NCBI RefSeq assembly: GCF_900890425.1
Contig: NZ_CAAHFG010000002.1
Location: 1,116,001-1,180,000, forward strand
Length of the DNA: 64,000 bases
Direction: 5' to 3'
Source: Pontiella desulfatans
Lineage (GTDB): Bacteria > Verrucomicrobiota > Kiritimatiellia > Kiritimatiellales > Pontiellaceae
The number at the start of each line of letters is the position of its first letter. Position 1 is the stretch's first letter. The translations under genes and the position numbers were made by a program. The notes under the pieces are model-generated. The model was given only the letters and a program-made list of their open reading frames with translations. It searched no databases and was not told the DNA's origin. This document shows, in pieces, positions 1 to 64,000 of the stretch.

Positions 1-48
1 ACGGTATCTTCCAATATCTGGGCTGCCGTCAAGGGGGCGTTGCTCTAA
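1..48 (+). CDS. C-terminal end of an upstream gene (possibly thymidylate kinase)
   Basis: Reading frame 1 is open from the window edge to a TAA at 46-48 and gives the last 15 residues, ending in AAVKGALL. The stop overlaps the first base of the holB start codon (TAATG), so the two genes are translationally coupled. Thymidylate kinase (tmk) often precedes holB in bacteria, which makes tmk the best guess, but 15 residues cannot prove it. Confidence 0.4.
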   Translation, partial: TVSSNIWAAVKGALL

Positions 49-1034
49 TGGAAGCCATCGACATGCATGCCGAGGCGTGGCAGGGGATCCTCAATGGATT
101 CACATCCGACCGGTTGGCCCACGCCTACGTGATCGTCGGCTCCCCCCGGGGGAATGCGCTCCATTTTGCGGAATCCTTCTTGAAGCTACTGTTTTGCGAG
201 CGCGCTGAAAAACCGTGCAACGAATGCGTGGCCTGCCGTCAGGTGGAGGCGCACAAGCATGTCGATAACCTTTGGATTGAACCCCAAAGCAAATCTCGAA
301 TGGTCCTTGTGGAAGATGTCGATGGGCTGATACGCCGCATTTCCCAAACGTCCTTTGAGGGCGGATGGAAGGCCGGGGTTATACTCCAGGCCGACCGGAT
401 GAACATTGAATCCGAAAACAAGCTGCTCAAGACGCTGGAAGAACCCCCGGCGAAAACCATTCTGCTTCTTGTAACCGATTCGCCGCAGGGATTGCTTCCC
501 ACCATCATTTCACGGTGCCAGAAGATTGTGCTGTCCGAAGGGCGGGCCGGGGCGATGGACGACGTGTGGCGGTTGCCGTTGCTGGAGATCCTGCACAGCC
601 TTCCTCCAACGGGCGGGCTAGGCGCTGCGCGCCAGGCCAGTCAGCTCAAGGCCTTGTTCGATGTGGTTAAGGACGGCATCGCCGATGCGGTGGTCGAAGA
701 CCTCGACCAACATGATGAGGCGTTGGATGAATCCAAACTGAAGGGCATTCTCGAAGCGCGAACCAATGCACGTCTTAAAGAGGTGCAGGCCGATGTCTTC
801 CGCATCATGCTCGACTGGCATCGCGACGTGCTGATGCTCGCATCCGGGATCGATGCCGCGGAGCTCGTGTTTGCCAATGAGCGCGATGTCTTGGTTGAAC
901 AGTCCCGGCGCCACACGCAAGGGTCGGCCTTGCAGGCCATCCAGGTGGTCGAGGGCATGGCGCGTCGACTGGATCGGAACATTCCCGACCTGCAAATATT
1001 CGACGAAGCTTTCCGCAAGCTCGTTCGGCGTTAG
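48..1034 (+). CDS. holB: DNA polymerase III delta' subunit (clamp loader)
   Basis: Product of 328 residues. The delta' subunit is a AAA+-fold component of the DnaX clamp-loader complex that opens and loads the beta sliding clamp in the cytoplasm. Visible family features are the AHAYVIVG start of the AAA+ core, a zinc-binding cysteine cluster near residues 50-64 (CERAEKPCNECVAC), the NKLLKTLEEPP segment near residue 127, and the SRCQKI motif near residue 155 that matches the SRC motif of clamp-loader subunits. There is no obvious Walker A lysine, as expected for delta'. It is coupled to the preceding gene by TAATG. Its stop overlaps the end of the convergent aroQ by 4 bp. Confidence 0.9.
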   Translation: MEAIDMHAEAWQGILNGFTSDRLAHAYVIVGSPRGNALHFAESFLKLLFCERAEKPCNECVACRQVEAHKHVDNLWIEPQSKSRMVLVEDVDGLIRRISQTSFEGGWKAGVILQADRMNIESENKLLKTLEEPPAKTILLLVTDSPQGLLPTIISRCQKIVLSEGRAGAMDDVWRLPLLEILHSLPPTGGLGAARQASQLKALFDVVKDGIADAVVEDLDQHDEALDESKLKGILEARTNARLKEVQADVFRIMLDWHRDVLMLASGIDAAELVFANERDVLVEQSRRHTQGSALQAIQVVEGMARRLDRNIPDLQIFDEAFRKLVRR

Positions 1035-1465
1035 CCTTTTAACTTATGCACCAGCGCACGCAGCGCGAGGGTGTAGCCGAATCCCTTGAATCCCATGATC
1101 TGCCCAATGCAGGCCGGTGCCGTTAGGCTCTTGTGCCGGATCTCCTCGCGCGTGTGGGTGTTGCTCAAATGAACCTCCACGGCTGGAACCACATCGGCGA
1201 CGGCCTTCAGCGCATCGCATAGCGCCAGGCTGGTGTGGGTGAATGCCGCTGGGTTGATGACGATCCCATCGAACTGTCCCCGGCTTTCCCCGATCCAACC
1301 AACCAGGTCAGCTTCGGCGTTGGACTGCCGGAAATCGATTTCCACATCCTCGAAAAGCGTATGCAGTTCCGCTTCGATATCGGTCAGCGTCTCGTATCCA
1401 TAGATTTCCGGTTCGCGGGTGCCGAGCAAATTCAGGTTGGGTCCGTTCAAAACGAGTATCTTCAT
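1031..1465 (-). CDS. aroQ: 3-dehydroquinate dehydratase, type II
   Basis: Product of 144 residues, a normal length for the family. It dehydrates 3-dehydroquinate to 3-dehydroshikimate in the shikimate pathway. The N-terminus MKILVLNGPNLNLLGTREP carries the family signature, followed by DFRQSNAEADLVGWI, the substrate-binding INPAAFTHTS and VEVHLSN segments, with the catalytic Tyr in the GTREPEIYG segment and the His in VEVHLSN. A longer in-frame open reading frame extends 27 codons upstream, but the ATG at 1465 gives the canonical start and that extension resembles nothing in the family. A second shikimate-pathway gene, aroC, lies at 22 kb in this window. Confidence 0.93.
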   Translation of the reverse strand: MKILVLNGPNLNLLGTREPEIYGYETLTDIEAELHTLFEDVEIDFRQSNAEADLVGWIGESRGQFDGIVINPAAFTHTSLALCDALKAVADVVPAVEVHLSNTHTREEIRHKSLTAPACIGQIMGFKGFGYTLALRALVHKLKG

Positions 1466-1790
1466 GGTTTTCTCCGTTAACAGGGAAAGGTAGATGACTC
1501 TTCCCCTTGAAACAAGCCAGTTAATGGCTTCTCGATGTTCTATCAAGGATCGTGGGCATGGGTTGCTGGGCGGTGGTGTTTCTCGGGGGCGGTATCATTG
1601 CGTCCATTGGAGTGGCCGGGGATGGACATTTCGTGATTCGTGTTCCCTCTCTCCACGAGAGGTTTGGGCGGAGGGGGCTGGAAAGGGGTTCGGGGTGATC
1701 CGAAAGAAGCCCCTGTGCTGGCTCAACGCTGAAATCATGAATCCAGGAACAGATATGACCCGAAGCAACGCCATCGCCTGCCGCTAAAAA
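1466..1790. other. Intergenic stretch upstream of aroQ, ending at the IS66 insertion point
   Basis: About 325 bp with no convincing gene. A small open frame (1494-1787, plus strand) has no family resemblance and no good ribosome-binding site. Before the IS66 insertion this segment would have been the 3' flank of the SRAP gene now at 4123-4749. It should contain the aroQ promoter, but no clear -35/-10 pair was seen. Confidence 0.5.
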
Positions 1791-1824
1791 GTATGCGTCT
1801 TTTCGATCACCTCATTGACAACGG

Positions 1825-3330
1825 CTATGCCGTTTGAGTGCGAGCGGTGGACCAGCGGGCAGGTGTCCAGTTCGCAGCTTCGGACTGTTGCATGGTCGGC
1901 AGGGCGTCGAGTAGGTCTTTGAGATACTCGGCGGGGTTAAGGCCGAGTTTACGGCAGGTTTCCACCAGGCTGTAGATGACGGCACTGGTCTGCCCGGAGT
2001 TCGGGCTGCCGAAGAACAGGAAGTTCTTTTTGCCCAGCGCGGTCGGACGAATGGCGTTCTCGACCAGGTTGTTGTCGATTTCGAATGTTCCGTGTTCGAG
2101 GTAAAGATTAAGCGCTTCCCAGCGATCAAGCGCATAGGTTATGGCTTTTCCAAAGTTGCTCTTTGGCAACTGGCGCGCCTGTTCTTTATCGAGGATCGTT
2201 TTAATTTTATCCAGAACCGGAGCCGCATGTTTCCGGCGGTAGGCCGCGCGTTCAAGTTCAGGATTGTTTCGAAGTTCTGTTTCAGTGCGGTAGAGTTTGG
2301 CGATCAGCTTTACGACTTTCCGGGCGTTCGAGTTGTCAGGCACTTCCACGAAGTTCCGACGGGTATGCGCCCAGCAGGCGGCGTGAATGATGGTCTCTTT
2401 TTCTTTTTGATGTTCCGGACGGTTCAGCCACGCCGGATAGGCGGCATACCCATCGGTCTGAATATATCCTTCATAATCGGTGAGAATCGGAACCAGGCAT
2501 TCGGCGGCCCGGCTCGGGAACCATTCAAACAGCACGCCGGCCCCGGGACTGTGATAGGCCCATAGGTATCCATTGGGACAATGGTCCTTTTCCGTGTCCT
2601 GGTATTTTATGAATGTTTCATCGATCTGCATGTATCCGCTTTGCCGGATTTCATTGCGGAGCGCTTCATAAATCAGAGTCAGCCAATCGGCGACCAGATA
2701 CATCCAGTTGCCCATGGTTTTGCGGCTGATTTCAATATCGTGGCGGTATTTCAGCGTCATCTCCTGCCGGTAAAGCGGAAGATGGTCACAGTATTTGTTC
2801 AGAATGATGCTCCGGATCAGTCCGGCGGAAGCATAGCTGTTCGGGATCAGCCGCTTCGGGGCAGGAGCAATGAGCGGTGCGACGTTGCGGTCATCTACTT
2901 TGATATATTTTTCGCGGACGATGATGCGGCGGAAGTATTGAGTCGGCGTAACGTCGAGTTCCTCAACGGTTTCCTCGCCAATCTTTTTATAGCTCTGCGG
3001 ATCCGCCTGCACTTCATCCGGAACGATAACGACGCGCTCGGTCGGGAGATCTTCAGGGATACGCTCTTTAAGCGGTTTGCGCTTACCGCGCCGGGATTCC
3101 TTTTTTTCGTCGAGCTCTTCGAGTTTTTCTTCGGCTTCGTCGAGAGCATCCTGCATCTCGCGAAGCTCTTCAAACGCCAGTTCCATCTGGTCCGGGGTCA
3201 GTTTTTCACTGCTGCGCCCGAATATCTTATTCATCAGATAACGGACCTTCTCATGCAGAAGGCGTATTTCAACCTGCTGATCGGTGTTTTGCGCAAGCAG
3301 CTTATCAAAATTTTCCCGGTTGAATTCCAT
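1825..3330 (-). CDS. tnpC: IS66 family transposase TnpC
   Basis: Product of 501 residues, normal for IS66 transposases. The N-terminal region has a coiled-coil/leucine-rich segment and the LMNKIFGRSSEKL motif. A zinc-finger-like/linker part follows, then the DDE core: QIDETFIKY (first Asp, about residue 238), IQTDGYAAYP (second Asp, about residue 293) with the CWAHTRRNF insertion typical of IS66, and NLVENAIRPTALGKKNFLF carrying the catalytic Glu. The C-terminal DUF4372/IS66-C-like tail ends near residue 500. It catalyses cut-and-paste movement of the element and is the last gene of the tnpABC set, 66 bp downstream of tnpB. Confidence 0.95.
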   Translation of the reverse strand: MEFNRENFDKLLAQNTDQQVEIRLLHEKVRYLMNKIFGRSSEKLTPDQMELAFEELREMQDALDEAEEKLEELDEKKESRRGKRKPLKERIPEDLPTERVVIVPDEVQADPQSYKKIGEETVEELDVTPTQYFRRIIVREKYIKVDDRNVAPLIAPAPKRLIPNSYASAGLIRSIILNKYCDHLPLYRQEMTLKYRHDIEISRKTMGNWMYLVADWLTLIYEALRNEIRQSGYMQIDETFIKYQDTEKDHCPNGYLWAYHSPGAGVLFEWFPSRAAECLVPILTDYEGYIQTDGYAAYPAWLNRPEHQKEKETIIHAACWAHTRRNFVEVPDNSNARKVVKLIAKLYRTETELRNNPELERAAYRRKHAAPVLDKIKTILDKEQARQLPKSNFGKAITYALDRWEALNLYLEHGTFEIDNNLVENAIRPTALGKKNFLFFGSPNSGQTSAVIYSLVETCRKLGLNPAEYLKDLLDALPTMQQSEAANWTPARWSTARTQTA

Positions 3331-3396
3331 GCCGTATATTATACCAAAACCGACCGGAAAATGGCGGCATCAAGAGCAGGAAAAATGCAAAAAAAA

Positions 3397-3744
3397 TCAG
3401 CGCTGATACCACGGCTTAAACGATCCCTGTTTCAGATCGACTCCATCGAGCAGCAGCGCAAGCGCCTCGGGCGCGAGTTCAAGCCTCTCGTTCGCGGCAA
3501 CGCCCTTCGGACAGCTAAAGCATCCTATATCCAGCCGCTTGATGGCCACCCACATACCGGTGCCGTCCCAGTACAGCGTCTTGATCCGGTTCCGACGACG
3601 ATTCGTAAACACATACAACGCCCCTGAACACGGATCTTCATTCAACCGATCCAGCACAACGCCATGAAGGCCGTTAAAACTTTTTCGCAGGTCCACCGGC
3701 TCCACCGCCAGGTACACCCGGATAGAGTTGCTTAATCCAAACAT
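3397..3744 (-). CDS. tnpB: IS66 family accessory protein TnpB (Orf2)
   Basis: Product of 115 residues, typical for IS66 Orf2 (not the RNA-guided IS200/IS605 TnpB). Diagnostic segments are VEPVDLRKSFNGLHGVV, GALYVFTNRRRNRIKTLYWDGTGMWVAIKRLD and a C-terminal LALLLDGVDL. It is required together with TnpA for transposition in studied IS66 elements, although its biochemical role is unclear. Its start overlaps the end of tnpA by 13 bp, so translation is probably coupled. Confidence 0.93.
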   Translation of the reverse strand: MFGLSNSIRVYLAVEPVDLRKSFNGLHGVVLDRLNEDPCSGALYVFTNRRRNRIKTLYWDGTGMWVAIKRLDIGCFSCPKGVAANERLELAPEALALLLDGVDLKQGSFKPWYQR

Positions 3745-4070
3745 CCGGCCGCCTCCCGCAGAACAGCACCGAGTTCTTTCGGCGATGCAACCGGCACCAT
3801 CACCTCAATCCGGTTCGGCAGACAGATCCGCACCTCATCCGGCTCGGCGGCATCAGGCCGCAACTCCACCTCGTAAAAAGCAGGTTCCTGCTCCTGTCGT
3901 TCAAGGCGCAACCAACGAGCCAGCGTTTTCGGATTAATATTCCATTCCCGGCAGAATGCCGCCTGAGTTAGCCCGGCACCATTGAACTCTTCGATCAACT
4001 CCCGGCGTTCCTCCTCTGTATAAGAGGCTCGCCCCATTCCATTGCTTTCATTCGTATCCATGCCCGACAA
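3732..4070 (-). CDS. tnpA: IS66 family accessory protein TnpA (Orf1, helix-turn-helix)
   Basis: Product of 112 residues. Residues 17-55 form a helix-turn-helix of the transposase-8/IS3-IS66 OrfA kind (TEEERRELIEEFNGAGLTQAAFCREWNI in two parts around the turn), followed by NPKTLARWLR, and a C-terminal part with IEVMVPV typical of IS66 Orf1. It probably binds the element ends. First gene of the tnpABC operon, about 50 bp inside the right terminal repeat, which should hold the promoter. Confidence 0.9.
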   Translation of the reverse strand: MSGMDTNESNGMGRASYTEEERRELIEEFNGAGLTQAAFCREWNINPKTLARWLRLERQEQEPAFYEVELRPDAAEPDEVRICLPNRIEVMVPVASPKELGAVLREAAGCLD

Positions 4071-4121
4071 ATTATCAGGCTTCCCCCGAGCTGACTACGG
4101 GGAGGAGGAAGAGGCGTATAC

Positions 4122-4129
4122 GCTAAAAA
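4122..4129. repeat. Right copy of the 8-bp IS66 target-site duplication
   Basis: GCTAAAAA, identical to 1783-1790 on the other side of the element. Read on the minus strand this octamer contains the TAG stop codon of the SRAP gene, so duplication of the target kept the protein end intact. Confidence 0.9.
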
Positions 4130-4749
4130 AGATCACCTTGAATTTCTCCGGGATCGAGGCACCCCGCATCGTCGTTGACCACCTTGTTCACCCGTCGCGA
4201 CACCGGCCGGGAGGTGAGTTGCGGGGTCACGTCTGAGCTCACGATCGTGAGCGCAGACGTGACCTTGCCGGGGGAGGCGAGCCAGTTATTCCATTGGGTT
4301 TGGTCTATGATGACGGGCATGCGGTGGTGGATGCCCTGCATGTTTTGGTCGGCGGCGCGGGTGATGATGACACAGCGGCCTTCGCGCCATAGGCCGGCAA
4401 AGCCGAAGAGTTGCTGTTTCAGGGTTTGGAAATAGTAGGGTTGCTTGCCTTTCCATTCGTAGAATCCGTCGGCGGGGATAAGGCAGCGGTTGGCTGCGAG
4501 CAAATCCTTGAACATGGGGCGTTCCGCCAAGGTTTCGGAGCGGGCGTTAATCACCAACGCGCCGGAATGGGGATTCTGAAAGCCCCAAATGCATTGCTGC
4601 GCCTTGGTCGGGTTTGATTGCCGGAAGACGGCGACGTTTTGGGTGGGGGCCACGTTGTAGCGTCCATGGAAGAGCGGGGGAAGCTCGACCTCGCCGAGTT
4701 GCTTCAGCACCTCTTCCCGTGTTTTGGTTTGTGTAAAGCGTCCGCACAT
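4123..4749 (-). CDS. SRAP domain protein (YedK/HMCES-like abasic-site shield)
   Basis: Product of 208 residues. SRAP proteins cross-link their N-terminal Cys2 to abasic sites in single-stranded DNA and protect replication forks. The start at 4749 was chosen because it gives MCGRFTQ, leaving Cys as residue 1 after Met removal; a longer frame adds 21 residues without support. Other conserved parts are NARSET (about residue 72), DGFYEWK with the catalytic Glu, and HHRMPVII with the catalytic His. The C-terminal SRPVSRRVN..NDD segment is present, but just before it about 13 residues are encoded by a near-perfect palindrome (4225-4264), probably an inserted repeat. The TAG stop lies in the IS66 target duplication. 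Divergent from the FAH gene. Confidence 0.9.
   Translation of the reverse strand: MCGRFTQTKTREEVLKQLGEVELPPLFHGRYNVAPTQNVAVFRQSNPTKAQQCIWGFQNPHSGALVINARSETLAERPMFKDLLAANRCLIPADGFYEWKGKQPYYFQTLKQQLFGFAGLWREGRCVIITRAADQNMQGIHHRMPVIIDQTQWNNWLASPGKVTSALTIVSSDVTPQLTSRPVSRRVNKVVNDDAGCLDPGEIQGDLF
4225..4264. repeat. Palindromic repeat inside the SRAP coding sequence
   Basis: A 40-bp palindrome with one mismatched pair, centred between 4244 and 4245, with core GCTCACGATCGTGAGC. The same 16-bp core is the centre of the 50-bp perfect palindrome at 17134-17183. On the minus strand it is read in frame as part of the SRAP protein (about TSALTIVSSDVT), between the HHRMPV region and the SRPVSRRVN motif. 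This suggests that a mobile palindrome was inserted into the gene without breaking the frame. Confidence 0.8.
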
Positions 4750-4826
4750 AAGAACGTATTTCGTAATACGTATTGCGAAACTTTGCAACACCGTTACTCT
4801 GTTGGATATCACGTTTGGAGGATTAC

Positions 4827-5675
4827 ATGAAGCTGTGTCGGTTTGGCGAAAAGGGCAGGGAGCGCCCTGGGGTTTGGATGGATGACGGACGGATTCTTGA
4901 TGTGCGGGCGCTGGCGTTCCATATCGAGGATTTTAACGAGCACTTTTTTGCGAACAATGGATTGGGGCAACTCAGGGTCTTGCTGGATGATCCCGGTGCC
5001 GGATATGTCGATGCCGGATCGGTTCGTTTGGGCGCGCCGGTTGCTCGGCCATCGAAAATCATTTGCGTCGGCGCCAACTATGCCGACCATGCCAAGGAGT
5101 TCGGGCATGCCATTCCTTCGGAACCCATTTTGTTTTCGAAGGCAACAACGGCTCTTGGTGGACCCAACGATGAAATCGTATTGCCGGAGGGGGCGCAGGT
5201 GGTCGATAGCGAGGCCGAGCTGGCCGTGGTGGTCGGCAGGACGGCAACCAAGGTCGCCGCGGAGGACGCATTGGATCATGTGGCCGGCTACACGGTGCTA
5301 AATGACGTCACCGAGCGGATCGTGCAGAAGGCCAATGGCCAATGGTTCCGCGGAAAGGGGTTCGATACCTTCTGCCCGTTGGGGCCGTTCCTTGTCACGC
5401 CCGACGAGGTGCCAAATCCCGACCACCTACGTGTTTGGCAAAAACACAACGGGGTCCTGCTTCAGGACGGAACCACGGCCGATATGATGTTCAAGGTGTC
5501 TTTCTTGATCGAGTACATCTCTCGCGGCATGACGCTTCTTCCCGGCGATATCATATCAACGGGTACGCCGAATGGCATTGGCTCGGCGCGCGATCCCCAG
5601 GTGCTCATGAATCCCGGGGATATCGTTGAGGTCGGGGTCGTCGGGGTGGGGGCGCAGCGTTGCGTGGTGCGGTAG
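4827..5675 (+). CDS. Fumarylacetoacetate hydrolase (FAH) family protein
   Basis: Product of 282 residues. FAH-family enzymes hydrolyse or hydrate 2-keto acids with a Mg/Mn ion held by three acidic residues. Visible are GANYADHAKEFG, the metal-binding DSEAELAVVVG (ExE) segment, NDVTERIVQKANGQWFRGKGFDTFCPLGP, and STGTPNGIG near the C-terminus. Length and sequence fit the group that includes ureidoglycolate lyase-like enzymes and 2,4-diketo-3-deoxy-L-fuconate hydrolase; the latter would suit a fucan-degrading lifestyle, but that is inference. The ATG at 4827 is preceded by TTGGAGG at a good distance; 18 further upstream codons are unsupported. Followed by a strong bidirectional terminator. Confidence 0.85.
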   Translation: MKLCRFGEKGRERPGVWMDDGRILDVRALAFHIEDFNEHFFANNGLGQLRVLLDDPGAGYVDAGSVRLGAPVARPSKIICVGANYADHAKEFGHAIPSEPILFSKATTALGGPNDEIVLPEGAQVVDSEAELAVVVGRTATKVAAEDALDHVAGYTVLNDVTERIVQKANGQWFRGKGFDTFCPLGPFLVTPDEVPNPDHLRVWQKHNGVLLQDGTTADMMFKVSFLIEYISRGMTLLPGDIISTGTPNGIGSARDPQVLMNPGDIVEVGVVGVGAQRCVVR

Positions 5676-5712
5676 TGGCGCAGGCGTTCTTGCCTGCGTG
5701 GGAAGAATAAAA

Positions 5713-5737
5713 AAGGGATCGCCGATGGCGATCCCTT
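5713..5737. terminator. Bidirectional rho-independent terminator
   Basis: Perfect 11-bp stem AAGGGATCGCC with a GAT loop. An A-run lies on the left and TTATTCATTT on the right, so it can serve both the FAH gene (plus) and the convergent autotransporter (minus). Confidence 0.85.
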
Positions 5738-5759
5738 ATTCATTTCCGGTGCTTCCGGT

Positions 5760-8700
5760 TTAGAACTGGTAGCGCATGGAACCGAGCAGGGTGTAGTCGG
5801 AATAATCCTTGCCCCGGCGGCTGTCGAGATCCGCACGCAGTTCGAGGAATTCGCCGAGCTTGGCCGATGCACCGATGCCGATTTTTAGGATGTCCTTTTC
5901 CGGTGCCTGAAGGATCATGGTGTAGTTGTTGTTGTATCCGTCAACGAGGGTATAGCCTACGTTTTCATCGTCGCCCAGCCACTCATGCTGCCAGTAGGCG
6001 CGGATTTCGGGTTTGATGGTGATGCTGCCCATGCCCATATACATGCCCATGCTGCAACCCAGCGAACTTTGAAGGTAGAAGGCGTCAAAGCTATCGACAC
6101 TGCGCTGTACGGCATCGGAGGACTGTTCCTCATACCCTTCCTGGCTATAGTAGTTGCCGAGGAAGGAGAGCTGGGGCGTGTAGATGAGGTATTTGCCGGA
6201 CATCTCCTTGCCGCCGCCGAGGAAGAATGCAACGTTGTCCGCACTGTAGTCGGCCTTCGTGTCGAAGGTGGTTCCGTAGGTGGAATCAATGTCGGAGGTG
6301 CCGTAGATAATGCCTGCGTCGCCGAACCAGTCCTTCGTTCCGATCGATGTGTAGAACGCGGCATACATGCTCTTGGTGTCGGTGGTTGCCCCGGCGCCCC
6401 TGTCGGCCGTTCCGTTTCCTGCGCCACCGGCGAGGCCAAAGAGGACATTTTCCCCCACGGAGAGGTCGGCGCCGATCAGGAAGCCGGAAATGTCGGCGGA
6501 ATAGCCATCGAAGCCATCGGCGGCATCCTTGTCGCCCCAGTTGCCGTATCCGGAGATCCAGCCCTGGAGTTGCTGCCCCTGCATGTGCGGGCCGGCCACG
6601 CCTTTCGGTTTGTCCCAGGAAATACGGGCCGAGGCCTCGCCCATGCGGGCGCGGGTGTTGTCCGCGCGCTTGGTCACCTGTTCGGCAACGGACTGCAGGC
6701 CCATGTTGACGACGTTGTGGGCGGGCGTTGAGCTTTTCTTTTCCCCATAGTAGGCATCCATGGCCGCGTTGATCTCCGCGCTCGAGGACATGTTCGCGAT
6801 GATCTCCACCATGGCCGTGGCATTGGAGTTGCCGGCAATGAACATCTCGTTGATTTCGGTGGCCACATCCTTTAGCTGCCCCTCAAGGCCTCCAACTTCG
6901 CCGATGGTGCGGACGATGAAGTTGTCGAGCACGATGGTGTTGCCGTTGGAGACGACGGTGTTGAAGTCGAACAGCAGGCTGCTGTCGATGTTAATGTTGT
7001 CCAGCAGGCTGCCCGTGGAGGCCGCTTCGTCGTTGATCGTCAATTCCCCGGCAACGACCACGTTCTGCACCAGGTTGGTGTCGTTCTTGCCGACGCCGTT
7101 GTTGACCACCCGGATCGTGCTGCCGCTTTCGAGGTTGGCCTTGCCGGCAACCTGCAGGTTGGCTTCGGTGTTGTTGGTGCTGATGCCGACTTCAAGCGTC
7201 GAGTATTCGTCTTGGTTGTAGTCGCCTTCAACCTTCGCCGTGGAGGTGCCGTCGATCTTCAAGGTCGAGTTGTGGTAAACATAGGCATCCTTGCCCACCA
7301 TGACGCTGGCGCCGTCCAGGATGGTCAGCGTGTTTTGGTAGGAATTGTTCGATTCCGTGCCGATGAACAAGTCCATGCCGATGTCCAGCAGGGAGCCGGC
7401 TCCGCCAACGGTGACGGCGTTGTTGTCCGTATCCAGGCCGATGTAGAGGTTTTGCGTTGCGGTGGCCACGGCTTCGTTGGTGATCGACAGGGTGCTCTGG
7501 TTGTCGATGAATAGATCGGTTCCTTCCCACGAGGCACCCGCCCCGTCGAGCAGCACGGCGTAGCCGCCGTCCAACGTGTTGGTTCCGCTCAGGGTTCCAA
7601 GAAGGTGGAGGGTTGCACCGCTCTCGATGAAGATGTTGGTGAGCCCGTTGGCCGTGGCGGAGAGGTTCCAGTCAGTCGACTTGAGGGTGCCGCCCTCGCT
7701 GACCGTCAGCGTATTGTTGGTGCCCTTGATTTCAATGTTGTCCTGCGCGGAGACATAGAGCGTGCCGCCTTCTTCAATATTGACGGCATTGCCCGAGCCG
7801 GTGTCGGAGCCGATGACCAAGCTGTTGGATACGGTCAGGAGGGAACCATCGACATAGTCGTTGTAGTTGTTTTCGCCCCTGATAGTAACCATGTTGTTCG
7901 AGGTTCCTTCGTAGGCTCCGACTAAAAGATCCTTCGTGTTGGCTTCCGCGCCCATCACGATATCGAAGGTGTTGATCGAGTTCTCAGCGCCGATGTGGAT
8001 GGCGTTGGCCACGTTGAGCACCGCATTGGTGGTTTCAAGGTGAATGTAGTTCTTCTCTGTATGCTGGTTGGTGGTGGCGCCCACATAGAGGTTTCCGGCC
8101 ACCTCGGTGGTGCCGCCGTAGATGGAAAAGCGGTTGTTGCCGTCGTCGCTCTTGCCGACCACCAGGTTGCTTGCAACATTGAAGCGGGAATCGGCATTGT
8201 CCGGGGTCAGGAAGATATAGTTGTCGCCGACCGCCTCGCCAATGATTGCATTGCCGTCCAGGTTCACCAGTCCGCCGTCGCTGATGTTCAGGATGCTCCC
8301 GCCTCCTTCAAGGCCAACTACCAGGTCGCTCTGGAGGTTGAGGGTTGCGGCTTCGCCGACCGTGGCGGTGTTGCCTCCGTTGTTCGAGGCGCCTGTTGCT
8401 CCTGCGTTTTTGCCGATGATGAACTCGCCGGCGACGGTGTTGGTGCCGCCGGTTTGGTTGTAGGTGTTTTTAGAGGAGTCGCGGCCGAGGATGAAGTCGC
8501 TTTCTGCCACGACGGTGCCGTGGTCGATGTTGAACTGGTTGCTTCCGCCGTTGGCGCCGACGATTACGTTGCCCGTGGCGTTGAGCGTGCCGTTGCTTCC
8601 AACATTGACCGAGTTGCCGGTCGCCGTTTCGTTGGCGCCGACATAAAGATCGCTCTGGGCATCAACCATGCCGCCGTCGGCAATGTTCAGTTCGTTGTAT

Positions 8701-9761
8701 TTCCCTTCGTCGCCAACCGTCAGGCGGGTTTGGGCAGTGAAGGTGGAGCCGGTGCCGCCTACGTTCAGTTCGTTGTAGTTGGCCTTTTTTTCGTCATTTT
8801 CGGCGTCATAATTCTGACCCAGCACCACGTAGTTACTGGCGGTGCCGGTTGCGCCGTTGGTGAAGGTCAGGATGTTGTACGAGCTGCTTTCGCCGATAAG
8901 GGTGAGCGCATCGGACTGCCAGGTTGCGGTGTCGCCATCGAGGACAATGCCGTAGCTGTCGTCGATTTTGTTGCCACCGAGGGTCAGTTCGCCGCCCAGT
9001 TCAAGGGTGGATCTGCTCTGCATGTCGATGCCGAGGTCTTCTAGCGTGCCGGTGTCCACCGCGCCGTCAACTTGGAGCGTGCCGCCATTCTTGACCGCAA
9101 CGCCGTTATCCTTTTCGGTATCCACTACATTGATGTCGTTGGTGGAATTCACCGAAAGGGTGCCGGAGACATTGACATAGTTGTTCGAACCGCTTTGCCC
9201 CACCGTCAGCATGCCGCCGACCTCCAGGGTTGCGCCGGAGCCGATATTGACTGTGTTGGTTGATCCGGCAACCCCGACAAAGGCATTTGACGCAATGCTC
9301 AACGCGGAGCCTTCCCCGGCCAGTTCAATTTTGCCGCTGTCGTTGGTGCCCAGGCCGACATAGAGGTATTCGCCATCGAGTTTTGAAGCATAATTGATGC
9401 TGATGGCCGCGTCGCCATCGGCGTCGCCAACGATGATGCCTCCCGTTGACAGACCGTTGGTATCGGCGTTGCCTGCCACCAACCGCGCGTCGCCGACAAC
9501 GGAAACCACGTTGTTCGAGGAATCCTTGCCTTTGCCGATGATCAGCTTTTCGATAGCCAGGGTGGAGTCGTTGTTGACGGTCAGCGTGTTGTCCGGATCG
9601 AAGTAGCCAACATAAAGAGGCCCGGTGGAGGCGTCGTCTGTTGAGTTGGTGTAGCTGGTTCCTCCGTCGATTGGGTTCGGGATGGCAACGGCGTATGTTG
9701 CGCACAGGGAAACGGCCATCAGCAGGAGTGCTGTTCGACCGTGTTTAAAGGTACAGTTCAT
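5760..9761 (-). CDS. Large autotransporter (type Va) with beta-helix passenger
   Basis: Product of 1333 residues. The start at 9761 gives MNCTFKHGRTALLLMAVSL as a Sec signal peptide ending near ATYAVA, and is preceded by GGAGCG; the 28 extra upstream codons are not supported. Residues about 40-1000 are a long right-handed beta-helix-like passenger rich in Gly, Asn, Thr and Asp, with a recurrent unit of roughly 25-35 residues around the pattern LxVGxxxxxNxxxIxxGGT. A helical linker follows, then from about residue 1065 (GWISGYGNWGD) a C-terminal beta-barrel ending in the outer-membrane signature MRYQF with terminal Phe. It should be displayed on or released from the outer membrane. The ligand is unknown. 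A second autotransporter with a related barrel lies at 11892-14690. Confidence 0.88.
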   Translation of the reverse strand: MNCTFKHGRTALLLMAVSLCATYAVAIPNPIDGGTSYTNSTDDASTGPLYVGYFDPDNTLTVNNDSTLAIEKLIIGKGKDSSNNVVSVVGDARLVAGNADTNGLSTGGIIVGDADGDAAISINYASKLDGEYLYVGLGTNDSGKIELAGEGSALSIASNAFVGVAGSTNTVNIGSGATLEVGGMLTVGQSGSNNYVNVSGTLSVNSTNDINVVDTEKDNGVAVKNGGTLQVDGAVDTGTLEDLGIDMQSRSTLELGGELTLGGNKIDDSYGIVLDGDTATWQSDALTLIGESSSYNILTFTNGATGTASNYVVLGQNYDAENDEKKANYNELNVGGTGSTFTAQTRLTVGDEGKYNELNIADGGMVDAQSDLYVGANETATGNSVNVGSNGTLNATGNVIVGANGGSNQFNIDHGTVVAESDFILGRDSSKNTYNQTGGTNTVAGEFIIGKNAGATGASNNGGNTATVGEAATLNLQSDLVVGLEGGGSILNISDGGLVNLDGNAIIGEAVGDNYIFLTPDNADSRFNVASNLVVGKSDDGNNRFSIYGGTTEVAGNLYVGATTNQHTEKNYIHLETTNAVLNVANAIHIGAENSINTFDIVMGAEANTKDLLVGAYEGTSNNMVTIRGENNYNDYVDGSLLTVSNSLVIGSDTGSGNAVNIEEGGTLYVSAQDNIEIKGTNNTLTVSEGGTLKSTDWNLSATANGLTNIFIESGATLHLLGTLSGTNTLDGGYAVLLDGAGASWEGTDLFIDNQSTLSITNEAVATATQNLYIGLDTDNNAVTVGGAGSLLDIGMDLFIGTESNNSYQNTLTILDGASVMVGKDAYVYHNSTLKIDGTSTAKVEGDYNQDEYSTLEVGISTNNTEANLQVAGKANLESGSTIRVVNNGVGKNDTNLVQNVVVAGELTINDEAASTGSLLDNINIDSSLLFDFNTVVSNGNTIVLDNFIVRTIGEVGGLEGQLKDVATEINEMFIAGNSNATAMVEIIANMSSSAEINAAMDAYYGEKKSSTPAHNVVNMGLQSVAEQVTKRADNTRARMGEASARISWDKPKGVAGPHMQGQQLQGWISGYGNWGDKDAADGFDGYSADISGFLIGADLSVGENVLFGLAGGAGNGTADRGAGATTDTKSMYAAFYTSIGTKDWFGDAGIIYGTSDIDSTYGTTFDTKADYSADNVAFFLGGGKEMSGKYLIYTPQLSFLGNYYSQEGYEEQSSDAVQRSVDSFDAFYLQSSLGCSMGMYMGMGSITIKPEIRAYWQHEWLGDDENVGYTLVDGYNNNYTMILQAPEKDILKIGIGASAKLGEFLELRADLDSRRGKDYSDYTLLGSMRYQF

Positions 9762-9999
9762 GATATTTCGCTCCGGTTTAGCCTGTGGAGGCAGAGTGTC
9801 CAAAAAATATCCGCACACGTTACACACGGAGGCGGGGAAAAACAACCAAGTTTGCCGGTTTTTAAAGGGGCGGGCGGGGGTGCTGCCACTTTTTTCCCCG
9901 ATAGTTCGATTTTAGGCTTGGGGCGGGTCTCCGATTGCGGATAGATTCCTTTCCCGTATTTTTTGAACTATCCAACACGCTAAATATGGGGCGAATTTA

Positions 10000-11610
10000 A
10001 TGGCGAAATATCTCTTTATCACGGGCGGTGTGGTTTCATCGTTGGGCAAGGGCATCACGGCGGCATCGGTCGGCCGGTTGCTGATCAACCGCGGGCTCAA
10101 CATCCGCATGCTCAAGATGGACCCTTATCTCAATGTGGATCCGGGCACCATGAGCCCCTACCAGCACGGCGAGGTCTATGTGACCGACGACGGTGCCGAA
10201 ACCGACCTCGACCTCGGCCACTACGAGCGCTACACCGGCGCACCGACTTCCCAAAAAAGCAACATCACGGCCGGCAGCGTCTATTGGGATGTCCTGCACA
10301 AGGAACGCCGTGGCGACTATCTGGGTGGCACGATCCAGCTGATCCCCCATGTCTCCAACGAAATCAAGGATCGAATCAAGGCGCTCGAAGCCGAGAAGCC
10401 GGACGTGATCGTGGTTGAGCTCGGGGGCACCGTCGGCGATATCGAAGGCCTTATTTTCCTGGAAGCCATCCGCCAACTGGCGCTGGAGGTCGGGCGCGAC
10501 AATTCCATGTTCATCCACCTCACCTATGTTCCGTTCATTGCCGCCGCCAAGGAAGTCAAGACCAAGCCCACCCAGCAGAGTGTGGCCAAGCTGCGCGAAA
10601 TCGGCATCATGCCCGATGTGCTCGTCTGCCGTACCGAGGTTGACCTCGAACGTGAGCACCTCGACAAGCTGTCGCTGTTCTGCAATGTGCCGAAAGATTG
10701 CGTCATCGTCGAAAAAGACGTCGAAACCTCCATCTACGAAATCCCGCTGGTGCTTTCCCGCGCCGGTCTCGACGAGATCATCCTCAACCGTTTCCGCATC
10801 GTCAAACCCTCCAAGCCGCTCACCGACTGGGAAAAGCTGATCGATACGATCAAGCACCCGAAAGGCAAAGTGCGCATTGGCGTGGTGGGCAAATATTCGG
10901 AACTCCAAGATGCCTATAAATCCATTTACGAGGCGCTCTACCACGGGGGCTACGCCGCAGGCTACAAGGTGGATGCCGTCAAGATGGCCGCCGAGGATAT
11001 CGAGGACGATCCCTCCATTCTGGACTCGGTCGACGGGGTGCTGATTCCCGGCGGCTTCGGTTCGCGCGGCATGGAAGGCAAGATCCGCGCGGCGCAATAT
11101 GCCCGCGAAAACAACATCCCGTTCCTCGGCATCTGCCTCGGCCTCCAGTGTGCGGTCATCGAGTTTGCCCGCAATGTCTGCGGCCTGGCCGGCGCCCATA
11201 CCACCGAGTTCGACGAAGAGCGCGGCGTGAAGACCGAACATCCGGTCGTTTGCCTCATGGAGGAGCAGACCGATGTGGTTGAAAAGGGGGGAACCATGCG
11301 CCTCGGTGCCTGCCCGTGCGGGGTGAAGGAAGGAACCAAGGCCTTCGAAGCCTACGGTTCGAAGAATGTTTCCGAGCGCCACCGCCATCGTTACGAGGTG
11401 AATAACCACTACCGTGCAAAGCTCGAAGAAAACGGTTTGGTGCTCTCCGGCATCAATCCCGACATCGGGGTGGTTGAAATGGTTGAGCTTCCCGACCATC
11501 CGTGGTTTGTCGCCACCCAGGCGCACCCGGAGCTGAAATCCCAGCCGGTCAATCCGCATCCGCTGTTCAAGGATTTCGTCGCCGCCGCCGTCAAGAGGCT
11601 CGAAGGGTAG
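10000..11610 (+). CDS. pyrG: CTP synthase
   Basis: Product of 536 residues, normal length. It converts UTP to CTP using ATP and glutamine-derived ammonia. The N-terminal synthetase domain starts [21 protein letters not shown] (P-loop) and includes [14 protein letters not shown]; the C-terminal class I glutamine amidotransferase domain has the GGFGSRG oxyanion strand, the nucleophile in GICLGLQ (about residue 378), and the His/Glu pair in [10 protein letters not shown]. No fusion or truncation is seen. Stands alone between divergent and convergent autotransporter genes, so probably has its own promoter in 9850-9999. Confidence 0.97.
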
Positions 11611-11891
11611 GGCGCAACGGGAGGGTCGGCGGACTCGCCGCCCGCCCGACTCTGCGCTGGCGAAAGGGAACCCGCCCTTGCTCCACGGCAGCATCTCGCC
11701 GCCAGCCTGGAAGCCCCGTTGTCGCGACAAAATGAAAGCGCGTTGCGCGGGCAAATCCAATGCAGGATTTACTGGAGTTGATTTCCTTCCCTGTGCTCCA
11801 TGGATGTGCAGGAAGCACAAAGGCCTCGCGCTGGTGCTTCGTGTGTTTTGAGCCTCTTTGTAGCAATCAAGTCCAGCCAGGTTAAGTTCGC

Positions 11892-14690
11892 TTAGAAGGC
11901 GTAGATGGCTTTGGCGGAGAGGTTGTGCGAGTTGAAGTTTTCGCCAATCAATTCGTCGAAATCGAGCCGGAGGAGAATGTTCTTGGGTTTGCGTTTCGCG
12001 GTGTTGAAAAACGAGACGCCAATGCCCAATCGTACGGCATCTTCGTCGAGCATGGGGTAGGCGAGGGCGTAGGTGTTGCCGGTTCCGCCTTCGAGCTGGA
12101 AGGATATATGGCCGGGGTCGGGATTGAACTCGTGCAGCCAGTGGGCGCGCCCCTCGATCTTGAAGCCGAAATATTGGGTGGCCTTGGTGTTGTGCATGGC
12201 CACGTTCAGGCCGAGGCTGGTGCGCAGCGAATCGGCATCGAATTCATCGAACGAGCGCGGAACGGCGGCGGTGCCGGTCTCGGTGTAGGCCTCTTGCTGA
12301 TAAAGCGTGTATTGAGCCGAGGCTTCCGGGGTGATGACGGTCGAGATTTTCGGGATATCGAAACCAATGCCGCCGCCAACATATCCGCCGACCAGATGGG
12401 AATCGTATTCGCCATCGAGCCGGAACGGCTCTGGGGTGTGGGATTCCACACCGTTGTAGCCGTAGGCAAGGCCGGCATCGAGATAGGAATGGTTTTTCCC
12501 GATGGTGGAATAGATTGCTGCATGCGCGGCGTTCATGTCTTCCTCGGCGCCGTTGTCGGCATCGATGCTGTTGCGGCCTGCCCCGCCGCTAATGCCCACA
12601 AGCAGGCGGCCGAAGCTTTTATCCGCGCCAAACACCCCGCCGTGCGTGGTGGCTTCGTAGGCGCTATTTTGGTCGTCGCCGTCGTGGTTGAGGAATTGCC
12701 CGTGGTATTTCATCCAAAAGCGCCAGTCGTTTTCAACTCCCTCCGGTCCATTGCTTCCTGTCGGAAGCAGAAGCTTTTCGCGGAACTCGGTGCCGCGCGA
12801 GACCGATTGGCCGACGGCGGCCTTCAGCCCGTTCATCGCCACCTGGAAGGTGTTGAGCTTGGTGAAGTAGGTTTGCTCCACGGCGTAGGCGGAAGCTTCC
12901 GGGTCGTCCATCTCGACGATGGTGGCCATCATGTCCGGATCGTTGATGGCGTCCAGCTCGTCGGCCAGCCGGGCCATATCGCCGCTCGCGTTCCAGTATT
13001 CGTTGAGGGGCTGCCTGGAAAGAAGGAGAACCAGCAGTTTCCCGTCCTCCACCGAAATCCCTTCAAGTTCCATGAGCGCAGCGGTGGTGACCTGGATGTC
13101 GACGTTGTTGGTGAAGGTTGCCGTTGTGGCCACGTTGGTTGCGCCGCCCGAATCAACCACATTGAGTTGGTTCGTTGCCGAAACGAGCCACAATGCGTTG
13201 GTCTCGGTGTTTAGATCGATCCAGGCAATGTCGGCCTGGAGAGCGGAGCCCGAATGAAAGGTCACGTTGCTGCCCACGGCGATTCCTCGGTCGGTAATGG
13301 ATGTGGAATCGATCTTGAAGGCCAGCGTACCATCCTTTTGCACATCCAGGTTCCCGTGTGCTTCGATGCGCCCTGTCCCGGTATCGACGATGGCGCCCGA
13401 TTGGATGGCGAGGTTTTCGAAGAAGATTTCGCTGTATCCCGAGTTGAGCGTAATGCTTCCGCCCGAACCGAGGGTAAAGTCATTTTCAATAAGCAGGGTT
13501 CCCGAGTTGATTTCGGTGTTCTGCAACGGGGCGTCCGACTGGTTGTCCACGTAAAGAATTCCACCGTTCTGGCCGAATACCCCGTTCACCACCAGGTTGG
13601 TGCCCAGCGTGATGAATTGCCTTCCTCCACCAAATCCGATCGAGTCAAACGTTCCTCCGAGTAGTTTGTTGCTCACACTCCCCTCGCCATACGCCAAGCT
13701 GTAGAATGCATAGGTGTCGTCACGCCCGGTGGCGCCGGCCTTGAACGTGCCGCCGTGGATCGTGACATCGGAGTTTTCAACATAGAGGGCGGAGCCCCCC
13801 TTGCGGTTTTCGGGATTGTTGTGGGTGTCGGTAATGCTGCCGGCATCCCCGCCCGTGAAGGTTCCGCTATGGATCTCGATGGTTGAATTGGTTGCATCGA
13901 TGGCGTGGCCGCCCCAGCTGGCGCCTATGAAATCCGAATCGGTAGAGACGTCCCCGCCATTCCCACCTTTAAACGTGCCGTTGCTGATGATCAGTGTGGA
14001 GTTGCCGATGTTCAGGCCGTGGCCACCCATGGAATGCGGCCCAGCTCCATCCCAGCTCAACTCCCCCCCGTTTCCGCCAATGACAGTGCTTGAGTCTGTG
14101 CCATCATCGGTGAATACCAATGTCGTGTCGGTGGCTTGAATGCCATCTGTTCCAAGGGTGATGGCATTGTTGGGCAGGTAGGTTCCGCCCGTAATAAGGG
14201 CTTTTGAGACCACAATGTTGCTGGTGCCGGAGAAGATGGCTCCCACGGCCGCCGTGGCGGAACCGATGGGGGGGATGCTTCCTCCGCCATCGGTGCTGCT
14301 GCCCAACCCCCGGAATTCTCCGCCATTGATGAAAAGGTTTTTTCCACCCGTAATGCGGAGCACCGTATCCGCCGTGTTGCTCACTACCGAGCCCGTGCCT
14401 TGCAGTGAAAAGCGGTCGAATCCGTTGGTGATGGATATCGTGCCTTCAATCCGGTGGCCCAGAGCCAGGTTGGTTGTTCCGCCAAACCCGATGATCAACG
14501 ATCCGTCTCCGTGCTCAAGCGAGGAGATCGAGGTGGCCTCGGAAATATTGGTTCCAAAGACGGTGCCCTCCCACCAGTTGGTCGAGGCGTTGGCGGAATG
14601 TGGTGCCAGGCACAAAAAAAAGGCGGACGCCGCAACGGGCGCCACCTTCTTCATGCACCAGGCCAGATGTCGGGGATGGTTATTCATCAT
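11892..14690 (-). CDS. Second autotransporter, in the thrS-infC transcription unit
   Basis: Product of 932 residues. The start at 14690 is chosen from a good AGGAG 7 bases upstream and gives an N-region followed by the signal peptide MKKVAPVAASAFFLCLA ending near SANA. An in-frame extension to 15077 only overlaps infC in another frame. The passenger (about residues 35-620) has Gly/Asn/Thr-rich beta-helix repeats with SNGTFKGG and HSGTFTGG-type units. The C-terminal barrel begins near residue 650 (WMKYHGQF) and ends AKAIYAF with terminal Phe. It begins only 35 bp after the infC stop on the same strand, an unusual neighbour for translation genes. Function of the passenger is unknown. Confidence 0.85.
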   Translation of the reverse strand: MMNNHPRHLAWCMKKVAPVAASAFFLCLAPHSANASTNWWEGTVFGTNISEATSISSLEHGDGSLIIGFGGTTNLALGHRIEGTISITNGFDRFSLQGTGSVVSNTADTVLRITGGKNLFINGGEFRGLGSSTDGGGSIPPIGSATAAVGAIFSGTSNIVVSKALITGGTYLPNNAITLGTDGIQATDTTLVFTDDGTDSSTVIGGNGGELSWDGAGPHSMGGHGLNIGNSTLIISNGTFKGGNGGDVSTDSDFIGASWGGHAIDATNSTIEIHSGTFTGGDAGSITDTHNNPENRKGGSALYVENSDVTIHGGTFKAGATGRDDTYAFYSLAYGEGSVSNKLLGGTFDSIGFGGGRQFITLGTNLVVNGVFGQNGGILYVDNQSDAPLQNTEINSGTLLIENDFTLGSGGSITLNSGYSEIFFENLAIQSGAIVDTGTGRIEAHGNLDVQKDGTLAFKIDSTSITDRGIAVGSNVTFHSGSALQADIAWIDLNTETNALWLVSATNQLNVVDSGGATNVATTATFTNNVDIQVTTAALMELEGISVEDGKLLVLLLSRQPLNEYWNASGDMARLADELDAINDPDMMATIVEMDDPEASAYAVEQTYFTKLNTFQVAMNGLKAAVGQSVSRGTEFREKLLLPTGSNGPEGVENDWRFWMKYHGQFLNHDGDDQNSAYEATTHGGVFGADKSFGRLLVGISGGAGRNSIDADNGAEEDMNAAHAAIYSTIGKNHSYLDAGLAYGYNGVESHTPEPFRLDGEYDSHLVGGYVGGGIGFDIPKISTVITPEASAQYTLYQQEAYTETGTAAVPRSFDEFDADSLRTSLGLNVAMHNTKATQYFGFKIEGRAHWLHEFNPDPGHISFQLEGGTGNTYALAYPMLDEDAVRLGIGVSFFNTAKRKPKNILLRLDFDELIGENFNSHNLSAKAIYAF

Positions 14691-14725
14691 GGAACAACTC
14701 CTGGCGGTAGGTGGGTCTTGCAGAT

Positions 14726-15277
14726 TTATTTCGCCTTCTTCTTCGGCACGAGGATGGCGTTGACAAAGCGGCCCTGCAGGCGTGGCGCCTGATCGACCGA
14801 GGTGATGTCGACGGTATCCTGGATGACGCGCTGCATGACCTCGAAGCCGAGTTCGCGGTGGGCGTTTTCCCGGCCGCGGAACATGAGCGAGATTTTCACG
14901 CGGTCGCCGTGTTCGATGAACTTGCGCAGGTTGCGCATCTTCGTTTCGTAGTCGTGGTCGCCCACGTTGACCCGGAATTTGACTTCCTTGAGCTTGGTCT
15001 GCACCTGGTGCTTCTTCTGCTCTTTCTTCTTTTTTTCCTGGTCGTACTTGTATTTTCCGTAATCCATTATTTTGCATAATGGCGGCTTCGCGCCAGGGGA
15101 GATTTCCACCAGGTCGATTCCGTATTGCTTGGCGCGGTTGAGGGCGTCGATGGTTTTCATGACGCCGAGCTGGTCACCGTTGGGATCGATGACGCGGATT
15201 TCCGGAACCCGGATCCGATGGTTGATTCGTACCTGCGGCTCGCGTTGCGGCCTGCCCCTGTAGTTTGGCTTGCTAAT
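14726..15277 (-). CDS. infC: Translation initiation factor IF-3, with AUU start codon
   Basis: Product of 183 residues. IF-3 binds the 30S subunit, prevents premature 50S joining and monitors start-codon choice. The first in-frame ATG (15160) would remove 39 conserved residues. Upstream in the same frame are RINHRIRVPEIRVID and QLGVMKT, canonical IF-3 N-domain sequence, and the frame begins at ATT (15277-15275) six bases after GGAGG. AUU is the known infC start in enterobacteria and permits negative autoregulation by IF-3. The ATT overlaps the thrS stop (GATTAG), so the two genes share 5 bp. The C-domain GDHDYETKMRNLRKFIEHGDRVKISLMFRGRE region is intact. rpmI-rplT do not follow. Confidence 0.95.
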   Translation of the reverse strand: MSKPNYRGRPQREPQVRINHRIRVPEIRVIDPNGDQLGVMKTIDALNRAKQYGIDLVEISPGAKPPLCKIMDYGKYKYDQEKKKKEQKKHQVQTKLKEVKFRVNVGDHDYETKMRNLRKFIEHGDRVKISLMFRGRENAHRELGFEVMQRVIQDTVDITSVDQAPRLQGRFVNAILVPKKKAK

Positions 15278-17024
15278 CTGAGACCTCCATGTCTACTGTT
15301 TTTTTATCCAGCTCCTCTTGCTTGAGCTGGGCGATAAATTCTTCCAGGGAGCATTCGCCCTTCATGCCCTGAAGGCGGTGGCGCACGGCTACCTGTCCGT
15401 TTTCCTGTTCCTGCTTACCGATAATAAGCATGTAGGGCACTTTGTCCAGCTGGGCGTTCTTTACTTTTCCGTTCAGTTTGCCCTGCTTTTTATCGACCGT
15501 TGCGCGGATTTCCGCTCCGCGCAGCGCGGAGAGCACCTCGTCGGCATAGTCGAGCTGGTCGTCGGAAAGCGGCAGCACGCGCACCTGTTCCGGTGCCAGC
15601 CAGACGGGGAACCCTCCGGCATAATGCTCGGTCAGGATGCCGAAGAAGCGCTCCATGCTGCCGAACAGCGCGCGGTGCACCATGTAGGGGCGGTGCGCCT
15701 CGCCATCGTCGCCGATATATTTAAGATCGAAACGCTCGGGCAGGTTGAAGTCGAACTGGATGGTGCTGGTCTGCCACTCGCGGCCGATGGCGTCCTTCAC
15801 CTTCAGGTCGATCTTCGGGCCGTAGAACGCCCCGCCGCCTTCGTCCACTTCGTAGGGGAGACCTTCGGCCTTGATCGCCGCTTCAAGCGACTTGGTCGCC
15901 TGGTCCCAGCGTTCCGGCTCGCCGACCGCCTTTTCGGGGCGGGTGGAGAGGTAGGCCTTCACTTCGGTGAAGCCGAAGGTTTTCCAGATAAAGTTGCAGA
16001 AGCGGATCACTTCCTTCACCTCATCTTCGATCTGACCAGTGGTGCAGAAAATGTGCGCGTCGTCCTGGGTGAAGCCGCGGACGCGGAACAGACCGTGCAG
16101 GGTGCCCGCCTTTTCGTAGCGGTAGACCGTGCCGAGCTCGGCCCAGCGCAACGGAAGCTCGCGGTAGGAGCGCAGTCCGGATTTGTAGATCTCCACATGG
16201 AACGGGCAGTTCATCGGCTTCGTGAAATATTCCTGCCCGTCCACGTCCATCGCCGCGAACATGCCCTCGCGGTAGAAATCGAGGTGGCCCGAGGTTTCCC
16301 ATAGGTTGGCTTTGCCGATGTGGGGGGTGTAGACGATGTCGTACCCATTCTTGAAGTGTTCCTTCTTCCAGAAATCCTCGATCGTGGAGCGGATGCGGCC
16401 CCCCTTCGGGTGCCAGTTCACCAGCCCCGGGCCGACGTTCTCCGAAATGGAGAAGAGATCAAGCTCCTTGGCCAATTTGCGGTGGTCGCGCTTCTGGGCC
16501 TCCTCGATCTGCTTGAGGTAGAGGCGCAGCTGCTTCGGGTTGGTGAAGGCCGTGCCGTAAAGGCGCTGCAGCATGGGGTTGGTTTCGTGGCCGCGATAGT
16601 ACGAGCCCGCAATGTTCATGATTTGGAACGCACGCAATTTGCCCGTGCTCTCCACATGCGGCCCTCGGCACAAGTCCATGAACTCGCCGCAGGTGTAGAA
16701 GGTGATGGCATCGCCTTCCGGAATATCGGCCAGGCGTTCAAGCTTGTATTTCTGGTCTTTCAGCAGTTCCTTCGCCTCGTCACGCGAAACCGTCATGCAC
16801 TCGAAGGGCAGGTCCTCGTCAACAATCTTCTGCATCTCGGCCTCGATGCGCTCGAAGTCGTCGGGCGTAATACGGGCCTCGAGATCAAAATCGTAGTAGA
16901 AGCCGTCGTCCGTCGAAGGGCCAATATCGAGTTGCACATCATTAAACAGGCGGCAAACCGCTGCCGCCATCACGTGCGCCGTGGAGTGGCGCAACCGATC
17001 CAGATCGTTGGTTTCGTTTTTCAT
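15273..17024 (-). CDS. thrS: Threonyl-tRNA synthetase lacking the N-terminal TGS domain
   Basis: Product of 583 residues against about 640 for the usual form. It charges tRNA-Thr and edits mis-made Ser-tRNA-Thr. It begins directly with the editing domain (LRHSTAHVMA, the first HxxxH zinc/editing motif; YTCGEFMDLCRGPHV later), so the short TGS domain is missing. The class II core has FTKPMNCPFH, motif 2 RVRGFTQDDAHIFC and motif 3 VHRALFGSMERF, and the C-terminal anticodon-binding domain ends before KKTVDMEVSD. First gene of the thrS-infC unit. Many bacteria outside Proteobacteria have TGS-free ThrRS, so this is a variant rather than a broken gene. Confidence 0.95.
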   Translation of the reverse strand: MKNETNDLDRLRHSTAHVMAAAVCRLFNDVQLDIGPSTDDGFYYDFDLEARITPDDFERIEAEMQKIVDEDLPFECMTVSRDEAKELLKDQKYKLERLADIPEGDAITFYTCGEFMDLCRGPHVESTGKLRAFQIMNIAGSYYRGHETNPMLQRLYGTAFTNPKQLRLYLKQIEEAQKRDHRKLAKELDLFSISENVGPGLVNWHPKGGRIRSTIEDFWKKEHFKNGYDIVYTPHIGKANLWETSGHLDFYREGMFAAMDVDGQEYFTKPMNCPFHVEIYKSGLRSYRELPLRWAELGTVYRYEKAGTLHGLFRVRGFTQDDAHIFCTTGQIEDEVKEVIRFCNFIWKTFGFTEVKAYLSTRPEKAVGEPERWDQATKSLEAAIKAEGLPYEVDEGGGAFYGPKIDLKVKDAIGREWQTSTIQFDFNLPERFDLKYIGDDGEAHRPYMVHRALFGSMERFFGILTEHYAGGFPVWLAPEQVRVLPLSDDQLDYADEVLSALRGAEIRATVDKKQGKLNGKVKNAQLDKVPYMLIIGKQEQENGQVAVRHRLQGMKGECSLEEFIAQLKQEELDKKTVDMEVSD

Positions 17025-17133
17025 CTATTCGAAAGAATCTCCCGTAAAAAGAGCAGGAATATAGGATGTTGCGCCAACCGTGTCAATTGGCGCGAGGGCA
17101 AATTAACCCTGCTGGAACCGTTTGTCTCCGGAA

Positions 17134-17183
17134 CCCCGCCGCACGTCCGTGCTCACGATCGTGAGCACGGACGTGCGGCGGGG
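17134..17183. repeat. 50-bp perfect palindrome between thrS and a lipoprotein gene
   Basis: Two perfect 25-bp arms without loop, centred between 17158 and 17159, with core GCTCACGATCGTGAGC and flanks rich in CCGCCGCACG/CGTGCGGCGG. It lies in the divergent spacer, about 110 bp upstream of thrS and 80 bp upstream of the lipoprotein. It shares its core with the palindrome inside the SRAP gene (4225-4264), so it belongs to a dispersed repeat family. There is no T-tract for a simple terminator. Confidence 0.88.
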
Positions 17184-17262
17184 GGGGCAGTCCTTGCAAA
17201 CGAGGAATTGCCGAGGGGCGGTCCGGTGGCTACGATGGGGGCTCTTTAGTTGGAGGTATTGG

Positions 17263-17874
17263 ATGAAGGTTTCAGGTTTCATGGCTTTGCTGTTGCTTGC
17301 GGGATGCGCCTCGGTGCGGGAGCAGGCCTACCAACCGCATAAGAGCGCGGAAAAGAAAGCATTCGCACGTGTCGACCGAACCATCGGGCCCGATGCCGTG
17401 CGGGCGAACTATGTCGCGCTGGCGGAAACCGAACTCGCCTGGGCCGGCATCATCAAGGATGTCCAATATAACGAAACCGAACGTACGTTCCAGGTGGCCT
17501 TCGAGATCGAATATCACGATTTCGACTGGGTTGACCATGGTGGCGGGCAGCCGTTCCGGCTTTCGGCGGAAGGCGGAGGGATCTTTACGGCAGGCTGGTA
17601 CGCCAGCAAGCCGACCCGCATCAGCTATCTGAAATTGCTCGCCGCCCCCGGCGACATGATCATTGTCTACGGAAAACCCTTCAGCATGGCCAACGGCGTA
17701 ATCCAACTCGCCGCCACTGCCATTCGCCCCGTTAAGCAAGGTGGTTTTTCATTTTTGGAGCCGATTGCGGAGTCGGCTGAGCCGCCGGTGGTTGATGAGG
17801 GGGTTCCGGAAGCCTCTGGCGAAAACCACCGGGAGCAGGCGATCAAGACCCTTGAATCGTTGGAGGCGCTTTGA
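17263..17874 (+). CDS. Predicted lipoprotein, function unknown
   Basis: Product of 203 residues. MKVSGFMALLLLAGCAS is a lipoprotein signal with lipobox LAGC, so the mature protein starts at Cys15 and should be membrane-anchored. The ATG at 17263 has GGAGG 7 bases upstream; an in-frame extension would run through the palindrome at 17134-17183 and is rejected. The mature part contains an IKDVQYNETERTFQVAFEIEYHDFDWVD stretch and a beta-rich middle, with an acidic/Pro-containing tail. No recognised family. It lies directly before tRNA-Arg. Confidence 0.75.
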   Translation: MKVSGFMALLLLAGCASVREQAYQPHKSAEKKAFARVDRTIGPDAVRANYVALAETELAWAGIIKDVQYNETERTFQVAFEIEYHDFDWVDHGGGQPFRLSAEGGGIFTAGWYASKPTRISYLKLLAAPGDMIIVYGKPFSMANGVIQLAATAIRPVKQGGFSFLEPIAESAEPPVVDEGVPEASGENHREQAIKTLESLEAL

Positions 17875-17944
17875 CGTGCGATCCACCATGAAACGGCTTG
17901 CTTCAGGGCATGCCTCTGAATATATTCCCGCCCTTCATCAATGC

Positions 17945-18021
<77 letters not shown>

Positions 18022-18029
18022 TTTCTTCC

Positions 18030-18791
18030 TTAGTATTCCACATTCCAGGTTTCGACTTGCTCCATGCAGTGGCGGGCGGTGAGGTCGATGTGGATCGGGG
18101 TGAGGGCCACATAGCCGGAGCGCACGACCTGGACATCGGTGTCGGCGGAGTCGTCGAGCAGGTCGAGCTCGCCGTCGAGCCAGTAGTATTTGTTGCCGCG
18201 CGGATCGAGATGGGTGGTAAATTTTTCCACGAAGCGGGAGCGCCCCATCCGCGATGCCTTCATGCCCTTGAGCTCGGAAAGCGGAATGTTCGGGATGTTG
18301 ACGTTGAGCAATGTGCCGTCGGGCAGTGGATTCCTCGCGACCTTGGCTACGATTTCCGAGGCCACCTTGGCGGCGGTTTCCCAGTGGGGGTTCTGGTAGG
18401 TGCAGAGGGAAAGCGCAATGGCCGGTACGCCGAGGATGACGGCTTCGGACGCGGCGGAAACCGTGCCGGAGTAGAGTACGCTGATGCCGGTATTGGAGCC
18501 GAGGTTGATGCCGCTGACGACGAGGTCGGGCAGGTTTTCCTTGTGCAACAGGCAAAGGGCGAGTTTGATGCAGTCGGCCGGTGTGCCGCCCACGGCGGTG
18601 CCGAATGGCTGGCCGTTCTTTTCGACGGGAAGTGCCTTGATGGGGTCTGTGAGGGTGATCGCGTGTCCGGCGGCGCTGCGCTCGGTGTCGGGGGCGCAAA
18701 CATGTAGGTCGCCAAGGTGGCCGATGGATTGGTGGAGTTCCGCGATTCCGCGCGCATGGATGCCGTCGTCGTTGCAAAGTAAAATTTTCAT
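18030..18791 (-). CDS. surE: 5'/3'-nucleotidase SurE
   Basis: Product of 253 residues, normal length. SurE is a divalent-metal nucleoside monophosphatase in the cytoplasm. The start at 18791 gives MKILLCNDDGIHARGI with the metal-binding DD pair; APDTERSAAGHAITL and VVSGINLGSNTGISVLYSGTVSAA carry the other metal and phosphate ligands. A much longer open frame continues upstream to 19247 but overlaps rsmE and is rejected. Convergent with tRNA-Arg; its start is about 96 bp from the divergent rsmE start. Confidence 0.93.
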   Translation of the reverse strand: MKILLCNDDGIHARGIAELHQSIGHLGDLHVCAPDTERSAAGHAITLTDPIKALPVEKNGQPFGTAVGGTPADCIKLALCLLHKENLPDLVVSGINLGSNTGISVLYSGTVSAASEAVILGVPAIALSLCTYQNPHWETAAKVASEIVAKVARNPLPDGTLLNVNIPNIPLSELKGMKASRMGRSRFVEKFTTHLDPRGNKYYWLDGELDLLDDSADTDVQVVRSGYVALTPIHIDLTARHCMEQVETWNVEY

Positions 18792-18887
18792 GCGGGCAAA
18801 TATGGCGGTGTGGTTGCGAAACATCAAGAGCCGGAGTGCTGGATTAAAGGGTTGTTGGATGGAGGGAGTTGTTTCATTCTGCTTTCC

Positions 18888-19619
18888 ATGAATTTGATCA
18901 TCCTTAAAGCTGAAGAGTTGGATGCCGCAGGGCGTACCGTATTGGCCGGCGAACGGGCGCGACACATCCACAAGGTGCTCAAGGCCGAGCCAGGCAAGCG
19001 GTTGCGCATAGGGTTGCTGAACGGCGCGTTCGGCATGGGCACCGTGGAGGCGGTTGATGCCGGGAAGGTGGTGCTTTCGTGTGAATTGGAGCCGGAGCCT
19101 CCTCCGGAGCCACAGGTCGATCTCGTTCTGGCGATGCCGCGCCCCAAGGTGCTGAAACGGCTGTGGGCCCAGTTGGCGGCGCTCGGGGTGGGACGAATTG
19201 TCCTGTTGCGTGCGGATAAGGTGGAACGCTACTATTTTGATAGCCACGTACTCGATCCGGATTTCTACAACAAGCTATTGATCGAAGGGTTGCAGCAGGC
19301 GCGTTGCACACATTTGCCTCAGGTCATGATTCGTCCGTTGTTCAAACCTTTTGTCGAAGATGAATTGGAAGCGATGTTTTCCTCGCATCGAAAGCTGCTA
19401 GCCGATCCGTCGGGGGAAAAGGGCCTTGCGGCCTTGCTGATGCCAAAGGCCGATGGGCGGGTGGTGCTGGCAATCGGGCCAGAAGGCGGCTGGACGCCCT
19501 ATGAACTAGATATGTTTGGTGCGCGCGGGTTTGAGCTGTTCGGAATGGGACGCCGGATCCTGCGGACGGATACGGCCGCAATCGGATTGCTTGCGATGCT
19601 TTCCATGGAGCAGGCCTAG
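18888..19619 (+). CDS. rsmE: 16S rRNA (uracil1498-N3)-methyltransferase
   Basis: Product of 243 residues. RsmE methylates U1498 of 16S rRNA near the decoding site with S-adenosylmethionine. The N-terminal PUA-like part contains RARHIHKVLK; the C-terminal SPOUT knot carries the characteristic AIGPEGGWTPYEL and GRRILRTDTAAIGLLAML segments. The ATG at 18888 gives the expected N-terminus, although the best Shine-Dalgarno-like sequence (GGAGGGAG) is about 20 bases away, so the exact start is less certain. A palindromic repeat begins 2 bases after the stop codon. Confidence 0.93.
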   Translation: MNLIILKAEELDAAGRTVLAGERARHIHKVLKAEPGKRLRIGLLNGAFGMGTVEAVDAGKVVLSCELEPEPPPEPQVDLVLAMPRPKVLKRLWAQLAALGVGRIVLLRADKVERYYFDSHVLDPDFYNKLLIEGLQQARCTHLPQVMIRPLFKPFVEDELEAMFSSHRKLLADPSGEKGLAALLMPKADGRVVLAIGPEGGWTPYELDMFGARGFELFGMGRRILRTDTAAIGLLAMLSMEQA

Positions 19620-19621
19620 TC

Positions 19622-19645
19622 AAGCACACTTGCGCAAGTGTGCTT
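19622..19645. repeat. Palindrome copy 1 (core CACACTTGCGCAAGTGTG)
   Basis: Perfect 24-bp palindrome directly after the rsmE stop codon. Identical to copy 2 at 19659-19682 and nearly identical to copy 3 at 20234-20257. Confidence 0.9.
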
Positions 19646-19658
19646 GGGTTTTGTGTTC

Positions 19659-19682
19659 AAGCACACTTGCGCAAGTGTGCTT
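19659..19682. repeat. Palindrome copy 2 (core CACACTTGCGCAAGTGTG)
   Basis: Identical to copy 1, 37 bp away centre to centre, ending 20 bp before the start codon of the winged-helix regulator. Could be an operator for that regulator or a dispersed repeat. Confidence 0.9.
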
Positions 19683-19702
19683 GGGGGCGTACAAGAAGGG
19701 GC

Positions 19703-20233
19703 ATGAACGGGTTGCCTCTCTGGAAACGATTCCGAATATTGGCCAACCCGATGCGCTTGGAGATGCTTTCCCTGCTTAACGGGCGGCCTCCCATGTTTGT
19801 TCAGGCCATCGGGGAACAGCTGGGCTGTAGTGAAGATGTCGCTAGTAAGCAGCTACAACTGCTGGCTGACGGTGACTTTCTCTCTCAGGAACGGAAGGGG
19901 CGGTTCCTGTTCTACTCGGGGATGGAATCCGATCGGTTGGGTTGCCTGGTGCTGGAAGAAAGCCTGAGGGATGGCGCGGATCTCGGTTCCATCATGAAAT
20001 CCTTGACGGCTTTTACCCATGAACGACGGATCTTGATCGTGAGGGAGCTCGCCAAGGGGGCTCGGGTTTTTGAAGAGCTGTGCGGGGCAACAGGCATATC
20101 CCTCGACGCAATGAAACGCCATTTGCGGAAACTGGAGGGCAGGGGGTTCGTTGAACGGCGGGATGGTTGTTGGCATGGGATCGCGCGAAAGGATCGATTG
20201 GGAAAAGACCTCTTGCGGATCGTGCTGGACTAG
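19703..20233 (+). CDS. Tandem winged-helix (ArsR-like) transcription regulator
   Basis: Product of 176 residues. The start at 19703 gives MNGLPLWKRFRILANPMRLEML, the usual opening of an ArsR-type winged helix, after GAAGGGG; a frame extending to 19640 reads through a palindrome and is rejected. Residues about 8-75 form the first winged helix (RFRILANPMRLEMLSLLNG, then EDVASKQLQLLADGDFLSQERKGR). Residues about 108-172 look like a second winged helix (HERRILIVRELAKG, then SLDAMKRHLRKLEGRGFVERRDG). No metal-binding Cys pair like that of ArsR is seen, so the signal is unknown. Bracketed by three copies of the same palindrome, which could be its operators. Confidence 0.75.
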   Translation: MNGLPLWKRFRILANPMRLEMLSLLNGRPPMFVQAIGEQLGCSEDVASKQLQLLADGDFLSQERKGRFLFYSGMESDRLGCLVLEESLRDGADLGSIMKSLTAFTHERRILIVRELAKGARVFEELCGATGISLDAMKRHLRKLEGRGFVERRDGCWHGIARKDRLGKDLLRIVLD

Positions 20234-20257
20234 AAGCACACTTGCGCAAGTGTGCGT
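20234..20257. repeat. Palindrome copy 3 (core CACACTTGCGCAAGTGTG)
   Basis: Matches copies 1 and 2 at 22 of 24 positions (last two bases differ). It starts immediately after the stop codon of the winged-helix regulator and ends a few bases before the pgpA ribosome-binding site. Confidence 0.9.
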
Positions 20258-20269
20258 GGATGGAGAATG

Positions 20270-20719
20270 ATGAAGAATTTAATTAAGTGGTTTGCGGTGG
20301 GTTTCGGGACGGGGTTGAGTCCGGTGATGCCGGGGACGGTCGGAACGTTGGTGGGATTGCCGATTGCCTGGGGCGTGATGCGTTTGCCATCTCTTTGGTG
20401 GCAAATTGGCGTCTGCATGGCATTGACGCTGTTGTCGATTCCGATCTGCGAGGTGGCAGAAAGGATGATTGGCGGGAAAGACCCGGGGTGCATCGTGGCG
20501 GATGAATACCTAACGTTGCCGATCACGGTGATTGGGTTGGGTTCTCCGTGGGCGTTGCTGAGTGGGTTTGTGCTTCATCGCATTTTCGATATCACCAAGC
20601 CCCCGCCGATCAAGCAACTGCAGCATATCCATGGCGGATTCGGGATTACGATCGACGATTTTCTGGCCGCATTGATTGCCCTCGGCCTGAACCACTTGCT
20701 GTTCCGCTTTATTGCTTAG
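20270..20719 (+). CDS. pgpA: Phosphatidylglycerophosphatase A
   Basis: Product of 149 residues. PgpA removes phosphate from phosphatidylglycerophosphate at the inner membrane. Family features are GFGTGLSPVMPGTVGTLVGLP at the N-terminus, ADEYLTLPITVIGL in the middle, and FDITKPPPIKQLQHIHGGFGITIDDFLAA near the C-terminus, with four hydrophobic segments. Two adjacent ATGs (20267 and 20270) follow GGAGA; the second leaves better spacing. A GTG at 20252 lies within the palindrome and is unlikely. The 3' end overlaps the convergent TPR gene by 11 bp. Confidence 0.92.
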   Translation: MKNLIKWFAVGFGTGLSPVMPGTVGTLVGLPIAWGVMRLPSLWWQIGVCMALTLLSIPICEVAERMIGGKDPGCIVADEYLTLPITVIGLGSPWALLSGFVLHRIFDITKPPPIKQLQHIHGGFGITIDDFLAALIALGLNHLLFRFIA

Positions 20720-21797
20720 GGCGGCCCTGCTCGACATATTTCATGAGCGACTGGAATTCCTGCTCGTTGCGCAGGAGGTCGAATTCTTCCTCCGACATCC
20801 AGGCCATGGCCAGCTTGGGATCGGTTAGCTGAACGCCGCGTTGCAGGGCATCGACGGCGTCGGCTGAATTGCCCAGCTTGTTTTCCACGCGGGCCAGCAG
20901 GAAGTAGAGGTTGGCCACGTCGGTCACTTCCTGGGTGAGCGCACGGAGTTGTTCTCCGGCGAGTTCCCAGTTGCCGATCTTGGTCAGGTATAGGGCGAAA
21001 TTATAGCGGGTGTCGGTGTCTTTCGGGCGCTGGTCGAGATATTGCTCGTAGGCGGTTGCAGCTTCTTTTTCGCGGCCCTGCTCCTTATAGAGGATAGCCA
21101 GGTTGTTGAGCGCCTCGGCATAGGCAGGTTTGAGCCCGAGCGAGCGCTTGAGATATTCTTCACCTTTTTCGAAGGCTTTGGCCTCGATGCAGGCAGCGCC
21201 GAGGTTGTTGAGCACGTCGTGGGTCAGGTCGGAGTCGGGGGCGCCATCGAGCAGTTCCAGCGCTTTCTCGTTCTTGTTGAGTTTGAAATAGGCCATGCCC
21301 AGCGGCACTTTTATGCCTTCAAGCTCCGGCAGGATTTCCAGTGCGTTTTCGTAGTATTCCGCCGCTTCGGCATATTTCCGGGTTTCGGCGGCCTGCTCGG
21401 CCAGGATAATGTTGAAGGTGGCTTTCTTGATCCAGCTGGCGTTGAAGGGGCGCTCGCCTTCGCCTTCCCATTTTGGATCGCCATAACTGCGGGAAAAGTC
21501 CATCACCCACTGCGATTCGGTGGGCAGGGAGTAGCGCGGGATGTATTCCTGCTGGATCGGCTCCGGGGCACTCGACTGCTGCAGGATATCGATGTATTCG
21601 CGCACAACAACGTAGACGAGCGATACGGCCAGCAGCAGCACGGCCATGCCAAGCACGAAGCTCAGGAACTGGTGTCGGCGAATCTCGCGCTTGCGTTCCT
21701 CGATGATTTCCGAGGCGACCTGTGGTGTGAAATCGTCGCGGTCGGTACGGTCGGTTGCGTAGATGTCCTGCAAGTGCTGGCGTTTTCCTGTTTCCAT
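20709..21797 (-). CDS. Membrane-anchored TPR protein
   Basis: Product of 362 residues from the start at 21797 (377 if 21842 is used; both have weak ribosome-binding sites). A cytoplasmic N-terminus rich in charged residues precedes one transmembrane helix (FLSFVLGMAVLLLAVSLVYVVV, about residues 45-66). The outside part has several tetratricopeptide-like helical repeats, for example AAEYYENALEILPELEGIKVPLGMAYFKLNKNEKALE in successive units and GEEYLKRSLGLKPAYAEALNNLAILYKEQGREKEAATAYEQYL. TPRs normally mediate protein contacts. The role here is unknown; convergent with pgpA and divergent from aroC. Confidence 0.78.
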   Translation of the reverse strand: METGKRQHLQDIYATDRTDRDDFTPQVASEIIEERKREIRRHQFLSFVLGMAVLLLAVSLVYVVVREYIDILQQSSAPEPIQQEYIPRYSLPTESQWVMDFSRSYGDPKWEGEGERPFNASWIKKATFNIILAEQAAETRKYAEAAEYYENALEILPELEGIKVPLGMAYFKLNKNEKALELLDGAPDSDLTHDVLNNLGAACIEAKAFEKGEEYLKRSLGLKPAYAEALNNLAILYKEQGREKEAATAYEQYLDQRPKDTDTRYNFALYLTKIGNWELAGEQLRALTQEVTDVANLYFLLARVENKLGNSADAVDALQRGVQLTDPKLAMAWMSEEEFDLLRNEQEFQSLMKYVEQGRPKQ

Positions 21798-22013
21798 AAA
21801 ATCCTGTTCCCATAGATTGGCGTAGAGGGTCGGATTCTCCATAAAGCCCCTGGGAATGCAATTCAAATATACATTCAGTGGGAGCGGATGGGCTCTTTGC
21901 GAGGTGGGATTTTCTTCGGTTTTTAGTCCAATCCGTCCCGTTTAGGTGCTATAAACACGCGCTTTGACCCCCAAAGGCAATCCCTGTTGGAATGCCGAAA
22001 CGAAGGAACAACC

Positions 22014-23099
22014 ATGTCCAGTACAATAGGAACCCTCTTTAAAGTGTCGACATTCGGTGAATCGCACGGCAAGGCCGTGGGCGCGATTGTTGACGGCTGC
22101 CCCGCCAACCTGCTGCTCAGCGAGGCCGATATCCAGCCGCAGCTCACCCGCCGCCGTCCCGGGCAGAGCGCCATGACCACGGCGCGCGACGAGGCCGACC
22201 AGGTCACGATTCTTTCCGGAGTCGAAAACGGCAAGACCCTCGGCACGCCGATCGGCCTGATGGTCAAAAACAAAGACCAGCGCCCCGGCGACTATGGCGA
22301 AATGAGCAATGTTCCGCGCCCGTCGCATGCCGATTTTACCTACCAGATGAAATACGGCAACCGAGCCGCCAGCGGGGGCGGCCGCTCCAGCGCCCGCGAA
22401 ACCATCGGGCGCGTCGCCGCCGGGGCCATCGCCGAAAAATGGTTGTTCGAGCAGTTTGGCACCCGGATCGTATCGTGGGTGAGCTCGGTCGGCGATATCG
22501 ATGCGCGCGACCTGACGATGGAAGGCCTGACGCGCGAACAGGTTGATGCCAACATTATCCGCTGCCCGGACGCAGTCGCCGCGGAAAAAATGGTTGGGTT
22601 GGTCAAGAAAACCGCGGCGCGAAAAGACTCGGTGGGCGGGGTGCTAACCTGCGTGGCCGAAAACATTCCCGTTGGCCTTGGCGAACCCGTGTTCGAGCGC
22701 ATGGAGGCCTCGCTTGCCCAGGCCATGCTTTCGATTCCGGCCACCAAGGGCTTCGAGATCGGCTCCGGATTTTCCGGGGCCCGCATGTTTGGTTCGCAGC
22801 ACAACGATCCGTTCGAGATGAAGGCCGACGGCCGTCTCGGCACCTCGACCAACTTTAGCGGCGGCGTGCAGGGCGGGATCTCCAACGGCGAACCGCTGGT
22901 GTTCCGCATTGCCTTCAAGCCGCCGGCTACTATCGGGATGGCCCAGGAAACCTCGACGTTCGAGGGCGAGGCCACCGTGCTCGAGGCCAAGGGCCGCCAC
23001 GATCCGTGCGTGGTTCCGCGCGCGATTCCGATCGTCGAGGCCATGACCGCGCTCACGCTGATGGATTTTGTGCTCAGGCAAGCTTATCGTAATGCGTAA
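22014..23099 (+). CDS. aroC: Chorismate synthase
   Basis: Product of 361 residues, normal length. It makes chorismate from EPSP with reduced FMN. Signatures include [42 protein letters not shown] and the [14 protein letters not shown] plus [11 protein letters not shown] region, with [12 protein letters not shown] towards the C-terminus. The ATG at 22014 follows AAGGA; a frame beginning at 21987 adds nine unsupported residues. The adjacent gene is anSME, separated by a small inverted repeat. Confidence 0.97.
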
Positions 23100-23144
23100 T
23101 TCGTCAAACGTAATTTGTTACGTATGACTCGTTACGGATTACGC
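23094..23144. repeat. Imperfect inverted repeat with TACG-rich sequence
   Basis: Ends GCGTAATTCGT and ACGGATTACGC pair with one G-T wobble, and the interior has TACGTA-like motifs (TTGTTACGTA, CGTTACGG). It starts in the last codons of aroC and ends before anSME. Similar TACG/CGTAAT-rich stretches occur at about 4753-4780 and 56540-56560, suggesting a dispersed small repeat. Confidence 0.5.
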
Positions 23145-23152
23145 TCCTTCCC

Positions 23153-24499
23153 ATGAGCAACTCTCCCAGCTATAAACCGAATTCGGCGCCGCGCACGTTC
23201 CACGTCATGACCAAGCCGATCGGGCCGTTGTGCAACCTCGACTGCAAATATTGCTTCTATCTCGAGAAGGAAAAACTATTCCCATCGGGCGAGAACTACC
23301 GGATGCGGGACGAGGTGCTGGAGGCGTATGTCCGCAGATATATCCAGAGCCAGAACACACCGGAAATCAGCTTTGCCTGGCAGGGCGGAGAGCCAACCCT
23401 GATGGGGCTGGATTTTTTCCGGAAGGTGGTGGCGTTGCAACGGCAGTATGCCGGCGGGCGTCCGGTGAACAATTCGTTCCAAACCAACGGCACCAACCTC
23501 GACGAGGAGTGGTGCCGGTTTTTCGCCCGCGAAAACTTCCTGGTTGGCCTGAGCCTCGATGGGCCGGAGCATATCCACAACCGCTACCGCGTCGATAAGG
23601 GCGGGGCGGGCTCGTTCGGGCGCGTGTTCGCCGCGATGGAGCTGCTGAAGAAGTGGCGCGTGGAGTTCAATACGCTCACCTGCGTGACCCGCCAGAGCCC
23701 GGACGAGGCGGTGGAAATCTACGGTTTCCTCAAGAAGCACGGCGTGAAGTTCATGCAGTTTATCCCGATCGTCGAGCGTGCCGGCGACCGGGCGGCGCAC
23801 GCCGTTGGCCTGGAGTTGGCCGCGCCGCCGGATCTGCGGGCGGACGACAATCCGGATGGGATGATGCCTTGGGCGGTGTCGCCGGAGGGCTTCGGCCAAT
23901 TCCTGTGCAAAATTTTCGACGAGTGGATCAAGGCCGATGTCGGCCGGGTTTTCGTGAATCTTTTCGATGTGGCGCTGAGTGCCTGGTGTGGCATGGAGCC
24001 GAATCTCTGCACGTTTTCGCGCCGGTGCGGACAGGCCGTCGCGATGGAGCACGATGGGGGCATCTATTCCTGCGACCACTATGTCTACCCGTCCTATTAC
24101 CTCGGAAACATCATGGAACAGTCGTTGGAGGAGATGGTCTATTCCAAGGAGCAGGCCAAGTTCGGCAACGACAAGTGGGATGCGCTTCCGAACTATTGCC
24201 GGGAATGCGAATTCCTGTTTGCCTGCAACGGCGAGTGCCCGAAGCACCGTTTTATGAAGACACCTGATGGCGAACCGGGGTTGAACTATCTGTGCGCGGG
24301 GTATAAAACGTTCTTCAAACACATCGATCCGAAATTGCGGGAGATGGCGGCACTTGTCCAAAAAGGGCGGCCAGCGGCGGACATAATGAAGACGGATGCT
24401 GCTCCGGCGGTGCCTCCGAAGGCCTCCGCCGAGGTTGGGCGCAACGACCGCTGCCCGTGCGGAAGCGGTAAAAAATTCAAGAAATGCTGTGGAAAGTAG
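23153..24499 (+). CDS. Anaerobic sulfatase-maturating enzyme (radical SAM, SPASM) with SEC-C tail
   Basis: Product of 448 residues. anSMEs oxidise an active-site Cys or Ser of sulfatases to formylglycine without oxygen. The radical SAM cluster motif CNLDCKYC (CxxxCxxC) lies at residues 27-34; the SPASM part has CTFSRRCGQAVAMEHDGGIYSCDHY, NYCRECEFLFACNGECPKHRF and YLCAGYKTFF, giving the two auxiliary 4Fe-4S clusters. A C-terminal RNDRCPCGSGKKFKKCCGK is a SEC-C zinc motif, known from SecA and many other proteins, appended after a linker. It matches the Cys-type sulfatase at 32565. It sits 4 bp before a PpiC-type isomerase and then tat genes, so one operon is likely. Confidence 0.92.
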   Translation: MSNSPSYKPNSAPRTFHVMTKPIGPLCNLDCKYCFYLEKEKLFPSGENYRMRDEVLEAYVRRYIQSQNTPEISFAWQGGEPTLMGLDFFRKVVALQRQYAGGRPVNNSFQTNGTNLDEEWCRFFARENFLVGLSLDGPEHIHNRYRVDKGGAGSFGRVFAAMELLKKWRVEFNTLTCVTRQSPDEAVEIYGFLKKHGVKFMQFIPIVERAGDRAAHAVGLELAAPPDLRADDNPDGMMPWAVSPEGFGQFLCKIFDEWIKADVGRVFVNLFDVALSAWCGMEPNLCTFSRRCGQAVAMEHDGGIYSCDHYVYPSYYLGNIMEQSLEEMVYSKEQAKFGNDKWDALPNYCRECEFLFACNGECPKHRFMKTPDGEPGLNYLCAGYKTFFKHIDPKLREMAALVQKGRPAADIMKTDAAPAVPPKASAEVGRNDRCPCGSGKKFKKCCGK

Positions 24500-24503
24500 A
24501 TTT

Positions 24504-25421
24504 ATGAGCGAAGAAGCAACAACCAACGTGCAGGAGCAGGCGGTTCCAATCCTGGTCAATGGCGAGGTGGTCGCCCAGGGGCTGGTCGATCAGGAGCTGC
24601 AAATGCTTCGCGAGCGCTATGCCCGGGAAATGTCCTATCAGGAAATGGACGAAAAGCAGGCGAAAATCGAATCCGACGCCCGCGAAAACGCGGTCGAGCG
24701 CGTGTTGCTGATGCAGCAGGCGCGCCTCGAGATCGAACGTGTCCGCCCCGAGGAGGTCGAAGCGCGCTTCATGGCGCTCAAGGAGCAGCATGGTGGCGAG
24801 GAGGAGTTCGGCAAGCGCTTTGAACTCACCGATGAAGACGTTGCCAAGATCAAGGCCGATATCGAGGACGGCGTTCGTTTGGAAAAATATTTCGATCAGC
24901 TCTGCGAAAGCGTTGCCCGCCCGGCGGAGGCCGATTCCCGCGCCTACTACGACGAACATCTGGAAGAGTTCAAGACCCCGGAGCTGGTGCACGCCGCGCA
25001 CATCGTGCAGCATCCGTCGCCCGACATGCCGTTGGAACGGGTGTATGCCGAATTGCTCAACGTCCGCGAACGGTTGAAGGCCGGTGAAAAGTTCGATGAT
25101 TTGGCCGATGAATATTCGCACTGTTCCGACGGCGGCCACGACCTGGGCTATTTCGCCCGCGGCCAGATGGTTCCGGTTTTCGAGGAGGTCGCCTTCGCCA
25201 CAAAGGTTGGCGAATACAGCGATGTGTTCCAGACCGAATTCGGCTACCACATCCTTACGGTGCTCGACCATAAGGAGGAGGCCGTGCGCGAGTTTGCTGA
25301 TGTGCGCTACGACATCGAAAGCATGCTCTTCGACGAACGAAAGAACGACGCCATCGGCACCATGGCCGACGAGCTTCGCGCTTCCGCCACGATTGAAAAC
25401 CTCGAAATTGTTGAAGGGTGA
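24504..25421 (+). CDS. PpiC/parvulin-type peptidyl-prolyl isomerase, apparently without signal peptide
   Basis: Product of 305 residues. The N-terminal 170 residues are helical and charged like the SurA/PrsA chaperone arm, and the parvulin domain covers about residues 160-270: LVHAAHIVQHPS, ERLKAGEKFDDLADEYSHC, HDLGYFARGQMVPVFEEVAFATKVGEYSDVFQTEFGYHI. The start at 24504 follows the anSME stop with a 4-bp gap and gives MSEEATTNVQEQ, with no hydrophobic signal segment, so a cytoplasmic location is likely, unlike SurA. The frame extends into anSME only as a shadow. It may help fold sulfatases before export (inference from neighbours). Confidence 0.85.
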   Translation: MSEEATTNVQEQAVPILVNGEVVAQGLVDQELQMLRERYAREMSYQEMDEKQAKIESDARENAVERVLLMQQARLEIERVRPEEVEARFMALKEQHGGEEEFGKRFELTDEDVAKIKADIEDGVRLEKYFDQLCESVARPAEADSRAYYDEHLEEFKTPELVHAAHIVQHPSPDMPLERVYAELLNVRERLKAGEKFDDLADEYSHCSDGGHDLGYFARGQMVPVFEEVAFATKVGEYSDVFQTEFGYHILTVLDHKEEAVREFADVRYDIESMLFDERKNDAIGTMADELRASATIENLEIVEG

Positions 25422-25426
25422 TGATG

Positions 25427-25500
25427 GCCACAAAAGAGCGCAAAGGACGCAATAGCAATCCCTCCGGGCAGTCTTTGCTTTCTCTGCGCTCTTTCGTGGC
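25427..25500. repeat. Inverted repeat GCCAC..AAGAGCGCA / TGCGCTCTT..GTGGC
   Basis: Left arm at about 25427-25447 (GCCACAAAAGAGCGCAAAG) and right arm at about 25480-25500 (CTGCGCTCTTTCGTGGC) pair with few mismatches around a 30-base centre. It fills the gap between the isomerase and TatA/B genes. It may form an RNA hairpin in the operon mRNA, or be a dispersed repeat. Confidence 0.75.
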
Positions 25501-25522
25501 TAATCTTTCTGTAGGATAGAAC

Positions 25523-25993
25523 ATGATGGATTCTTTATTCCAACTTGCCTTTATTGGCCCGGGCGGCCCCGAGTTTCTCGTGGTGATGCTGGTGCTGCTG
25601 CTGATGTTCGGCGCGAAGGATGCCCCCCGCATCTTCCGCAAGATCAATGAAATGATCAATTCGGTGCGTAACACCGCCGATAGCTTCAAGCGGGAGATCA
25701 TGTATAGCGACATGGGCAACCACACCTCGTCCGATCCCGCGAACATGGATGAAGAGTCGTACGACCATGACGACGATTATGACTATGGGGACGACTACGA
25801 TTACGAAGACGACTATTCCGACGACGGCATCGACAACCCCGACGATGTGGACTATTCCGACGAAACCTTCAAGAACCTGGAAAAGGATTTGGAGGAGCCC
25901 GTGGCCGAATCCACCGCAGTGAAGCCCGTTGCCGAACCGGAGCCTGCTCCCGAAGATGCCGAGGAAGAGGATGGCGATGCTCGAAAAGCTTAA
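25523..25993 (+). CDS. TatA/TatB-like twin-arginine translocase protein with acidic tail
   Basis: Product of 156 residues. One N-terminal transmembrane helix (EFLVVMLVLLLMFGAKDAPRIFRKINEMI) ends in the FGAKDAPR hinge of the TatA/B family, followed by an amphipathic helix to about residue 60. The remainder is a very acidic tail with tandem Asp/Tyr runs (YDHDDDYDYGDDYDYEDDYSDD) and Pro/Glu-rich end, unusual for TatA/B. The gene overlaps tatC. Start could be either of two adjacent ATGs (25523 or 25526). Probably the TatB role, since a shorter TatA lies downstream, but this assignment is inferred. Confidence 0.82.
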   Translation: MMDSLFQLAFIGPGGPEFLVVMLVLLLMFGAKDAPRIFRKINEMINSVRNTADSFKREIMYSDMGNHTSSDPANMDEESYDHDDDYDYGDDYDYEDDYSDDGIDNPDDVDYSDETFKNLEKDLEEPVAESTAVKPVAEPEPAPEDAEEEDGDARKA

Positions 25994-27020
25994 GTCCTTC
26001 AAAGGCAAGTTCCGCTACGACGATAGCGAGATGCCCTTCCTGGAACACCTCGAGGAGTTCCGCAAGACCGTCATCCGCTGTTTCATCGCGTTGGGCGTGG
26101 GCATGCTCATTTGCCTGCCGTTCGCCGACCATATCATTGCCGTCCTGCGCGCCCCGGCCGAACCCTACATCATCAAGAACGCCGACGAGATGCTGAACGA
26201 TACCTCGCTCCACCTGCGCATCGCGGCCGATTCGCTCTCCACGAACTCCCTGGTGGTGGACGCCGATGGAACGCGCTACTACGACGTGAAGGCCGAAGTT
26301 GCGCTGCCGGAGGACGCCAAGCCCAAGAAGGGCGGCATCCGCCTCCAGTTTTCCGAGCCGGCCGCGGCCATCAAGATGTGGCTGACCGTCACGTTCTTCG
26401 GCGGCATTCTGGTGAGCCTGCCGTTCCTCGTCTTTTTCATTGGCCTGTTCGTGATGCCGGGGGTTCGCGATGTCGAGCGCAAGCTCATGACGCGCATCTC
26501 CTTCTTTTCCGGCGGCCTGTTCCTGCTGGGGATCGCCATGGGCTATCTGGTCACCCTGCCGCTGGCGCTGGGGCTGATGCTCAAGATCGGCGGCCAGCTG
26601 GGCGGCGAATCGATCTGGTTCTACAACAAATACATCGGCTTTGCCCTTCAGTTGCTCCTGGGTTTCGGCATCGCCTTCCAGTTGCCGGTCGTCATCCTGA
26701 TCATGGGCAAAATGGGGCTGGTCAATTCAACCCAGCTGCGCGAGAAGCGCCGCCATGTCATCGTGGCCCTGCTCATTTTGGCCATGGTGCTCACCCCGCC
26801 CGATGTAATGACCCAGCTGCTCATGGCGGCCCCCTTGATTTTGCTATACGAGTTCTGTATATGGTTCCTTCACTTCAGCGGCAACCGCGAGGCGCCACCC
26901 GCCGAGGACGAAGAGCCGGAACCCGACGATAAACCGACCGAAGATTCCGGGGATGTGACCGGGGAGCCATCGGCGGAAGAGACCCACGAAGAGAAAGATT
27001 CAACCGAGGAAGAAAAATGA
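25977..27020 (+). CDS. tatC: Sec-independent translocase TatC
   Basis: Product of 347 residues, somewhat longer than the usual 240-260. TatC recognises twin-arginine signal peptides in the inner membrane. Signatures are MPFLEHLEEFRKTVIRCF at the first helix and further membrane helices including PFLVFFIGLFVMPGV, FFSGGLFLLGIAMGYLV, FALQLLLGFGIAFQLPVVILIMG and VIVALLILAMVLTPPDVMTQLLMAAPLILLYE. The loop after the first helix is about 85 residues, roughly double the usual length, and a charged C-terminal tail of about 50 residues follows the last helix. The start at 25977 has GAGG 6 bases upstream and overlaps the preceding gene; the stop overlaps tatA by 4 bp (ATGA). Confidence 0.93.
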   Translation: MLEKLKSFKGKFRYDDSEMPFLEHLEEFRKTVIRCFIALGVGMLICLPFADHIIAVLRAPAEPYIIKNADEMLNDTSLHLRIAADSLSTNSLVVDADGTRYYDVKAEVALPEDAKPKKGGIRLQFSEPAAAIKMWLTVTFFGGILVSLPFLVFFIGLFVMPGVRDVERKLMTRISFFSGGLFLLGIAMGYLVTLPLALGLMLKIGGQLGGESIWFYNKYIGFALQLLLGFGIAFQLPVVILIMGKMGLVNSTQLREKRRHVIVALLILAMVLTPPDVMTQLLMAAPLILLYEFCIWFLHFSGNREAPPAEDEEPEPDDKPTEDSGDVTGEPSAEETHEEKDSTEEEK

Positions 27021-27232
27021 ACACATTGGGACTGATGGGTATGCCGGGGCATACCGAAATAATTTTGATCGTCTTCATCATTGTGCTGCTGTTTGGCGCA
27101 AAGAAGTTGCCGGAACTGTCGCGCTCGCTGGGCAAAAGCCTCGGTGAATTCAAGAAGGGCCAGCGCGAGGGCACCGAGCCCGACAAGGAAGACGACGTCG
27201 AGAAAAAGGAAATCGAAGAGTCGAAAGACTAA
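27017..27232 (+). CDS. tatA: Sec-independent translocase TatA
   Basis: Product of 71 residues with the family pattern: a short N-terminus, hydrophobic helix TEIILIVFIIVLLFGAKKLPEL with the FGxKKLPEL hinge, an amphipathic helix SRSLGKSLGEFKKG, and a charged tail. TatA polymers form the transport path. Coupled to tatC by ATGA overlap, so the three tat genes form an operon. Confidence 0.93.
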   Translation: MNTLGLMGMPGHTEIILIVFIIVLLFGAKKLPELSRSLGKSLGEFKKGQREGTEPDKEDDVEKKEIEESKD

Positions 27233-27307
27233 GGGTAACGAGTGAGCCGTGAGGCGTGATCGATATTCATTTTTCACGGTTCACGAATCACGGATCAAGG
27301 ATTTCCC

Positions 27308-28102
27308 ATGAGCGAACGACTACGCGATGAACTCTCTCCCGAAGAGCAAAAGGTCAACACCCAGGCGGTGCTGGCCCATGTAATTCCCTTTGCCATGTGG
27401 CTCACCATGATGGTCTGGTTCGACGACCCGACCTGGAGCTACATGATGCGCTCCATCGGCGGTCTCATCCTGCTGGCCATCTTCCGCCCGTGGCGGTGGT
27501 ATCCCAAACTCAATCCGAAAAACATTCTGCCGGCCATCGGGGTGGGGATCTTCATCCTGGTCGTCTGGGTGGGCTTCGAGGCCCCGTGGGTGGCCGGGAA
27601 CGCGCCGGCGCTTACCGAATGGTACGACCGGCTGCTGGTTGATCCGTTCATGAAGCCCTTCCAGACGCGCGAGCTGTTCGATATCGGCAACGGGGTCATG
27701 GCACCCTATGAAGTGATCGAGGAGGGGGAGCATGCCGGCCTGCATGTCTACGACCCCAAGGCCTCCGGCTGGCTCATCTTCGCCATCCACATGTTCGGCA
27801 CCTCGGTCTTCATCGCCATCATCGAAGAATTTTTCTACCGCGGCTTCCTCTACCGCTGGATGCAGGGAAGCCCCTTCTTCAAGATCGATGCCGGCAACCT
27901 GCACTGGCCCATGCTGCTGCTCATTTCGCTCTTCTTCAGCGTATCGCATTTCGAAGTCGGCGCCGCCATCATCTGCGGCATTGCCTACGGCCTGCTCTAC
28001 ATCAAGACCCGCGATATCTGGGCCGCCATCATTGCCCACGGCACCACCAACTTCCTGCTCGGCCTATACGTTGTCAAATTCAACGCCTACCAGTTTTGGT
28101 AG
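27308..28102 (+). CDS. CPBP family intramembrane metalloprotease
   Basis: Product of 264 residues with several transmembrane helices. The CPBP (Rce1/CAAX-like) motifs are EEFFYRGFLYRW (EExxxR, about residue 175), SVSHFE with the second His, and IIAHGTTNFLLG with the HxxxN signature. Such proteases cleave membrane or prenylated proteins in eukaryotes and act in peptide maturation and immunity in bacteria; the substrate here is unknown. It follows tatA on the same strand with a 75-bp spacer containing TGA/CGTGA-rich repeats, so it may be the last gene of the anSME-tat unit or be separately transcribed. Confidence 0.88.
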   Translation: MSERLRDELSPEEQKVNTQAVLAHVIPFAMWLTMMVWFDDPTWSYMMRSIGGLILLAIFRPWRWYPKLNPKNILPAIGVGIFILVVWVGFEAPWVAGNAPALTEWYDRLLVDPFMKPFQTRELFDIGNGVMAPYEVIEEGEHAGLHVYDPKASGWLIFAIHMFGTSVFIAIIEEFFYRGFLYRWMQGSPFFKIDAGNLHWPMLLLISLFFSVSHFEVGAAIICGIAYGLLYIKTRDIWAAIIAHGTTNFLLGLYVVKFNAYQFW

Positions 28103-28117
28103 CCGACACGGGTTTTT

Positions 28118-28184
28118 ACAGGACAATTGATAACAGGACGATTTTCAGGTTGATTGGCAATAGTCCTGTTATCAATAGTCCTGT
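28118..28184. repeat. Inverted repeat with 22-bp arms downstream of the CPBP gene
   Basis: Arms at 28118-28139 and 28163-28184 are complementary except at one position (ACAGGACAATTGATAACAGG..). The spacing is 23 bases. Each arm itself contains a repeat of GGAC/ACAGGAC. It lies between the CPBP gene and the IS630 element. It may terminate the upstream unit or represent a dispersed small repeat. Confidence 0.75.
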
Positions 28185-28212
28185 GAATACTCTCCTCTGT
28201 ATCTAGAGCAAT

Positions 28213-28779
28213 TTAATTTAAACTGTAGCCGCATGAGGCAAACCAACCTTGAGCATCCGCCGCACTAACGCACCCTAAGGCAGCGCCGATCGCATCAAAC
28301 AGAGATTCCAGGGAGCGCGCTTTTTCCCCGCGAAGCAATTGCTTTACTTTGCTCCACATCTTTTCGATGGGATTGAGATCAGGACTGTAGGGCGGAAGGA
28401 ACCAAACCTCTGCCCCAGCTTCTTCGATCAACTGTAACGAAGCCTTGTCCTTATGAGCCGAGAGGTTATCAAGCACAACGATATCGCCCACTCGAAGAGT
28501 CGGAGCTAGAACCTGTTCGACATAGGCACGGAATACATCGCCGCTTGTGGCGGCATCAATCGCCATGCAGGCTGTTTCTCCGTTGAAACGAATGGAGGAG
28601 ATCATGGTGGTGGTACACCAATGGCCATGCGGGGCGTGATCGTAAGCCCGCTCATTTTTCGGCGAGCGTCCGTACAGCCGAGTCATATTGGTCTTGGCTC
28701 CAGCCTCATCAATAAAGACCAACCGAGCAATGTCAAGTTGCCCTTGCATGGCCATCCACTCAGCCCGTGCGAGTTTCAC
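28213..28779 (-). CDS. IS630 transposase, C-terminal DDE part
   Basis: Product of 188 residues from the GTG at 28779, but the same frame is open up to the A-run at 28812-28819 and there encodes TLHASEQGREDV, the usual IS630 continuation after KK. The DDE-3 domain is intact: LVFIDEAGAKTNM (first Asp), DIVVLDNLSAHK (second Asp), and YSPDLNPIEKMWSKVK (Glu). It is most likely expressed as a fusion with the upstream frame rather than as an independent protein. Confidence 0.85.
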   Translation of the reverse strand: MKLARAEWMAMQGQLDIARLVFIDEAGAKTNMTRLYGRSPKNERAYDHAPHGHWCTTTMISSIRFNGETACMAIDAATSGDVFRAYVEQVLAPTLRVGDIVVLDNLSAHKDKASLQLIEEAGAEVWFLPPYSPDLNPIEKMWSKVKQLLRGEKARSLESLFDAIGAALGCVSAADAQGWFASCGYSLN

Positions 28780-29149
28780 GTCTTCGCGCCCTTGCTCGCT
28801 GGCGTGAAGCGTTTTTTTTAAAGCTCATCCCCATGTCCTTGAGTACATAGTGAATGGCAGGCAGCGTGCAATCGAGCTCCAGTTGCTCTCGGATCTCCCA
28901 CAACGTGATATCAGGTTGCCGATCAATCAGCGTTTTCATCTGCTTCCGGTGCTCTTGGGTGAAGTAGGGTTTTCTTCCTGAATGGCTGTGAAGCGGGGCG
29001 ATATCGCCGGTTCGCTTCCGTTGCGAGAGGAGCTTCTTTACCATACCAAGCGATACCTTGTATCGGTCAGCAATGTCCTGCCGGGTTCCTTCTCCGGCAT
29101 CGTAGGTGGCCAGAATTCTCTGGCGTAGATCCAGTGATAGAGTGCTCAT
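28760..29149 (-). CDS. IS630 transposase, N-terminal part (helix-turn-helix)
   Basis: About 129 residues from the start at 29149 (MSTLSLDLRQRILATYDAG). It holds the DNA-binding domains of IS630 transposases: a first helix-turn-helix (RQDIADRYKVSLGMVKKLL) and a second (TLWEIREQLELDCTLPAIHYVLKDMG). After MGMSFKK the frame runs out into residues unlike IS630; the natural continuation lies in another frame. A run of eight A residues on the coding strand (28812-28819) marks the switch point. A ribosomal +1 slip or transcript slippage there would join it to the downstream frame. Confidence 0.85.
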   Translation of the reverse strand: MSTLSLDLRQRILATYDAGEGTRQDIADRYKVSLGMVKKLLSQRKRTGDIAPLHSHSGRKPYFTQEHRKQMKTLIDRQPDITLWEIREQLELDCTLPAIHYVLKDMGMSFKKNASRQRARARRRETRTG

Positions 29150-29278
29150 GCAAAGAACTCTACACAATGACTCATCTAATGGCTATAGAATTATTTAAAA
29201 TGCTCTAGTGTTCTTTTGCCCAAAAACCGCTTGCAAAGGGTAGGGGGTTCACCTATCTTCCTCCCTCGTTTTCAGCGC

Positions 29279-29370
29279 GGAAAGATGACTGAGTGGCTGA
29301 AGGTGCTGGACTGCTAATCCGGTGTACTCCTTACGGGGTACCGAGGGTTCGAATCCCTCTCTTTCCGCCA
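29279..29370 (+). tRNA. tRNA-Ser (anticodon GCT)
   Basis: 92-nt tRNA with long variable arm, acceptor GGAAAGA/TCTTTCC, anticodon loop CTGCTAA with anticodon GCT, T-arm GAGGG-TTCGAAT-CCCTC, discriminator G and encoded CCA. Confidence 0.95.
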
Positions 29371-29380
29371 GTTTTACAAT

Positions 29381-29406
29381 AAAGGCCCCGTTTTTACGGG
29401 GCCTTT
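29381..29406 (+). terminator. Rho-independent terminator after tRNA-Ser
   Basis: Perfect 10-bp stem AAAGGCCCCG/CGGGGCCTTT with a 6-base loop, followed by GTTGTGT, 10 bases after the tRNA. Confidence 0.85.
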
Positions 29407-29998
29407 GTTGTGTCTGGACATCTTCAGTTCCTGTCGTCCTTCCTCTCTTCTTTCCACAACTTTCTACTCCCCAATCCGAGGGAGAAAGGCATACAAACGG
29501 CGTACAAATTTTCTGGGGTGAATTTTGCCTGTTTTAAAGTTGGTGTTACTCTGCTCTATCGAGACTGCTCTTGGCGGTGACGGGCGGTCAAAACCTCGTT
29601 GTGGTCATAATACGAAATTAACTTAACTAGTCGCGTTTTGGGCTAAATGAATCCATTCGAACTCCGTCAGCGCCTGTATGTAGCGCGGGGTTTTGATCAA
29701 CGCCTTGATTCGTTCCGTTACGGACGGTTCCAAGGCCTTGCGCAAAGGCATTCGGAAAAAGTGGCCCGATTGCCCTGCCAAGGGCGGAATCGTTGAGGGA
29801 ACGGAAGCTGGCGATGCTGAGTAATAGTGTGGCCGGAATCGGTTGCCGGTTATAGGCATTTGCAACGAATATTTCGATGCATGGATCCGTTGTTTTCTTC
29901 ATTCGTTGCCGAAAAAACCGGCGGAGCAGAACTTGGCGCGAGTGCGAACCCGCTTCTTGTAACGTCACGTTTCTGTCGTCACGAATCACTTCAGTTTT
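29407..29998. other. Intergenic stretch of about 590 bp without a supported gene
   Basis: Two short minus-strand frames (29623-29865, 80 codons, and 29627-29989, 120 codons) overlap here, but neither has a recognised family, a convincing ribosome-binding site or neighbours that support it. The first has a low-complexity-free stretch (VTERIKALIKTPRYIQAL) that could be a gene remnant. Its position behind a tRNA makes decayed mobile DNA possible. Confidence 0.4.
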
Positions 29999-30385
29999 TC
30001 ATGCCTTCAGGTCGAAGCATTTGGGAAGAAGCTCCCCAAGCGTAGTGGCCTCGAAGCCTTCGGCCTGGGCAACGTAGACGGGGAGGTCGGGCCCGCAGAA
30101 TTCGGCCATCACCTGTCGGCAGGCACCGCAAGGGAACGGGGTTGGTTCCTTGGTGGCCGCAATGGCCATGGCCTTGAACTCCTTGTGCCCCGCCGCAACG
30201 GCGGAAAAAATGGCGGTTCGTTCGGCGCAGTTGGTCAGGCCGTAGGATGCGTTTTCCACATTGCATCCGGTGAACACGGTGCCATCGACGCAAAGCAACG
30301 CCGCGCCGACGTGGTAACCGGAGTAGGGGGCATGTGCATTACCAGCGGCCTGTATGGCGGCCTCGATCAGCTCATTCGGTTTCAT
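29999..30385 (-). CDS. cdd: Cytidine deaminase
   Basis: Product of 128 residues, the small tetrameric form. It deaminates cytidine and deoxycytidine to the uridine forms in pyrimidine salvage. Zinc ligands and catalytic Glu are in NCAERTA (Cys and Glu) and PCGACRQ (two Cys); APYSGYHVGAAL and GCNVENASYG form the substrate pocket. The start at 30385 (MKPNELIEAA) overlaps the end of the purine nucleoside phosphorylase gene by 14 bp, so the pair is an operon for nucleoside salvage; the TTG two codons upstream is less likely. Confidence 0.94.
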   Translation of the reverse strand: MKPNELIEAAIQAAGNAHAPYSGYHVGAALLCVDGTVFTGCNVENASYGLTNCAERTAIFSAVAAGHKEFKAMAIAATKEPTPFPCGACRQVMAEFCGPDLPVYVAQAEGFEATTLGELLPKCFDLKA

Positions 30386-31208
30386 GGGCAAGGAACTCCA
30401 GGAAATTGGCGATGGTTTTTTTCATGCGGGGCATGGCCTCGGCCGCGGTTTGGTTGACGTCTTCGTGCGTCAGTTTGGTTGGGCTGATGCCCGCCGCCCA
30501 GTTGCAGACGCACAAGAGGCCCGCCACCTGCATGCCAAGCGCATTGGCAACCATGGCTTCGGGGACGGTCGACATTCCGACCGCATCGGCGCCCATGGCC
30601 TTGTATTGCTTGATTTCGGCCGGGGTTTCGAAGGTGGGGCCCATGGTGGCGATGTAGGTGCCGCACGAGTCGGCCCCCGCTTGGATCAGTTTGCTCCTGA
30701 GTGGTTTGTCGTAGACTTCGGTCTGGTCGGGGAAGCGGGTGCCGAGCTTGGGATTATGCGGGCCAATGAGGGGGTTGGAGCCGAGCATGTTGATGTGGTC
30801 TTCGATCACCATCAGCGATCCCGGTGGCAGGTCGGGGCGGATGCCTCCGGAGGCGTTGGTGAGCAGCACCGTGTCGGCCCCCATGGCATGCAGCAGGTAG
30901 ACCGGGAGGATGACCGGAGTCCAGCCTTCGCCCTCGTACCAATGCCGCCGGCCCTGGAAAATGAATACCTCCATGTTGCCAATGGTGGTGGTGCGTAGTT
31001 TCCCGGCATGGCCCATCACGCCGGTCTCCCCGAATCCGGGAAGCGTTTGGTAGGGGATTTCCTGCCCGGAATAATCCTCAACCGCCTTGCCCCATCCGGA
31101 GCCGAGGATCAGGCCGCACTTCGGCTTGGCATCCGGCCATTTGGCTTTGAGGGCTTCTGCGGCGGCATCGAGGGTGGATTGGTCTATTTGTGTATTCATG
31201 TTGTTCAT
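30372..31208 (-). CDS. Purine nucleoside phosphorylase (trimeric type)
   Basis: Product of 278 residues. It cleaves purine nucleosides with phosphate to the base and (deoxy)ribose-1-phosphate. Family features are CGLILGSGWGKAVED (phosphate-binding Ser/Gly loop), VMGHAGKL, VFIFQGRRHWYEG, LLTNASGGIRPDLPPGSLM and GADAVGMSTVPEAMVANALGMQVAGLLCVCNWAAG. It belongs to the PunA/PNP I group. Start at 31208 or at the ATG 9 bases further in; neither has a clear Shine-Dalgarno sequence. Overlaps cdd. Confidence 0.93.
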   Translation of the reverse strand: MNNMNTQIDQSTLDAAAEALKAKWPDAKPKCGLILGSGWGKAVEDYSGQEIPYQTLPGFGETGVMGHAGKLRTTTIGNMEVFIFQGRRHWYEGEGWTPVILPVYLLHAMGADTVLLTNASGGIRPDLPPGSLMVIEDHINMLGSNPLIGPHNPKLGTRFPDQTEVYDKPLRSKLIQAGADSCGTYIATMGPTFETPAEIKQYKAMGADAVGMSTVPEAMVANALGMQVAGLLCVCNWAAGISPTKLTHEDVNQTAAEAMPRMKKTIANFLEFLAHETE

Positions 31209-31468
31209 AATAGGAACTAATTATCCCGATTGCAGGTATAAACTGGCCATGGGTTGGGCCCGGACATGCAAACCCCGGACGAAAGGGGGTTCGCCCGGGG
31301 TTCTGGGCAGGCAGCCGTGGGGTGGAATAGGCTGTTGCCTATTTAGGGGAAGCCGCTTGCCGTGCTTGTAATGTAGATCCCTGTCTGGGGTTTGACAAGC
31401 CGTGTTCCCACGATAATTTCTCTTTTGTGGAGCTGAAAATAGCTCCGGTTGCGGGTCTTTGGGGTAAC

Positions 31469-32326
31469 TCAGTTGCGTTGCCCGGAGAGGTTGGGCAGGC
31501 TTCTGTATGCCCGGGGGGTATGGCCGGTTTCTTTCTTGAAGATGCGGCTGAACGCCTGGGGCGAGCCGAAGCCGGCTTCTTCGGCGACGTCGGCGATGGA
31601 AAGGGCGGAGGTGCGCAACAGGGCCATGGCGCGGTTGATCCGGTAGTTCTGGATATAGCTGCCCAGCGGAATGCCGGCCGCTTCCTTGAACAGCACCCGC
31701 AACCGCGATTCCGAAAACTCCATGGCTTGGGCGAGATCGGCCACGACCACGGTCCGGCCGCGCCATTCGGCCATCAGCCCGTTGATGGAGCGTAGCAGGT
31801 TGTCCTCCGGTTCCGGCGGCAGGTCGTTACCGGTCTGCAGGCGGTCCAGCTTGAGTTCGAGCAGCAACTGGAGAAGGGCCGCCTGCACGGTTTCGGCATG
31901 CGATTGGTGCCACTTTTGCAGCAGGGCTTCGTAGGCCCGTTGGGTTGCTTCCCCAATAGTGATCACGCGGTTGCGCAGCGGTTCGAGAAATGTACGCGGC
32001 TCCAGCTCGAAGGTGCAGAAAACCCATTCGAGTTGGGTGGCGGCCAGCAGGCTGAAGTGGTGGAACTGGTAGGGGAGGATGAGCAGTGCCTGGCCGGGAT
32101 CGAAGGGCAAGGCGAGGTTGTCGACATGGATGTGGCCGGCGGTGCCGAGGTTGTAGGCCAGCACAAAACGGTGATGCGACCGGTTCTGCAACGCCTCCTG
32201 CTGTAGCGTATTCTTGGTTCTGCGCACGAACATAAGCACGTTTCGCGGGGTTGGAAGCGTTGTGGCGCCGAGGCCGGAAAAATAATCCTGCGGCTCTTCA
32301 AGTTGCAATCGCGTGTTTTCCTTCAT
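31469..32326 (-). CDS. AraC family transcription regulator
   Basis: Product of 285 residues. The N-terminal 170 residues are an AraC-type cupin-like sensing domain (GTAGHIHVDNLALPFDPGQALLILPYQFHHFS). The C-terminal pair of helix-turn-helices is clear: VADLAQAMEFSESRLRVLFKEAAG and SIADVAEEAGFGSPQAFSRIFKKETGHTPRAYR. The start at 32326 follows AGGGA; a longer frame to 32413 lacks support. Divergent from the sulfatase gene across a 238-bp spacer, so it probably controls that sulfatase in response to a sugar (inference). The spacer contains a palindrome ATGCGCATATGCAT at about 32485-32498. Confidence 0.9.
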   Translation of the reverse strand: MKENTRLQLEEPQDYFSGLGATTLPTPRNVLMFVRRTKNTLQQEALQNRSHHRFVLAYNLGTAGHIHVDNLALPFDPGQALLILPYQFHHFSLLAATQLEWVFCTFELEPRTFLEPLRNRVITIGEATQRAYEALLQKWHQSHAETVQAALLQLLLELKLDRLQTGNDLPPEPEDNLLRSINGLMAEWRGRTVVVADLAQAMEFSESRLRVLFKEAAGIPLGSYIQNYRINRAMALLRTSALSIADVAEEAGFGSPQAFSRIFKKETGHTPRAYRSLPNLSGQRN

Positions 32327-32564
32327 GCTGTCCCTGGCTTTCGTTTGTGGTATTGCCTTTGTCCCCCACGGGCACACGGGTGCAAGCGAGGGGCGCTTTT
32401 CCCATGGGGGCATGATGCATGCAACGGCTCGAAAGTCAATATGGTTAAATAATAGTGCGTATTGCTAAAATATTAATCTTTATGGTATGCGCATATGCAT
32501 GATTGCCTCTAGGTTGCAGGGTTTGCCATGGTGTGGTTTGAGCGATTGATTGGAAGGAGTGGGC

Positions 32565-33959
32565 ATGAGGCACCGGACATTTTTAAAGGGAGCGGCGCTT
32601 TCGTCGTTGGCACTATCCACAAGGCTTTGGGCCGGGAACCGGGAAAACGGGGAGCGCCCCAACATTTTGCTGATCATGACCGACCAGCAGATCGCGGATG
32701 GGTATAGTTCCAAGCTGGGCGGTCGATATCTGGATACCCCGGCCATGGATGCGCTGGCGAACCGCAGCCGGATCTACGAACGCGCTTATTCGCCCAATCC
32801 CATCTGCATGCCTGCGCGCACCTCCATGTGGTCGGGGCGCTATCCGCATGAGACGGGCATTCTCACGAACCAAAAGGCCACCATCGATCCATCGGAATTT
32901 CCAACGCTGGGAACCGTGTTCGGCCGCGCGGGCTACCAGACCGCATATGTCGGGAAATGGCATGCAGCCTACCCGGTGAAGGATGCCGGGCACCATGGCT
33001 TCCAGTGGTCGGAAAACATGGCGGACAACGGCAATGGGCTCGATCCCGCCACGCCGGCCGCTGCCGCCGGGTTCATCCGCCGGAGCCACGGCAAACCCTG
33101 GCTGCTGGTGGTCTCCTTCAATAATCCGCACAACATTTGCGAGTGGGCCAGGGGGCATGCCTTGCCCGATGGCGAAATCGGGAAGCCCCCTCCACCCAAC
33201 GAGTGCCCGCCGCTCGCCGCCAACCATGCGCCGCCCCAAAACGAGAGCGACATCATGGCGCAGATGCGCGATTCCTATCACGCCACCCGCATGTGCACCC
33301 CCGTCGGGAGCTTCGGCGAAAAGGAGTGGCGCGAATACCGCTGGGCCTACTACCGCATGATCGAAAAGGTGGATAGCCAGGTTGGCCAGGTGCTCCGGGC
33401 CTTGGAGGATTCCGGCCAATGGAAGGATACGCTGGTCGTTTTCACCAGCGACCATGGCGACATGATGGGGGCGCACCGCTGGAACCAGAAAACCGTCTTT
33501 TTCGATGAAGCTTCCCGCATTCCGTTTTTCCTGGCCCTCCCCGGCCAGATCAAGCCCGGGGTATCCAGGCGGCTGGTGAACATGGGGGTGGATCTCATGC
33601 CAACCCTATGCGACTTCGCCGGAATCCAACCCCCGGCAAACCTGCCGGGGGAAAGCCTCAGAACGGAAACCGGTTCCCGTGAAGTTGTCGTCGTGCAAAA
33701 CCACATGGTGCAGGGCGAGGAGCTCAACGGTCAAAAACCCGAACCCGAAGGCCGCATGGTTCGCAGCGCGCGCTATAAATATTGCGCCTTCAACCTGGGC
33801 GAACAGCGCGAAGAGCTCTACGACATGGAAAAGGACCCCGGCGAAACCATCAACCAGGCCGCCAATCCCGAATTCAAATCCATCCTCCGCCAGCACCGCG
33901 ACTATCTAAGGGATTGGGCCGCCCGGCACGGCGACCGCTTCGCTCGACCTGGTGGCTAG
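32565..33959 (+). CDS. Secreted sulfatase, Cys type
   Basis: Product of 464 residues. The N-terminus MRHRTFLKGAALSSLALSTRLWA is a signal peptide resembling a Tat signal (HRTFLK, with His in place of the first Arg). The alkaline-phosphatase-like core starts RPNILLIMTDQQIADG with the metal-binding Asp. The signature C-M-P-A-R lies at NPICMPARTSMWSGRYPHE (about residue 83), so Cys is matured to formylglycine. FTSDHGDMMGAHRW carries the later metal ligands, and the C-terminal SARYKYCAFNLGEQREELYDMEKDPGE is typical. The ATG at 32565 follows AAGGAG. The substrate is probably a sulfated polysaccharide unit. The maturase anSME is encoded at 23153-24499. Confidence 0.93.
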   Translation: MRHRTFLKGAALSSLALSTRLWAGNRENGERPNILLIMTDQQIADGYSSKLGGRYLDTPAMDALANRSRIYERAYSPNPICMPARTSMWSGRYPHETGILTNQKATIDPSEFPTLGTVFGRAGYQTAYVGKWHAAYPVKDAGHHGFQWSENMADNGNGLDPATPAAAAGFIRRSHGKPWLLVVSFNNPHNICEWARGHALPDGEIGKPPPPNECPPLAANHAPPQNESDIMAQMRDSYHATRMCTPVGSFGEKEWREYRWAYYRMIEKVDSQVGQVLRALEDSGQWKDTLVVFTSDHGDMMGAHRWNQKTVFFDEASRIPFFLALPGQIKPGVSRRLVNMGVDLMPTLCDFAGIQPPANLPGESLRTETGSREVVVVQNHMVQGEELNGQKPEPEGRMVRSARYKYCAFNLGEQREELYDMEKDPGETINQAANPEFKSILRQHRDYLRDWAARHGDRFARPGG

Positions 33960-34037
33960 GCATGGTGAAAACATCGTAGCCACTTGGCCGGAGGGGCGCA
34001 CGGCGTATCGTGTATTAAACGTTCTGCAAAAAAGAAA

Positions 34038-34066
34038 GAGCCGATGGAGGTTTCCTCCATCGGCTC
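34038..34066 (-). terminator. Hairpin terminator of the PEP-CTERM gene
   Basis: Perfect 13-bp stem GAGCCGATGGAGG/CCTCCATCGGCTC with loop TTT. On the minus strand the hairpin is followed by TTTCTTTTTTG, so it terminates the gene at 34102-34698. The sulfatase on the other strand has no T-tract of its own here. Confidence 0.85.
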
Positions 34067-34101
34067 GTCGTGGCCTTCGTGAAGCTGTTCTGTGCGGTTG
34101 C

Positions 34102-34698
34102 TTAGACCATGAAGACGCGGCGGATGAACAGGGCGCCCGCGCCCACCAGCACGGTGAGTCCGATCGTTGCCGGCTCCGGGATGACTTCGAAGGTGGCGTT
34201 GTAATTGGAGCCACCATTGCTATCCCACGCAGAATTTCCATTATTCGCTTTTCCTTCCACCCAAACGGCAAGGTTGTAACTGCCTACTCCAAGGCTGTGG
34301 GCGGTGATCAAGTCAACCGAAAGGTCGGTTACGTTTGCGCCATTAACGTCTGTTCCCTGCTGATCGTTGGGTGCGGAATAGGACTGAAACGCATATGAAA
34401 TTTCGCCGGAGGCGGTATCAGCACCGGTAATGCTGTAAAACATTTTAATATAATCCACGCCAGTGCCTTCTGCCCAGAATCCGGTCTGTCCTCCCAGCCA
34501 TAGGTTCGACTCGAACTCGCCGAGGTCAGCCCCGTTCAAGCTTTGCGACTGTGCGGTGCCGTTCAAGTTGTACCATGTTGCGTCAACATTAGGCGATGTG
34601 TCGGAGAGATAGGCGTATCCGTTGAAAATCGTACTGGCGGATGCCGACACGGCGAATAGAATGCTTAAGCTGGCTGCGAATATCAGTTTTTTATTCAT
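34102..34698 (-). CDS. PEP-CTERM sorting domain protein
   Basis: Product of 198 residues. A Sec signal peptide (KKLIFAASLSILFAVSASA) precedes a beta-rich, Gly/Asn/Ser-rich body. The C-terminus carries the full PEP-CTERM signal: VIPEPATIGLTVLVGAGALFIRRV, with the PEP motif, a transmembrane segment and an Arg pair. PEP-CTERM proteins are processed by exosortase (EpsH) and linked to exopolysaccharide or surface structures; no exosortase is in this window. The start at 34698 follows AGGAGATGAAAC, an excellent ribosome-binding site. Ligand or function unknown. Confidence 0.9.
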   Translation of the reverse strand: MNKKLIFAASLSILFAVSASASTIFNGYAYLSDTSPNVDATWYNLNGTAQSQSLNGADLGEFESNLWLGGQTGFWAEGTGVDYIKMFYSITGADTASGEISYAFQSYSAPNDQQGTDVNGANVTDLSVDLITAHSLGVGSYNLAVWVEGKANNGNSAWDSNGGSNYNATFEVIPEPATIGLTVLVGAGALFIRRVFMV

Positions 34699-34860
34699 GT
34701 TTCATCTCCTTATTACTTGCACGCGCCCCATTGAAAACGAGAACTCGGAAAGTATCCATATCCGTTGGGGGAAAGTCAATTATGTATATGCCAACATTCC
34801 CCGTTTTTTGAGCGGATCGACCGGTCTGTTGTGGATGTGGATGCCTCATGGTTGCGTTTT

Positions 34861-37800
34861 TTACGGGTATTCAATTTTGATTTGGTAGAAGCGGTTCGAC
34901 AGGGAGGGATCGCCGGGCGGCGGAGCCGTCTGGGAGCCGTCGTCGATCCAGGTCCGGACGTCTCCGTCGCCGTCCAGCGGGGTGGGTGTGGCAACGTTCC
35001 ACGGTGCGGTGGCCAGCGCGTTGTTCTTGTACCACACGGTGTATTTGCGCCCGGGCTTGGTCGGGAATTGGAGTTCCAGGCCGGATGGATCGGGCTGGAT
35101 TGATCCGATGGCGGGGAATTCCGCACCGTTGTCGGGAGCCGTTCCGGCAATGTATTCGCCGCCGTTGTCGATGCCGTCGTGGTCTTCGTCGTTGGCCGCG
35201 TCGGAACCGCTGTCGGGATCGAGGAAGCCGTATTGCAGCTCAAAGTCGTCCGGCACCCCGTCGCCGTCGGAATCGACGCCGCCGAGGCCGAGGCCGAGCG
35301 AGAAGGCAAAGTTGCCGGAGCCATAGAGCTCGACCTGGTGCGTCTGCGCCTGGTTGCGCATGTTCACGGTGTGGAAGTTGCCGTTTCCGTCGTCGGTCGC
35401 GCCCGGATTGTAGGCGGCATTCGCTCCCAGCGTCAGCGCGGCGGCGACCGGATGGCCTGAGCCCGCGTTGGCGAGGCTGAGCGCGTCGCCGTTGACCTGC
35501 AGGCCGCCCAGGTTGCGCTGCCCTCGTTTGAGCAGGTCGAGCAGGTTGGGGGAGAGTCCGTTGCGCACATACAGCGTGTTCAAGCCGCCGCCGATGGCAT
35601 AGGCGACGTCGAACGCCACGTCGGAGCCACCGAGCGTGATGGTCTTGACGATCTTCCCGTCCGCGGTGGCGAACCGCCAGCCGGTGCCCGAGGGCGCGTT
35701 GGTGGCGCCGTAGGTTTCGTTGACATACCCGCTGGTGCCGCCCGCCCCGTCGTCGGCAAACCAATCCTTGAGGCAGGAGGTGCGGTAGGCAACAATTCCG
35801 CCGGCGCCATCCAGGTTGACGTTGCCCTCGTGCTCCGTCTCCGAACCGGAATAGCTGGCCAGGTTGCCGACCATCTGGAAAATATCGCCGCTGTCCGGGT
35901 TGCGCGCCCACGCCGCCGTCATTCGGCCGCCCGTGCTTTCGAGCACGGCGAACACGCCGGCGTTGTAGAGCAGGTATTCGGCAAGGCCGTCGAGGTCGAT
36001 ATCCTCGGCCGCAGCCACCGCGTTCGGGGGCGGCGCGGCCGCCCACTGCGCGACGCGGCCATAGATGGCGGCCATCCGGGTTTGCGATTGGGCGAAGCGG
36101 GCAAAGCCTTCCATTTCGTCGTAGGTCGTGTCGGGATAGACAAATTCGCCGGTGGAAAACTTGGTCAGGTCGACCGGGGCGTGGGTTTGCGCGTGGAACG
36201 CCGTTTCGAACACCGAGGCGTGCAGCGTGGCCCGGGCGAGCTGGCCGAGCGCGCCGTCCGGGGTGGCGAGCGCGGAAACCTGCGCCCAGCTGCTGCTGAC
36301 GATGCCGCCGGAGTACAGCATGCCGTACTCATCGGGCACCGGGACGCCCGGCAGGGTTTCGAACAGGTGGTGCTCCAGGCCCTGGTTGAAGGCGGAGCCG
36401 ACATACCAGTTGTCATAGTTGCCCTGCGCCGCATGCTGGATCCAGTCGTGGCCGGTCTTTTCGAGTGGCAGTCCCGTGCCGCGATCAACCGTGTTCCACA
36501 CATCGCCGGTGCCGTCCGGCGGCGTGGAAACATCGATCTCGCCCGAGGCAATCTGGTCGGCGCTGACGATGTTGATCCAGCCCTTGTTGGCCATCCAGGC
36601 CATGACGGTGTCGTAGCCGTCCGCCTTGGAGGCATCGCCGAACTCGCTCCAGTCCATTTGGAGCGTCATCACCTGGGGGTGCTGGCCGTTCCAGGTGCCG
36701 GAGCGGGCGCGGCGGTTGAGCACTTCGCGCAGTTCCAGCGCGGGGCCGCTGTCGTGCGTTTGGAAGCGGAAGTCGTGTTGCCGGTTCGAGATGGGGATGC
36801 AGTGGATGCCATTCACCATGTTGATCCGGTGCGCATGGTCGCCGGTGACTTCATCGATGCCGAACCAGCGGTAGAGGTGCTGCGATTGGTCGATGAAGGT
36901 GTGGTCGAAGCCCAGCGCCTGGATCTTCGCGAGGACGTCGTCGTCGAGCACGCGCTCCGGCGTCCAGAAGACGCGTTCGGAGACGGTTCCATAGAGGGTT
37001 TCGAGGAACTCCGTGGCCAGATCGACGTTGTCGGCATTGAAGTCCGGCGTGAAATAGGGCAGCAGGTGGTCGGAGAAGGTGCTCGCCATGAGATCGACCA
37101 CGTCGGCGGCAACCAACTCCTTGATCCGGGCGTTCAGCGCCGGGCCGTCGCGCCACGGCGGCGCGGTGTCGCCGGCCCGCGCCCATTCGATGGCCGAGGC
37201 CAGCGTCGGGGTGACATGCAGCGAGAGCGGCGCGGCGAACGCCTCGTGCGTGTCGAGCGGGCGGTAGAACCCCCCGCCTTCGCCATCGTTGATCATCTCC
37301 TGGATCACGCTGCCTGGCTGGATATGCCGGTTGCCGTGGATCAGCGGGATCACCTTGATCTGCTGGCCGCGGTTGTTGTCGGCATTGATGCCAACCCATT
37401 CCGTGAGCGATTCGAGCGCGACCCGCGCGTTGTAGCGCTCGCTGTCCACATCCCCCGTGTTGATTCCGGCGTAGTCCTCCGCAATCCAATCCGTGCGGAT
37501 GGAGTCCTGGATGTCGGGGCCGTCCAGCTCGCCCGCGCCGCCGTCGGTGCCGTCGCGGGTGGTGAAGACCTGGAAGTTGAGCTGGGCGAAGCTACCGTTC
37601 CATCCCGCATCGAGCAGGGCTTGGCGGTGGATGGAACATTCGACGGAATCGAGTGCCGAGTCGAAGTAGGCTTCCTTGAAGCCGGCGGCATGGGCCTGCG
37701 TCCGCACGTCCACATCCGCCGGGCCATAGACGATGGAGTCCGCCAGCGTGTCGGTATCGTCGCTGCCGGGCGCGTTGACATAGACCGTGCCATGGTCGGC

Positions 37801-40800
37801 GTCGTAGACGGCCACAACCGCTTCCCAGCGCATGTCGGTGAGCACATCGACGTTGTCCACGAGCTTGCGCTCGCCAACGGCGGTGTTGCCGGTGTCGATG
37901 ACGACATAGAAGTCCAGCCCGCTATCCTCGGCGAAGGCGGCGAGGTCGAAGAGGTCGATGCGGAAATAGAGGTTGCCGTCGCCGCCGTTGCCGACCGCGC
38001 CGCCGTCCTGCGCATAGACGGCGAGCAGGTCGCGGGAGGATTCAAGCCCGTCGCTGGCCCACGGGCGGTAGTAGACATCGCCGCCGCTGGCGGATTCGAG
38101 TTCGTCGTAGGGGTCGAGCGCGATGAGGTCTTCGTCTTTCCAGTCGGTGAACTCCCGCGCATTCGCGACCGCACCCACCACCACCTCGGCCTGGGGGCCG
38201 ATCACGATGGAGGGGGTTGGCGGCGGGCCGCCGGAATCGGATACGCGGGGATTCGTTCCGTTGATCAACTCCGCCAGGTTGCTGGAGCCGTCGCCATCGA
38301 GGTCGCCGGCCGGGCCGTTTTGGGCATCGCCATCCGAAGCGGCGGCGGTGCCCAGGTTGTCGGTTCCGTCGTCCAGCGGGTTGAGGCCATAGGAAGCTTC
38401 CCAGCCGTCGGGCAGTCCGTCGTCGTCGGTGTCGGGATTCAATGGGTCGGTCTCCGCCCACGCCTCGCCGGCGTCGTATGCGCGGTCGCCGTCGGTGTCG
38501 CCGTCGATGGTGCCGTTGGCGTTCACATCTTCGCCGTGTCCGTCGCTCAAGCCGTCCTGGTCGGTGTCGGCGTTGTTGGGGTCGGTTTCGAGCCAGGTGT
38601 CGGAGCCGTCGAGCGAGCCATCCGGCCAATTGCGGGCGAGCCAGGGGGTCCAGTCCGGCGGGATGGATTCGCCGTCGCCGTCGACCCAGCCGTTGCGGTT
38701 GGCATCCTCGAGTCCGTCGGGCAGGCCGTCGAAGTCGGTGTCGGGATTGTTGGGATCGGTCGTTGTTCCGGCCTTGAGGTCGGTTTTGGTTCCTTCGCTG
38801 TATGCGGAAACGCCGGGCACGAGGTTGTAGTTGTCGTAGGTGTTGTAGAAGGGCGGGTCGAGGTCGCTGATGAAGTTGGGGAAGCCGTCGCCGTCCGTAT
38901 CGGTTGTTGCGTGCGTTGCGTTGGTGTCGGCCGGAAGCCGCCAGCCCGCTTCCAGGCCGTCCGGCAACCCGTCGCCGTCGCTGTCCGGACTCGAGGGTTC
39001 CGTGAGGCCGTAGATCGTCCAGGCGTGCACGTCGGAATTGATCCATTCCGTAACGGGGGTGGAGGGCAGGGGCTTGGGCGTCTGTTCGTCGAAATCGGAA
39101 ATGCCGTCGTCGTCGTCATCGGGGTCGGCGGCGTTCGCGGCCGCGGTTTCGCGGAGGATGACCCGCGCTTCCCGCAGGGCCGAGGCCTCCACGGTGTTGG
39201 TGTTGCCGTCGGTATCGACGCTGGCGAGCAGGCGGAAGGTGCCTTCGATCTGCGCGGCGTCGTTGGTCAGCGGGAAGTTCCAGGTGAAATGCCAGCCCAG
39301 ATAGCCATTGGTGGCCACCGGGTTGCCGGGGTCGCCGGCCATGCTGCCGGTTCCCTGGGCAAAGGAGACGCCGACGTGCAGGGCATTCGTTTCGGTTTCG
39401 AGATAGACCGCGTATTGGCGCTGGGTGGCCACCGGTGCCGCGACGTCCGGCAGGACAATGTGGAAGGGGTCGCCCTGCGCATCGGCGATCGGCGGGGCAA
39501 CGATGTTGACGTAGGGTTCAACCACCGGCCACGAAAGGAACGTCCGCTTGGCGGACAGGGCCGGGTAGCCGTCCCGGTCGTACTGCGCGGCCAGCGTGTG
39601 CGGATAGTTGGGCAGGTCGTTGAAATAGTTTTCCATCGTGAAGGCCAGCGCGTGGTAGTCCGCGGTCACGTCGTAGTTGATTTGATAGGACAAGCGCGGC
39701 TGCAGGTTGCTGTCGACGCACAGGGTGAGCGCATCCAGCAGCTCCCCGGTCGTGAGGCCGTCGGCGAGCGACTTGGAAAAATGGATCTTGGCAACATAGC
39801 CGGGGCCGATCCGCTCGCCATCGCCCTGCGGATAGGCGGTGAAGAAGCGGACGTCCGGCCCGCTGGTGTTGACGGTGCGCGCGAGCGTGGTGAAATGGCC
39901 GACCGCATCGGCCAATGCATGGTTGGTGGAGGACGAGGCCTCCTTCAGGCGCACTTCGATCGTGGCACTGCCGCTGGCGGGAATGTTGACGTAGTCGAAG
40001 CGCCATTCCAGCGGGTGGCCGGAACCGACGCCGGGGCCGGGCTCCACCGCGAGGGCGGGCGCCCAGGCGCCGTTGCCCTGCTCCGCGCCCGTTGCGCTGT
40101 CGTCGTTTCCGGCATCGCTATCCAAGATGCGGTAGAAGACCTCCACGACGCTGTCGTCGCTCCGGACCACGAAGCCATACGATGAGCCGTGCAGGGTGTC
40201 GCCGTCGTTGGCCGGATAGACGATTTCCCCTTCCGGTCGCTGGGTGTCGTAGTAGAAGGTCTGGACGTTCAGGTTGAAGAGGGGGGCCGCGCCGCCGCGG
40301 TTCAGGCAGGCCTTGGTCCGGAGCACATGGTAGCCCTCCGCGAGGCCGGCCTGTTGCGTGCCGAAGTTGTTGTGGGGGCGGAAGGTTGCGGTTTCGGCAT
40401 TGAAGTTGGTGATGGTGAACATCGTTTCCATCGGCTTCTTCAGCTCAATGTCGTTGGCGCCGTAGGGGAAGATGCTGGAGGCATCGGGGCGGGCCACGCC
40501 GATCTTGTAGCGCACGACGGTGCCCGGCGCCTGGGCTGGGAGGGTGCCCTTCCACCATTCCGGCGTACCGCCCGGATCCGGCGCGCCGGTGTGGGCGAAG
40601 GAGAGCCCGGCAACCTGCGTGGTGCCCTTGCCAGCCCCGCCGCTTCCTTCCGGGTAGCTGCCGCCATCGGCCGTGTAGTAGAGCCAGGCGCGTTGCACCT
40701 GCCCGGTGTAGCCCACCTTCACCCAGACCGTGATGTTTGAGTTGGCCGCGTTTTCCGGGGCCGGGGAAAACTGGAGGGAGGCCGAACCGTTGCTGGCTTG

Positions 40801-43236
40801 CGGATCGTGGTAGGCCCATGCGGCGGTGCCGCTGGCGGTGTTCGGGCCGCCGCCGTGGTTGACGGTGAAGCCGGTCGAGCCAATGGTTGCCTCGTAGGTT
40901 TCCGCGCCCGGGGAGCCGATCACGTTGCGCGCGGTGTCGACGGCGGCGAACTTTTCGGCGATGCGGTGGGCGAACTGCATCTGTTCGTAGCCGAGGAACA
41001 GGTCGTGGCTCAGCGCGGGCGGGTTGTCGCGCAGCTCGCCGCTTTGCGGCCCGATGCCGAGGTGGGCGTTGACGTCGATGCCGCCATCGAGCTTGACCAG
41101 GATGTTTTCCGCCGAGCCGTCGGCGCGGGCGATGAAGGTGAGGTTGGAGCCGCTGGTGATGCGGGGGATGGGGAGTTCGTATTGATAGTCGTCCGGGGTG
41201 TCGCCGGGGACGCCGTAGGGGTTGAAGTTGGGATCGCCCGAATAGCCGTCGGTGCGGACGTGCGGCATCGTGCCGGCCGGCTGCCCGTCCTGAAGGATTT
41301 CCAGCGGCCGGACTTCGCCGAACGGGCCGTCGTCCCAGGCGGCCGGCATTTCCGGGACGCGCCAGGAAAACGCGAAGAAACCGCCGGCGGGAACAACGGG
41401 GTTGTAGCCGCCGTCGTCCGTGATCTGGCCGTCGGACACGTTCACGTAGAACCCGCCGCCGTGCTTGGAATAGTTGTAGAGGCGCGCGCCTTCCGGGAAA
41501 CTGGTGCCCCAGCTCCTGGCCTGTCCGCCGGCGCCGTTGCGCGCCATCATGAAGGCCAGGACGACCGCGTTGCCCTCGTTTCCGGTTTCGCGCCAGTCGC
41601 GGCGCTCGTAGGCCACATAGCTGTCGTCGCTCCACTTGGGGTTCTGCTCGCCGCGGGCGAAGAGCTGGTTGATCTGGAGCAGGTTGAGCAGATGGTTGTC
41701 GTTGAATTGGCCGAGGAACGGGTTGTTGCCGTGCTGCGGGAAATATTTCCCCGACGAATCGGGATACTGGGTCTCGTTGTAGCCATCGGTGTAGACGATC
41801 GGCAGCCCGGCGCGGGTGAGGAGCAGGGCGTGGGCGGACGGGCGGTCGTAGGGGGAGATGTAGTTGTAGTCGTGGCTGCCGGAATACATCACGGCTTCGT
41901 TCACGCCGTAGGTGGCGTAGCCGGGCTGGTCATATCCCGAAAGGTTGCCGTAGCCGGCCACGGCGTAGGAGAGGCTGTTGTAGAGGTCGTTGTCGGCAAT
42001 GCGCATGCCGGAATCGACATAGCCGTCCTTCGCGGGCGGTGCGCCGAGGTGCTCGCCGAACAGCATCGCGTCGTCGCGCCCCTGGCCGGTGTTGTAGACG
42101 GAGTCGCGGTGGTTGCTCCAGTCGGAATAGCCGTGGGTAATGTTGAACTGTTCCTGGATCTGGCCGTTGTAGCCCCAGTTCGAGGCATCCTTCGGCGCGT
42201 CCATCTTGCCGAAGAAATAGTTGGGCACGTGCTTGACCGCATCGAGCCGGAAACCATCCACGTGGCCTTGGTCGATGAACCAGCGGATGGCGCGGAACAT
42301 CATGGTGTTGACATCCTCGGGAACCGGGTTGCCCATGTTGTATAGGCCGTCGCCCAGTCCGTGCGCGGCGTCCTGCCACCCCGGGCGGCTGGGGTCGAGC
42401 CCGGTGTCGGTGAACGGTTCGCTCGCTTCGCCGGCATCGTGCTGCCCGTTGCCGTTGGCATCGTTCCAATCGAAGCGGCCGTTGCCGGCGCCGGTGTTCG
42501 AGGGGCCGTGGCCGATGTCCTCGAACGGCTCGTTGTTGGCGAAGGTATAGACCGGATCGCCGTCGCCGTTGGTGCCGATCTGGAGATCGGTGTCGAGGTA
42601 GTATTCCGGATGGTCGGGGTGGCGGACGCCCCAATATTTCGGGAACTGCGCGCCTTCGTAGGCGCCGAAGCTGGTGTTGGGGGTTTCGTGGGCAATATCC
42701 AGGCCGAACGGGTTCCGGTTGAGCACCTGCCATTCGTCGTTGAAGTCCGGCCAGTTGGGCATCTTGCGGTAGAAGCCGTCCTGCGTGGTCATGAGGTGGA
42801 AATCTTCCGGAACGAAGCCGGGCTGGATGTGGATGGAGGTGTTTTCGTCGTAGCCCGGAATGGAGCCGCCGTTGTGGGCCATGATGTTGTCGAAGTAGAC
42901 GCGGATGCCGAAGCGGTGGGCCGTTTCGATGAGTTTAAGCAGGTCCGCTTCCGTGCCGTAGCGCGTCGCGACGCCGCCCATCTGGTCCTTCGAGCCGAGG
43001 TCGAAACGGTCGAAGGTGTCGAACCCGACCGAAAACTGGCTGCCGGCCTTGAACGGCGGCGGAAGCCAAAGCGCCGACCAGCCCGCTTCGGCCAGCTCCG
43101 GCATCCGTCCGGTGATTTCGCTCCAGCTTGTCCCGAAGTATTGCAGGATCACCTCTTCGGCCCGTACCGCCGGCGGCAGGTGCAGCGCCAGCAGCAGCAC
43201 GGTCAGCCAAAATGGGTTGCAACTTCGTTTTTTCAT
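34861..43236 (-). CDS. Giant secreted glycoside hydrolase with GH13 and GH57-like domains
   Basis: Product of 2791 residues. The start at 43236 gives signal peptide MKKRSCNPFWLTVLLLALHL ending near VRA, after GGCGGAAAG. A GH13 alpha-amylase-like domain occupies roughly residues 25-620: DNIMAHNG (region I), GFRLDAVKH near 329 with the nucleophile Asp, MLFGEHLG near 392 with the acid/base Glu, and SHDYNYISP. Beta-sandwich domains follow. Residues about 1370-1665 are Asp-rich thrombospondin-3-like repeats (DTDGDGFPNF, DSDGDGLPDG). A further beta domain covers about 1700-1930. A GH57-like domain follows: HGNRHIQPG near 1970 and FWTPERVLDD near 2090 with the presumed nucleophile Glu. The tail has another Asp-rich repeat and ends FYQIKIEYP. 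Probably an alpha-glucan-degrading enzyme. Divergent from the kinase gene. Confidence 0.85.
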   Translation of the reverse strand: MKKRSCNPFWLTVLLLALHLPPAVRAEEVILQYFGTSWSEITGRMPELAEAGWSALWLPPPFKAGSQFSVGFDTFDRFDLGSKDQMGGVATRYGTEADLLKLIETAHRFGIRVYFDNIMAHNGGSIPGYDENTSIHIQPGFVPEDFHLMTTQDGFYRKMPNWPDFNDEWQVLNRNPFGLDIAHETPNTSFGAYEGAQFPKYWGVRHPDHPEYYLDTDLQIGTNGDGDPVYTFANNEPFEDIGHGPSNTGAGNGRFDWNDANGNGQHDAGEASEPFTDTGLDPSRPGWQDAAHGLGDGLYNMGNPVPEDVNTMMFRAIRWFIDQGHVDGFRLDAVKHVPNYFFGKMDAPKDASNWGYNGQIQEQFNITHGYSDWSNHRDSVYNTGQGRDDAMLFGEHLGAPPAKDGYVDSGMRIADNDLYNSLSYAVAGYGNLSGYDQPGYATYGVNEAVMYSGSHDYNYISPYDRPSAHALLLTRAGLPIVYTDGYNETQYPDSSGKYFPQHGNNPFLGQFNDNHLLNLLQINQLFARGEQNPKWSDDSYVAYERRDWRETGNEGNAVVLAFMMARNGAGGQARSWGTSFPEGARLYNYSKHGGGFYVNVSDGQITDDGGYNPVVPAGGFFAFSWRVPEMPAAWDDGPFGEVRPLEILQDGQPAGTMPHVRTDGYSGDPNFNPYGVPGDTPDDYQYELPIPRITSGSNLTFIARADGSAENILVKLDGGIDVNAHLGIGPQSGELRDNPPALSHDLFLGYEQMQFAHRIAEKFAAVDTARNVIGSPGAETYEATIGSTGFTVNHGGGPNTASGTAAWAYHDPQASNGSASLQFSPAPENAANSNITVWVKVGYTGQVQRAWLYYTADGGSYPEGSGGAGKGTTQVAGLSFAHTGAPDPGGTPEWWKGTLPAQAPGTVVRYKIGVARPDASSIFPYGANDIELKKPMETMFTITNFNAETATFRPHNNFGTQQAGLAEGYHVLRTKACLNRGGAAPLFNLNVQTFYYDTQRPEGEIVYPANDGDTLHGSSYGFVVRSDDSVVEVFYRILDSDAGNDDSATGAEQGNGAWAPALAVEPGPGVGSGHPLEWRFDYVNIPASGSATIEVRLKEASSSTNHALADAVGHFTTLARTVNTSGPDVRFFTAYPQGDGERIGPGYVAKIHFSKSLADGLTTGELLDALTLCVDSNLQPRLSYQINYDVTADYHALAFTMENYFNDLPNYPHTLAAQYDRDGYPALSAKRTFLSWPVVEPYVNIVAPPIADAQGDPFHIVLPDVAAPVATQRQYAVYLETETNALHVGVSFAQGTGSMAGDPGNPVATNGYLGWHFTWNFPLTNDAAQIEGTFRLLASVDTDGNTNTVEASALREARVILRETAAANAADPDDDDDGISDFDEQTPKPLPSTPVTEWINSDVHAWTIYGLTEPSSPDSDGDGLPDGLEAGWRLPADTNATHATTDTDGDGFPNFISDLDPPFYNTYDNYNLVPGVSAYSEGTKTDLKAGTTTDPNNPDTDFDGLPDGLEDANRNGWVDGDGESIPPDWTPWLARNWPDGSLDGSDTWLETDPNNADTDQDGLSDGHGEDVNANGTIDGDTDGDRAYDAGEAWAETDPLNPDTDDDGLPDGWEASYGLNPLDDGTDNLGTAAASDGDAQNGPAGDLDGDGSSNLAELINGTNPRVSDSGGPPPTPSIVIGPQAEVVVGAVANAREFTDWKDEDLIALDPYDELESASGGDVYYRPWASDGLESSRDLLAVYAQDGGAVGNGGDGNLYFRIDLFDLAAFAEDSGLDFYVVIDTGNTAVGERKLVDNVDVLTDMRWEAVVAVYDADHGTVYVNAPGSDDTDTLADSIVYGPADVDVRTQAHAAGFKEAYFDSALDSVECSIHRQALLDAGWNGSFAQLNFQVFTTRDGTDGGAGELDGPDIQDSIRTDWIAEDYAGINTGDVDSERYNARVALESLTEWVGINADNNRGQQIKVIPLIHGNRHIQPGSVIQEMINDGEGGGFYRPLDTHEAFAAPLSLHVTPTLASAIEWARAGDTAPPWRDGPALNARIKELVAADVVDLMASTFSDHLLPYFTPDFNADNVDLATEFLETLYGTVSERVFWTPERVLDDDVLAKIQALGFDHTFIDQSQHLYRWFGIDEVTGDHAHRINMVNGIHCIPISNRQHDFRFQTHDSGPALELREVLNRRARSGTWNGQHPQVMTLQMDWSEFGDASKADGYDTVMAWMANKGWINIVSADQIASGEIDVSTPPDGTGDVWNTVDRGTGLPLEKTGHDWIQHAAQGNYDNWYVGSAFNQGLEHHLFETLPGVPVPDEYGMLYSGGIVSSSWAQVSALATPDGALGQLARATLHASVFETAFHAQTHAPVDLTKFSTGEFVYPDTTYDEMEGFARFAQSQTRMAAIYGRVAQWAAAPPPNAVAAAEDIDLDGLAEYLLYNAGVFAVLESTGGRMTAAWARNPDSGDIFQMVGNLASYSGSETEHEGNVNLDGAGGIVAYRTSCLKDWFADDGAGGTSGYVNETYGATNAPSGTGWRFATADGKIVKTITLGGSDVAFDVAYAIGGGLNTLYVRNGLSPNLLDLLKRGQRNLGGLQVNGDALSLANAGSGHPVAAALTLGANAAYNPGATDDGNGNFHTVNMRNQAQTHQVELYGSGNFAFSLGLGLGGVDSDGDGVPDDFELQYGFLDPDSGSDAANDEDHDGIDNGGEYIAGTAPDNGAEFPAIGSIQPDPSGLELQFPTKPGRKYTVWYKNNALATAPWNVATPTPLDGDGDVRTWIDDGSQTAPPPGDPSLSNRFYQIKIEYP

Positions 43237-43430
43237 TCTTTCCGCCCGGGTTGTGGGGTGGCGCGAACCACGCCGCTCATCCAGGTTTCCCATAATACGC
43301 CTAACCCCTCGGATGCCAAGCTAGCCAAGGGGTTAGTTTTGGCCGGCGAGGCAAGCAGGGGATTGCGTTGGGGATCGAAATAGGCAATCATGCATTTCTT
43401 CGTGAATATGCACCAAAGGGGATCTTGGCA

Positions 43431-46400
43431 GTGAATGGCGATCGTTTAACAAACAATTTGGGGAGACTGTCGGCGGCGGTAATGCTGGCGGCGTGCGTGT
43501 GTTGCGTCTGGCCATGCCGGGGTGCGATCGGAACCGTGGAAAGCCTGGCGGAACTGGCGGCCGCGGCCGCCGCGGCCGGGCCCCGCAACGTCGCCGTGGA
43601 CCTCGAGGCAACGGTGCTGTGGTCGAGCGCCGCCGGGGGGCGGCTGATCCTCCACGATGCCGGTGCAACCCTGCTGCTGGAACTCGACCTCCCCTGCCCG
43701 ATGCCGGCGCAGGGCGACCGGTTCCGCCTGGAGGGCGAATGCGCCGCGACGCGGGCGCGCGATGCCATCATGCTCGCGCCTGTTCCCGTGGTGGAAAACA
43801 ACGGGCTCCATGCCCTGGATGAGCAGTCGGGGGAAATCCATCTGGAAGCCGGGCGGCATCCGGTTCAGGTGTTCTGGTTCAACCGGACGGACGAACTGGG
43901 GCTGGAAGTGGAATACGAAGGACCGGGGATGGCCCGGCTGCCCATTCCCGACGCGGTTCTCTTTCGCGACGAGCCCGGCACGACGAACCAGGTTAACGGG
44001 CTGGAATACCGCTGCTACGAGGGCCACTGGTGGCGTCTGCTGCCCAACTTCGATTTCATGTCGGCCGTCCACACCGGGGTGGTGCATAATTTCGATGCGG
44101 AGGTCCGGACCCGCGATAGCCATGTGGGGGTGCGCTTCGGCGGCCATATCCAGATTCCGCAGGCCGGCGACTACACCTTTCATGTCAAGTCCGACGACGG
44201 TAGCCGCCTGTTTATCGGGCCGCCCTCGCTGAAGGTGACCACGCTGGCCGGCGGGGTGCTGCCCGCTCCGCAGCCTGCAGCGATGCAGGGGGCTGCCCCG
44301 TCCGATCCGGAATTCCAATGGGCGGAAATCGAGGGGAGCGTGGTTGCGGTTCATCGAACGCCCGATGCATACGAGATGGAGTTGATGACGAAGGCCGGGC
44401 TGGTGCGCGTCAGGATGGCCGAGGGCCATGCGGTGCCCGACGGGCTCGGGCCGCATGCCCGCATCCGCACCGTCGGGGTGGCCCGGCGGATCCGCAACCT
44501 GGCCGGGAACTGGGTGTGGGGCGAGTTTTACCTGCAACGCTTGGAAAACATCGGTCTGCCGCAATCCCGCCCCCAGGCAGGGGACGGGGACGAGAATCTG
44601 CCCGTGTTGACCACCATCGGACAGGTCTACCAACTCAGCATCGAAGAGTCGTCCCGCATGTATCCCGTCAAGGTCCGGGGCGTGGTGACCAGCCCGATGG
44701 AAAACAATGGCGCCGTGCTTCAGGATTCTTCGCGCGGCATCTATGTGGCGCTGAACGGCCCCATCCACTTGCAGGTTGGCGACTATTGCGAAATCGAAGG
44801 GACCACGGGGCCGTACCGCTTTTCCCCATACATCGAAGCCTCCCGGGTGGAGGTGCTCGGCGCCGGAAGCCTGCCGGAGCCGGTCGAGCCTTCGTGGGAT
44901 CAACTGATCAACGGCAGCCTGCACTGCAACTATGTGGAGCTGGAGGGGGTCGTTGCCTCCGTGGGCGGCGACACGGTGGCCTTGCTGACCCGCGGCGGAC
45001 GGATCAACGTCCGGCTCAATCCATCCGGGACGGCGATGCCGCCCGATGCGCTCGGTGCCACGGTGCGGCTGCGCGGCTGCCTGCGCGCCGATTGGGATGC
45101 GATTACGCGGCGAGTCCTGGTTGGCAGCATCTTTCTCGACCAGCATTGGGTCAGCGTGGTCGAGCCGGCCCCGGCCGATCCGTTCGCCGTTAGCTACAAG
45201 AAAGTGGGCGACCTGCTCCAGTTCGATCCCCTGGCCGGCGCCTTGCACCGGATCCGGGTTTGGGGAACGCTCATCCATAAGGGCGAGGAGGTCTGCTGCC
45301 TGCTGGACGGGGGCTACGGCCTCCGGTTTCTGCCGATCGACGGGCTGGATGCCGAGGTGGGCGACATGGTGGATGTTTCGGGGTTCCTGGAATTGGGCGG
45401 AACGGCCCCGGTGCTGCGGGAGGCCATTACCCGCAGAACGGAACACGGGGGGCTGCCGGCGCCTGCCCGGTTGCCCGCCGACCACCTCGTCCGGGACCAA
45501 CACGATGCAACCTTCGTGAAGGTTGAAGGCGTGTTGCTCGGCATCAGCGCCCAGCCCGGAAGGCATGTGCTGGAGCTGCAGAATGGATTGCGGCGGTTCG
45601 AGGCCGGGTTGGACGGCGATTATGATTTGGGCGACCTGGCGACCGGCAGTCTGCTGGAGCTGACCGGCGCCTACATCGGGCTTGGTGGCGACCGGGTGCT
45701 GGGACGGCCGATCGATTCGTTCAAGCTGCTGCTCAACAGCGCGGCCGACATCGTTGTCCTTTCACGTCCGCCCTGGTGGACGCTTGAACGCCTGTTGAGC
45801 GTGGTGGGCCTGCTGGCCGCCGTATTGGTTGCCGCCGCGGTTTGGATCACGTCGCTCCGCAGGACGGTTGAACAGCGAACCGCGGAGCTGGGCAACCAGA
45901 TCCGCGAGCGGCAGCGGGCCGAGCATGACCGCGAAATCGAGCAGGAGCGCGCCCGGGTTGCCCACGACCTGCATGATGATCTCGGCGCCCGCCTGACCGA
46001 GGTGAACATGCTGGCCTCGCTAGTCGGCAGCCCGTACAACACGCCCGAGGAGCGGAGGAAATACGCCGACCAGATGAAGTCGATCGCGTTGCATATGGTG
46101 ACCTCGCTCGACGAAATCGTGTGGGCGGTGAATCCGCGCAACGACAAGGTGTCGTCCCTGGCCGGCTATTTCGGGGCCTACGCCCAGCGGGTGCTGGAGC
46201 TGGCATCGATCAAATGTGGATTGGATATTGACGAAAAGCTTCCGTCCCTTTCGCTGGATCCTGTGTTCAGGCGGGAGGTTTTCCTGGCCTTCAAGGAGGC
46301 GCTGGCGAACATCATCCAGCATTCACGTGCCAGCAAAGTCTGGTTGCGCATTGGGATTCAAGGGACCGACCTGGTGGTTGTCGTGTCCGACGACGGCTCG

Positions 46401-46556
46401 GGTTTCATGCCCGGCGAACGCAAGGACGGGGCCGATGGGCTGGCCAACATGACGGAGCGCCTCGCGGCACTCCATGGCGAATGCGCCATCGAAAGCGATC
46501 CGGAAAAGGGAACCACCGTTCGCCTTCAGGCACCGATACCGGGAGGGCTGGAATGA
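43431..46556 (+). CDS. Sensor histidine kinase with PA14-type periplasmic region
   Basis: Product of 1041 residues. Start GTG at 43431 follows AAGGGG and gives a signal-like N-terminus; a TTG start at 43368 is possible. A large extracytoplasmic part includes a PA14-like segment at about residues 137-265 (YRCYEGHWWRLLPNFDF, then GGHIQIPQAGDYTFHVKSDD and GSRLFIG) and several OB-fold-like repeats of about 100-130 residues. A transmembrane helix lies at about 788-809, then a coiled coil. The kinase core is of NarX/HisKA_3 type: the phospho-acceptor His is in RVAHDLHDDLGARLTEV near 843, and the ATPase domain has N-box EALANIIQHS and DDGSGFMPGERKDGADGLANM. The stop overlaps the response regulator (ATGA). 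PA14 domains bind glycans in several families, which suits the neighbouring glycoside hydrolase. Confidence 0.88.
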   Translation: MNGDRLTNNLGRLSAAVMLAACVCCVWPCRGAIGTVESLAELAAAAAAAGPRNVAVDLEATVLWSSAAGGRLILHDAGATLLLELDLPCPMPAQGDRFRLEGECAATRARDAIMLAPVPVVENNGLHALDEQSGEIHLEAGRHPVQVFWFNRTDELGLEVEYEGPGMARLPIPDAVLFRDEPGTTNQVNGLEYRCYEGHWWRLLPNFDFMSAVHTGVVHNFDAEVRTRDSHVGVRFGGHIQIPQAGDYTFHVKSDDGSRLFIGPPSLKVTTLAGGVLPAPQPAAMQGAAPSDPEFQWAEIEGSVVAVHRTPDAYEMELMTKAGLVRVRMAEGHAVPDGLGPHARIRTVGVARRIRNLAGNWVWGEFYLQRLENIGLPQSRPQAGDGDENLPVLTTIGQVYQLSIEESSRMYPVKVRGVVTSPMENNGAVLQDSSRGIYVALNGPIHLQVGDYCEIEGTTGPYRFSPYIEASRVEVLGAGSLPEPVEPSWDQLINGSLHCNYVELEGVVASVGGDTVALLTRGGRINVRLNPSGTAMPPDALGATVRLRGCLRADWDAITRRVLVGSIFLDQHWVSVVEPAPADPFAVSYKKVGDLLQFDPLAGALHRIRVWGTLIHKGEEVCCLLDGGYGLRFLPIDGLDAEVGDMVDVSGFLELGGTAPVLREAITRRTEHGGLPAPARLPADHLVRDQHDATFVKVEGVLLGISAQPGRHVLELQNGLRRFEAGLDGDYDLGDLATGSLLELTGAYIGLGGDRVLGRPIDSFKLLLNSAADIVVLSRPPWWTLERLLSVVGLLAAVLVAAAVWITSLRRTVEQRTAELGNQIRERQRAEHDREIEQERARVAHDLHDDLGARLTEVNMLASLVGSPYNTPEERRKYADQMKSIALHMVTSLDEIVWAVNPRNDKVSSLAGYFGAYAQRVLELASIKCGLDIDEKLPSLSLDPVFRREVFLAFKEALANIIQHSRASKVWLRIGIQGTDLVVVVSDDGSGFMPGERKDGADGLANMTERLAALHGECAIESDPEKGTTVRLQAPIPGGLE

Positions 46557-47188
46557 TCAAGGTTGGGATCGTCGAAGATAACCGAACGCTGCGCGAAGGG
46601 TTCGAAACCCTCATCAACCGCTCGGGCGATATGGAATGCGTTTGCACCTGCAGTACCGTGGGGGAAGCCTTGAAGCAGATCCCCAAGGCCAGGCCCGATG
46701 TGGTGATGATGGATATCCAGTTGCCCGATGGCACCGGGATCGAATGCACCGCCAGCATCAAGGAGCAGCTCCCGGATGTGCAGGTGGTGGTGGTGACGGT
46801 CTATGAGGATTCCGACCGGATTTTCCGGGCCCTGCAGGCCGGTGCATGTGGCTATCTGCTCAAACGGGCCAACCCGGAGCGCATCGTCGAGGCCGTGCGG
46901 GAGGCCCATGACGGCGATGTGCCCATGACGCCCGAAATTGCCCGGAAGGTGATCGGGCAGTTCCAGGCGCAGGCCCAGACCTCGTCGGACGTCGAGAAGC
47001 TGACATCGCGCGAGAACGAAGTGTTGCGGCACGTGATGCACGGCATGACGAACAAGGAGATTGCCGAACACATGTGCGTTACGGTGGCCACCATCAAGTT
47101 CCACCTCCAGCACATCTATGAAAAGCTGCATGTCCACTCCCGCACCGAGGCCGCGCTCAAGGTCCAGCAAGCATCCGATGCCGGCTAG
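46553..47188 (+). CDS. NarL/LuxR-type response regulator
   Basis: Product of 211 residues. Receiver domain: acidic pocket VEDN, phosphorylation Asp in VVMMDIQLPDG (about residue 54), then VVVVTVYEDSD and YLLKRAN with the conserved Lys. LuxR-type helix-turn-helix at the C-terminus: LTSRENEVLRHVMHGMTNKEIAEHMCVTVATIKFHLQHIYEKL. The start at 46553 overlaps the kinase stop (ATGA), so the pair is a two-component system. It may control the divergent 2791-residue glycoside hydrolase gene, which is inference. The earlier in-frame starts lie within the kinase gene. Confidence 0.94.
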   Translation: MIKVGIVEDNRTLREGFETLINRSGDMECVCTCSTVGEALKQIPKARPDVVMMDIQLPDGTGIECTASIKEQLPDVQVVVVTVYEDSDRIFRALQAGACGYLLKRANPERIVEAVREAHDGDVPMTPEIARKVIGQFQAQAQTSSDVEKLTSRENEVLRHVMHGMTNKEIAEHMCVTVATIKFHLQHIYEKLHVHSRTEAALKVQQASDAG

Positions 47189-47189
47189 C

Positions 47190-47201
47190 GGGGGGGGGGG
47201 G
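47190..47201. repeat. Run of 12 G in the spacer before the GNAT gene
   Basis: Twelve consecutive G residues beginning two bases after the response-regulator stop and ending 5 bases before the GNAT start codon at 47207. Such tracts change length by slippage, and this one is in the leader, overlapping the Shine-Dalgarno position. Confidence 0.9.
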
Positions 47202-47206
47202 AGCGC

Positions 47207-47644
47207 ATGATGATGGAGTTTCGGGAAATTTCTTTCGGGTCGGATGAATACTTGCTTGAACTTGCCCTGCGCGAAGGCGTGCTGCGCAAGCCCCTTGGCC
47301 TCTCGCTTTCGAACGAAGACCGTGGCAATGAGAGGGGCCAATTGCACTTTGGATTGTTCGCGCCCAATGGCGATTTGCTGGCCTGTGTCGTTGCGGTTCC
47401 GTGTTGTTCGGATGGAGCCAAAATCCGTCAGATGGCTGTTTCCACCTCCCATCAGAGGAGCGGGCTTGGGCGAAAACTCATGGCTGGGCTGGAAGAAAAC
47501 CTTAGGGGGCGCGGCTTTCGCCGGCTGGTATTGAATGCCCGAGCATCGGCGGTCGGGTTTTATGAAAAACTGGGATACGCCGGGATGGGCGAAACGTTTT
47601 TGGAGGTGGGCCTTCCCCACCTGAAAATGGGGAAAACCATCTAG
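47207..47644 (+). CDS. GNAT family N-acetyltransferase
   Basis: Product of 145 residues. GNAT enzymes move an acetyl group from acetyl-CoA to an amine. The acetyl-CoA site is seen in QMAVSTSHQRSGLGRKLMAGLEENLRGRG (about residues 75-103), preceded by strand LLACVVAV, and ends ASAVGFYEKLGYAGMGETF, the usual C-terminal part. Length is that of small single-domain members. ATG at 47207, with another ATG three bases later. The poly-G tract is directly upstream. The substrate is unknown. Confidence 0.86.
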   Translation: MMMEFREISFGSDEYLLELALREGVLRKPLGLSLSNEDRGNERGQLHFGLFAPNGDLLACVVAVPCCSDGAKIRQMAVSTSHQRSGLGRKLMAGLEENLRGRGFRRLVLNARASAVGFYEKLGYAGMGETFLEVGLPHLKMGKTI

Positions 47645-47688
47645 CCACCGCATGGAGCCATCCATTTCGGTTGCACTAGTTTCAAGGG

Positions 47689-48240
47689 TTATTCCTCGTA
47701 GGAAATTTCGATGCATTTGGATTCGGTGATGATCATGTCCATCTGCAGATCCTGCTCATCGAAGGGGATCGCGGGCATGCACTGGAAGTCGAAGCAGATG
47801 CCGACCCGCAAGGCGTTGTAGAGGGGCAGTAGCTCGGCATAGCACTCCTCCTCGCGCCCGATGCGTTCGCCGGAGTGGCCAAAGGCAATGCCCGGCACCA
47901 GGATCAGATCGATTTCATCCTCTTCGGCAAAGACGGGGTCGATGGGTTCAACGCCGCCAAAGCGGTTGCGCTTGAAGTTTTCGCCCATGCGGGCCAGCCG
48001 GTAGACGCCGCGTTTTTCATCGAATGCCGGAATGTAGAAGGTGCGTTCGGGATCGGTCATGATCCGGGCGATGTCGACGTCGTCCGGCAATGGGGCATAG
48101 GCACCGATCGTCTTGGCGTTTAGGTAGGCTTTTTGTCTCTTCAATCGTTTAACGGCCACAAAACCGTTGGCTTCGAGAATCGGCATTCCCATGCCTGTTT
48201 TCTGCGAAGCAATGAAACTGCGCATTTCGTCTTTAGTCAT
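47689..48240 (-). CDS. 5-formyltetrahydrofolate cyclo-ligase-like protein, degenerate motif
   Basis: Product of 183 residues. The fold and order match 5-formyl-THF cyclo-ligase: N-terminal helix (SFIASQKTGMGMPILEANGF), IGAYAPLPDDVD, FYIPAFDEKRGVYRLARM, and DLILVPGIAFGHSGERIGREEECYAELLPLYNA. The normal enzyme has GYGxGYYDR in that last stretch; here it reads GREEECYAELL, so the glycine-rich ATP-binding loop is altered. It may bind folate less well or have another function. The ATG at 48240 follows AGGGAG. Divergent from the esterase gene. Confidence 0.75.
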   Translation of the reverse strand: MTKDEMRSFIASQKTGMGMPILEANGFVAVKRLKRQKAYLNAKTIGAYAPLPDDVDIARIMTDPERTFYIPAFDEKRGVYRLARMGENFKRNRFGGVEPIDPVFAEEDEIDLILVPGIAFGHSGERIGREEECYAELLPLYNALRVGICFDFQCMPAIPFDEQDLQMDMIITESKCIEISYEE

Positions 48241-48335
48241 TTTTTTTCTCCCTGAACAAGCCCTGATCTTTTCACATCGGGTTTGTGGGTGCAATATTCC
48301 CGTGGTGTCGGCGTTTGGCTTATTTGGAGATGCTT

Positions 48336-49118
48336 ATGAAACGGATTCTATTTCTTGTCCTGTTGTTGGCGGCGGGGGCTTGTTTTGCGGCGGAGCCGGA
48401 GCTGCGCAGCTGGGTGGTCGACGGCGTGAAACGCGAGGCGCTGGTGCATATGCCCGGGGGCGAAGCGCCCGTGCCGCTGGTGTTTGTTTTCCATGGCCAC
48501 GGCGGGAACATGCGCAACGGCGCGCGCAGCTTCCGGATCCATGAACTCTGGCCGGAGGCAGCCGTGGTCTATATGCAGGGGCTGCCGACGCCCGGGCAAC
48601 TGACCGATCCCGAGGGAAAAAAGAATGGCTGGAATTCCAATCCGTCCGATGCGGCCAACCGCGACCTGAAGTTTTTCGACGCGGTCTATGCCTCGTTCCA
48701 AGGCCGGATCGACACCAACCGGGTTTTCAGTACGGGCCATTCGAATGGCGGCGGTTTCACCTATTGCCTCTGGGCGGCGCGCGGGGAGCGGCTCCGGGCC
48801 GTTGCGCCTTCGGCCGCGGTGGCGGGAAAGGCGGCGAAACTGCTGAAGCCCAAACCGGTGCTGCATGTGGCCGGCACGAACGACAAGCTGGTGAAGTATG
48901 CCTGGCAGAAACGCATGATGGCGTTTCTAAAGAAAAACAACGGCTGTTCCGCCGAGGGGCAACCGTGGCATTCGTCCGGCGATCTGACGGGAACGCGCTA
49001 TGCCTCCCAAGGCGGCACACCGCTGGTCACGCTGATTTCGCCAGGCGCCCACACGTTCCCGGCCGCCGCACCCGCCTTGATCGTCCGCTTTTTCAAAACC
49101 GACGGCGTTGGACGGTAG
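48336..49118 (+). CDS. Secreted esterase of the PHB depolymerase / feruloyl esterase (LpqC) family
   Basis: Product of 260 residues. Signal peptide MKRILFLVLLLAAGACFA. The alpha/beta-hydrolase body has VPLVFVFHGHGGN (oxyanion hole region), nucleophile STGHSNGGGFTY (about residue 138), the Asp in HVAGTNDKLVKY, and the His in SPGAHTFPA. Related enzymes split short ester links in polymers such as polyhydroxyalkanoates or acylated sugars; a polysaccharide esterase fits the genomic setting. The ATG at 48336 has GGAG at 6-7 bases. No lipobox is seen. Confidence 0.82.
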   Translation: MKRILFLVLLLAAGACFAAEPELRSWVVDGVKREALVHMPGGEAPVPLVFVFHGHGGNMRNGARSFRIHELWPEAAVVYMQGLPTPGQLTDPEGKKNGWNSNPSDAANRDLKFFDAVYASFQGRIDTNRVFSTGHSNGGGFTYCLWAARGERLRAVAPSAAVAGKAAKLLKPKPVLHVAGTNDKLVKYAWQKRMMAFLKKNNGCSAEGQPWHSSGDLTGTRYASQGGTPLVTLISPGAHTFPAAAPALIVRFFKTDGVGR

Positions 49119-49153
49119 AACCGCACCGATTCCATTATTCGATAAATTGGCAT

Positions 49154-49182
49154 TGAATTACCTGTTTGGTCGCTGTATCCCT
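49154..49182 (+). promoter_or_regulatory. Possible sigma-70-type promoter of cydAB
   Basis: TTGAAT (49154-49159) and TATCCC (49177-49182) are separated by 17 bases, about 70 bp upstream of the cydA start. The match to the -10 consensus is modest. Confidence 0.25.
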
Positions 49183-49250
49183 TTTGGCGTTAATTCATGT
49201 ACAGTAGTGTGCATGTTTCTGGTTTCACCCAAAAAACGGAGTTGCACACC

Positions 49251-50609
49251 ATGGATGCGGTCTTGCTCGCACGTATACAATTCGCCCTGACCATCGGGTT
49301 CCACTATATCTTCCCGCCGCTGACGATCGGCCTTGGCTGGATGATCTTCATGTACAACACGCGCTACCAGGAAGGGGACAATCCGGTGTTCCGCCAGCTG
49401 GCGCAGTTCTGGACCAAGGTGTTCGCCATCACCTTTGTGATCGGGGTCGCGACCGGCATCACGATGGAATTCCAGTTCGGCACGAACTGGGCGAACTATT
49501 CGCGCTTCGTGGGCGACATCTTCGGGGCGCCGCTGGCGGCCGAGGGGGTGTTCGCCTTCTTCCTGGAATCGAGTTTCCTGGGCATCCTGCTCTATGGGCG
49601 CAAGAAGGTGTCGCAGAAAATGTACTGGTTCTCCAGCCTGATGGTGGCCGCCGGGGCAACGATGTCGGCCTTCTGGATCGTGGTGGCCAACTCCTGGCAG
49701 CAGACGCCGGCCGGATTCGAGCTGGTTACGGAAACCATCAATGGCATCGAAGTGCAGAAGGCCGTACTGACGAACTTCTGGGAAGCGGTGTTCAACCCGT
49801 CCACGCTCCCGCGCTATTCCCACGTGATTACCGGCGCGTTGACCGTCGGCGTCTTCTTCATTCTCGGCACGTCCGCCTGGCAGGTGCTGAAGGATCGCAA
49901 CACCGAGTTTTTCCGCTTGTCGATGCGCACGGCGGTCGTCCCGTGCTTCGCCGTCATTATGCTCACGATGATCGTCGGCCACAAGCACGGCCACCAGGTG
50001 GCCGAAACGCAACCGGCCAAACTGGCCGCCTTCGAGGGCATCTGGGAAACGCAAACCCATGCGCCGCTCATGCTGTTCGGCCTGCCCGACCAAGAGGGGG
50101 AGAAAAACCATTTTGCCATTCAGGTTCCGGGCATGGTGAGTCTGATGGTCGGCGGCAAATTCGATACCGAAATCCAGGGCCTCAAGGATTTCGCCCCCGA
50201 AGACCGCCCGCCGGTGGCCATTTCGTTCTGGTCGTTCCACCTCATGTTCTACATGGGCATGTGGATGGCCTTCATCGCCTTCGTCGGGGTCATCTTCTGG
50301 ATCAACAAAAAACTGCTCGACCATCGCCTCTACCTGAGGCTGGCGGCGCTCACCGTCCCAATCCCGTTCCTGGCGAACGAGGTGGGCTGGATTGCCGCCG
50401 AGGTGGGGCGCCAACCGTGGGTGGTCTACAACATGCTACGCACCGAAAAGGCCGTTTCGGTTTCCGTGCCCGCCGGACAGATCCTCGCATCCATCATTAT
50501 GTTCTCGCTGATCTATTCGCTCTTGTTCGGCCTATGGATCTATCTGCTCCGCCGCCAGTTCCATAAGGGGCCGGACGCACTCGAAACATTTCAAACGGAG
50601 GTGAACTAA
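49251..50609 (+). CDS. cydA: Cytochrome bd quinol oxidase subunit I
   Basis: Product of 452 residues with about nine transmembrane helices. CydA carries the three haems of the bd oxidase and reduces oxygen with quinol at high affinity. Markers are the N-terminal LARIQFALTIGFHYIFPPLTIGLGW with the haem-ligand His, TFVIGVATGITMEFQFGTNW, AAGATMSAFWIVVANSWQQTPAG, and the AEVGRQPWVVYNMLRT (GRQPW) motif. The quinol-loop region is short. Start at 49251 (MDAVLLARIQ), after GGAG; the frame upstream to 49197 lacks support. One base separates its stop from cydB. Confidence 0.96.
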   Translation: MDAVLLARIQFALTIGFHYIFPPLTIGLGWMIFMYNTRYQEGDNPVFRQLAQFWTKVFAITFVIGVATGITMEFQFGTNWANYSRFVGDIFGAPLAAEGVFAFFLESSFLGILLYGRKKVSQKMYWFSSLMVAAGATMSAFWIVVANSWQQTPAGFELVTETINGIEVQKAVLTNFWEAVFNPSTLPRYSHVITGALTVGVFFILGTSAWQVLKDRNTEFFRLSMRTAVVPCFAVIMLTMIVGHKHGHQVAETQPAKLAAFEGIWETQTHAPLMLFGLPDQEGEKNHFAIQVPGMVSLMVGGKFDTEIQGLKDFAPEDRPPVAISFWSFHLMFYMGMWMAFIAFVGVIFWINKKLLDHRLYLRLAALTVPIPFLANEVGWIAAEVGRQPWVVYNMLRTEKAVSVSVPAGQILASIIMFSLIYSLLFGLWIYLLRRQFHKGPDALETFQTEVN

Positions 50610-50610
50610 A

Positions 50611-51609
50611 ATGGAAGCACTGCAAATCACCTGGTTCCTTCTCGTCGGCATTCTCGTCATTGGCTACGCCATCCTCGATGGCTTCGATCTCGGCGTTGGT
50701 TTCTGGCATCTGTTTGCCAAGAAGAAAGGCGAACGCTCCGCATTCATCGAGTCGATCGAACCGTTCTGGGACGGCAACGAAGTTTGGTTGCTCACGGGCG
50801 GCGGCGCCTTGTTCGCCGCGTTCCCGCCGGTCTATGCGTCCGTCTTCAGCGGGTTCTACCTGGCGATGATGCTGGTGCTGCTCGGCCTCATCTTCCGCGC
50901 GGTGGCCATCGAATTCCGCAACAAGGTCGATAGCCCCGGCTGGAGAAAGGCCTGGGACTTCGCCTTCGCGTTCGGCAGCATCCTGCCCTCCGTTTTGTAT
51001 GGCGTGGCGATCGGCAACATCCTGCGCGGCCTGGAGCTGAGTCCGCTCGGCGACTATACCGGCGGTTTCTTTGCCCTGCTCAATCCCTTCGCCCTGAATT
51101 GCGGGTTGGTCGGGCTCAGCATGTTTGCACTCCATGGCGCACTCTACCTTTCCATGAAGCTCGACGGCGCCATTGCCGCCGAGGCGCGCAAGTGGGCGGC
51201 CAAGACGTGGTATGTCTTCCTGCTGCTCTTCATGCTGGCCGTTGGCTATGGCATCAAGAACTGCATCTATGGCATCAAGGCGATCCCGATGGTGCTGGTG
51301 ATCCTGGCCCTGGTCTCGAACTCGGCGGTCTTCATGTTCAACAAGAAGGGGGCGGCCAAGGCGGCGTTCCTGTCGTCGTGCTTCACCATTGCCCTGGTTA
51401 TGCTGGCCGTGGCCGGCGCCCTGTTCCCGTCCATGGTGCCCTGCACCAACAATCCGGAATGGAGCCTGACGGTCTTCAATTCCTCCTCCTCGCAGTTGAC
51501 GCTCATCTCCATGCTCGTCATCGCCCTCATCGGCATGCCGATCGTGCTGGGCTACACCTGGTTCATCCACCACGTCTTCAAGGGCAAGGTGAAGGTAAAG
51601 GACGATTAA
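50611..51609 (+). CDS. cydB: Cytochrome bd quinol oxidase subunit II
   Basis: Product of 332 residues, eight or so transmembrane helices. It pairs with CydA in the membrane. Family features are FLVGILVIGYAILDGFDLGVG near the N-terminus, FWDGNEVWLLTGGGALFAAFPPVYA, and a C-terminal GYTWFIHHVFKGK. Follows cydA with no spacer beyond one base. The IS110 element begins only about 30 bp after its stop, so the insertion removed or displaced whatever followed; no cydX-like small gene is visible. Confidence 0.95.
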   Translation: MEALQITWFLLVGILVIGYAILDGFDLGVGFWHLFAKKKGERSAFIESIEPFWDGNEVWLLTGGGALFAAFPPVYASVFSGFYLAMMLVLLGLIFRAVAIEFRNKVDSPGWRKAWDFAFAFGSILPSVLYGVAIGNILRGLELSPLGDYTGGFFALLNPFALNCGLVGLSMFALHGALYLSMKLDGAIAAEARKWAAKTWYVFLLLFMLAVGYGIKNCIYGIKAIPMVLVILALVSNSAVFMFNKKGAAKAAFLSSCFTIALVMLAVAGALFPSMVPCTNNPEWSLTVFNSSSSQLTLISMLVIALIGMPIVLGYTWFIHHVFKGKVKVKDD

Positions 51610-51640
51610 ACCTCCTGGAGCAACAGTGCTTAACAGCAAC

Positions 51641-52555
51641 CTAAATTTCAGCATTTTTCACGGCGGAGTTAGCAGCGATGAGCAACTTTCTCATGACCGC
51701 CGTAAGCGCGACCATTTTTGGGCGGTGGTTTTCATTTACCAGACGCTGGTAGAACTCGCGAAGAACTGGGTTGTATGTCCTGGCATTCATGGCAGCCATG
51801 TACAGGCAGGAACGCAACCTTCGGCGCCCGCCACAGACATGCCGCCTGCCGGACTTGCCCCCGCTGTCCCGGTTGAAGGGGGCGAGTCCCGCCAGCGACG
51901 CGATTTCCCTGCGCGAAAGCGTGCCGATCTCAGGGAGGTGGGCGAGCAGGGTCACCGCATTGACGATGCCCAGGCCTTTGATGGACTGGATACACTTGGC
52001 CTTCTGCGTCATGGTTGCGTCTTCGGCAAGGGTATCTTTGATTTTCGCTTCGATTTTCTCGAGCTGCTTTTCAAGCCACTTGAGATGCTGCTTGATCAGT
52101 CTGACCATCTCCGGCTCGTCGGCAGTTCCCAAGCGGTTCTTCTCGGCCGTATGCATGTCGCTCAGGTGCACCCTTCGATCAACGAGGGCGGTGAGCCTGC
52201 GCTGCGTCGCCGAAGGCTTCTCGGAGGGCTTGGGGTCGGTGTGCGACGCGAAGTCGCGGATCATCCGCGCGTCGATCGGATCGGTCTTGGCGATCTGCCC
52301 CATGCCCAGCGCGAAGTGCCGGACGCGCGACGGGTTCACGATGCTCGCGGTGCCGCTGGCGGCCATCACCATCCAGGCGGCCATGCGTTCGTAGCCGCCC
52401 GTGGACTCGAAGACATAGTGGGCGCTGCCCGCCCAGTTCATCAGCGCCGTGGCACCCTCGCAGGTGTTGTCGAAGCGACGCGCTGTTTTTCCGTTGAAGG
52501 CATCCAGATGCTTCTTGGAAACATCGACGCCACAGTATACTTTTTCCTTGTTCAT
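51641..52555 (-). CDS. IS110 family transposase
   Basis: Product of 304 residues. IS110 transposases combine an N-terminal RuvC-like DEDD domain (CGVDVSKKHLDAF with the first Asp; FESTGGYERMAAWM with Glu; KTDPIDARMIRDFA with the last Asp pair) and a C-terminal Tnp domain (IKGLGIVNAVTLLAHLPEIG, LAGLAPFNRDSGGKSGRRHVCGGR with the catalytic Ser region). The protein has no frameshift, so the copy may be active. Recent work shows that IS110 elements use a structured RNA from their non-coding end to direct insertion; the structured region 52556-52760 upstream of this gene would hold it. Confidence 0.93.
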   Translation of the reverse strand: MNKEKVYCGVDVSKKHLDAFNGKTARRFDNTCEGATALMNWAGSAHYVFESTGGYERMAAWMVMAASGTASIVNPSRVRHFALGMGQIAKTDPIDARMIRDFASHTDPKPSEKPSATQRRLTALVDRRVHLSDMHTAEKNRLGTADEPEMVRLIKQHLKWLEKQLEKIEAKIKDTLAEDATMTQKAKCIQSIKGLGIVNAVTLLAHLPEIGTLSRREIASLAGLAPFNRDSGGKSGRRHVCGGRRRLRSCLYMAAMNARTYNPVLREFYQRLVNENHRPKMVALTAVMRKLLIAANSAVKNAEI

Positions 52556-52760
52556 ATTTGCTCCTACTTGCTAATGCGAGCTCGCTCGTACGGCTCATGC
52601 AACAGTTCGAGTTCAATATGGCAACCATCCGGCGGATCCGGGCTCCAGAACGTTCGCCAAAGGCGAACCAGTGCGGCACGATCTCACCGGACGGGAACCT
52701 CTCCCGGCTGGCCGGCCGGGGGAGGCACTCCTCTACGAGGATTGCACAACCCCTTTCACG
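52556..52760 (-). ncRNA. Putative IS110 bridge RNA region
   Basis: Non-coding stretch of about 205 bp directly 5' of the transposase gene, the position of the bridge RNA in studied IS110 elements. It is rich in hairpins: 52652-52668 (GTTCGCC-AAA-GGCGAAC), 52698-52725 (an 11-bp stem around CTCCCGGC and GCCGGGGG), and 52730-52740 (CCTC-TAC-GAGG). The element ends were not fixed, because IS110 has no terminal inverted repeats, and target- and donor-binding loops cannot be verified without the pre-insertion site. Confidence 0.45.
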
Positions 52761-52814
52761 GGAAAAAGGATTTCTCCGACGTTATAGAAATTCATTCTCA
52801 AAATCCTTTTTCCC
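52760..52814. repeat. Inverted repeat next to the IS110 left end
   Basis: Perfect 14-bp arms, GGGAAAAAGGATTT (52760-52773) and AAATCCTTTTTCCC (52801-52814), around 27 bases. The right arm ends in TTTTTCCC rather than a long U-tract. It may be the old 3' flank of cydB displaced by the IS110, or part of a terminator. Confidence 0.6.
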
Positions 52815-52927
52815 TACCTGTTTTGAGTTGGTTGGAGAAACATACAAGTGCGGCGGGAAGTGAAACGCCACGCCGCTTTCCGTCTGCAAAGAGCGGTGTC
52901 GCCCGTTGGTTGCCACCGCACTCCCGC

Positions 52928-54312
52928 GTTGCCTCAAAAATAAATGACACCGTAGAGGTGCGGATGAGGAGTCGTTTGACTGCATTAATGGGTACCCTCT
53001 AATTCGGGGGTTGTCAAGGTGGGGAGGCAGTCGGGGAACCCGGGTTCCCCGACTGCGGCGGACTCGCCGGTTTTCTTCATTTTTTCGATCTTGCGACGTC
53101 GGCGCTGGATGCGATTGCCCAGCTCGAAAGGGTCGAGCGTTTCGTATTCGCGTTGCAGAGCAGCCTCCTGTTGTTCGCCAAGGATGCCGCTGACCTTCAG
53201 GCGGTCAAAGGGCGTGGCGGGGGCATCGTATTTCTTTTTGTACCGGCTTTTGACGCGAACCTTGCTTTTTAGCTTGAACGAGGGTTTGAAGAAGTTGTTG
53301 AGCCGTTCCCAGTCGCGGTAGAGTGCGTTGAGCTCTCTGATCATGGCCGGGTTGTCGAGCCGGTCGTAGCCGAGCAACTCGCGCACGTGCGTCCAGTTCT
53401 TTTGTTCGACATGGGCGTTGTCGTTCTTGTGGTACGGTCTGCTGCGTGTAAAACAGACGGGCTGTTTGCGTTGCAGGAAGTAGCGCGTGAGATGGTGGTT
53501 GAGGAACTCGCTGCCGTTGTCGCAGTCGAAGCCCAGGATGGCGAAGGGCAGCTTGTTTTCCACGTCGTGGGTTTGGTGCATCACGCCTTCAGCGCCTTTG
53601 TTCCAGACCGCGCGGGTTACCGTCCAGGTGCTTATGATGTCCGTATAGGTGATCGACCAGATGAAGTCCCCGCTCATCGATCCGCCACAGTGGGCTACTG
53701 TGTCGGCTTCGAGATAGCCGGGCCGGTCGATGTCCTCGGTGGAGGTGCGGATTGGGATCTGATTCTTGAGCAGCGAGCCGGGCTTGGTACCGGTATTGCG
53801 CCTTCGCTGGTACTGCGCTTTGAAGGGTTTGAGCACCCGGTCGATGCTTGCCGGGCTGATTCTCAGTAGCTTTTCACGGCATTCGGTCGATAGCGGTTCG
53901 TAATGTTTTTCATAGTGCTTCAGCCAATGTGGCATAGCAGGCTTGAGGCGCTTCCCGCACAGTTGTCCAGAACGAAGCCACAGAGTTTTGAGGGTCTTGC
54001 GCAATTCAGCAGAGTCGTACTCGCCTTTGCGGCCGCGTTTGCCCCTGGAGGGCGTAAACGAGTCGTTGAGCAGCTTGGTGGCATGCTTGCGATCATAGCC
54101 GCATACCGCGCATACTTCATCGAGCAACCGGGTCTTGTAGGCCTTTTCCGCGCGCCTATAGCGGCGTTTTTGTACCGCGATGTATTCCATTCTGGTTTCG
54201 CAACTCATCTCTTTCATCCTCCCTGTATACAGGGTGTGATTTTTTGTGAGTCAACGAATCCTTTCCGCCCGCATCCTATCGGATGCTTCGGTGTCATTTA
54301 ATTTGAGGCAAC
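52928..54312 (-). mobile_element. Insertion sequence with an rve-type DDE transposase
   Basis: About 1385 bp. Both ends, read inwards, start GTTGCCTCAAA, then A/T-rich bases and AAATGACACCG (left GTTGCCTCAAAAATAAAT; right GTTGCCTCAAATTAAAT), so a terminal inverted repeat of about 24 bp is present. One transposase gene fills the element. The target duplication was not identified. It lies about 110 bp from the inverted repeat at 52760-52814, that is, next to the IS110. Confidence 0.8.
52985..54217 (-). CDS. Transposase with integrase (rve) catalytic domain
   Basis: Product of 410 residues. The N-terminal about 150 residues are basic and helix-turn-helix-like (RRYRRAEKAYKTRLLDEVCAVCGYDRKHATKLL). 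The DDE core follows: GYLEADTVAHCGGSMSGDFIWS (first Asp), FAILGFDCDNGSEFLNHHL (second Asp), SRPYHKNDNAHVEQKNW (Glu). A Lys/Arg-rich C-terminus (FKLKSKVRVKSRYKKKYD) ends the protein. The TVAHCGGSMSGDF and NDNAHVEQKN signatures are common in integrase-core transposases often annotated only as rve/ISNCY type; the exact IS family was not decided. All catalytic residues are present. Confidence 0.9.
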   Translation of the reverse strand: MKEMSCETRMEYIAVQKRRYRRAEKAYKTRLLDEVCAVCGYDRKHATKLLNDSFTPSRGKRGRKGEYDSAELRKTLKTLWLRSGQLCGKRLKPAMPHWLKHYEKHYEPLSTECREKLLRISPASIDRVLKPFKAQYQRRRNTGTKPGSLLKNQIPIRTSTEDIDRPGYLEADTVAHCGGSMSGDFIWSITYTDIISTWTVTRAVWNKGAEGVMHQTHDVENKLPFAILGFDCDNGSEFLNHHLTRYFLQRKQPVCFTRSRPYHKNDNAHVEQKNWTHVRELLGYDRLDNPAMIRELNALYRDWERLNNFFKPSFKLKSKVRVKSRYKKKYDAPATPFDRLKVSGILGEQQEAALQREYETLDPFELGNRIQRRRRKIEKMKKTGESAAVGEPGFPDCLPTLTTPELEGTH

Positions 54313-54377
54313 TCGCTCCAAGACGTTTTTTAAAAACTACATTTTAAATCCGTTCGTAAATGCTACCGTCCTAGCGC

Positions 54378-55514
54378 ATGAATGAATGGGGGAAAAAATT
54401 GAGGATACGGCTGCCGGCCATGTTGCTGCTGGCAGCCACGTTGCTTTTCTGGGGCCTCTACGACCGCTACGCGCTGGACGGGGACGTCCTGCTCGAGTCG
54501 CCGGCGCTGGCCGATGCCACCCGGGTGCGCGGCGACTGCACCGGAACCAATGGCCACTTCAGGCTGACCGTCCACGAAGACGGCAAGATGGCGAGCATCA
54601 ATTTCCGCCTGCCCGGTGCCTCGGACTTCAGGATGATCCGCGTGCGCTGCCGCATCAGGACCGCGGATGTTGTGCCGGGAAAATATTCCTGGCGCTGCGC
54701 CCGCTTGCTGCTGACGCAATACGATGCGAACAACAAATGGATCCCCGGCCAGCATGGCCTTGTATCGCAATGGGGGACCGGGGAGTGGTCGTTCCACCAA
54801 GAGGTCTTTGCCACGATTCCCGGGGCGGCCCATGCCGATGTCGTCATCCAGCAATCCGGGATTTCCGGAACGGCGGAATTCGATTCCATTGCGGCCGAGC
54901 CCGTCAGGTTGAAAAAAACGTTCTTTGTTTGGCAGGGCGTCTTCGCCTTCCTCTGGGTGGGCATGGCAGGCCTCTATTATCGCCGTTGCCGTCTTCATAA
55001 CCGCAGGTTGCGCCTCCTGATCCTCTTGAACATATTCGCCATATTGTTCGGAACCCTCATGCCCACGGTGGTCATCCAGAAAGGAACGGATGGACTGAAG
55101 GAGTCCGTCGCCAAGGCGATCCAAAAGCGATCGCAATCCAAACCCGCTGCCGCCCCGGAAACAACGATCAAGAAAAAGCCCGTGGATCACGACGTCCATG
55201 AAACGAAGCGGATCGACCGGTTCAACGAGGCGGTGGACGGTGCGCACGTCGCCGGGCATTTCGTGCTCTTTTCCTCGCTCTGTTTCCTGGTCTATCTTTC
55301 CGCCGCGCTCGAAGGGCAGCATCGCTCCTACTATTTCAAGGTCGCGTTCGACATCCTGCTCTTCGCCGCCATCACCGAGTCGATGCAGAACCTGACGCTC
55401 GACCGCACCGCCGGCCTTTCCGACTGGCTCACCGATGTCTACGGCATGGCCCTGGCCTTTGGGGTTTTCCTGGTGGTCCGATTCTTCATGCGGAACGTGC
55501 TTAAGCGCCATTAG
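54378..55514 (+). CDS. VanZ-like membrane protein with N-terminal extracytoplasmic domain
   Basis: Product of 378 residues. An N-terminal transmembrane helix (LPAMLLLAATLLFWGLYDRY) is followed by a domain of about 170 residues, probably beta-sandwich (EDGKMASINFRLPGASDFRMIRVRCRIRTADVV), then a helix at about 187-210 and several more. The C-terminal third is VanZ-like: VAGHFVLFSSLCFLVYLSAAL and ITESMQNLTLDRTAGLSDWLTDVYGMALAF. Between them is a Lys-rich cytoplasmic stretch. VanZ members are linked to teicoplanin resistance and cell-envelope functions, mostly without known mechanism. Followed by a terminator. Confidence 0.8.
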   Translation: MNEWGKKLRIRLPAMLLLAATLLFWGLYDRYALDGDVLLESPALADATRVRGDCTGTNGHFRLTVHEDGKMASINFRLPGASDFRMIRVRCRIRTADVVPGKYSWRCARLLLTQYDANNKWIPGQHGLVSQWGTGEWSFHQEVFATIPGAAHADVVIQQSGISGTAEFDSIAAEPVRLKKTFFVWQGVFAFLWVGMAGLYYRRCRLHNRRLRLLILLNIFAILFGTLMPTVVIQKGTDGLKESVAKAIQKRSQSKPAAAPETTIKKKPVDHDVHETKRIDRFNEAVDGAHVAGHFVLFSSLCFLVYLSAALEGQHRSYYFKVAFDILLFAAITESMQNLTLDRTAGLSDWLTDVYGMALAFGVFLVVRFFMRNVLKRH

Positions 55515-55544
55515 TGCTCTGCGCCGTGCCCGGAGGACAAACGA

Positions 55545-55568
55545 AAGCCCCGCTCGAAGGCGGGGCTT
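55545..55568 (+). terminator. Rho-independent-type hairpin after the VanZ-like gene
   Basis: Perfect 9-bp stem AAGCCCCGC/GCGGGGCTT with a TCGAAG loop; the following bases GATGGTA form only a poor T-tract. The convergent lipoprotein gene ends about 20 bp away, so the hairpin may serve both. Confidence 0.7.
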
Positions 55569-55590
55569 GATGGTACGGGATGTTCAGGGT

Positions 55591-56055
55591 TTATTTTTTG
55601 CTGTATGTATAGATCCAGCCATCTTCGTCAACCATGGTCATCGTACTCCCGGAAAGCGAATAGCTATGGTCGGTGAGTCCAGGGAACGTGAGGGTGTCGC
55701 CGGAACGTTGGTAATCCACGTTAAACTTAATAATTCCTTCGGCTTCGAATTCCAAGCTCGTTACGTTTCCGCTGGCGTCTGTGGTCGATAGGGTGCTGTA
55801 ATTTGTTTCCACGTCACACGAGCCATCGGAAAAGAAGGTGAACCGTTCATAATATCCTTCTGCCGTCGGGAACGATATGTCGTAGGATCCTGCCTGGAGG
55901 CGGGTGAGTTCGTAGGTTCCAACAACCGTGGAACCATCTCCTCCACCTCCACCGTCATCGTCGTTGCAGGAGGTCAATGCCATCGTACAGCAAACGATGA
56001 GGGCCAAGGTTGCGGTGCGCCGTGCGAACTTTAGCCAGTTTCTTTCGGTCTTCAT
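55591..56055 (-). CDS. Lipoprotein, lipocalin-like, paralogue 1
   Basis: Product of 154 residues. Signal peptide LARRTATLALIVCCTMALTSC in outline (residues 9-30), lipobox LTSC, followed by Asp/Gly-rich NDDDGGGGG linker and a beta-rich mature part (VVGTYELTRLQAGSYDISF, then YERFTFFSDGSCDVETNYS). The pattern resembles lipocalin-like lipoproteins that report strain by a GTW/GTY motif. The mature part differs from the upstream paralogue at 56076-56483 but signal peptides are nearly the same. Function unknown. Confidence 0.8.
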   Translation of the reverse strand: MKTERNWLKFARRTATLALIVCCTMALTSCNDDDGGGGGDGSTVVGTYELTRLQAGSYDISFPTAEGYYERFTFFSDGSCDVETNYSTLSTTDASGNVTSLEFEAEGIIKFNVDYQRSGDTLTFPGLTDHSYSLSGSTMTMVDEDGWIYTYSKK

Positions 56056-56075
56056 TTGTTTTCCTTTAGTGATGG

Positions 56076-56483
56076 TTATTTCTTCTGGAACGTAAATTTA
56101 TAGGAGGGTCCTTCAACGACGATGGTTCCGCCCGAGATCGAAACCGGCCAATATTCTCCATTGTCAAAATGGAGCTCATTGCCTTTCAAGGAATAGCTGC
56201 TGGATTCTTTGAAATACTCCCCGCCTTCGAGGTTTTCCTCCCAGGTCATCGTGCCATCGTCGGTGAATGTGAGCGTCCAGAAATACTCGCCCGAGGGTAG
56301 GGTGGTGGTTCCTTCCGGTGTTACCATCTCGATGCATTCCCAGGTGCCGATAATCGACGACGTTGTACCCTCTCCATCCCCATCATCATCTCCGCATCCA
56401 GTCAACGCGAAGCCGACACATGCGACGATTGCGAGGGTTGCGGTGCGGCGTGCGAGTTTTCCCCATTTGTTTTCAGTTTTCAT
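56076..56483 (-). CDS. Lipoprotein, lipocalin-like, paralogue 2
   Basis: Product of 135 residues. N-terminus MKTENKWGKLARRTATLAI continues into VACVGFALTGC with lipobox LTGC, then a short acidic linker. The mature domain begins SIIGTWECIEMV, with FTDDGTMTWEENLEG and YKFTFQKK, the outline of lipocalin-like small proteins (GTW motif). It precedes the paralogue by 20 bp on the same strand and probably shares its transcript. It is likely the result of tandem duplication followed by divergence of the mature part. Confidence 0.82.
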   Translation of the reverse strand: MKTENKWGKLARRTATLAIVACVGFALTGCGDDDGDGEGTTSSIIGTWECIEMVTPEGTTTLPSGEYFWTLTFTDDGTMTWEENLEGGEYFKESSSYSLKGNELHFDNGEYWPVSISGGTIVVEGPSYKFTFQKK

Positions 56484-56811
56484 TCAGTCTCCCTGTCAGT
56501 TGAGGCGTTTCCGCCGTTGGTTGGTCATCCCCTATTAAAGTATGTACGCATAATACGTAATTTGGGCAGGGGAACTGTTCAAGCAAAAACAAACAAAGAA
56601 TTCATTGTTAGTGTATTGTTTGAATTTGCATTTAAATACTCATTAATATTTCGGAAATAATTGTCGAAAAATTCCCGTGCTTGGTCGGGAGGTTTGCCGC
56701 ATGGATTCGGCGGCTTCCAGGGCTTTGCATTCGACGTTTGACTTGCCTGGGCTGGCTTCCTAGTATTCAAGCCTATCAAGCATTGTGCTTGGAGCAACAG
56801 GGAGTCCTCTT
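56484..56811. other. AT-rich divergent spacer
   Basis: About 330 bp between the lipoproteins (minus) and the NodT-type gene (plus). The segment 56580-56660 is markedly AT-rich, in contrast to the coding DNA around it, and TACG/CGTAAT-type sequence occurs near 56540-56560. It likely holds both promoters. No gene is supported; a 72-codon minus-strand frame here looks random. Confidence 0.5.
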
Positions 56812-58224
56812 ATGAATTTGCGCGTGGTTTTTCCGCTGATGGCCGGTGTTTCCATCGTTCTGTTGAATGGCTGCGTTTCGGTGGGGCCCGACTATGAAGA
56901 GCCGGAGGCCGGAATGCCGGATGCTTGGCATGCGGCGGTGCAGGACGAATTCAAGACCGGCGAACCCGACCTGCAAACCTGGTGGACGGTCTTTGGCGAC
57001 GATACGCTGAATGGTCTGATCGAGCGTGCCGCCACCAACAACCTGGATCTCAAGACCGCCGTGGCCCGGATCGAACAGGCGGCGGCGCTGCGCGGAGTGA
57101 GCGCCAGCCAGTATTGGCCCGATATTTCCGCCGGCGCTTCGGCCACCGCCTTCCGGACGGCCGAATATGAATCGGCCACCGGCGCAAGCCAGTCCGGTGA
57201 GCGATACGGAGCCGACCTGGGCATGGCGTGGGAGCTGGATTTGTGGGGCAGGGTGCGTCGTTCGGTGGAATCGGCCGATGCTTCGCTGCAGGCTTCCGTT
57301 GAAAACTATCGCGATATTCTCGTGATGCTCTATGCCGACATTGCCGCCAGCTACATCGATGTTCGAACGTTGCAGGAGCGGATCCTCTTTGCGAAAAACA
57401 ACCTCGAAGCGCAAAGCAAGACGTTGGAGCTGACCCAGAACCGCTTTAATTCCGGATTGGTTCCGGCGCTCGATGTTTCGCAATCCCAACTGAACCTGTC
57501 GCGCACCCAATCGCTCATTCCGCCGTTGTTCCAGTTGAAGGTGGCGGCCGTTAACCGGCTGAGCGTGTTGATGGGGGCAATGCCCTATGCCCTGGAGCAG
57601 GAGCTCGAACAAACCAAGCCGATTCCTTCCGCGTCGGGCGATCTCGTGGTGGGGGTGCCCGCCGAGCTGTTGCGCCAGCGGCCCGATATCCGCCGCGCCG
57701 AACGCGAGTTGGCGGCGCAGCATGCGCGCATCGGCTCCACCAAGGCCGAGCTTTACCCCACGTTGACCCTGCCGGGAACCTTGGCGGTCGGCTCCATCGG
57801 GGACGGTTATTCCACCAGTTACGGTTTCGGGCCGCAGTTGCGCTGGAGCCTCTTTAACGGCCAGCGCATCCGTAGCCAGATCAAGGCCGAGGAGGCCGGC
57901 ACCAAGGCCGCGCTGCATGCCTACGAGCAGGCGCTGCTGCTCGCCCTCGAGGAGGTGGAGGGTTCGATGTCGGCCTACGCCAACGAAAAGGATCGCATCG
58001 AATCGTTGAAAGTGGCGGCCACCTCGGCGCAAAAGTCGGTGGATCTGGTGACCCAACTCTACACCTCGGGGCTGACCGATTTCCAGAATGTGCTCAACAT
58101 GGAGCAGGCGTTGCTGGAACAACAGGATGCCTTGGCCACCAGCAAGGGGCGGGTTAGCGCCAACCTGGTTGGGGTCTACAAGGCGCTGGGCGGTGGCTGG
58201 AATATCCCGGCGGAAGAGGAATGA
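56812..58224 (+). CDS. NodT-type outer-membrane factor (RND efflux family), lipoprotein
   Basis: Product of 470 residues. Signal peptide with lipobox LNGC (MNLRVVFPLMAGVSIVLLNGCVSVGPDYEEP), the typical start of NodT/OprM-like factors. The TolC-like coiled-coil repeats follow, for example GMAWELDLWGRVRRSVESADASLQASVENYRDILVMLYADIAASYIDVRTLQ and the second half with IRRAERELAAQHARIGSTKAELYPTLTL and FNGQRIRSQIKAEEAGTKAALHAYEQALLLALEEVE. The start at 56812 follows AGGGAG; an earlier in-frame start at 56785 is less likely. No RND pump or membrane-fusion gene lies next to it; instead an ion channel gene overlaps its end by 4 bp (ATGA). Confidence 0.92.
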   Translation: MNLRVVFPLMAGVSIVLLNGCVSVGPDYEEPEAGMPDAWHAAVQDEFKTGEPDLQTWWTVFGDDTLNGLIERAATNNLDLKTAVARIEQAAALRGVSASQYWPDISAGASATAFRTAEYESATGASQSGERYGADLGMAWELDLWGRVRRSVESADASLQASVENYRDILVMLYADIAASYIDVRTLQERILFAKNNLEAQSKTLELTQNRFNSGLVPALDVSQSQLNLSRTQSLIPPLFQLKVAAVNRLSVLMGAMPYALEQELEQTKPIPSASGDLVVGVPAELLRQRPDIRRAERELAAQHARIGSTKAELYPTLTLPGTLAVGSIGDGYSTSYGFGPQLRWSLFNGQRIRSQIKAEEAGTKAALHAYEQALLLALEEVEGSMSAYANEKDRIESLKVAATSAQKSVDLVTQLYTSGLTDFQNVLNMEQALLEQQDALATSKGRVSANLVGVYKALGGGWNIPAEEE

Positions 58225-58916
58225 GCAACCAGCCTCATCCCATCATCGATGCCGTGTTGAAAGGGCGGTTCAGCGCCCTGCTTATTACCCTGGCCCTCAT
58301 GTTTCTGGTTGGCCCCCTGATTCCCGGCGACCAGGTTCTGCTCGACAAGACCTTCGGGGTTTTCATTATGCTGGTTCTCGTCAGTTGCCTGCGGGCAATT
58401 GCGCGCACCCGCCGCTTCCTGGTTTTCATGGCCCTCTTCACCCTGCTCAACATCGTGGTCGGAAGCGCGGAGATTTTCAGCGATATGGAGACCGATGCAT
58501 TCCGCTCCATGGTGCTGGTGCTGCGCTCGGCCTATTTCGTGGTCGTGTTTTTCAGCATCATGCGCTATGTGCTCGATAGTTCCCCGGTGACGGGCGACAA
58601 AATCTGCGGGGCGATCTCGGCCTATATGATGATCGGCGTCGTTTGGACATTTGTCTTCACCCTGTTCCACCACCTCGATCCGGCCAGCTTCGAAATCCCG
58701 GCGGCTTTGCTGTCGGGCGACACCATCAACAGCACCTGGGCCTTCTACTTTAGCTTTGTCACGCTGACGACGCTGGGTTATGGCGATATCACGCCGCTCA
58801 CTCCGGGTGTCCAGTCCTATGCCATCATGGAGGCGGCCATCGGCCAGGTCTTCCTCGCGGTCATCGTGGCCCGCCTGATTGCCCTGCACATCACGCACGT
58901 GCGGGATCCGGAGTAG
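58221..58916 (+). CDS. Ion channel-like membrane protein (potassium channel filter)
   Basis: Product of 231 residues. Several hydrophobic helices (ALLITLALMFLVGPLI, FGVFIMLVLVSCLRAI, FLVFMALFTLLNIVVGSAEIF, and others) precede a pore region FVTLTTLGYGDITPLTPG with the TLGYGD selectivity filter and the final inner helix AAIGQVFLAVIVARLIALHI. This matches the Ion_trans_2 type. The start overlaps the stop of the NodT gene (ATGA), so the two are translationally coupled. A link between an outer-membrane factor and an inner-membrane channel is unusual; function is unknown. Confidence 0.86.
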   Translation: MSNQPHPIIDAVLKGRFSALLITLALMFLVGPLIPGDQVLLDKTFGVFIMLVLVSCLRAIARTRRFLVFMALFTLLNIVVGSAEIFSDMETDAFRSMVLVLRSAYFVVVFFSIMRYVLDSSPVTGDKICGAISAYMMIGVVWTFVFTLFHHLDPASFEIPAALLSGDTINSTWAFYFSFVTLTTLGYGDITPLTPGVQSYAIMEAAIGQVFLAVIVARLIALHITHVRDPE

Positions 58917-58932
58917 GCCGGGGGCCCGCCAC

Positions 58933-59961
58933 CTATTTGGGAGCGGTTTCCGGCAACGACTCGACCTCCACGGTTTCCATCCAGCGCTTGAGCGCCGGCC
59001 ACCCGCGGAATCCGGTGAGGCGGTTGAAATAGCGGTAGCCGTCTCCGTAGTCGGGGTCTTCGCACTCGGTGATGCCATGCAGGATGTCGACATGGTTGCG
59101 GCGGCGGCAATATTCCGCGGCGGCTTGCTGGCAGATCCCCTCGTGCACCCAAAGCGGCGCGCTTTCCAGGCGGGCGTAGTGCTCGTGGATCAGGTCGTGC
59201 ATCAGCTCGTGCAGCGCGGCGGCCCGGAAAACTTCGTCGTGGAGGTGGTCGACGATGTAGATGGTTTCGTTCTCCTCGCTTGTGTGTTCTTTCCAGATGC
59301 CGAACAGCTTGCGGCTGGTGACGGTGACCTGCCGGCTGTAGAGGCCCCGGATGGAAACGTTCGAGTCGGTCTTCCGAATATCCTGGGAGAGCTGCCGCAT
59401 CCGGTTGCGGTCGACCAGCTCGAGCTTCGGCACGGAGGCCAGTTCGGTGGACGTCCAGGCCTGGAGATGTCGCAGGGCGAGGTCGTAGTTGCGTTGCGCC
59501 GTCTTCTGGGTCTTGACCGCCCAGCGCATGCAGCGGTTGCAGATTTCGCGCCCGTCCTCCAGTTTGGCGGGGTAGGCGGCCGGCAGGCCGCACGAAAAGC
59601 AGACGGGACTTTTCTCGACGCACGTTTCGCAGTATTGGTGGCGCGTCACGGTGTAGCCGCGATGGATCGGGGTGGCGCAGATTTCGCACTTGGGCAGGGT
59701 GGTGTCGATGCATGCCTGCGAGCAATAAATCTGTTCCCCGGAGGTGAAATGGCTGCCGTGTATCGTTTTTTTGCAGACGGAGCATTGCGGCCGCAACCGG
59801 TCGACGCAGATCTGCGAGCAGCAGATGCGTCCATCATAGTTCCAATGGTTCCGCGGAAGTTTGCCTCCGCAAACCTCGCAGCGGTTCGCCTTGCGCGCGC
59901 CCGCCGCCATGGCGCAGCAGCACGTGGCGGTGAAGAGTCTTCTGCTAAACCGGTTGGACAT
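58933..59961 (-). CDS. DA1-like zinc peptidase with LIM-type zinc-finger modules and Tat-like signal
   Basis: Product of 342 residues. The N-terminus MSNRFSRRLFTATCCCAMAAG has the Tat motif S-R-R-L-F. Four Cys-rich LIM/treble-clef-like modules follow (C28-C31/C48-C52, C60-C63/C80-C84, C92-C95/C111-C114, C121-C124 and ICNRC). After a helical middle with REICNRC comes the peptidase part: AAALHELMHDLIHEHYARL (HELMH zinc site near residue 252) and APLWVHEGICQQAAAEY, with the third zinc ligand Glu. This matches the DA1-like family (LIM domain plus HExxH metallopeptidase), best known as plant ubiquitin-receptor peptidase DA1. Divergent from the ACT-UPF0210 pair. Its substrate in bacteria is unknown. 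Confidence 0.75.
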   Translation of the reverse strand: MSNRFSRRLFTATCCCAMAAGARKANRCEVCGGKLPRNHWNYDGRICCSQICVDRLRPQCSVCKKTIHGSHFTSGEQIYCSQACIDTTLPKCEICATPIHRGYTVTRHQYCETCVEKSPVCFSCGLPAAYPAKLEDGREICNRCMRWAVKTQKTAQRNYDLALRHLQAWTSTELASVPKLELVDRNRMRQLSQDIRKTDSNVSIRGLYSRQVTVTSRKLFGIWKEHTSEENETIYIVDHLHDEVFRAAALHELMHDLIHEHYARLESAPLWVHEGICQQAAAEYCRRRNHVDILHGITECEDPDYGDGYRYFNRLTGFRGWPALKRWMETVEVESLPETAPK

Positions 59962-60062
59962 GGCTGCACTCTACGCATTCGCTCCCGCAAAAGCACACGT
60001 TTTTTATTCCATTGGTTTCAACTTCGGGCATAAAGTCCCCGAATTCTGTGAAAGGGGCTTTT

Positions 60063-60602
60063 ATGAACGATAGGCAGACCATGGTGATTTCGGTGATGGA
60101 TCGGGATCGCCCCGGCATTGTGGCGGAGGTCACGGAGGGCATCAGCAAGCTGGGGGGAAACCTGGCCGACTTGCGCGAATCCGTGCTGTGCGGCTATTTC
60201 ACGATGATTCTCGTGGCGAATTTTCCCCTCGATGTTTCAGCGGAGGCGGTCGAAAAAACCTTGGCCGAAGGGACCTCCTCGCGCGTCTCCGTCGAGCCGG
60301 CGCAAGGGGAGCTGGCCGAGGCCGGCGATGCGGACCAGGTCTACGTGCTCTCCGCCGTGGGGCGCGATCGCGTTGGCTTGGTGGCGCAGGTTTCGCGCTT
60401 TTGTTGCGATCGCGGCATCAACATCCTCGACCTGGCTTCGCATGTCGAAGACCACCAATACACCATGATGCTGCAAATCGACCTCTCGAACGTCGGGGCA
60501 CCGGAACCGTTCGAGAACGAGCTCGCCTCCTTCGGGAAAGCCAACGACCTTATCCTGGTGCTGCAACACAACGATATTTTCCGCGCAACCAACGAGATTT
60601 AA
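60063..60602 (+). CDS. Two-ACT-domain regulatory protein (GcvR-like)
   Basis: Product of 179 residues. Two ACT domains: residues about 5-80 (VISVMDRDRPGIVAEVTEGISKLGGNLADLRESVLCG) and about 95-165 (VYVLSAVGRDRVGLVAQVSRFCCDRGINILDLASHVEDHQYTMMLQIDL). ACT pairs bind amino acids and control partner proteins; the GcvR type acts in glycine cleavage control. The start at 60063 follows AAGGGG; an earlier start in frame is unlikely. It is directly upstream of a UPF0210 gene (3 bp apart), a conserved pairing in bacteria and archaea. Confidence 0.9.
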   Translation: MNDRQTMVISVMDRDRPGIVAEVTEGISKLGGNLADLRESVLCGYFTMILVANFPLDVSAEAVEKTLAEGTSSRVSVEPAQGELAEAGDADQVYVLSAVGRDRVGLVAQVSRFCCDRGINILDLASHVEDHQYTMMLQIDLSNVGAPEPFENELASFGKANDLILVLQHNDIFRATNEI

Positions 60603-60605
60603 ACC

Positions 60606-61985
60606 ATGATTCGATCCGACCAAATTCTTAAGACCGTCGAAATGATCCAGAAGGAACACCTGGATGTCCGTGCGGTAACCATGGGCATTTGCCTGCTCGA
60701 TTGCCGCACCGGCGATGCCGAATCCACGGCGATGAAGATCGGCGACAAGATCAAGCTGCTCGCCGGCAACTTCGTGGAGACCTGCGACCGCATCGGCGGG
60801 AAGTATGGCGTGCCGGTGGTCAACAAGCGCATCTCCGTTACACCGATTGCCCATGTGGGCGCCGGGTTTTCGCGCGATGGTTTCGTGCTGCTGGCGAAGG
60901 CGCTCGACGATGCCGCCGCCGAGGTGGGCATCGACATTATCGGCGGCTATTCCGCCAACGTGGAGAAGGGCATCAACCAGGGCGACATGAACCTGATTCG
61001 TGCGGTGCCGGAGGCGTTGGCCACCACGGGGAAAGTCTGCTCTTCGATCAATGCCGGCTCGACGCGCCACGGCCTCAACATGGATGCCGTGGCCATGCTT
61101 GGCCAGACCGTCAAGGATACCGCCGAGGCCAGCATCGATGCCCATGGTTTTGGGGCCGCCAAGTTTGTGGTCTTCGCCAACCAGCCCGGCGACAACCCCT
61201 TCATGGCCGGCGCCATCCACGGGCTTGGCGAAGCGGAGGCGGTCATCAACGTCGGCGTCAGCGGCCCGGGTGTGATTGCCCGTTCGCTGGAACGCAAGAT
61301 TGCGGCCGAAGGCGCGGAAAACCTGGGACTCGACGATCTCGCTGAAGAGATCAAGCAGGCCACCTTCCGGGTAACGCGCTGCGGCGAGTTGGTCGGACGC
61401 CAGGTGGCGAAGGCGCTTGGGCTGCCCTTCGGCGTGGTGGATCTCTCCCTCGCACCGACACCGTCGGTGGGCGACAGCGTGGGCGAAATCCTCCAGATCC
61501 TCGGGGTGGACGACATCGGCGCGCCGGGCTCCACCGCGATCGTGGCCATGCTCAACGATGCCGTCAAGAAGGGCGGATCTTTTGCCTCGCAGAGCGTGGG
61601 CGGCCTTAGCGGCGCATTCATTCCCGTGATGGAGGACTCCGTCCTGGCCGCGGCCGCGGAATCTGAATGCCTGACCCTTGAAAAGCTCGAAGCCATGACC
61701 TGTGTCTGCTCGGTCGGGCTCGACATGGTTCCGATTCCCGGAGACACCTCTCCCGAAACCATTGCGGCCATCATAGCCGATGAACTGATGATCGGGGTGA
61801 TCAATTCGAAAACAACGGCCGCCCGCTTGATTCCGGTGCCGGGCAAGGCTGCGGGCGACTTTGTCTCTTTTGGGGGTCTTTTTGGTGAAAGCGTAGTCCT
61901 TCCGGTGAGAAATACAGGGAAATCGGCACGTTTTGTGCGTTTTGGGGGAAGGATACCTGCACCGATCCATAGCCTTAAGAATTAA
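60606..61985 (+). CDS. UPF0210 (DUF711) protein
   Basis: Product of 459 residues, normal length. Family sequence is clear: RAVTMGICLLDCRTGD, GVPVVNKRISVTPIAHVGAGF, DIIGGYSANVEKGINQGD, SINAGSTRHGLNMDAV and the C-terminal GIPD-like MVPIPGDTSPETIAAIIADE segment. The family is a pyruvate formate-lyase-like ten-stranded barrel of unknown activity, encoded with ACT-domain proteins. The pairing with the preceding ACT gene fits this. Ends 17 bp before the next gene. Confidence 0.9.
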   Translation: MIRSDQILKTVEMIQKEHLDVRAVTMGICLLDCRTGDAESTAMKIGDKIKLLAGNFVETCDRIGGKYGVPVVNKRISVTPIAHVGAGFSRDGFVLLAKALDDAAAEVGIDIIGGYSANVEKGINQGDMNLIRAVPEALATTGKVCSSINAGSTRHGLNMDAVAMLGQTVKDTAEASIDAHGFGAAKFVVFANQPGDNPFMAGAIHGLGEAEAVINVGVSGPGVIARSLERKIAAEGAENLGLDDLAEEIKQATFRVTRCGELVGRQVAKALGLPFGVVDLSLAPTPSVGDSVGEILQILGVDDIGAPGSTAIVAMLNDAVKKGGSFASQSVGGLSGAFIPVMEDSVLAAAAESECLTLEKLEAMTCVCSVGLDMVPIPGDTSPETIAAIIADELMIGVINSKTTAARLIPVPGKAAGDFVSFGGLFGESVVLPVRNTGKSARFVRFGGRIPAPIHSLKN

Positions 61986-62002
61986 AGGAATTGGAGAAGA
62001 CC

Positions 62003-62497
62003 ATGAATAAACAGTACCTGCTGATAGTGTTCCTGTTCTGTTTTTTCATTTGGACCGCCTTGGTCGACAACTGCGTGTTGCCATCGATGGACAAGCTTCA
62101 GGAGCGATCCGGCCTTTTTTCGCACTATCGCACCAGGGAGGTTGGCCGGAACGGGAAGTTCAACCTGCTGAAGGATGAGCTGGTGGTCTACGTCCATGTG
62201 AAGAGTCGCGAGGAAATCTACTACATCGAGCGCACGCCCGCGTTCGAGATGGTGCTGAAAAACGTGGCACCGGGTGCCCGGGTTAAGCTCGGCTATGCAA
62301 AGCGCTTTCCCAAGGTCTGGAAACAGACGCTCTATTCGATGGAAATCGAAGGGCAACCCTTGATCCAACTTTTCCCATGGCGGTTGGCCGATAAGCAGCG
62401 GTACAATTGGAAGGTCACCGGTGTGGTGGCCGGCTTGTTCGTGTTTCTCGGTGTTCTCGGTTTCATCAACAAACCCCGCGGCGGTCGCAGGGTGTGA
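62003..62497 (+). CDS. Small membrane protein, unknown
   Basis: Product of 164 residues. One helix at the N-terminus (QYLLIVFLFCFFIWTALVDNCV) and one near the C-terminus (WKVTGVVAGLFVFLGVLGFINK) enclose a domain of about 100 residues outside or inside the membrane with beta and charged residues (VYVHVKSREEIYYIERTPAFEMV). No family recognised. The start at 62003 has GGAGA in front; a TTG start four codons earlier is possible. The stop overlaps the start of the M28 peptidase (TGATG), so the two are coupled. Confidence 0.7.
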   Translation: MNKQYLLIVFLFCFFIWTALVDNCVLPSMDKLQERSGLFSHYRTREVGRNGKFNLLKDELVVYVHVKSREEIYYIERTPAFEMVLKNVAPGARVKLGYAKRFPKVWKQTLYSMEIEGQPLIQLFPWRLADKQRYNWKVTGVVAGLFVFLGVLGFINKPRGGRRV

Positions 62498-63504
62498 TGG
62501 TTGGACGACCTGCCAAGCACAACGTTGCGCCGCTGGTAAAGCTGGGAGGAATTCTTGCCGTGCTACTGGCCGGTTTGGGGGGGGCGTTTGTGGTCACAAC
62601 GCAGCCTTCCTGCACGCGGCATCCGGAAACCGCCGAGCACGTGGCCCCCGCGCGCTTGCGCGATCATGTTGAAAAGCTGTCGGTGGACTTCGCCCCGCGC
62701 AACTACAAGCGCGTCTGGAACCTGGACAAGTGCGCCGACTATATTGGCGGCCATTTCGAGCAGGCCGGCGGAAAGGTGGCCGAACAGACCTACGAGGTCG
62801 AGGGGAAGACCTATCGCAATGTGGTTGCCTCGTTCGGGGGCGAAAGCCGCTCGCGCATCGTGGTGGGGGCGCATTACGACACCTATCGGGACACGCCGGG
62901 CGCGGACGACAACGCCAGCGCCGTGGCCGGCCTGATTGAGCTGGCCTATCTGCTGGGGCGCGCCGATCTTCCGCAACGGATCGACCTGGTGGCCTTCACG
63001 CTGGAGGAGCCGCCCTTTTTCCGCAGCGGCAACATGGGCAGTGCGCGCCATGCCCATGGCTTGCGCAAGGGCGGGAAAGAGGTGGAGGCCATGGTGTGCC
63101 TCGAAATGATCGGCTACTTCAGCGACGCCAAAGGGAGCCAGCGCTATCCTTCGGCCCTCCTAAAGGGGTTCTATCCGGATACCGGTAACTTCATCGCGGT
63201 GATCGGCTCCTTGGGCGATCGGAAGCTGGCCCGCAACATCAAGGATTCGATGCGCGGCGCCACCGATCTGCCGGTGCATGCGATGTGCGCTCCCAGGGAT
63301 TTTCCCGGCTTGGATTTTTCCGACCACCTCAACTATTGGAACCAGGGCTATCCCGCCGTCATGGTAACCGATACCGCCTTCATGAGAAACTTCGCCTACC
63401 ATGGTTCCAACGATACCGCCGACCGGCTTGACTACGACCGCATGGCCAAGGTGGTGCTCGGCGTCTACGAAGCCGTTTTCCGCCTCGCCAGTACGGAGCC
63501 GTAA
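62497..63504 (+). CDS. M28 family zinc aminopeptidase, membrane-anchored or exported
   Basis: Product of 335 residues. An N-terminal hydrophobic segment (LVKLGGILAVLLAGLGGAFVV) is a signal or anchor. M28 zinc ligands and neighbours are present: VVGAHYDTYRDTPGADDNASAVAGLIELAYLL (His and Asp), LVAFTLEEPPFF (catalytic Glu-Glu), and MVCLEMIGYF (Glu). PGLDFSDHLNYWNQGYPAVMVTDTAFMRNFAYH ends the active site with Asp/His. M28 enzymes release N-terminal residues from peptides. Start at 62497 overlaps the preceding stop. Confidence 0.9.
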   Translation: MVGRPAKHNVAPLVKLGGILAVLLAGLGGAFVVTTQPSCTRHPETAEHVAPARLRDHVEKLSVDFAPRNYKRVWNLDKCADYIGGHFEQAGGKVAEQTYEVEGKTYRNVVASFGGESRSRIVVGAHYDTYRDTPGADDNASAVAGLIELAYLLGRADLPQRIDLVAFTLEEPPFFRSGNMGSARHAHGLRKGGKEVEAMVCLEMIGYFSDAKGSQRYPSALLKGFYPDTGNFIAVIGSLGDRKLARNIKDSMRGATDLPVHAMCAPRDFPGLDFSDHLNYWNQGYPAVMVTDTAFMRNFAYHGSNDTADRLDYDRMAKVVLGVYEAVFRLASTEP

Positions 63505-63511
63505 GGCGGAG

Positions 63512-64000
63512 CTACTCCCGGAGTACGACGATGGCGTTGAGCAACGCGTTATTAGTGGAGGCCGTGAAGCCGATGTTGAGCGTTCCGTCGCTGACCGTGG
63601 CGGTGAAGGTGCGGTCGTAGGCGACCCATTGCCCGGGAGCGGTGGCAAAGAGGTCGAGGTTTTCGAGCACCAGCGAACCCTCGATGAAGACATCGAAAAT
63701 CCGTTTGTTGGCCTGGCTGAAATAGGTTTCCGCAAATTTCAGGTGGACGGTGTAGGTTCCGTTGTCGACCGGGATGTTGTAGGCACTGTGCCCGGAACGG
63801 GCATAGTTGTAGAGCAGGTCGTCGTCGGTGTTGGCGACGGCGTTGCCGGGGAAGGCGTCAGTATGTCCGCCGGTGTAGAAGCTGTCGGCCAGATAGGCGG
63901 TTCCGTCGCTTCCGGTGAAGGCCGATCCGCCGCAGTTGATGGCAACGGCGGTGGACGCCGGTGGCGGTGCGTTGGTTGCGGGCAGGATGGCAATCCGCGC
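63512..64000 (-). CDS. Malectin-domain protein, C-terminal part (runs off the window)
   Basis: The frame is open from the window edge to TAG at 63512-63514 and gives 162 residues with no start in the window. The sequence is a malectin-type domain: AINCGGSAFTGSDGTAYLADSFYTGG at the start, then YNIPVDNGTYTVHLKFAETYFSQANKRIFDVFIEG and LDLFATAPGQWVAYDRTF, followed by STNNALLNAIVVLRE at the C-terminus. Malectin domains bind di-glucose/carbohydrate ligands and are common at the ends of large secreted glycan-active proteins. An enzyme module is expected upstream, beyond the window. Convergent with the M28 gene. Confidence 0.85.
   Translation of the reverse strand, partial: ARIAILPATNAPPPASTAVAINCGGSAFTGSDGTAYLADSFYTGGHTDAFPGNAVANTDDDLLYNYARSGHSAYNIPVDNGTYTVHLKFAETYFSQANKRIFDVFIEGSLVLENLDLFATAPGQWVAYDRTFTATVSDGTLNIGFTASTNNALLNAIVVLRE

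Follow-up and report, generated by a model that had tools for sequence, protein, structure and literature searches.

In plants, the DA1 enzymes control the size of organs and seeds, and we know of no structural account of how their zinc modules restrain the peptidase. The copy of the PDB that we searched gave no match to DA1 by sequence or by fold. In the plant DA1 and DAR peptidases (PF12315), zinc modules precede a clan MA domain that carries an HExxH motif and a motif with a Glu as third ligand, and the spacing in plant DA1 is given as HEMMHX15EE (Dong et al., 2017; PMC5322733). Bacterial LIM-like/DA1 proteins have already been noted in Roseiflexus (Burroughs et al., 2011, as cited in PMC5322733). 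As described in the citing paper, the Roseiflexus sequences have four CxxC/H zinc pairs and high similarity to the DA1 family.

We analyzed a 64,000 bp window of the 8.66 Mb genome of Pontiella desulfatans (“the window” refers to this whole stretch), in which one gene encodes a 342-aa protein that is very probably a DA1-like metallopeptidase with a catalytic half distantly related to that of plant DA1, judging from its sequence and those of its relatives. The initial annotation had the limits of this ORF exactly right and gave no strand; the gene is on the minus strand (Table 1). The translation start is well fixed, as the open frame begins just three codons upstream of the ATG. Our overall reading, which we consider fairly likely, is that of an exported DA1-like zinc peptidase of the gluzincins, in which the array of zinc modules controls the catalytic domain or positions it.

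Like the plant enzymes, the protein has zinc modules in front of a predicted clan MA domain, in which HExxH is followed by a motif with Glu as the third ligand. Unlike them, it has an export leader, 18 rather than 15 residues in the HExxH–Glu spacing and zinc modules that are not canonical LIM domains, and it lacks the N-terminal ubiquitin-interacting motifs (UIMs) of the plant-type, ubiquitin-activated DA1. No Pfam match to UIM was detected in the 342-aa protein, and only a leader of ~27 residues precedes the zinc modules. It shares with the Roseiflexus proteins a bacterial origin, CxxC/H-type zinc pairs and likeness to the DA1 family, but compared by description it has eight pairs in four modules and a twin-arginine leader. 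The novelty appears to lie in an exported branch that has four zinc modules and a conserved twin-arginine leader, lacks the ubiquitin-binding part and goes undetected by Pfam in Pontiella.

Table 1. Features of the DA1-like locus and of related genes in the window (residue numbers refer to the 342-aa protein).
Feature	Position	Strand	Basis or remark
Gene for predicted exported DA1-like zinc peptidase	58933..59961	minus	ORF and translation; orthologues; 342 aa plus stop; export predicted
N-terminal signal, residues 1-22 (RR, weak hydrophobic stretch, AGA/R possible cleavage site)	59896..59961	minus	RR in 15/16 Pontiella-type orthologues
SRRLF twin-arginine motif, residues 6-10	59932..59946	minus	Alignment and codon comparison
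Zinc module 1 (C28, C31, C48, C52)	59806..59880	minus	Conserved ligands
Zinc module 2 (C60, C63, C80, C84)	59710..59784	minus	Cys in 37/37 sequences
Zinc module 3 (C92, C95, C111, C114)	59620..59688	minus	C114 replaced by His in one clade
Zinc module 4 (C121, C124, C141, C144)	59530..59601	minus	Conserved ligands; degenerate in L023
Predicted gluzincin-type peptidase domain, residues 150-342	58936..59514	minus	Model; M1 structures; PF12315 matches in relatives
HELMH zinc and catalytic motif, residues 251-255	59197..59211	minus	H251, E252, H255 invariant 37/37
EGICQ, residues 274-278; E274 predicted third zinc ligand	59128..59142	minus	E274, G275 invariant; HELMH-X18-E spacing
DPDYGDGYR motif, residues 302-310	59032..59058	minus	Y305, G306, G308 invariant
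Convergent neighbor: ion channel	58221..58916	plus	PF07885; same arrangement in most Pontiella-type loci
Neighbor: outer-membrane efflux protein	56785..58224	plus	PF02321, E 1.4e-46
tatC, sole copy found in genome	26043..26834	plus	PF00902, E 6.1e-57
tatA/B/E-type gene	27047..27196	plus	PF02416, E 2.4e-18

The HELMH center and the VHEGICQ motif that had been read from the sequence are both present, with HELMH at residues 251-255 and E274 inside VHEGICQ. Eight residues (H251, E252, H255, E274, G275, Y305, G306 and G308) are invariant across all 37 aligned sequences; the last three lie in YGDGYR, a motif of the family. Within the family, the distance between the second His and the Glu varies: it is X18 in the Pontiella group and X18-19 in the intermediate group, and the distant group has X16 with a single exception. 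The initial annotation had named a different HExxH fold as grounds for giving up its DA1 reading. In the full-length AlphaFold2 model (pLDDT 88.7, pTM 0.78), the predicted fold is that of an M1-like gluzincin, and residues 150-341 align with M1 peptidases, including IRAP (Z 10.4, rmsd 3.3, 151 residues aligned). The catalytic half of the protein is thus predicted to have the clan MA gluzincin fold of the thermolysin/M1 type. The resemblance to the M1 aminopeptidases (leukotriene A4 hydrolase and IRAP) lies in this predicted fold (Z about 10) and in the HExxH-X18-E arrangement. Unlike those enzymes, the protein has a shorter domain, no sequence family match and a zinc array in front.

All four of the CxxC/CxxxC zinc modules described in the initial annotation were recovered as Cys4 modules (residues 28-52, 60-84, 92-114 and 121-144), and when a sequence of this composition was shuffled 20,000 times, four such modules arose once. 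In 15 of the 16 zinc-ligand columns, Cys occurs in at least 36 of the 37 aligned sequences. At C114, 32 sequences have Cys and five have His. These five form a single clade (tree support 96/93), and as a clade-wide swap to His keeps a zinc ligand, it argues for real zinc sites.

Modeled alone, the zinc array gave a confident structure (pLDDT 92.2), and the structure search placed tandem LIM domains first, with PINCH1 LIM4-5 (E 4.3e-6), Lhx3 and paxillin among the top matches. The secondary structure of each module in this model is a knuckle, a hairpin and a helix, a predicted treble-clef pattern. Rigid alignment of the array to LIM structures was poor (Z 4.8, rmsd 7.9), which is expected because the repeats are flexible. 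The canonical LIM profile, PF00412, had no significant match in the 342-aa protein or elsewhere in its genome; in a Pfam scan, 13 of the 37 relatives matched LIM (best 2e-8). The modules are separated by 7, 7 and 6 residues, in contrast to the two residues between the fingers of tandem LIM domains, and the second pairs of modules 1 and 2 are CxxxC. Given these spacers and pairs and the PF00412 result, we refer to the modules as LIM-like and not as canonical LIM. The LIM part of the earlier DA1 reading therefore stands as a resemblance of the modeled array to tandem LIM structures, and not as the canonical LIM inter-finger spacing.

The array varies in some relatives. One of them (L023, 950-1891) has lost the larger part of module 1, and three of the module 4 Cys are replaced by Ser, yet it keeps an HELTH active site. 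Several zinc modules related to the array were also detected in long open frames of ~700 residues (G192:C4:12649-13617), which represent a different architecture.

The zinc array may pack on or near the catalytic domain, where it would set activity or dock protein substrates. LIM-type arrays usually serve as protein-binding platforms, and it is possible, if doubtful, that the array is here an adaptor for a substrate or surface (e.g., glycoproteins or cell-wall proteins) that has no part in regulating catalysis. Such an adaptor would suit the suggestion of the Pontiella authors that peptidases help to reach the glycans on proteoglycans (PMC7356697). Against it, the array and the catalytic domain follow each other in a conserved order and at a conserved spacing, and plant DA1 loses its peptidase activity when the LIM-like region carries the C274Y change (PMC5322733). 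By analogy with this plant mutation, we give an even chance to the reading in which the array controls or positions the catalytic domain of the bacterial protein.

As the protein has no UIM, its activation cannot follow the plant UIM/mono-ubiquitin route, and the trigger must differ or be absent. We give little credence to the idea that the four modules form a switch, in which zinc loss or oxidation of the exported array would free or close the active site and a metal or redox trigger would replace the ubiquitin trigger of plants. In the reading that we favor, the protein would fold and load zinc in the cytoplasm and then leave through Tat in Pontiella (relatives have Sec-type leaders), and the exported enzyme would act on proteins or peptides, either within the envelope or beyond the cell. 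Pontiella is anaerobic, so the cysteines could remain reduced after export. The enzyme may have a part in opening up glycoproteins, which fits the published suggestion for Pontiella peptidases (PMC7356697). Export of the bacterial relative suggests that the ancestral role of the family need not involve ubiquitin. Because it is compact and has no ubiquitin-binding parts, such a relative could offer a simple means of studying what the zinc modules do alone.

The initial annotation had taken the S-R-R-L-F start of the protein as a sign of export through Tat and had placed the Tat genes in the same window. The genes are indeed there, with tatC and a neighboring tatA-type gene both on the plus strand. 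A twin arginine followed by a weakly hydrophobic stretch was found in 15 of the 16 Pontiella-type orthologues, and the codon for the second Arg is AGA, CGC, CGG, CGA or AGG among them. That the residues are kept while their codons drift supports Tat export in Pontiella-type orthologues. The features of a Tat substrate (conserved twin arginine, weak hydrophobic stretch and Tat genes) are thus all found. From the leader and its conservation, we judge it very probable that the protein is exported, and Tat is the probable route in this species. The Tat claim does not extend to the distant relatives, most of which have Sec-like and more strongly hydrophobic leaders. Export looks to be general across the family, and Tat looks to be a trait of the Pontiella branch.

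The main alternative for this species is export by Sec, with SRRxF as an ordinary positively charged n-region and Tat uninvolved. The Sec-like leaders of most distant relatives favor it, as does a motif that falls short of the full SRRxFLK, and one orthologue within the Pontiella group (L017, 1471-2505) is without the twin arginine. We nevertheless consider this route unlikely, because the twin arginine is held in a leader that otherwise varies and despite changes of the Arg codons. The hydrophobic stretch is also less pronounced than that of most distant relatives, which is typical of Tat signals, and the window contains the single TatC gene found in the genome. The L017 orthologue also has a stronger hydrophobic leader, and TatC is present in its genome; the lost twin arginine and the stronger leader suggest a switch from Tat to Sec. 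We rejected the presence of TatC as a tracer of the export route: TatC also occurs in most genomes that carry a homologue with a Sec-like leader, and its presence alone therefore proves nothing.

The assignment to the DA1-like family comes from relatives. Sequence searches of Pfam, NCBIfam and the PDB with the 342-aa protein alone gave no significant hit, and a quick scan would therefore label it unknown. Among the 37 aligned relatives, however, 24 matched PF12315 (best 1.3e-9), several of them above the gathering score. When PF12315 was compared with the consensus of each group, the distant group matched at 1.1e-9 and the intermediate group at 3.8e-5, and the Pontiella-group consensus had no significant match. 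Alignments between the Pontiella-type and intermediate groups cover most of each protein (E 6e-54 to 6e-65), and the tree also joins the two groups. A six-frame search with PF12315 recovered members of the same family within the phylum. Membership of the protein in the DA1-like family (PF12315), as judged from these comparisons, is transitive but firm. It is transitive because the protein alone does not match PF12315 and its full-length relatives match PF12315 and LIM. The DA1-like reading of the initial annotation, for which a profile search had been proposed, is thus borne out in the relatives and not by a Pfam match of the protein itself. The segment SIRGLY (residues 203-208) may resemble the region of the plant da1-1 arginine.

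It is highly improbable that the protein belongs to a different gluzincin family (M1, M61 or DUF1570-like), acquired its zinc array independently and resembles DA1 by convergence around HExxH...E: PF12315 is unmatched by the protein alone, HELMH-X18-E is the classical M1 spacing, some relatives have weak M1 and DUF1570 matches and the nearest solved folds are M1 enzymes, but PF12315 outranks Peptidase_M1 in most matching relatives, its matches extend past HExxH (L032 matches at profile positions 3-121, G011 at 179-213), and a zinc array followed by a peptidase is the order of plant DA1, in a family that also scores LIM.

Two collections contained Kiritimatiellota orthologues of the Pontiella type, which share about 53-66% identity. 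More distant relatives (24-36% identity) are patchy within the phylum. Of 388 genomes sampled from the phylum, 82 had a match, and the family profile identified a member in 20 of 96 genomes sampled there. The scan of genome contigs returned close relatives only. No match to the DA1-like protein was detected in phage records, plasmid records or viral contigs, and there was no PADLOC match; on these grounds, a role in defense was rejected. Adjacent pairs of DA1-like ORFs, apparently tandem duplications, were observed at L067 (9011-9808 and 9954-10973) and L068 (9531-10547 and 10672-11544), each pair within the same genome.

In most Pontiella-type loci, the ion-channel gene comes after the outer-membrane efflux and VanZ-like genes and is convergent with the DA1-like gene. 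Among the loci compared, no conserved neighbor outside the Pontiella group suggests a substrate. We considered the VanZ-like, efflux and ion-channel block as an operon partner and rejected it. The block is conserved solely in Pontiella-type genomes, and both its convergent orientation and the unrelated neighbors of the distant relatives argue against such a partnership. A transposase-like ORF with an integrase-type look (52985-54217, minus strand) adjoins the VanZ-like gene. The window also contains two adjacent paralogous genes for small lipoproteins (55591-56055 and 56076-56483, minus strand), which have a common leader with ARRTATLA and a lipobox Cys and are possible Tat lipoproteins.
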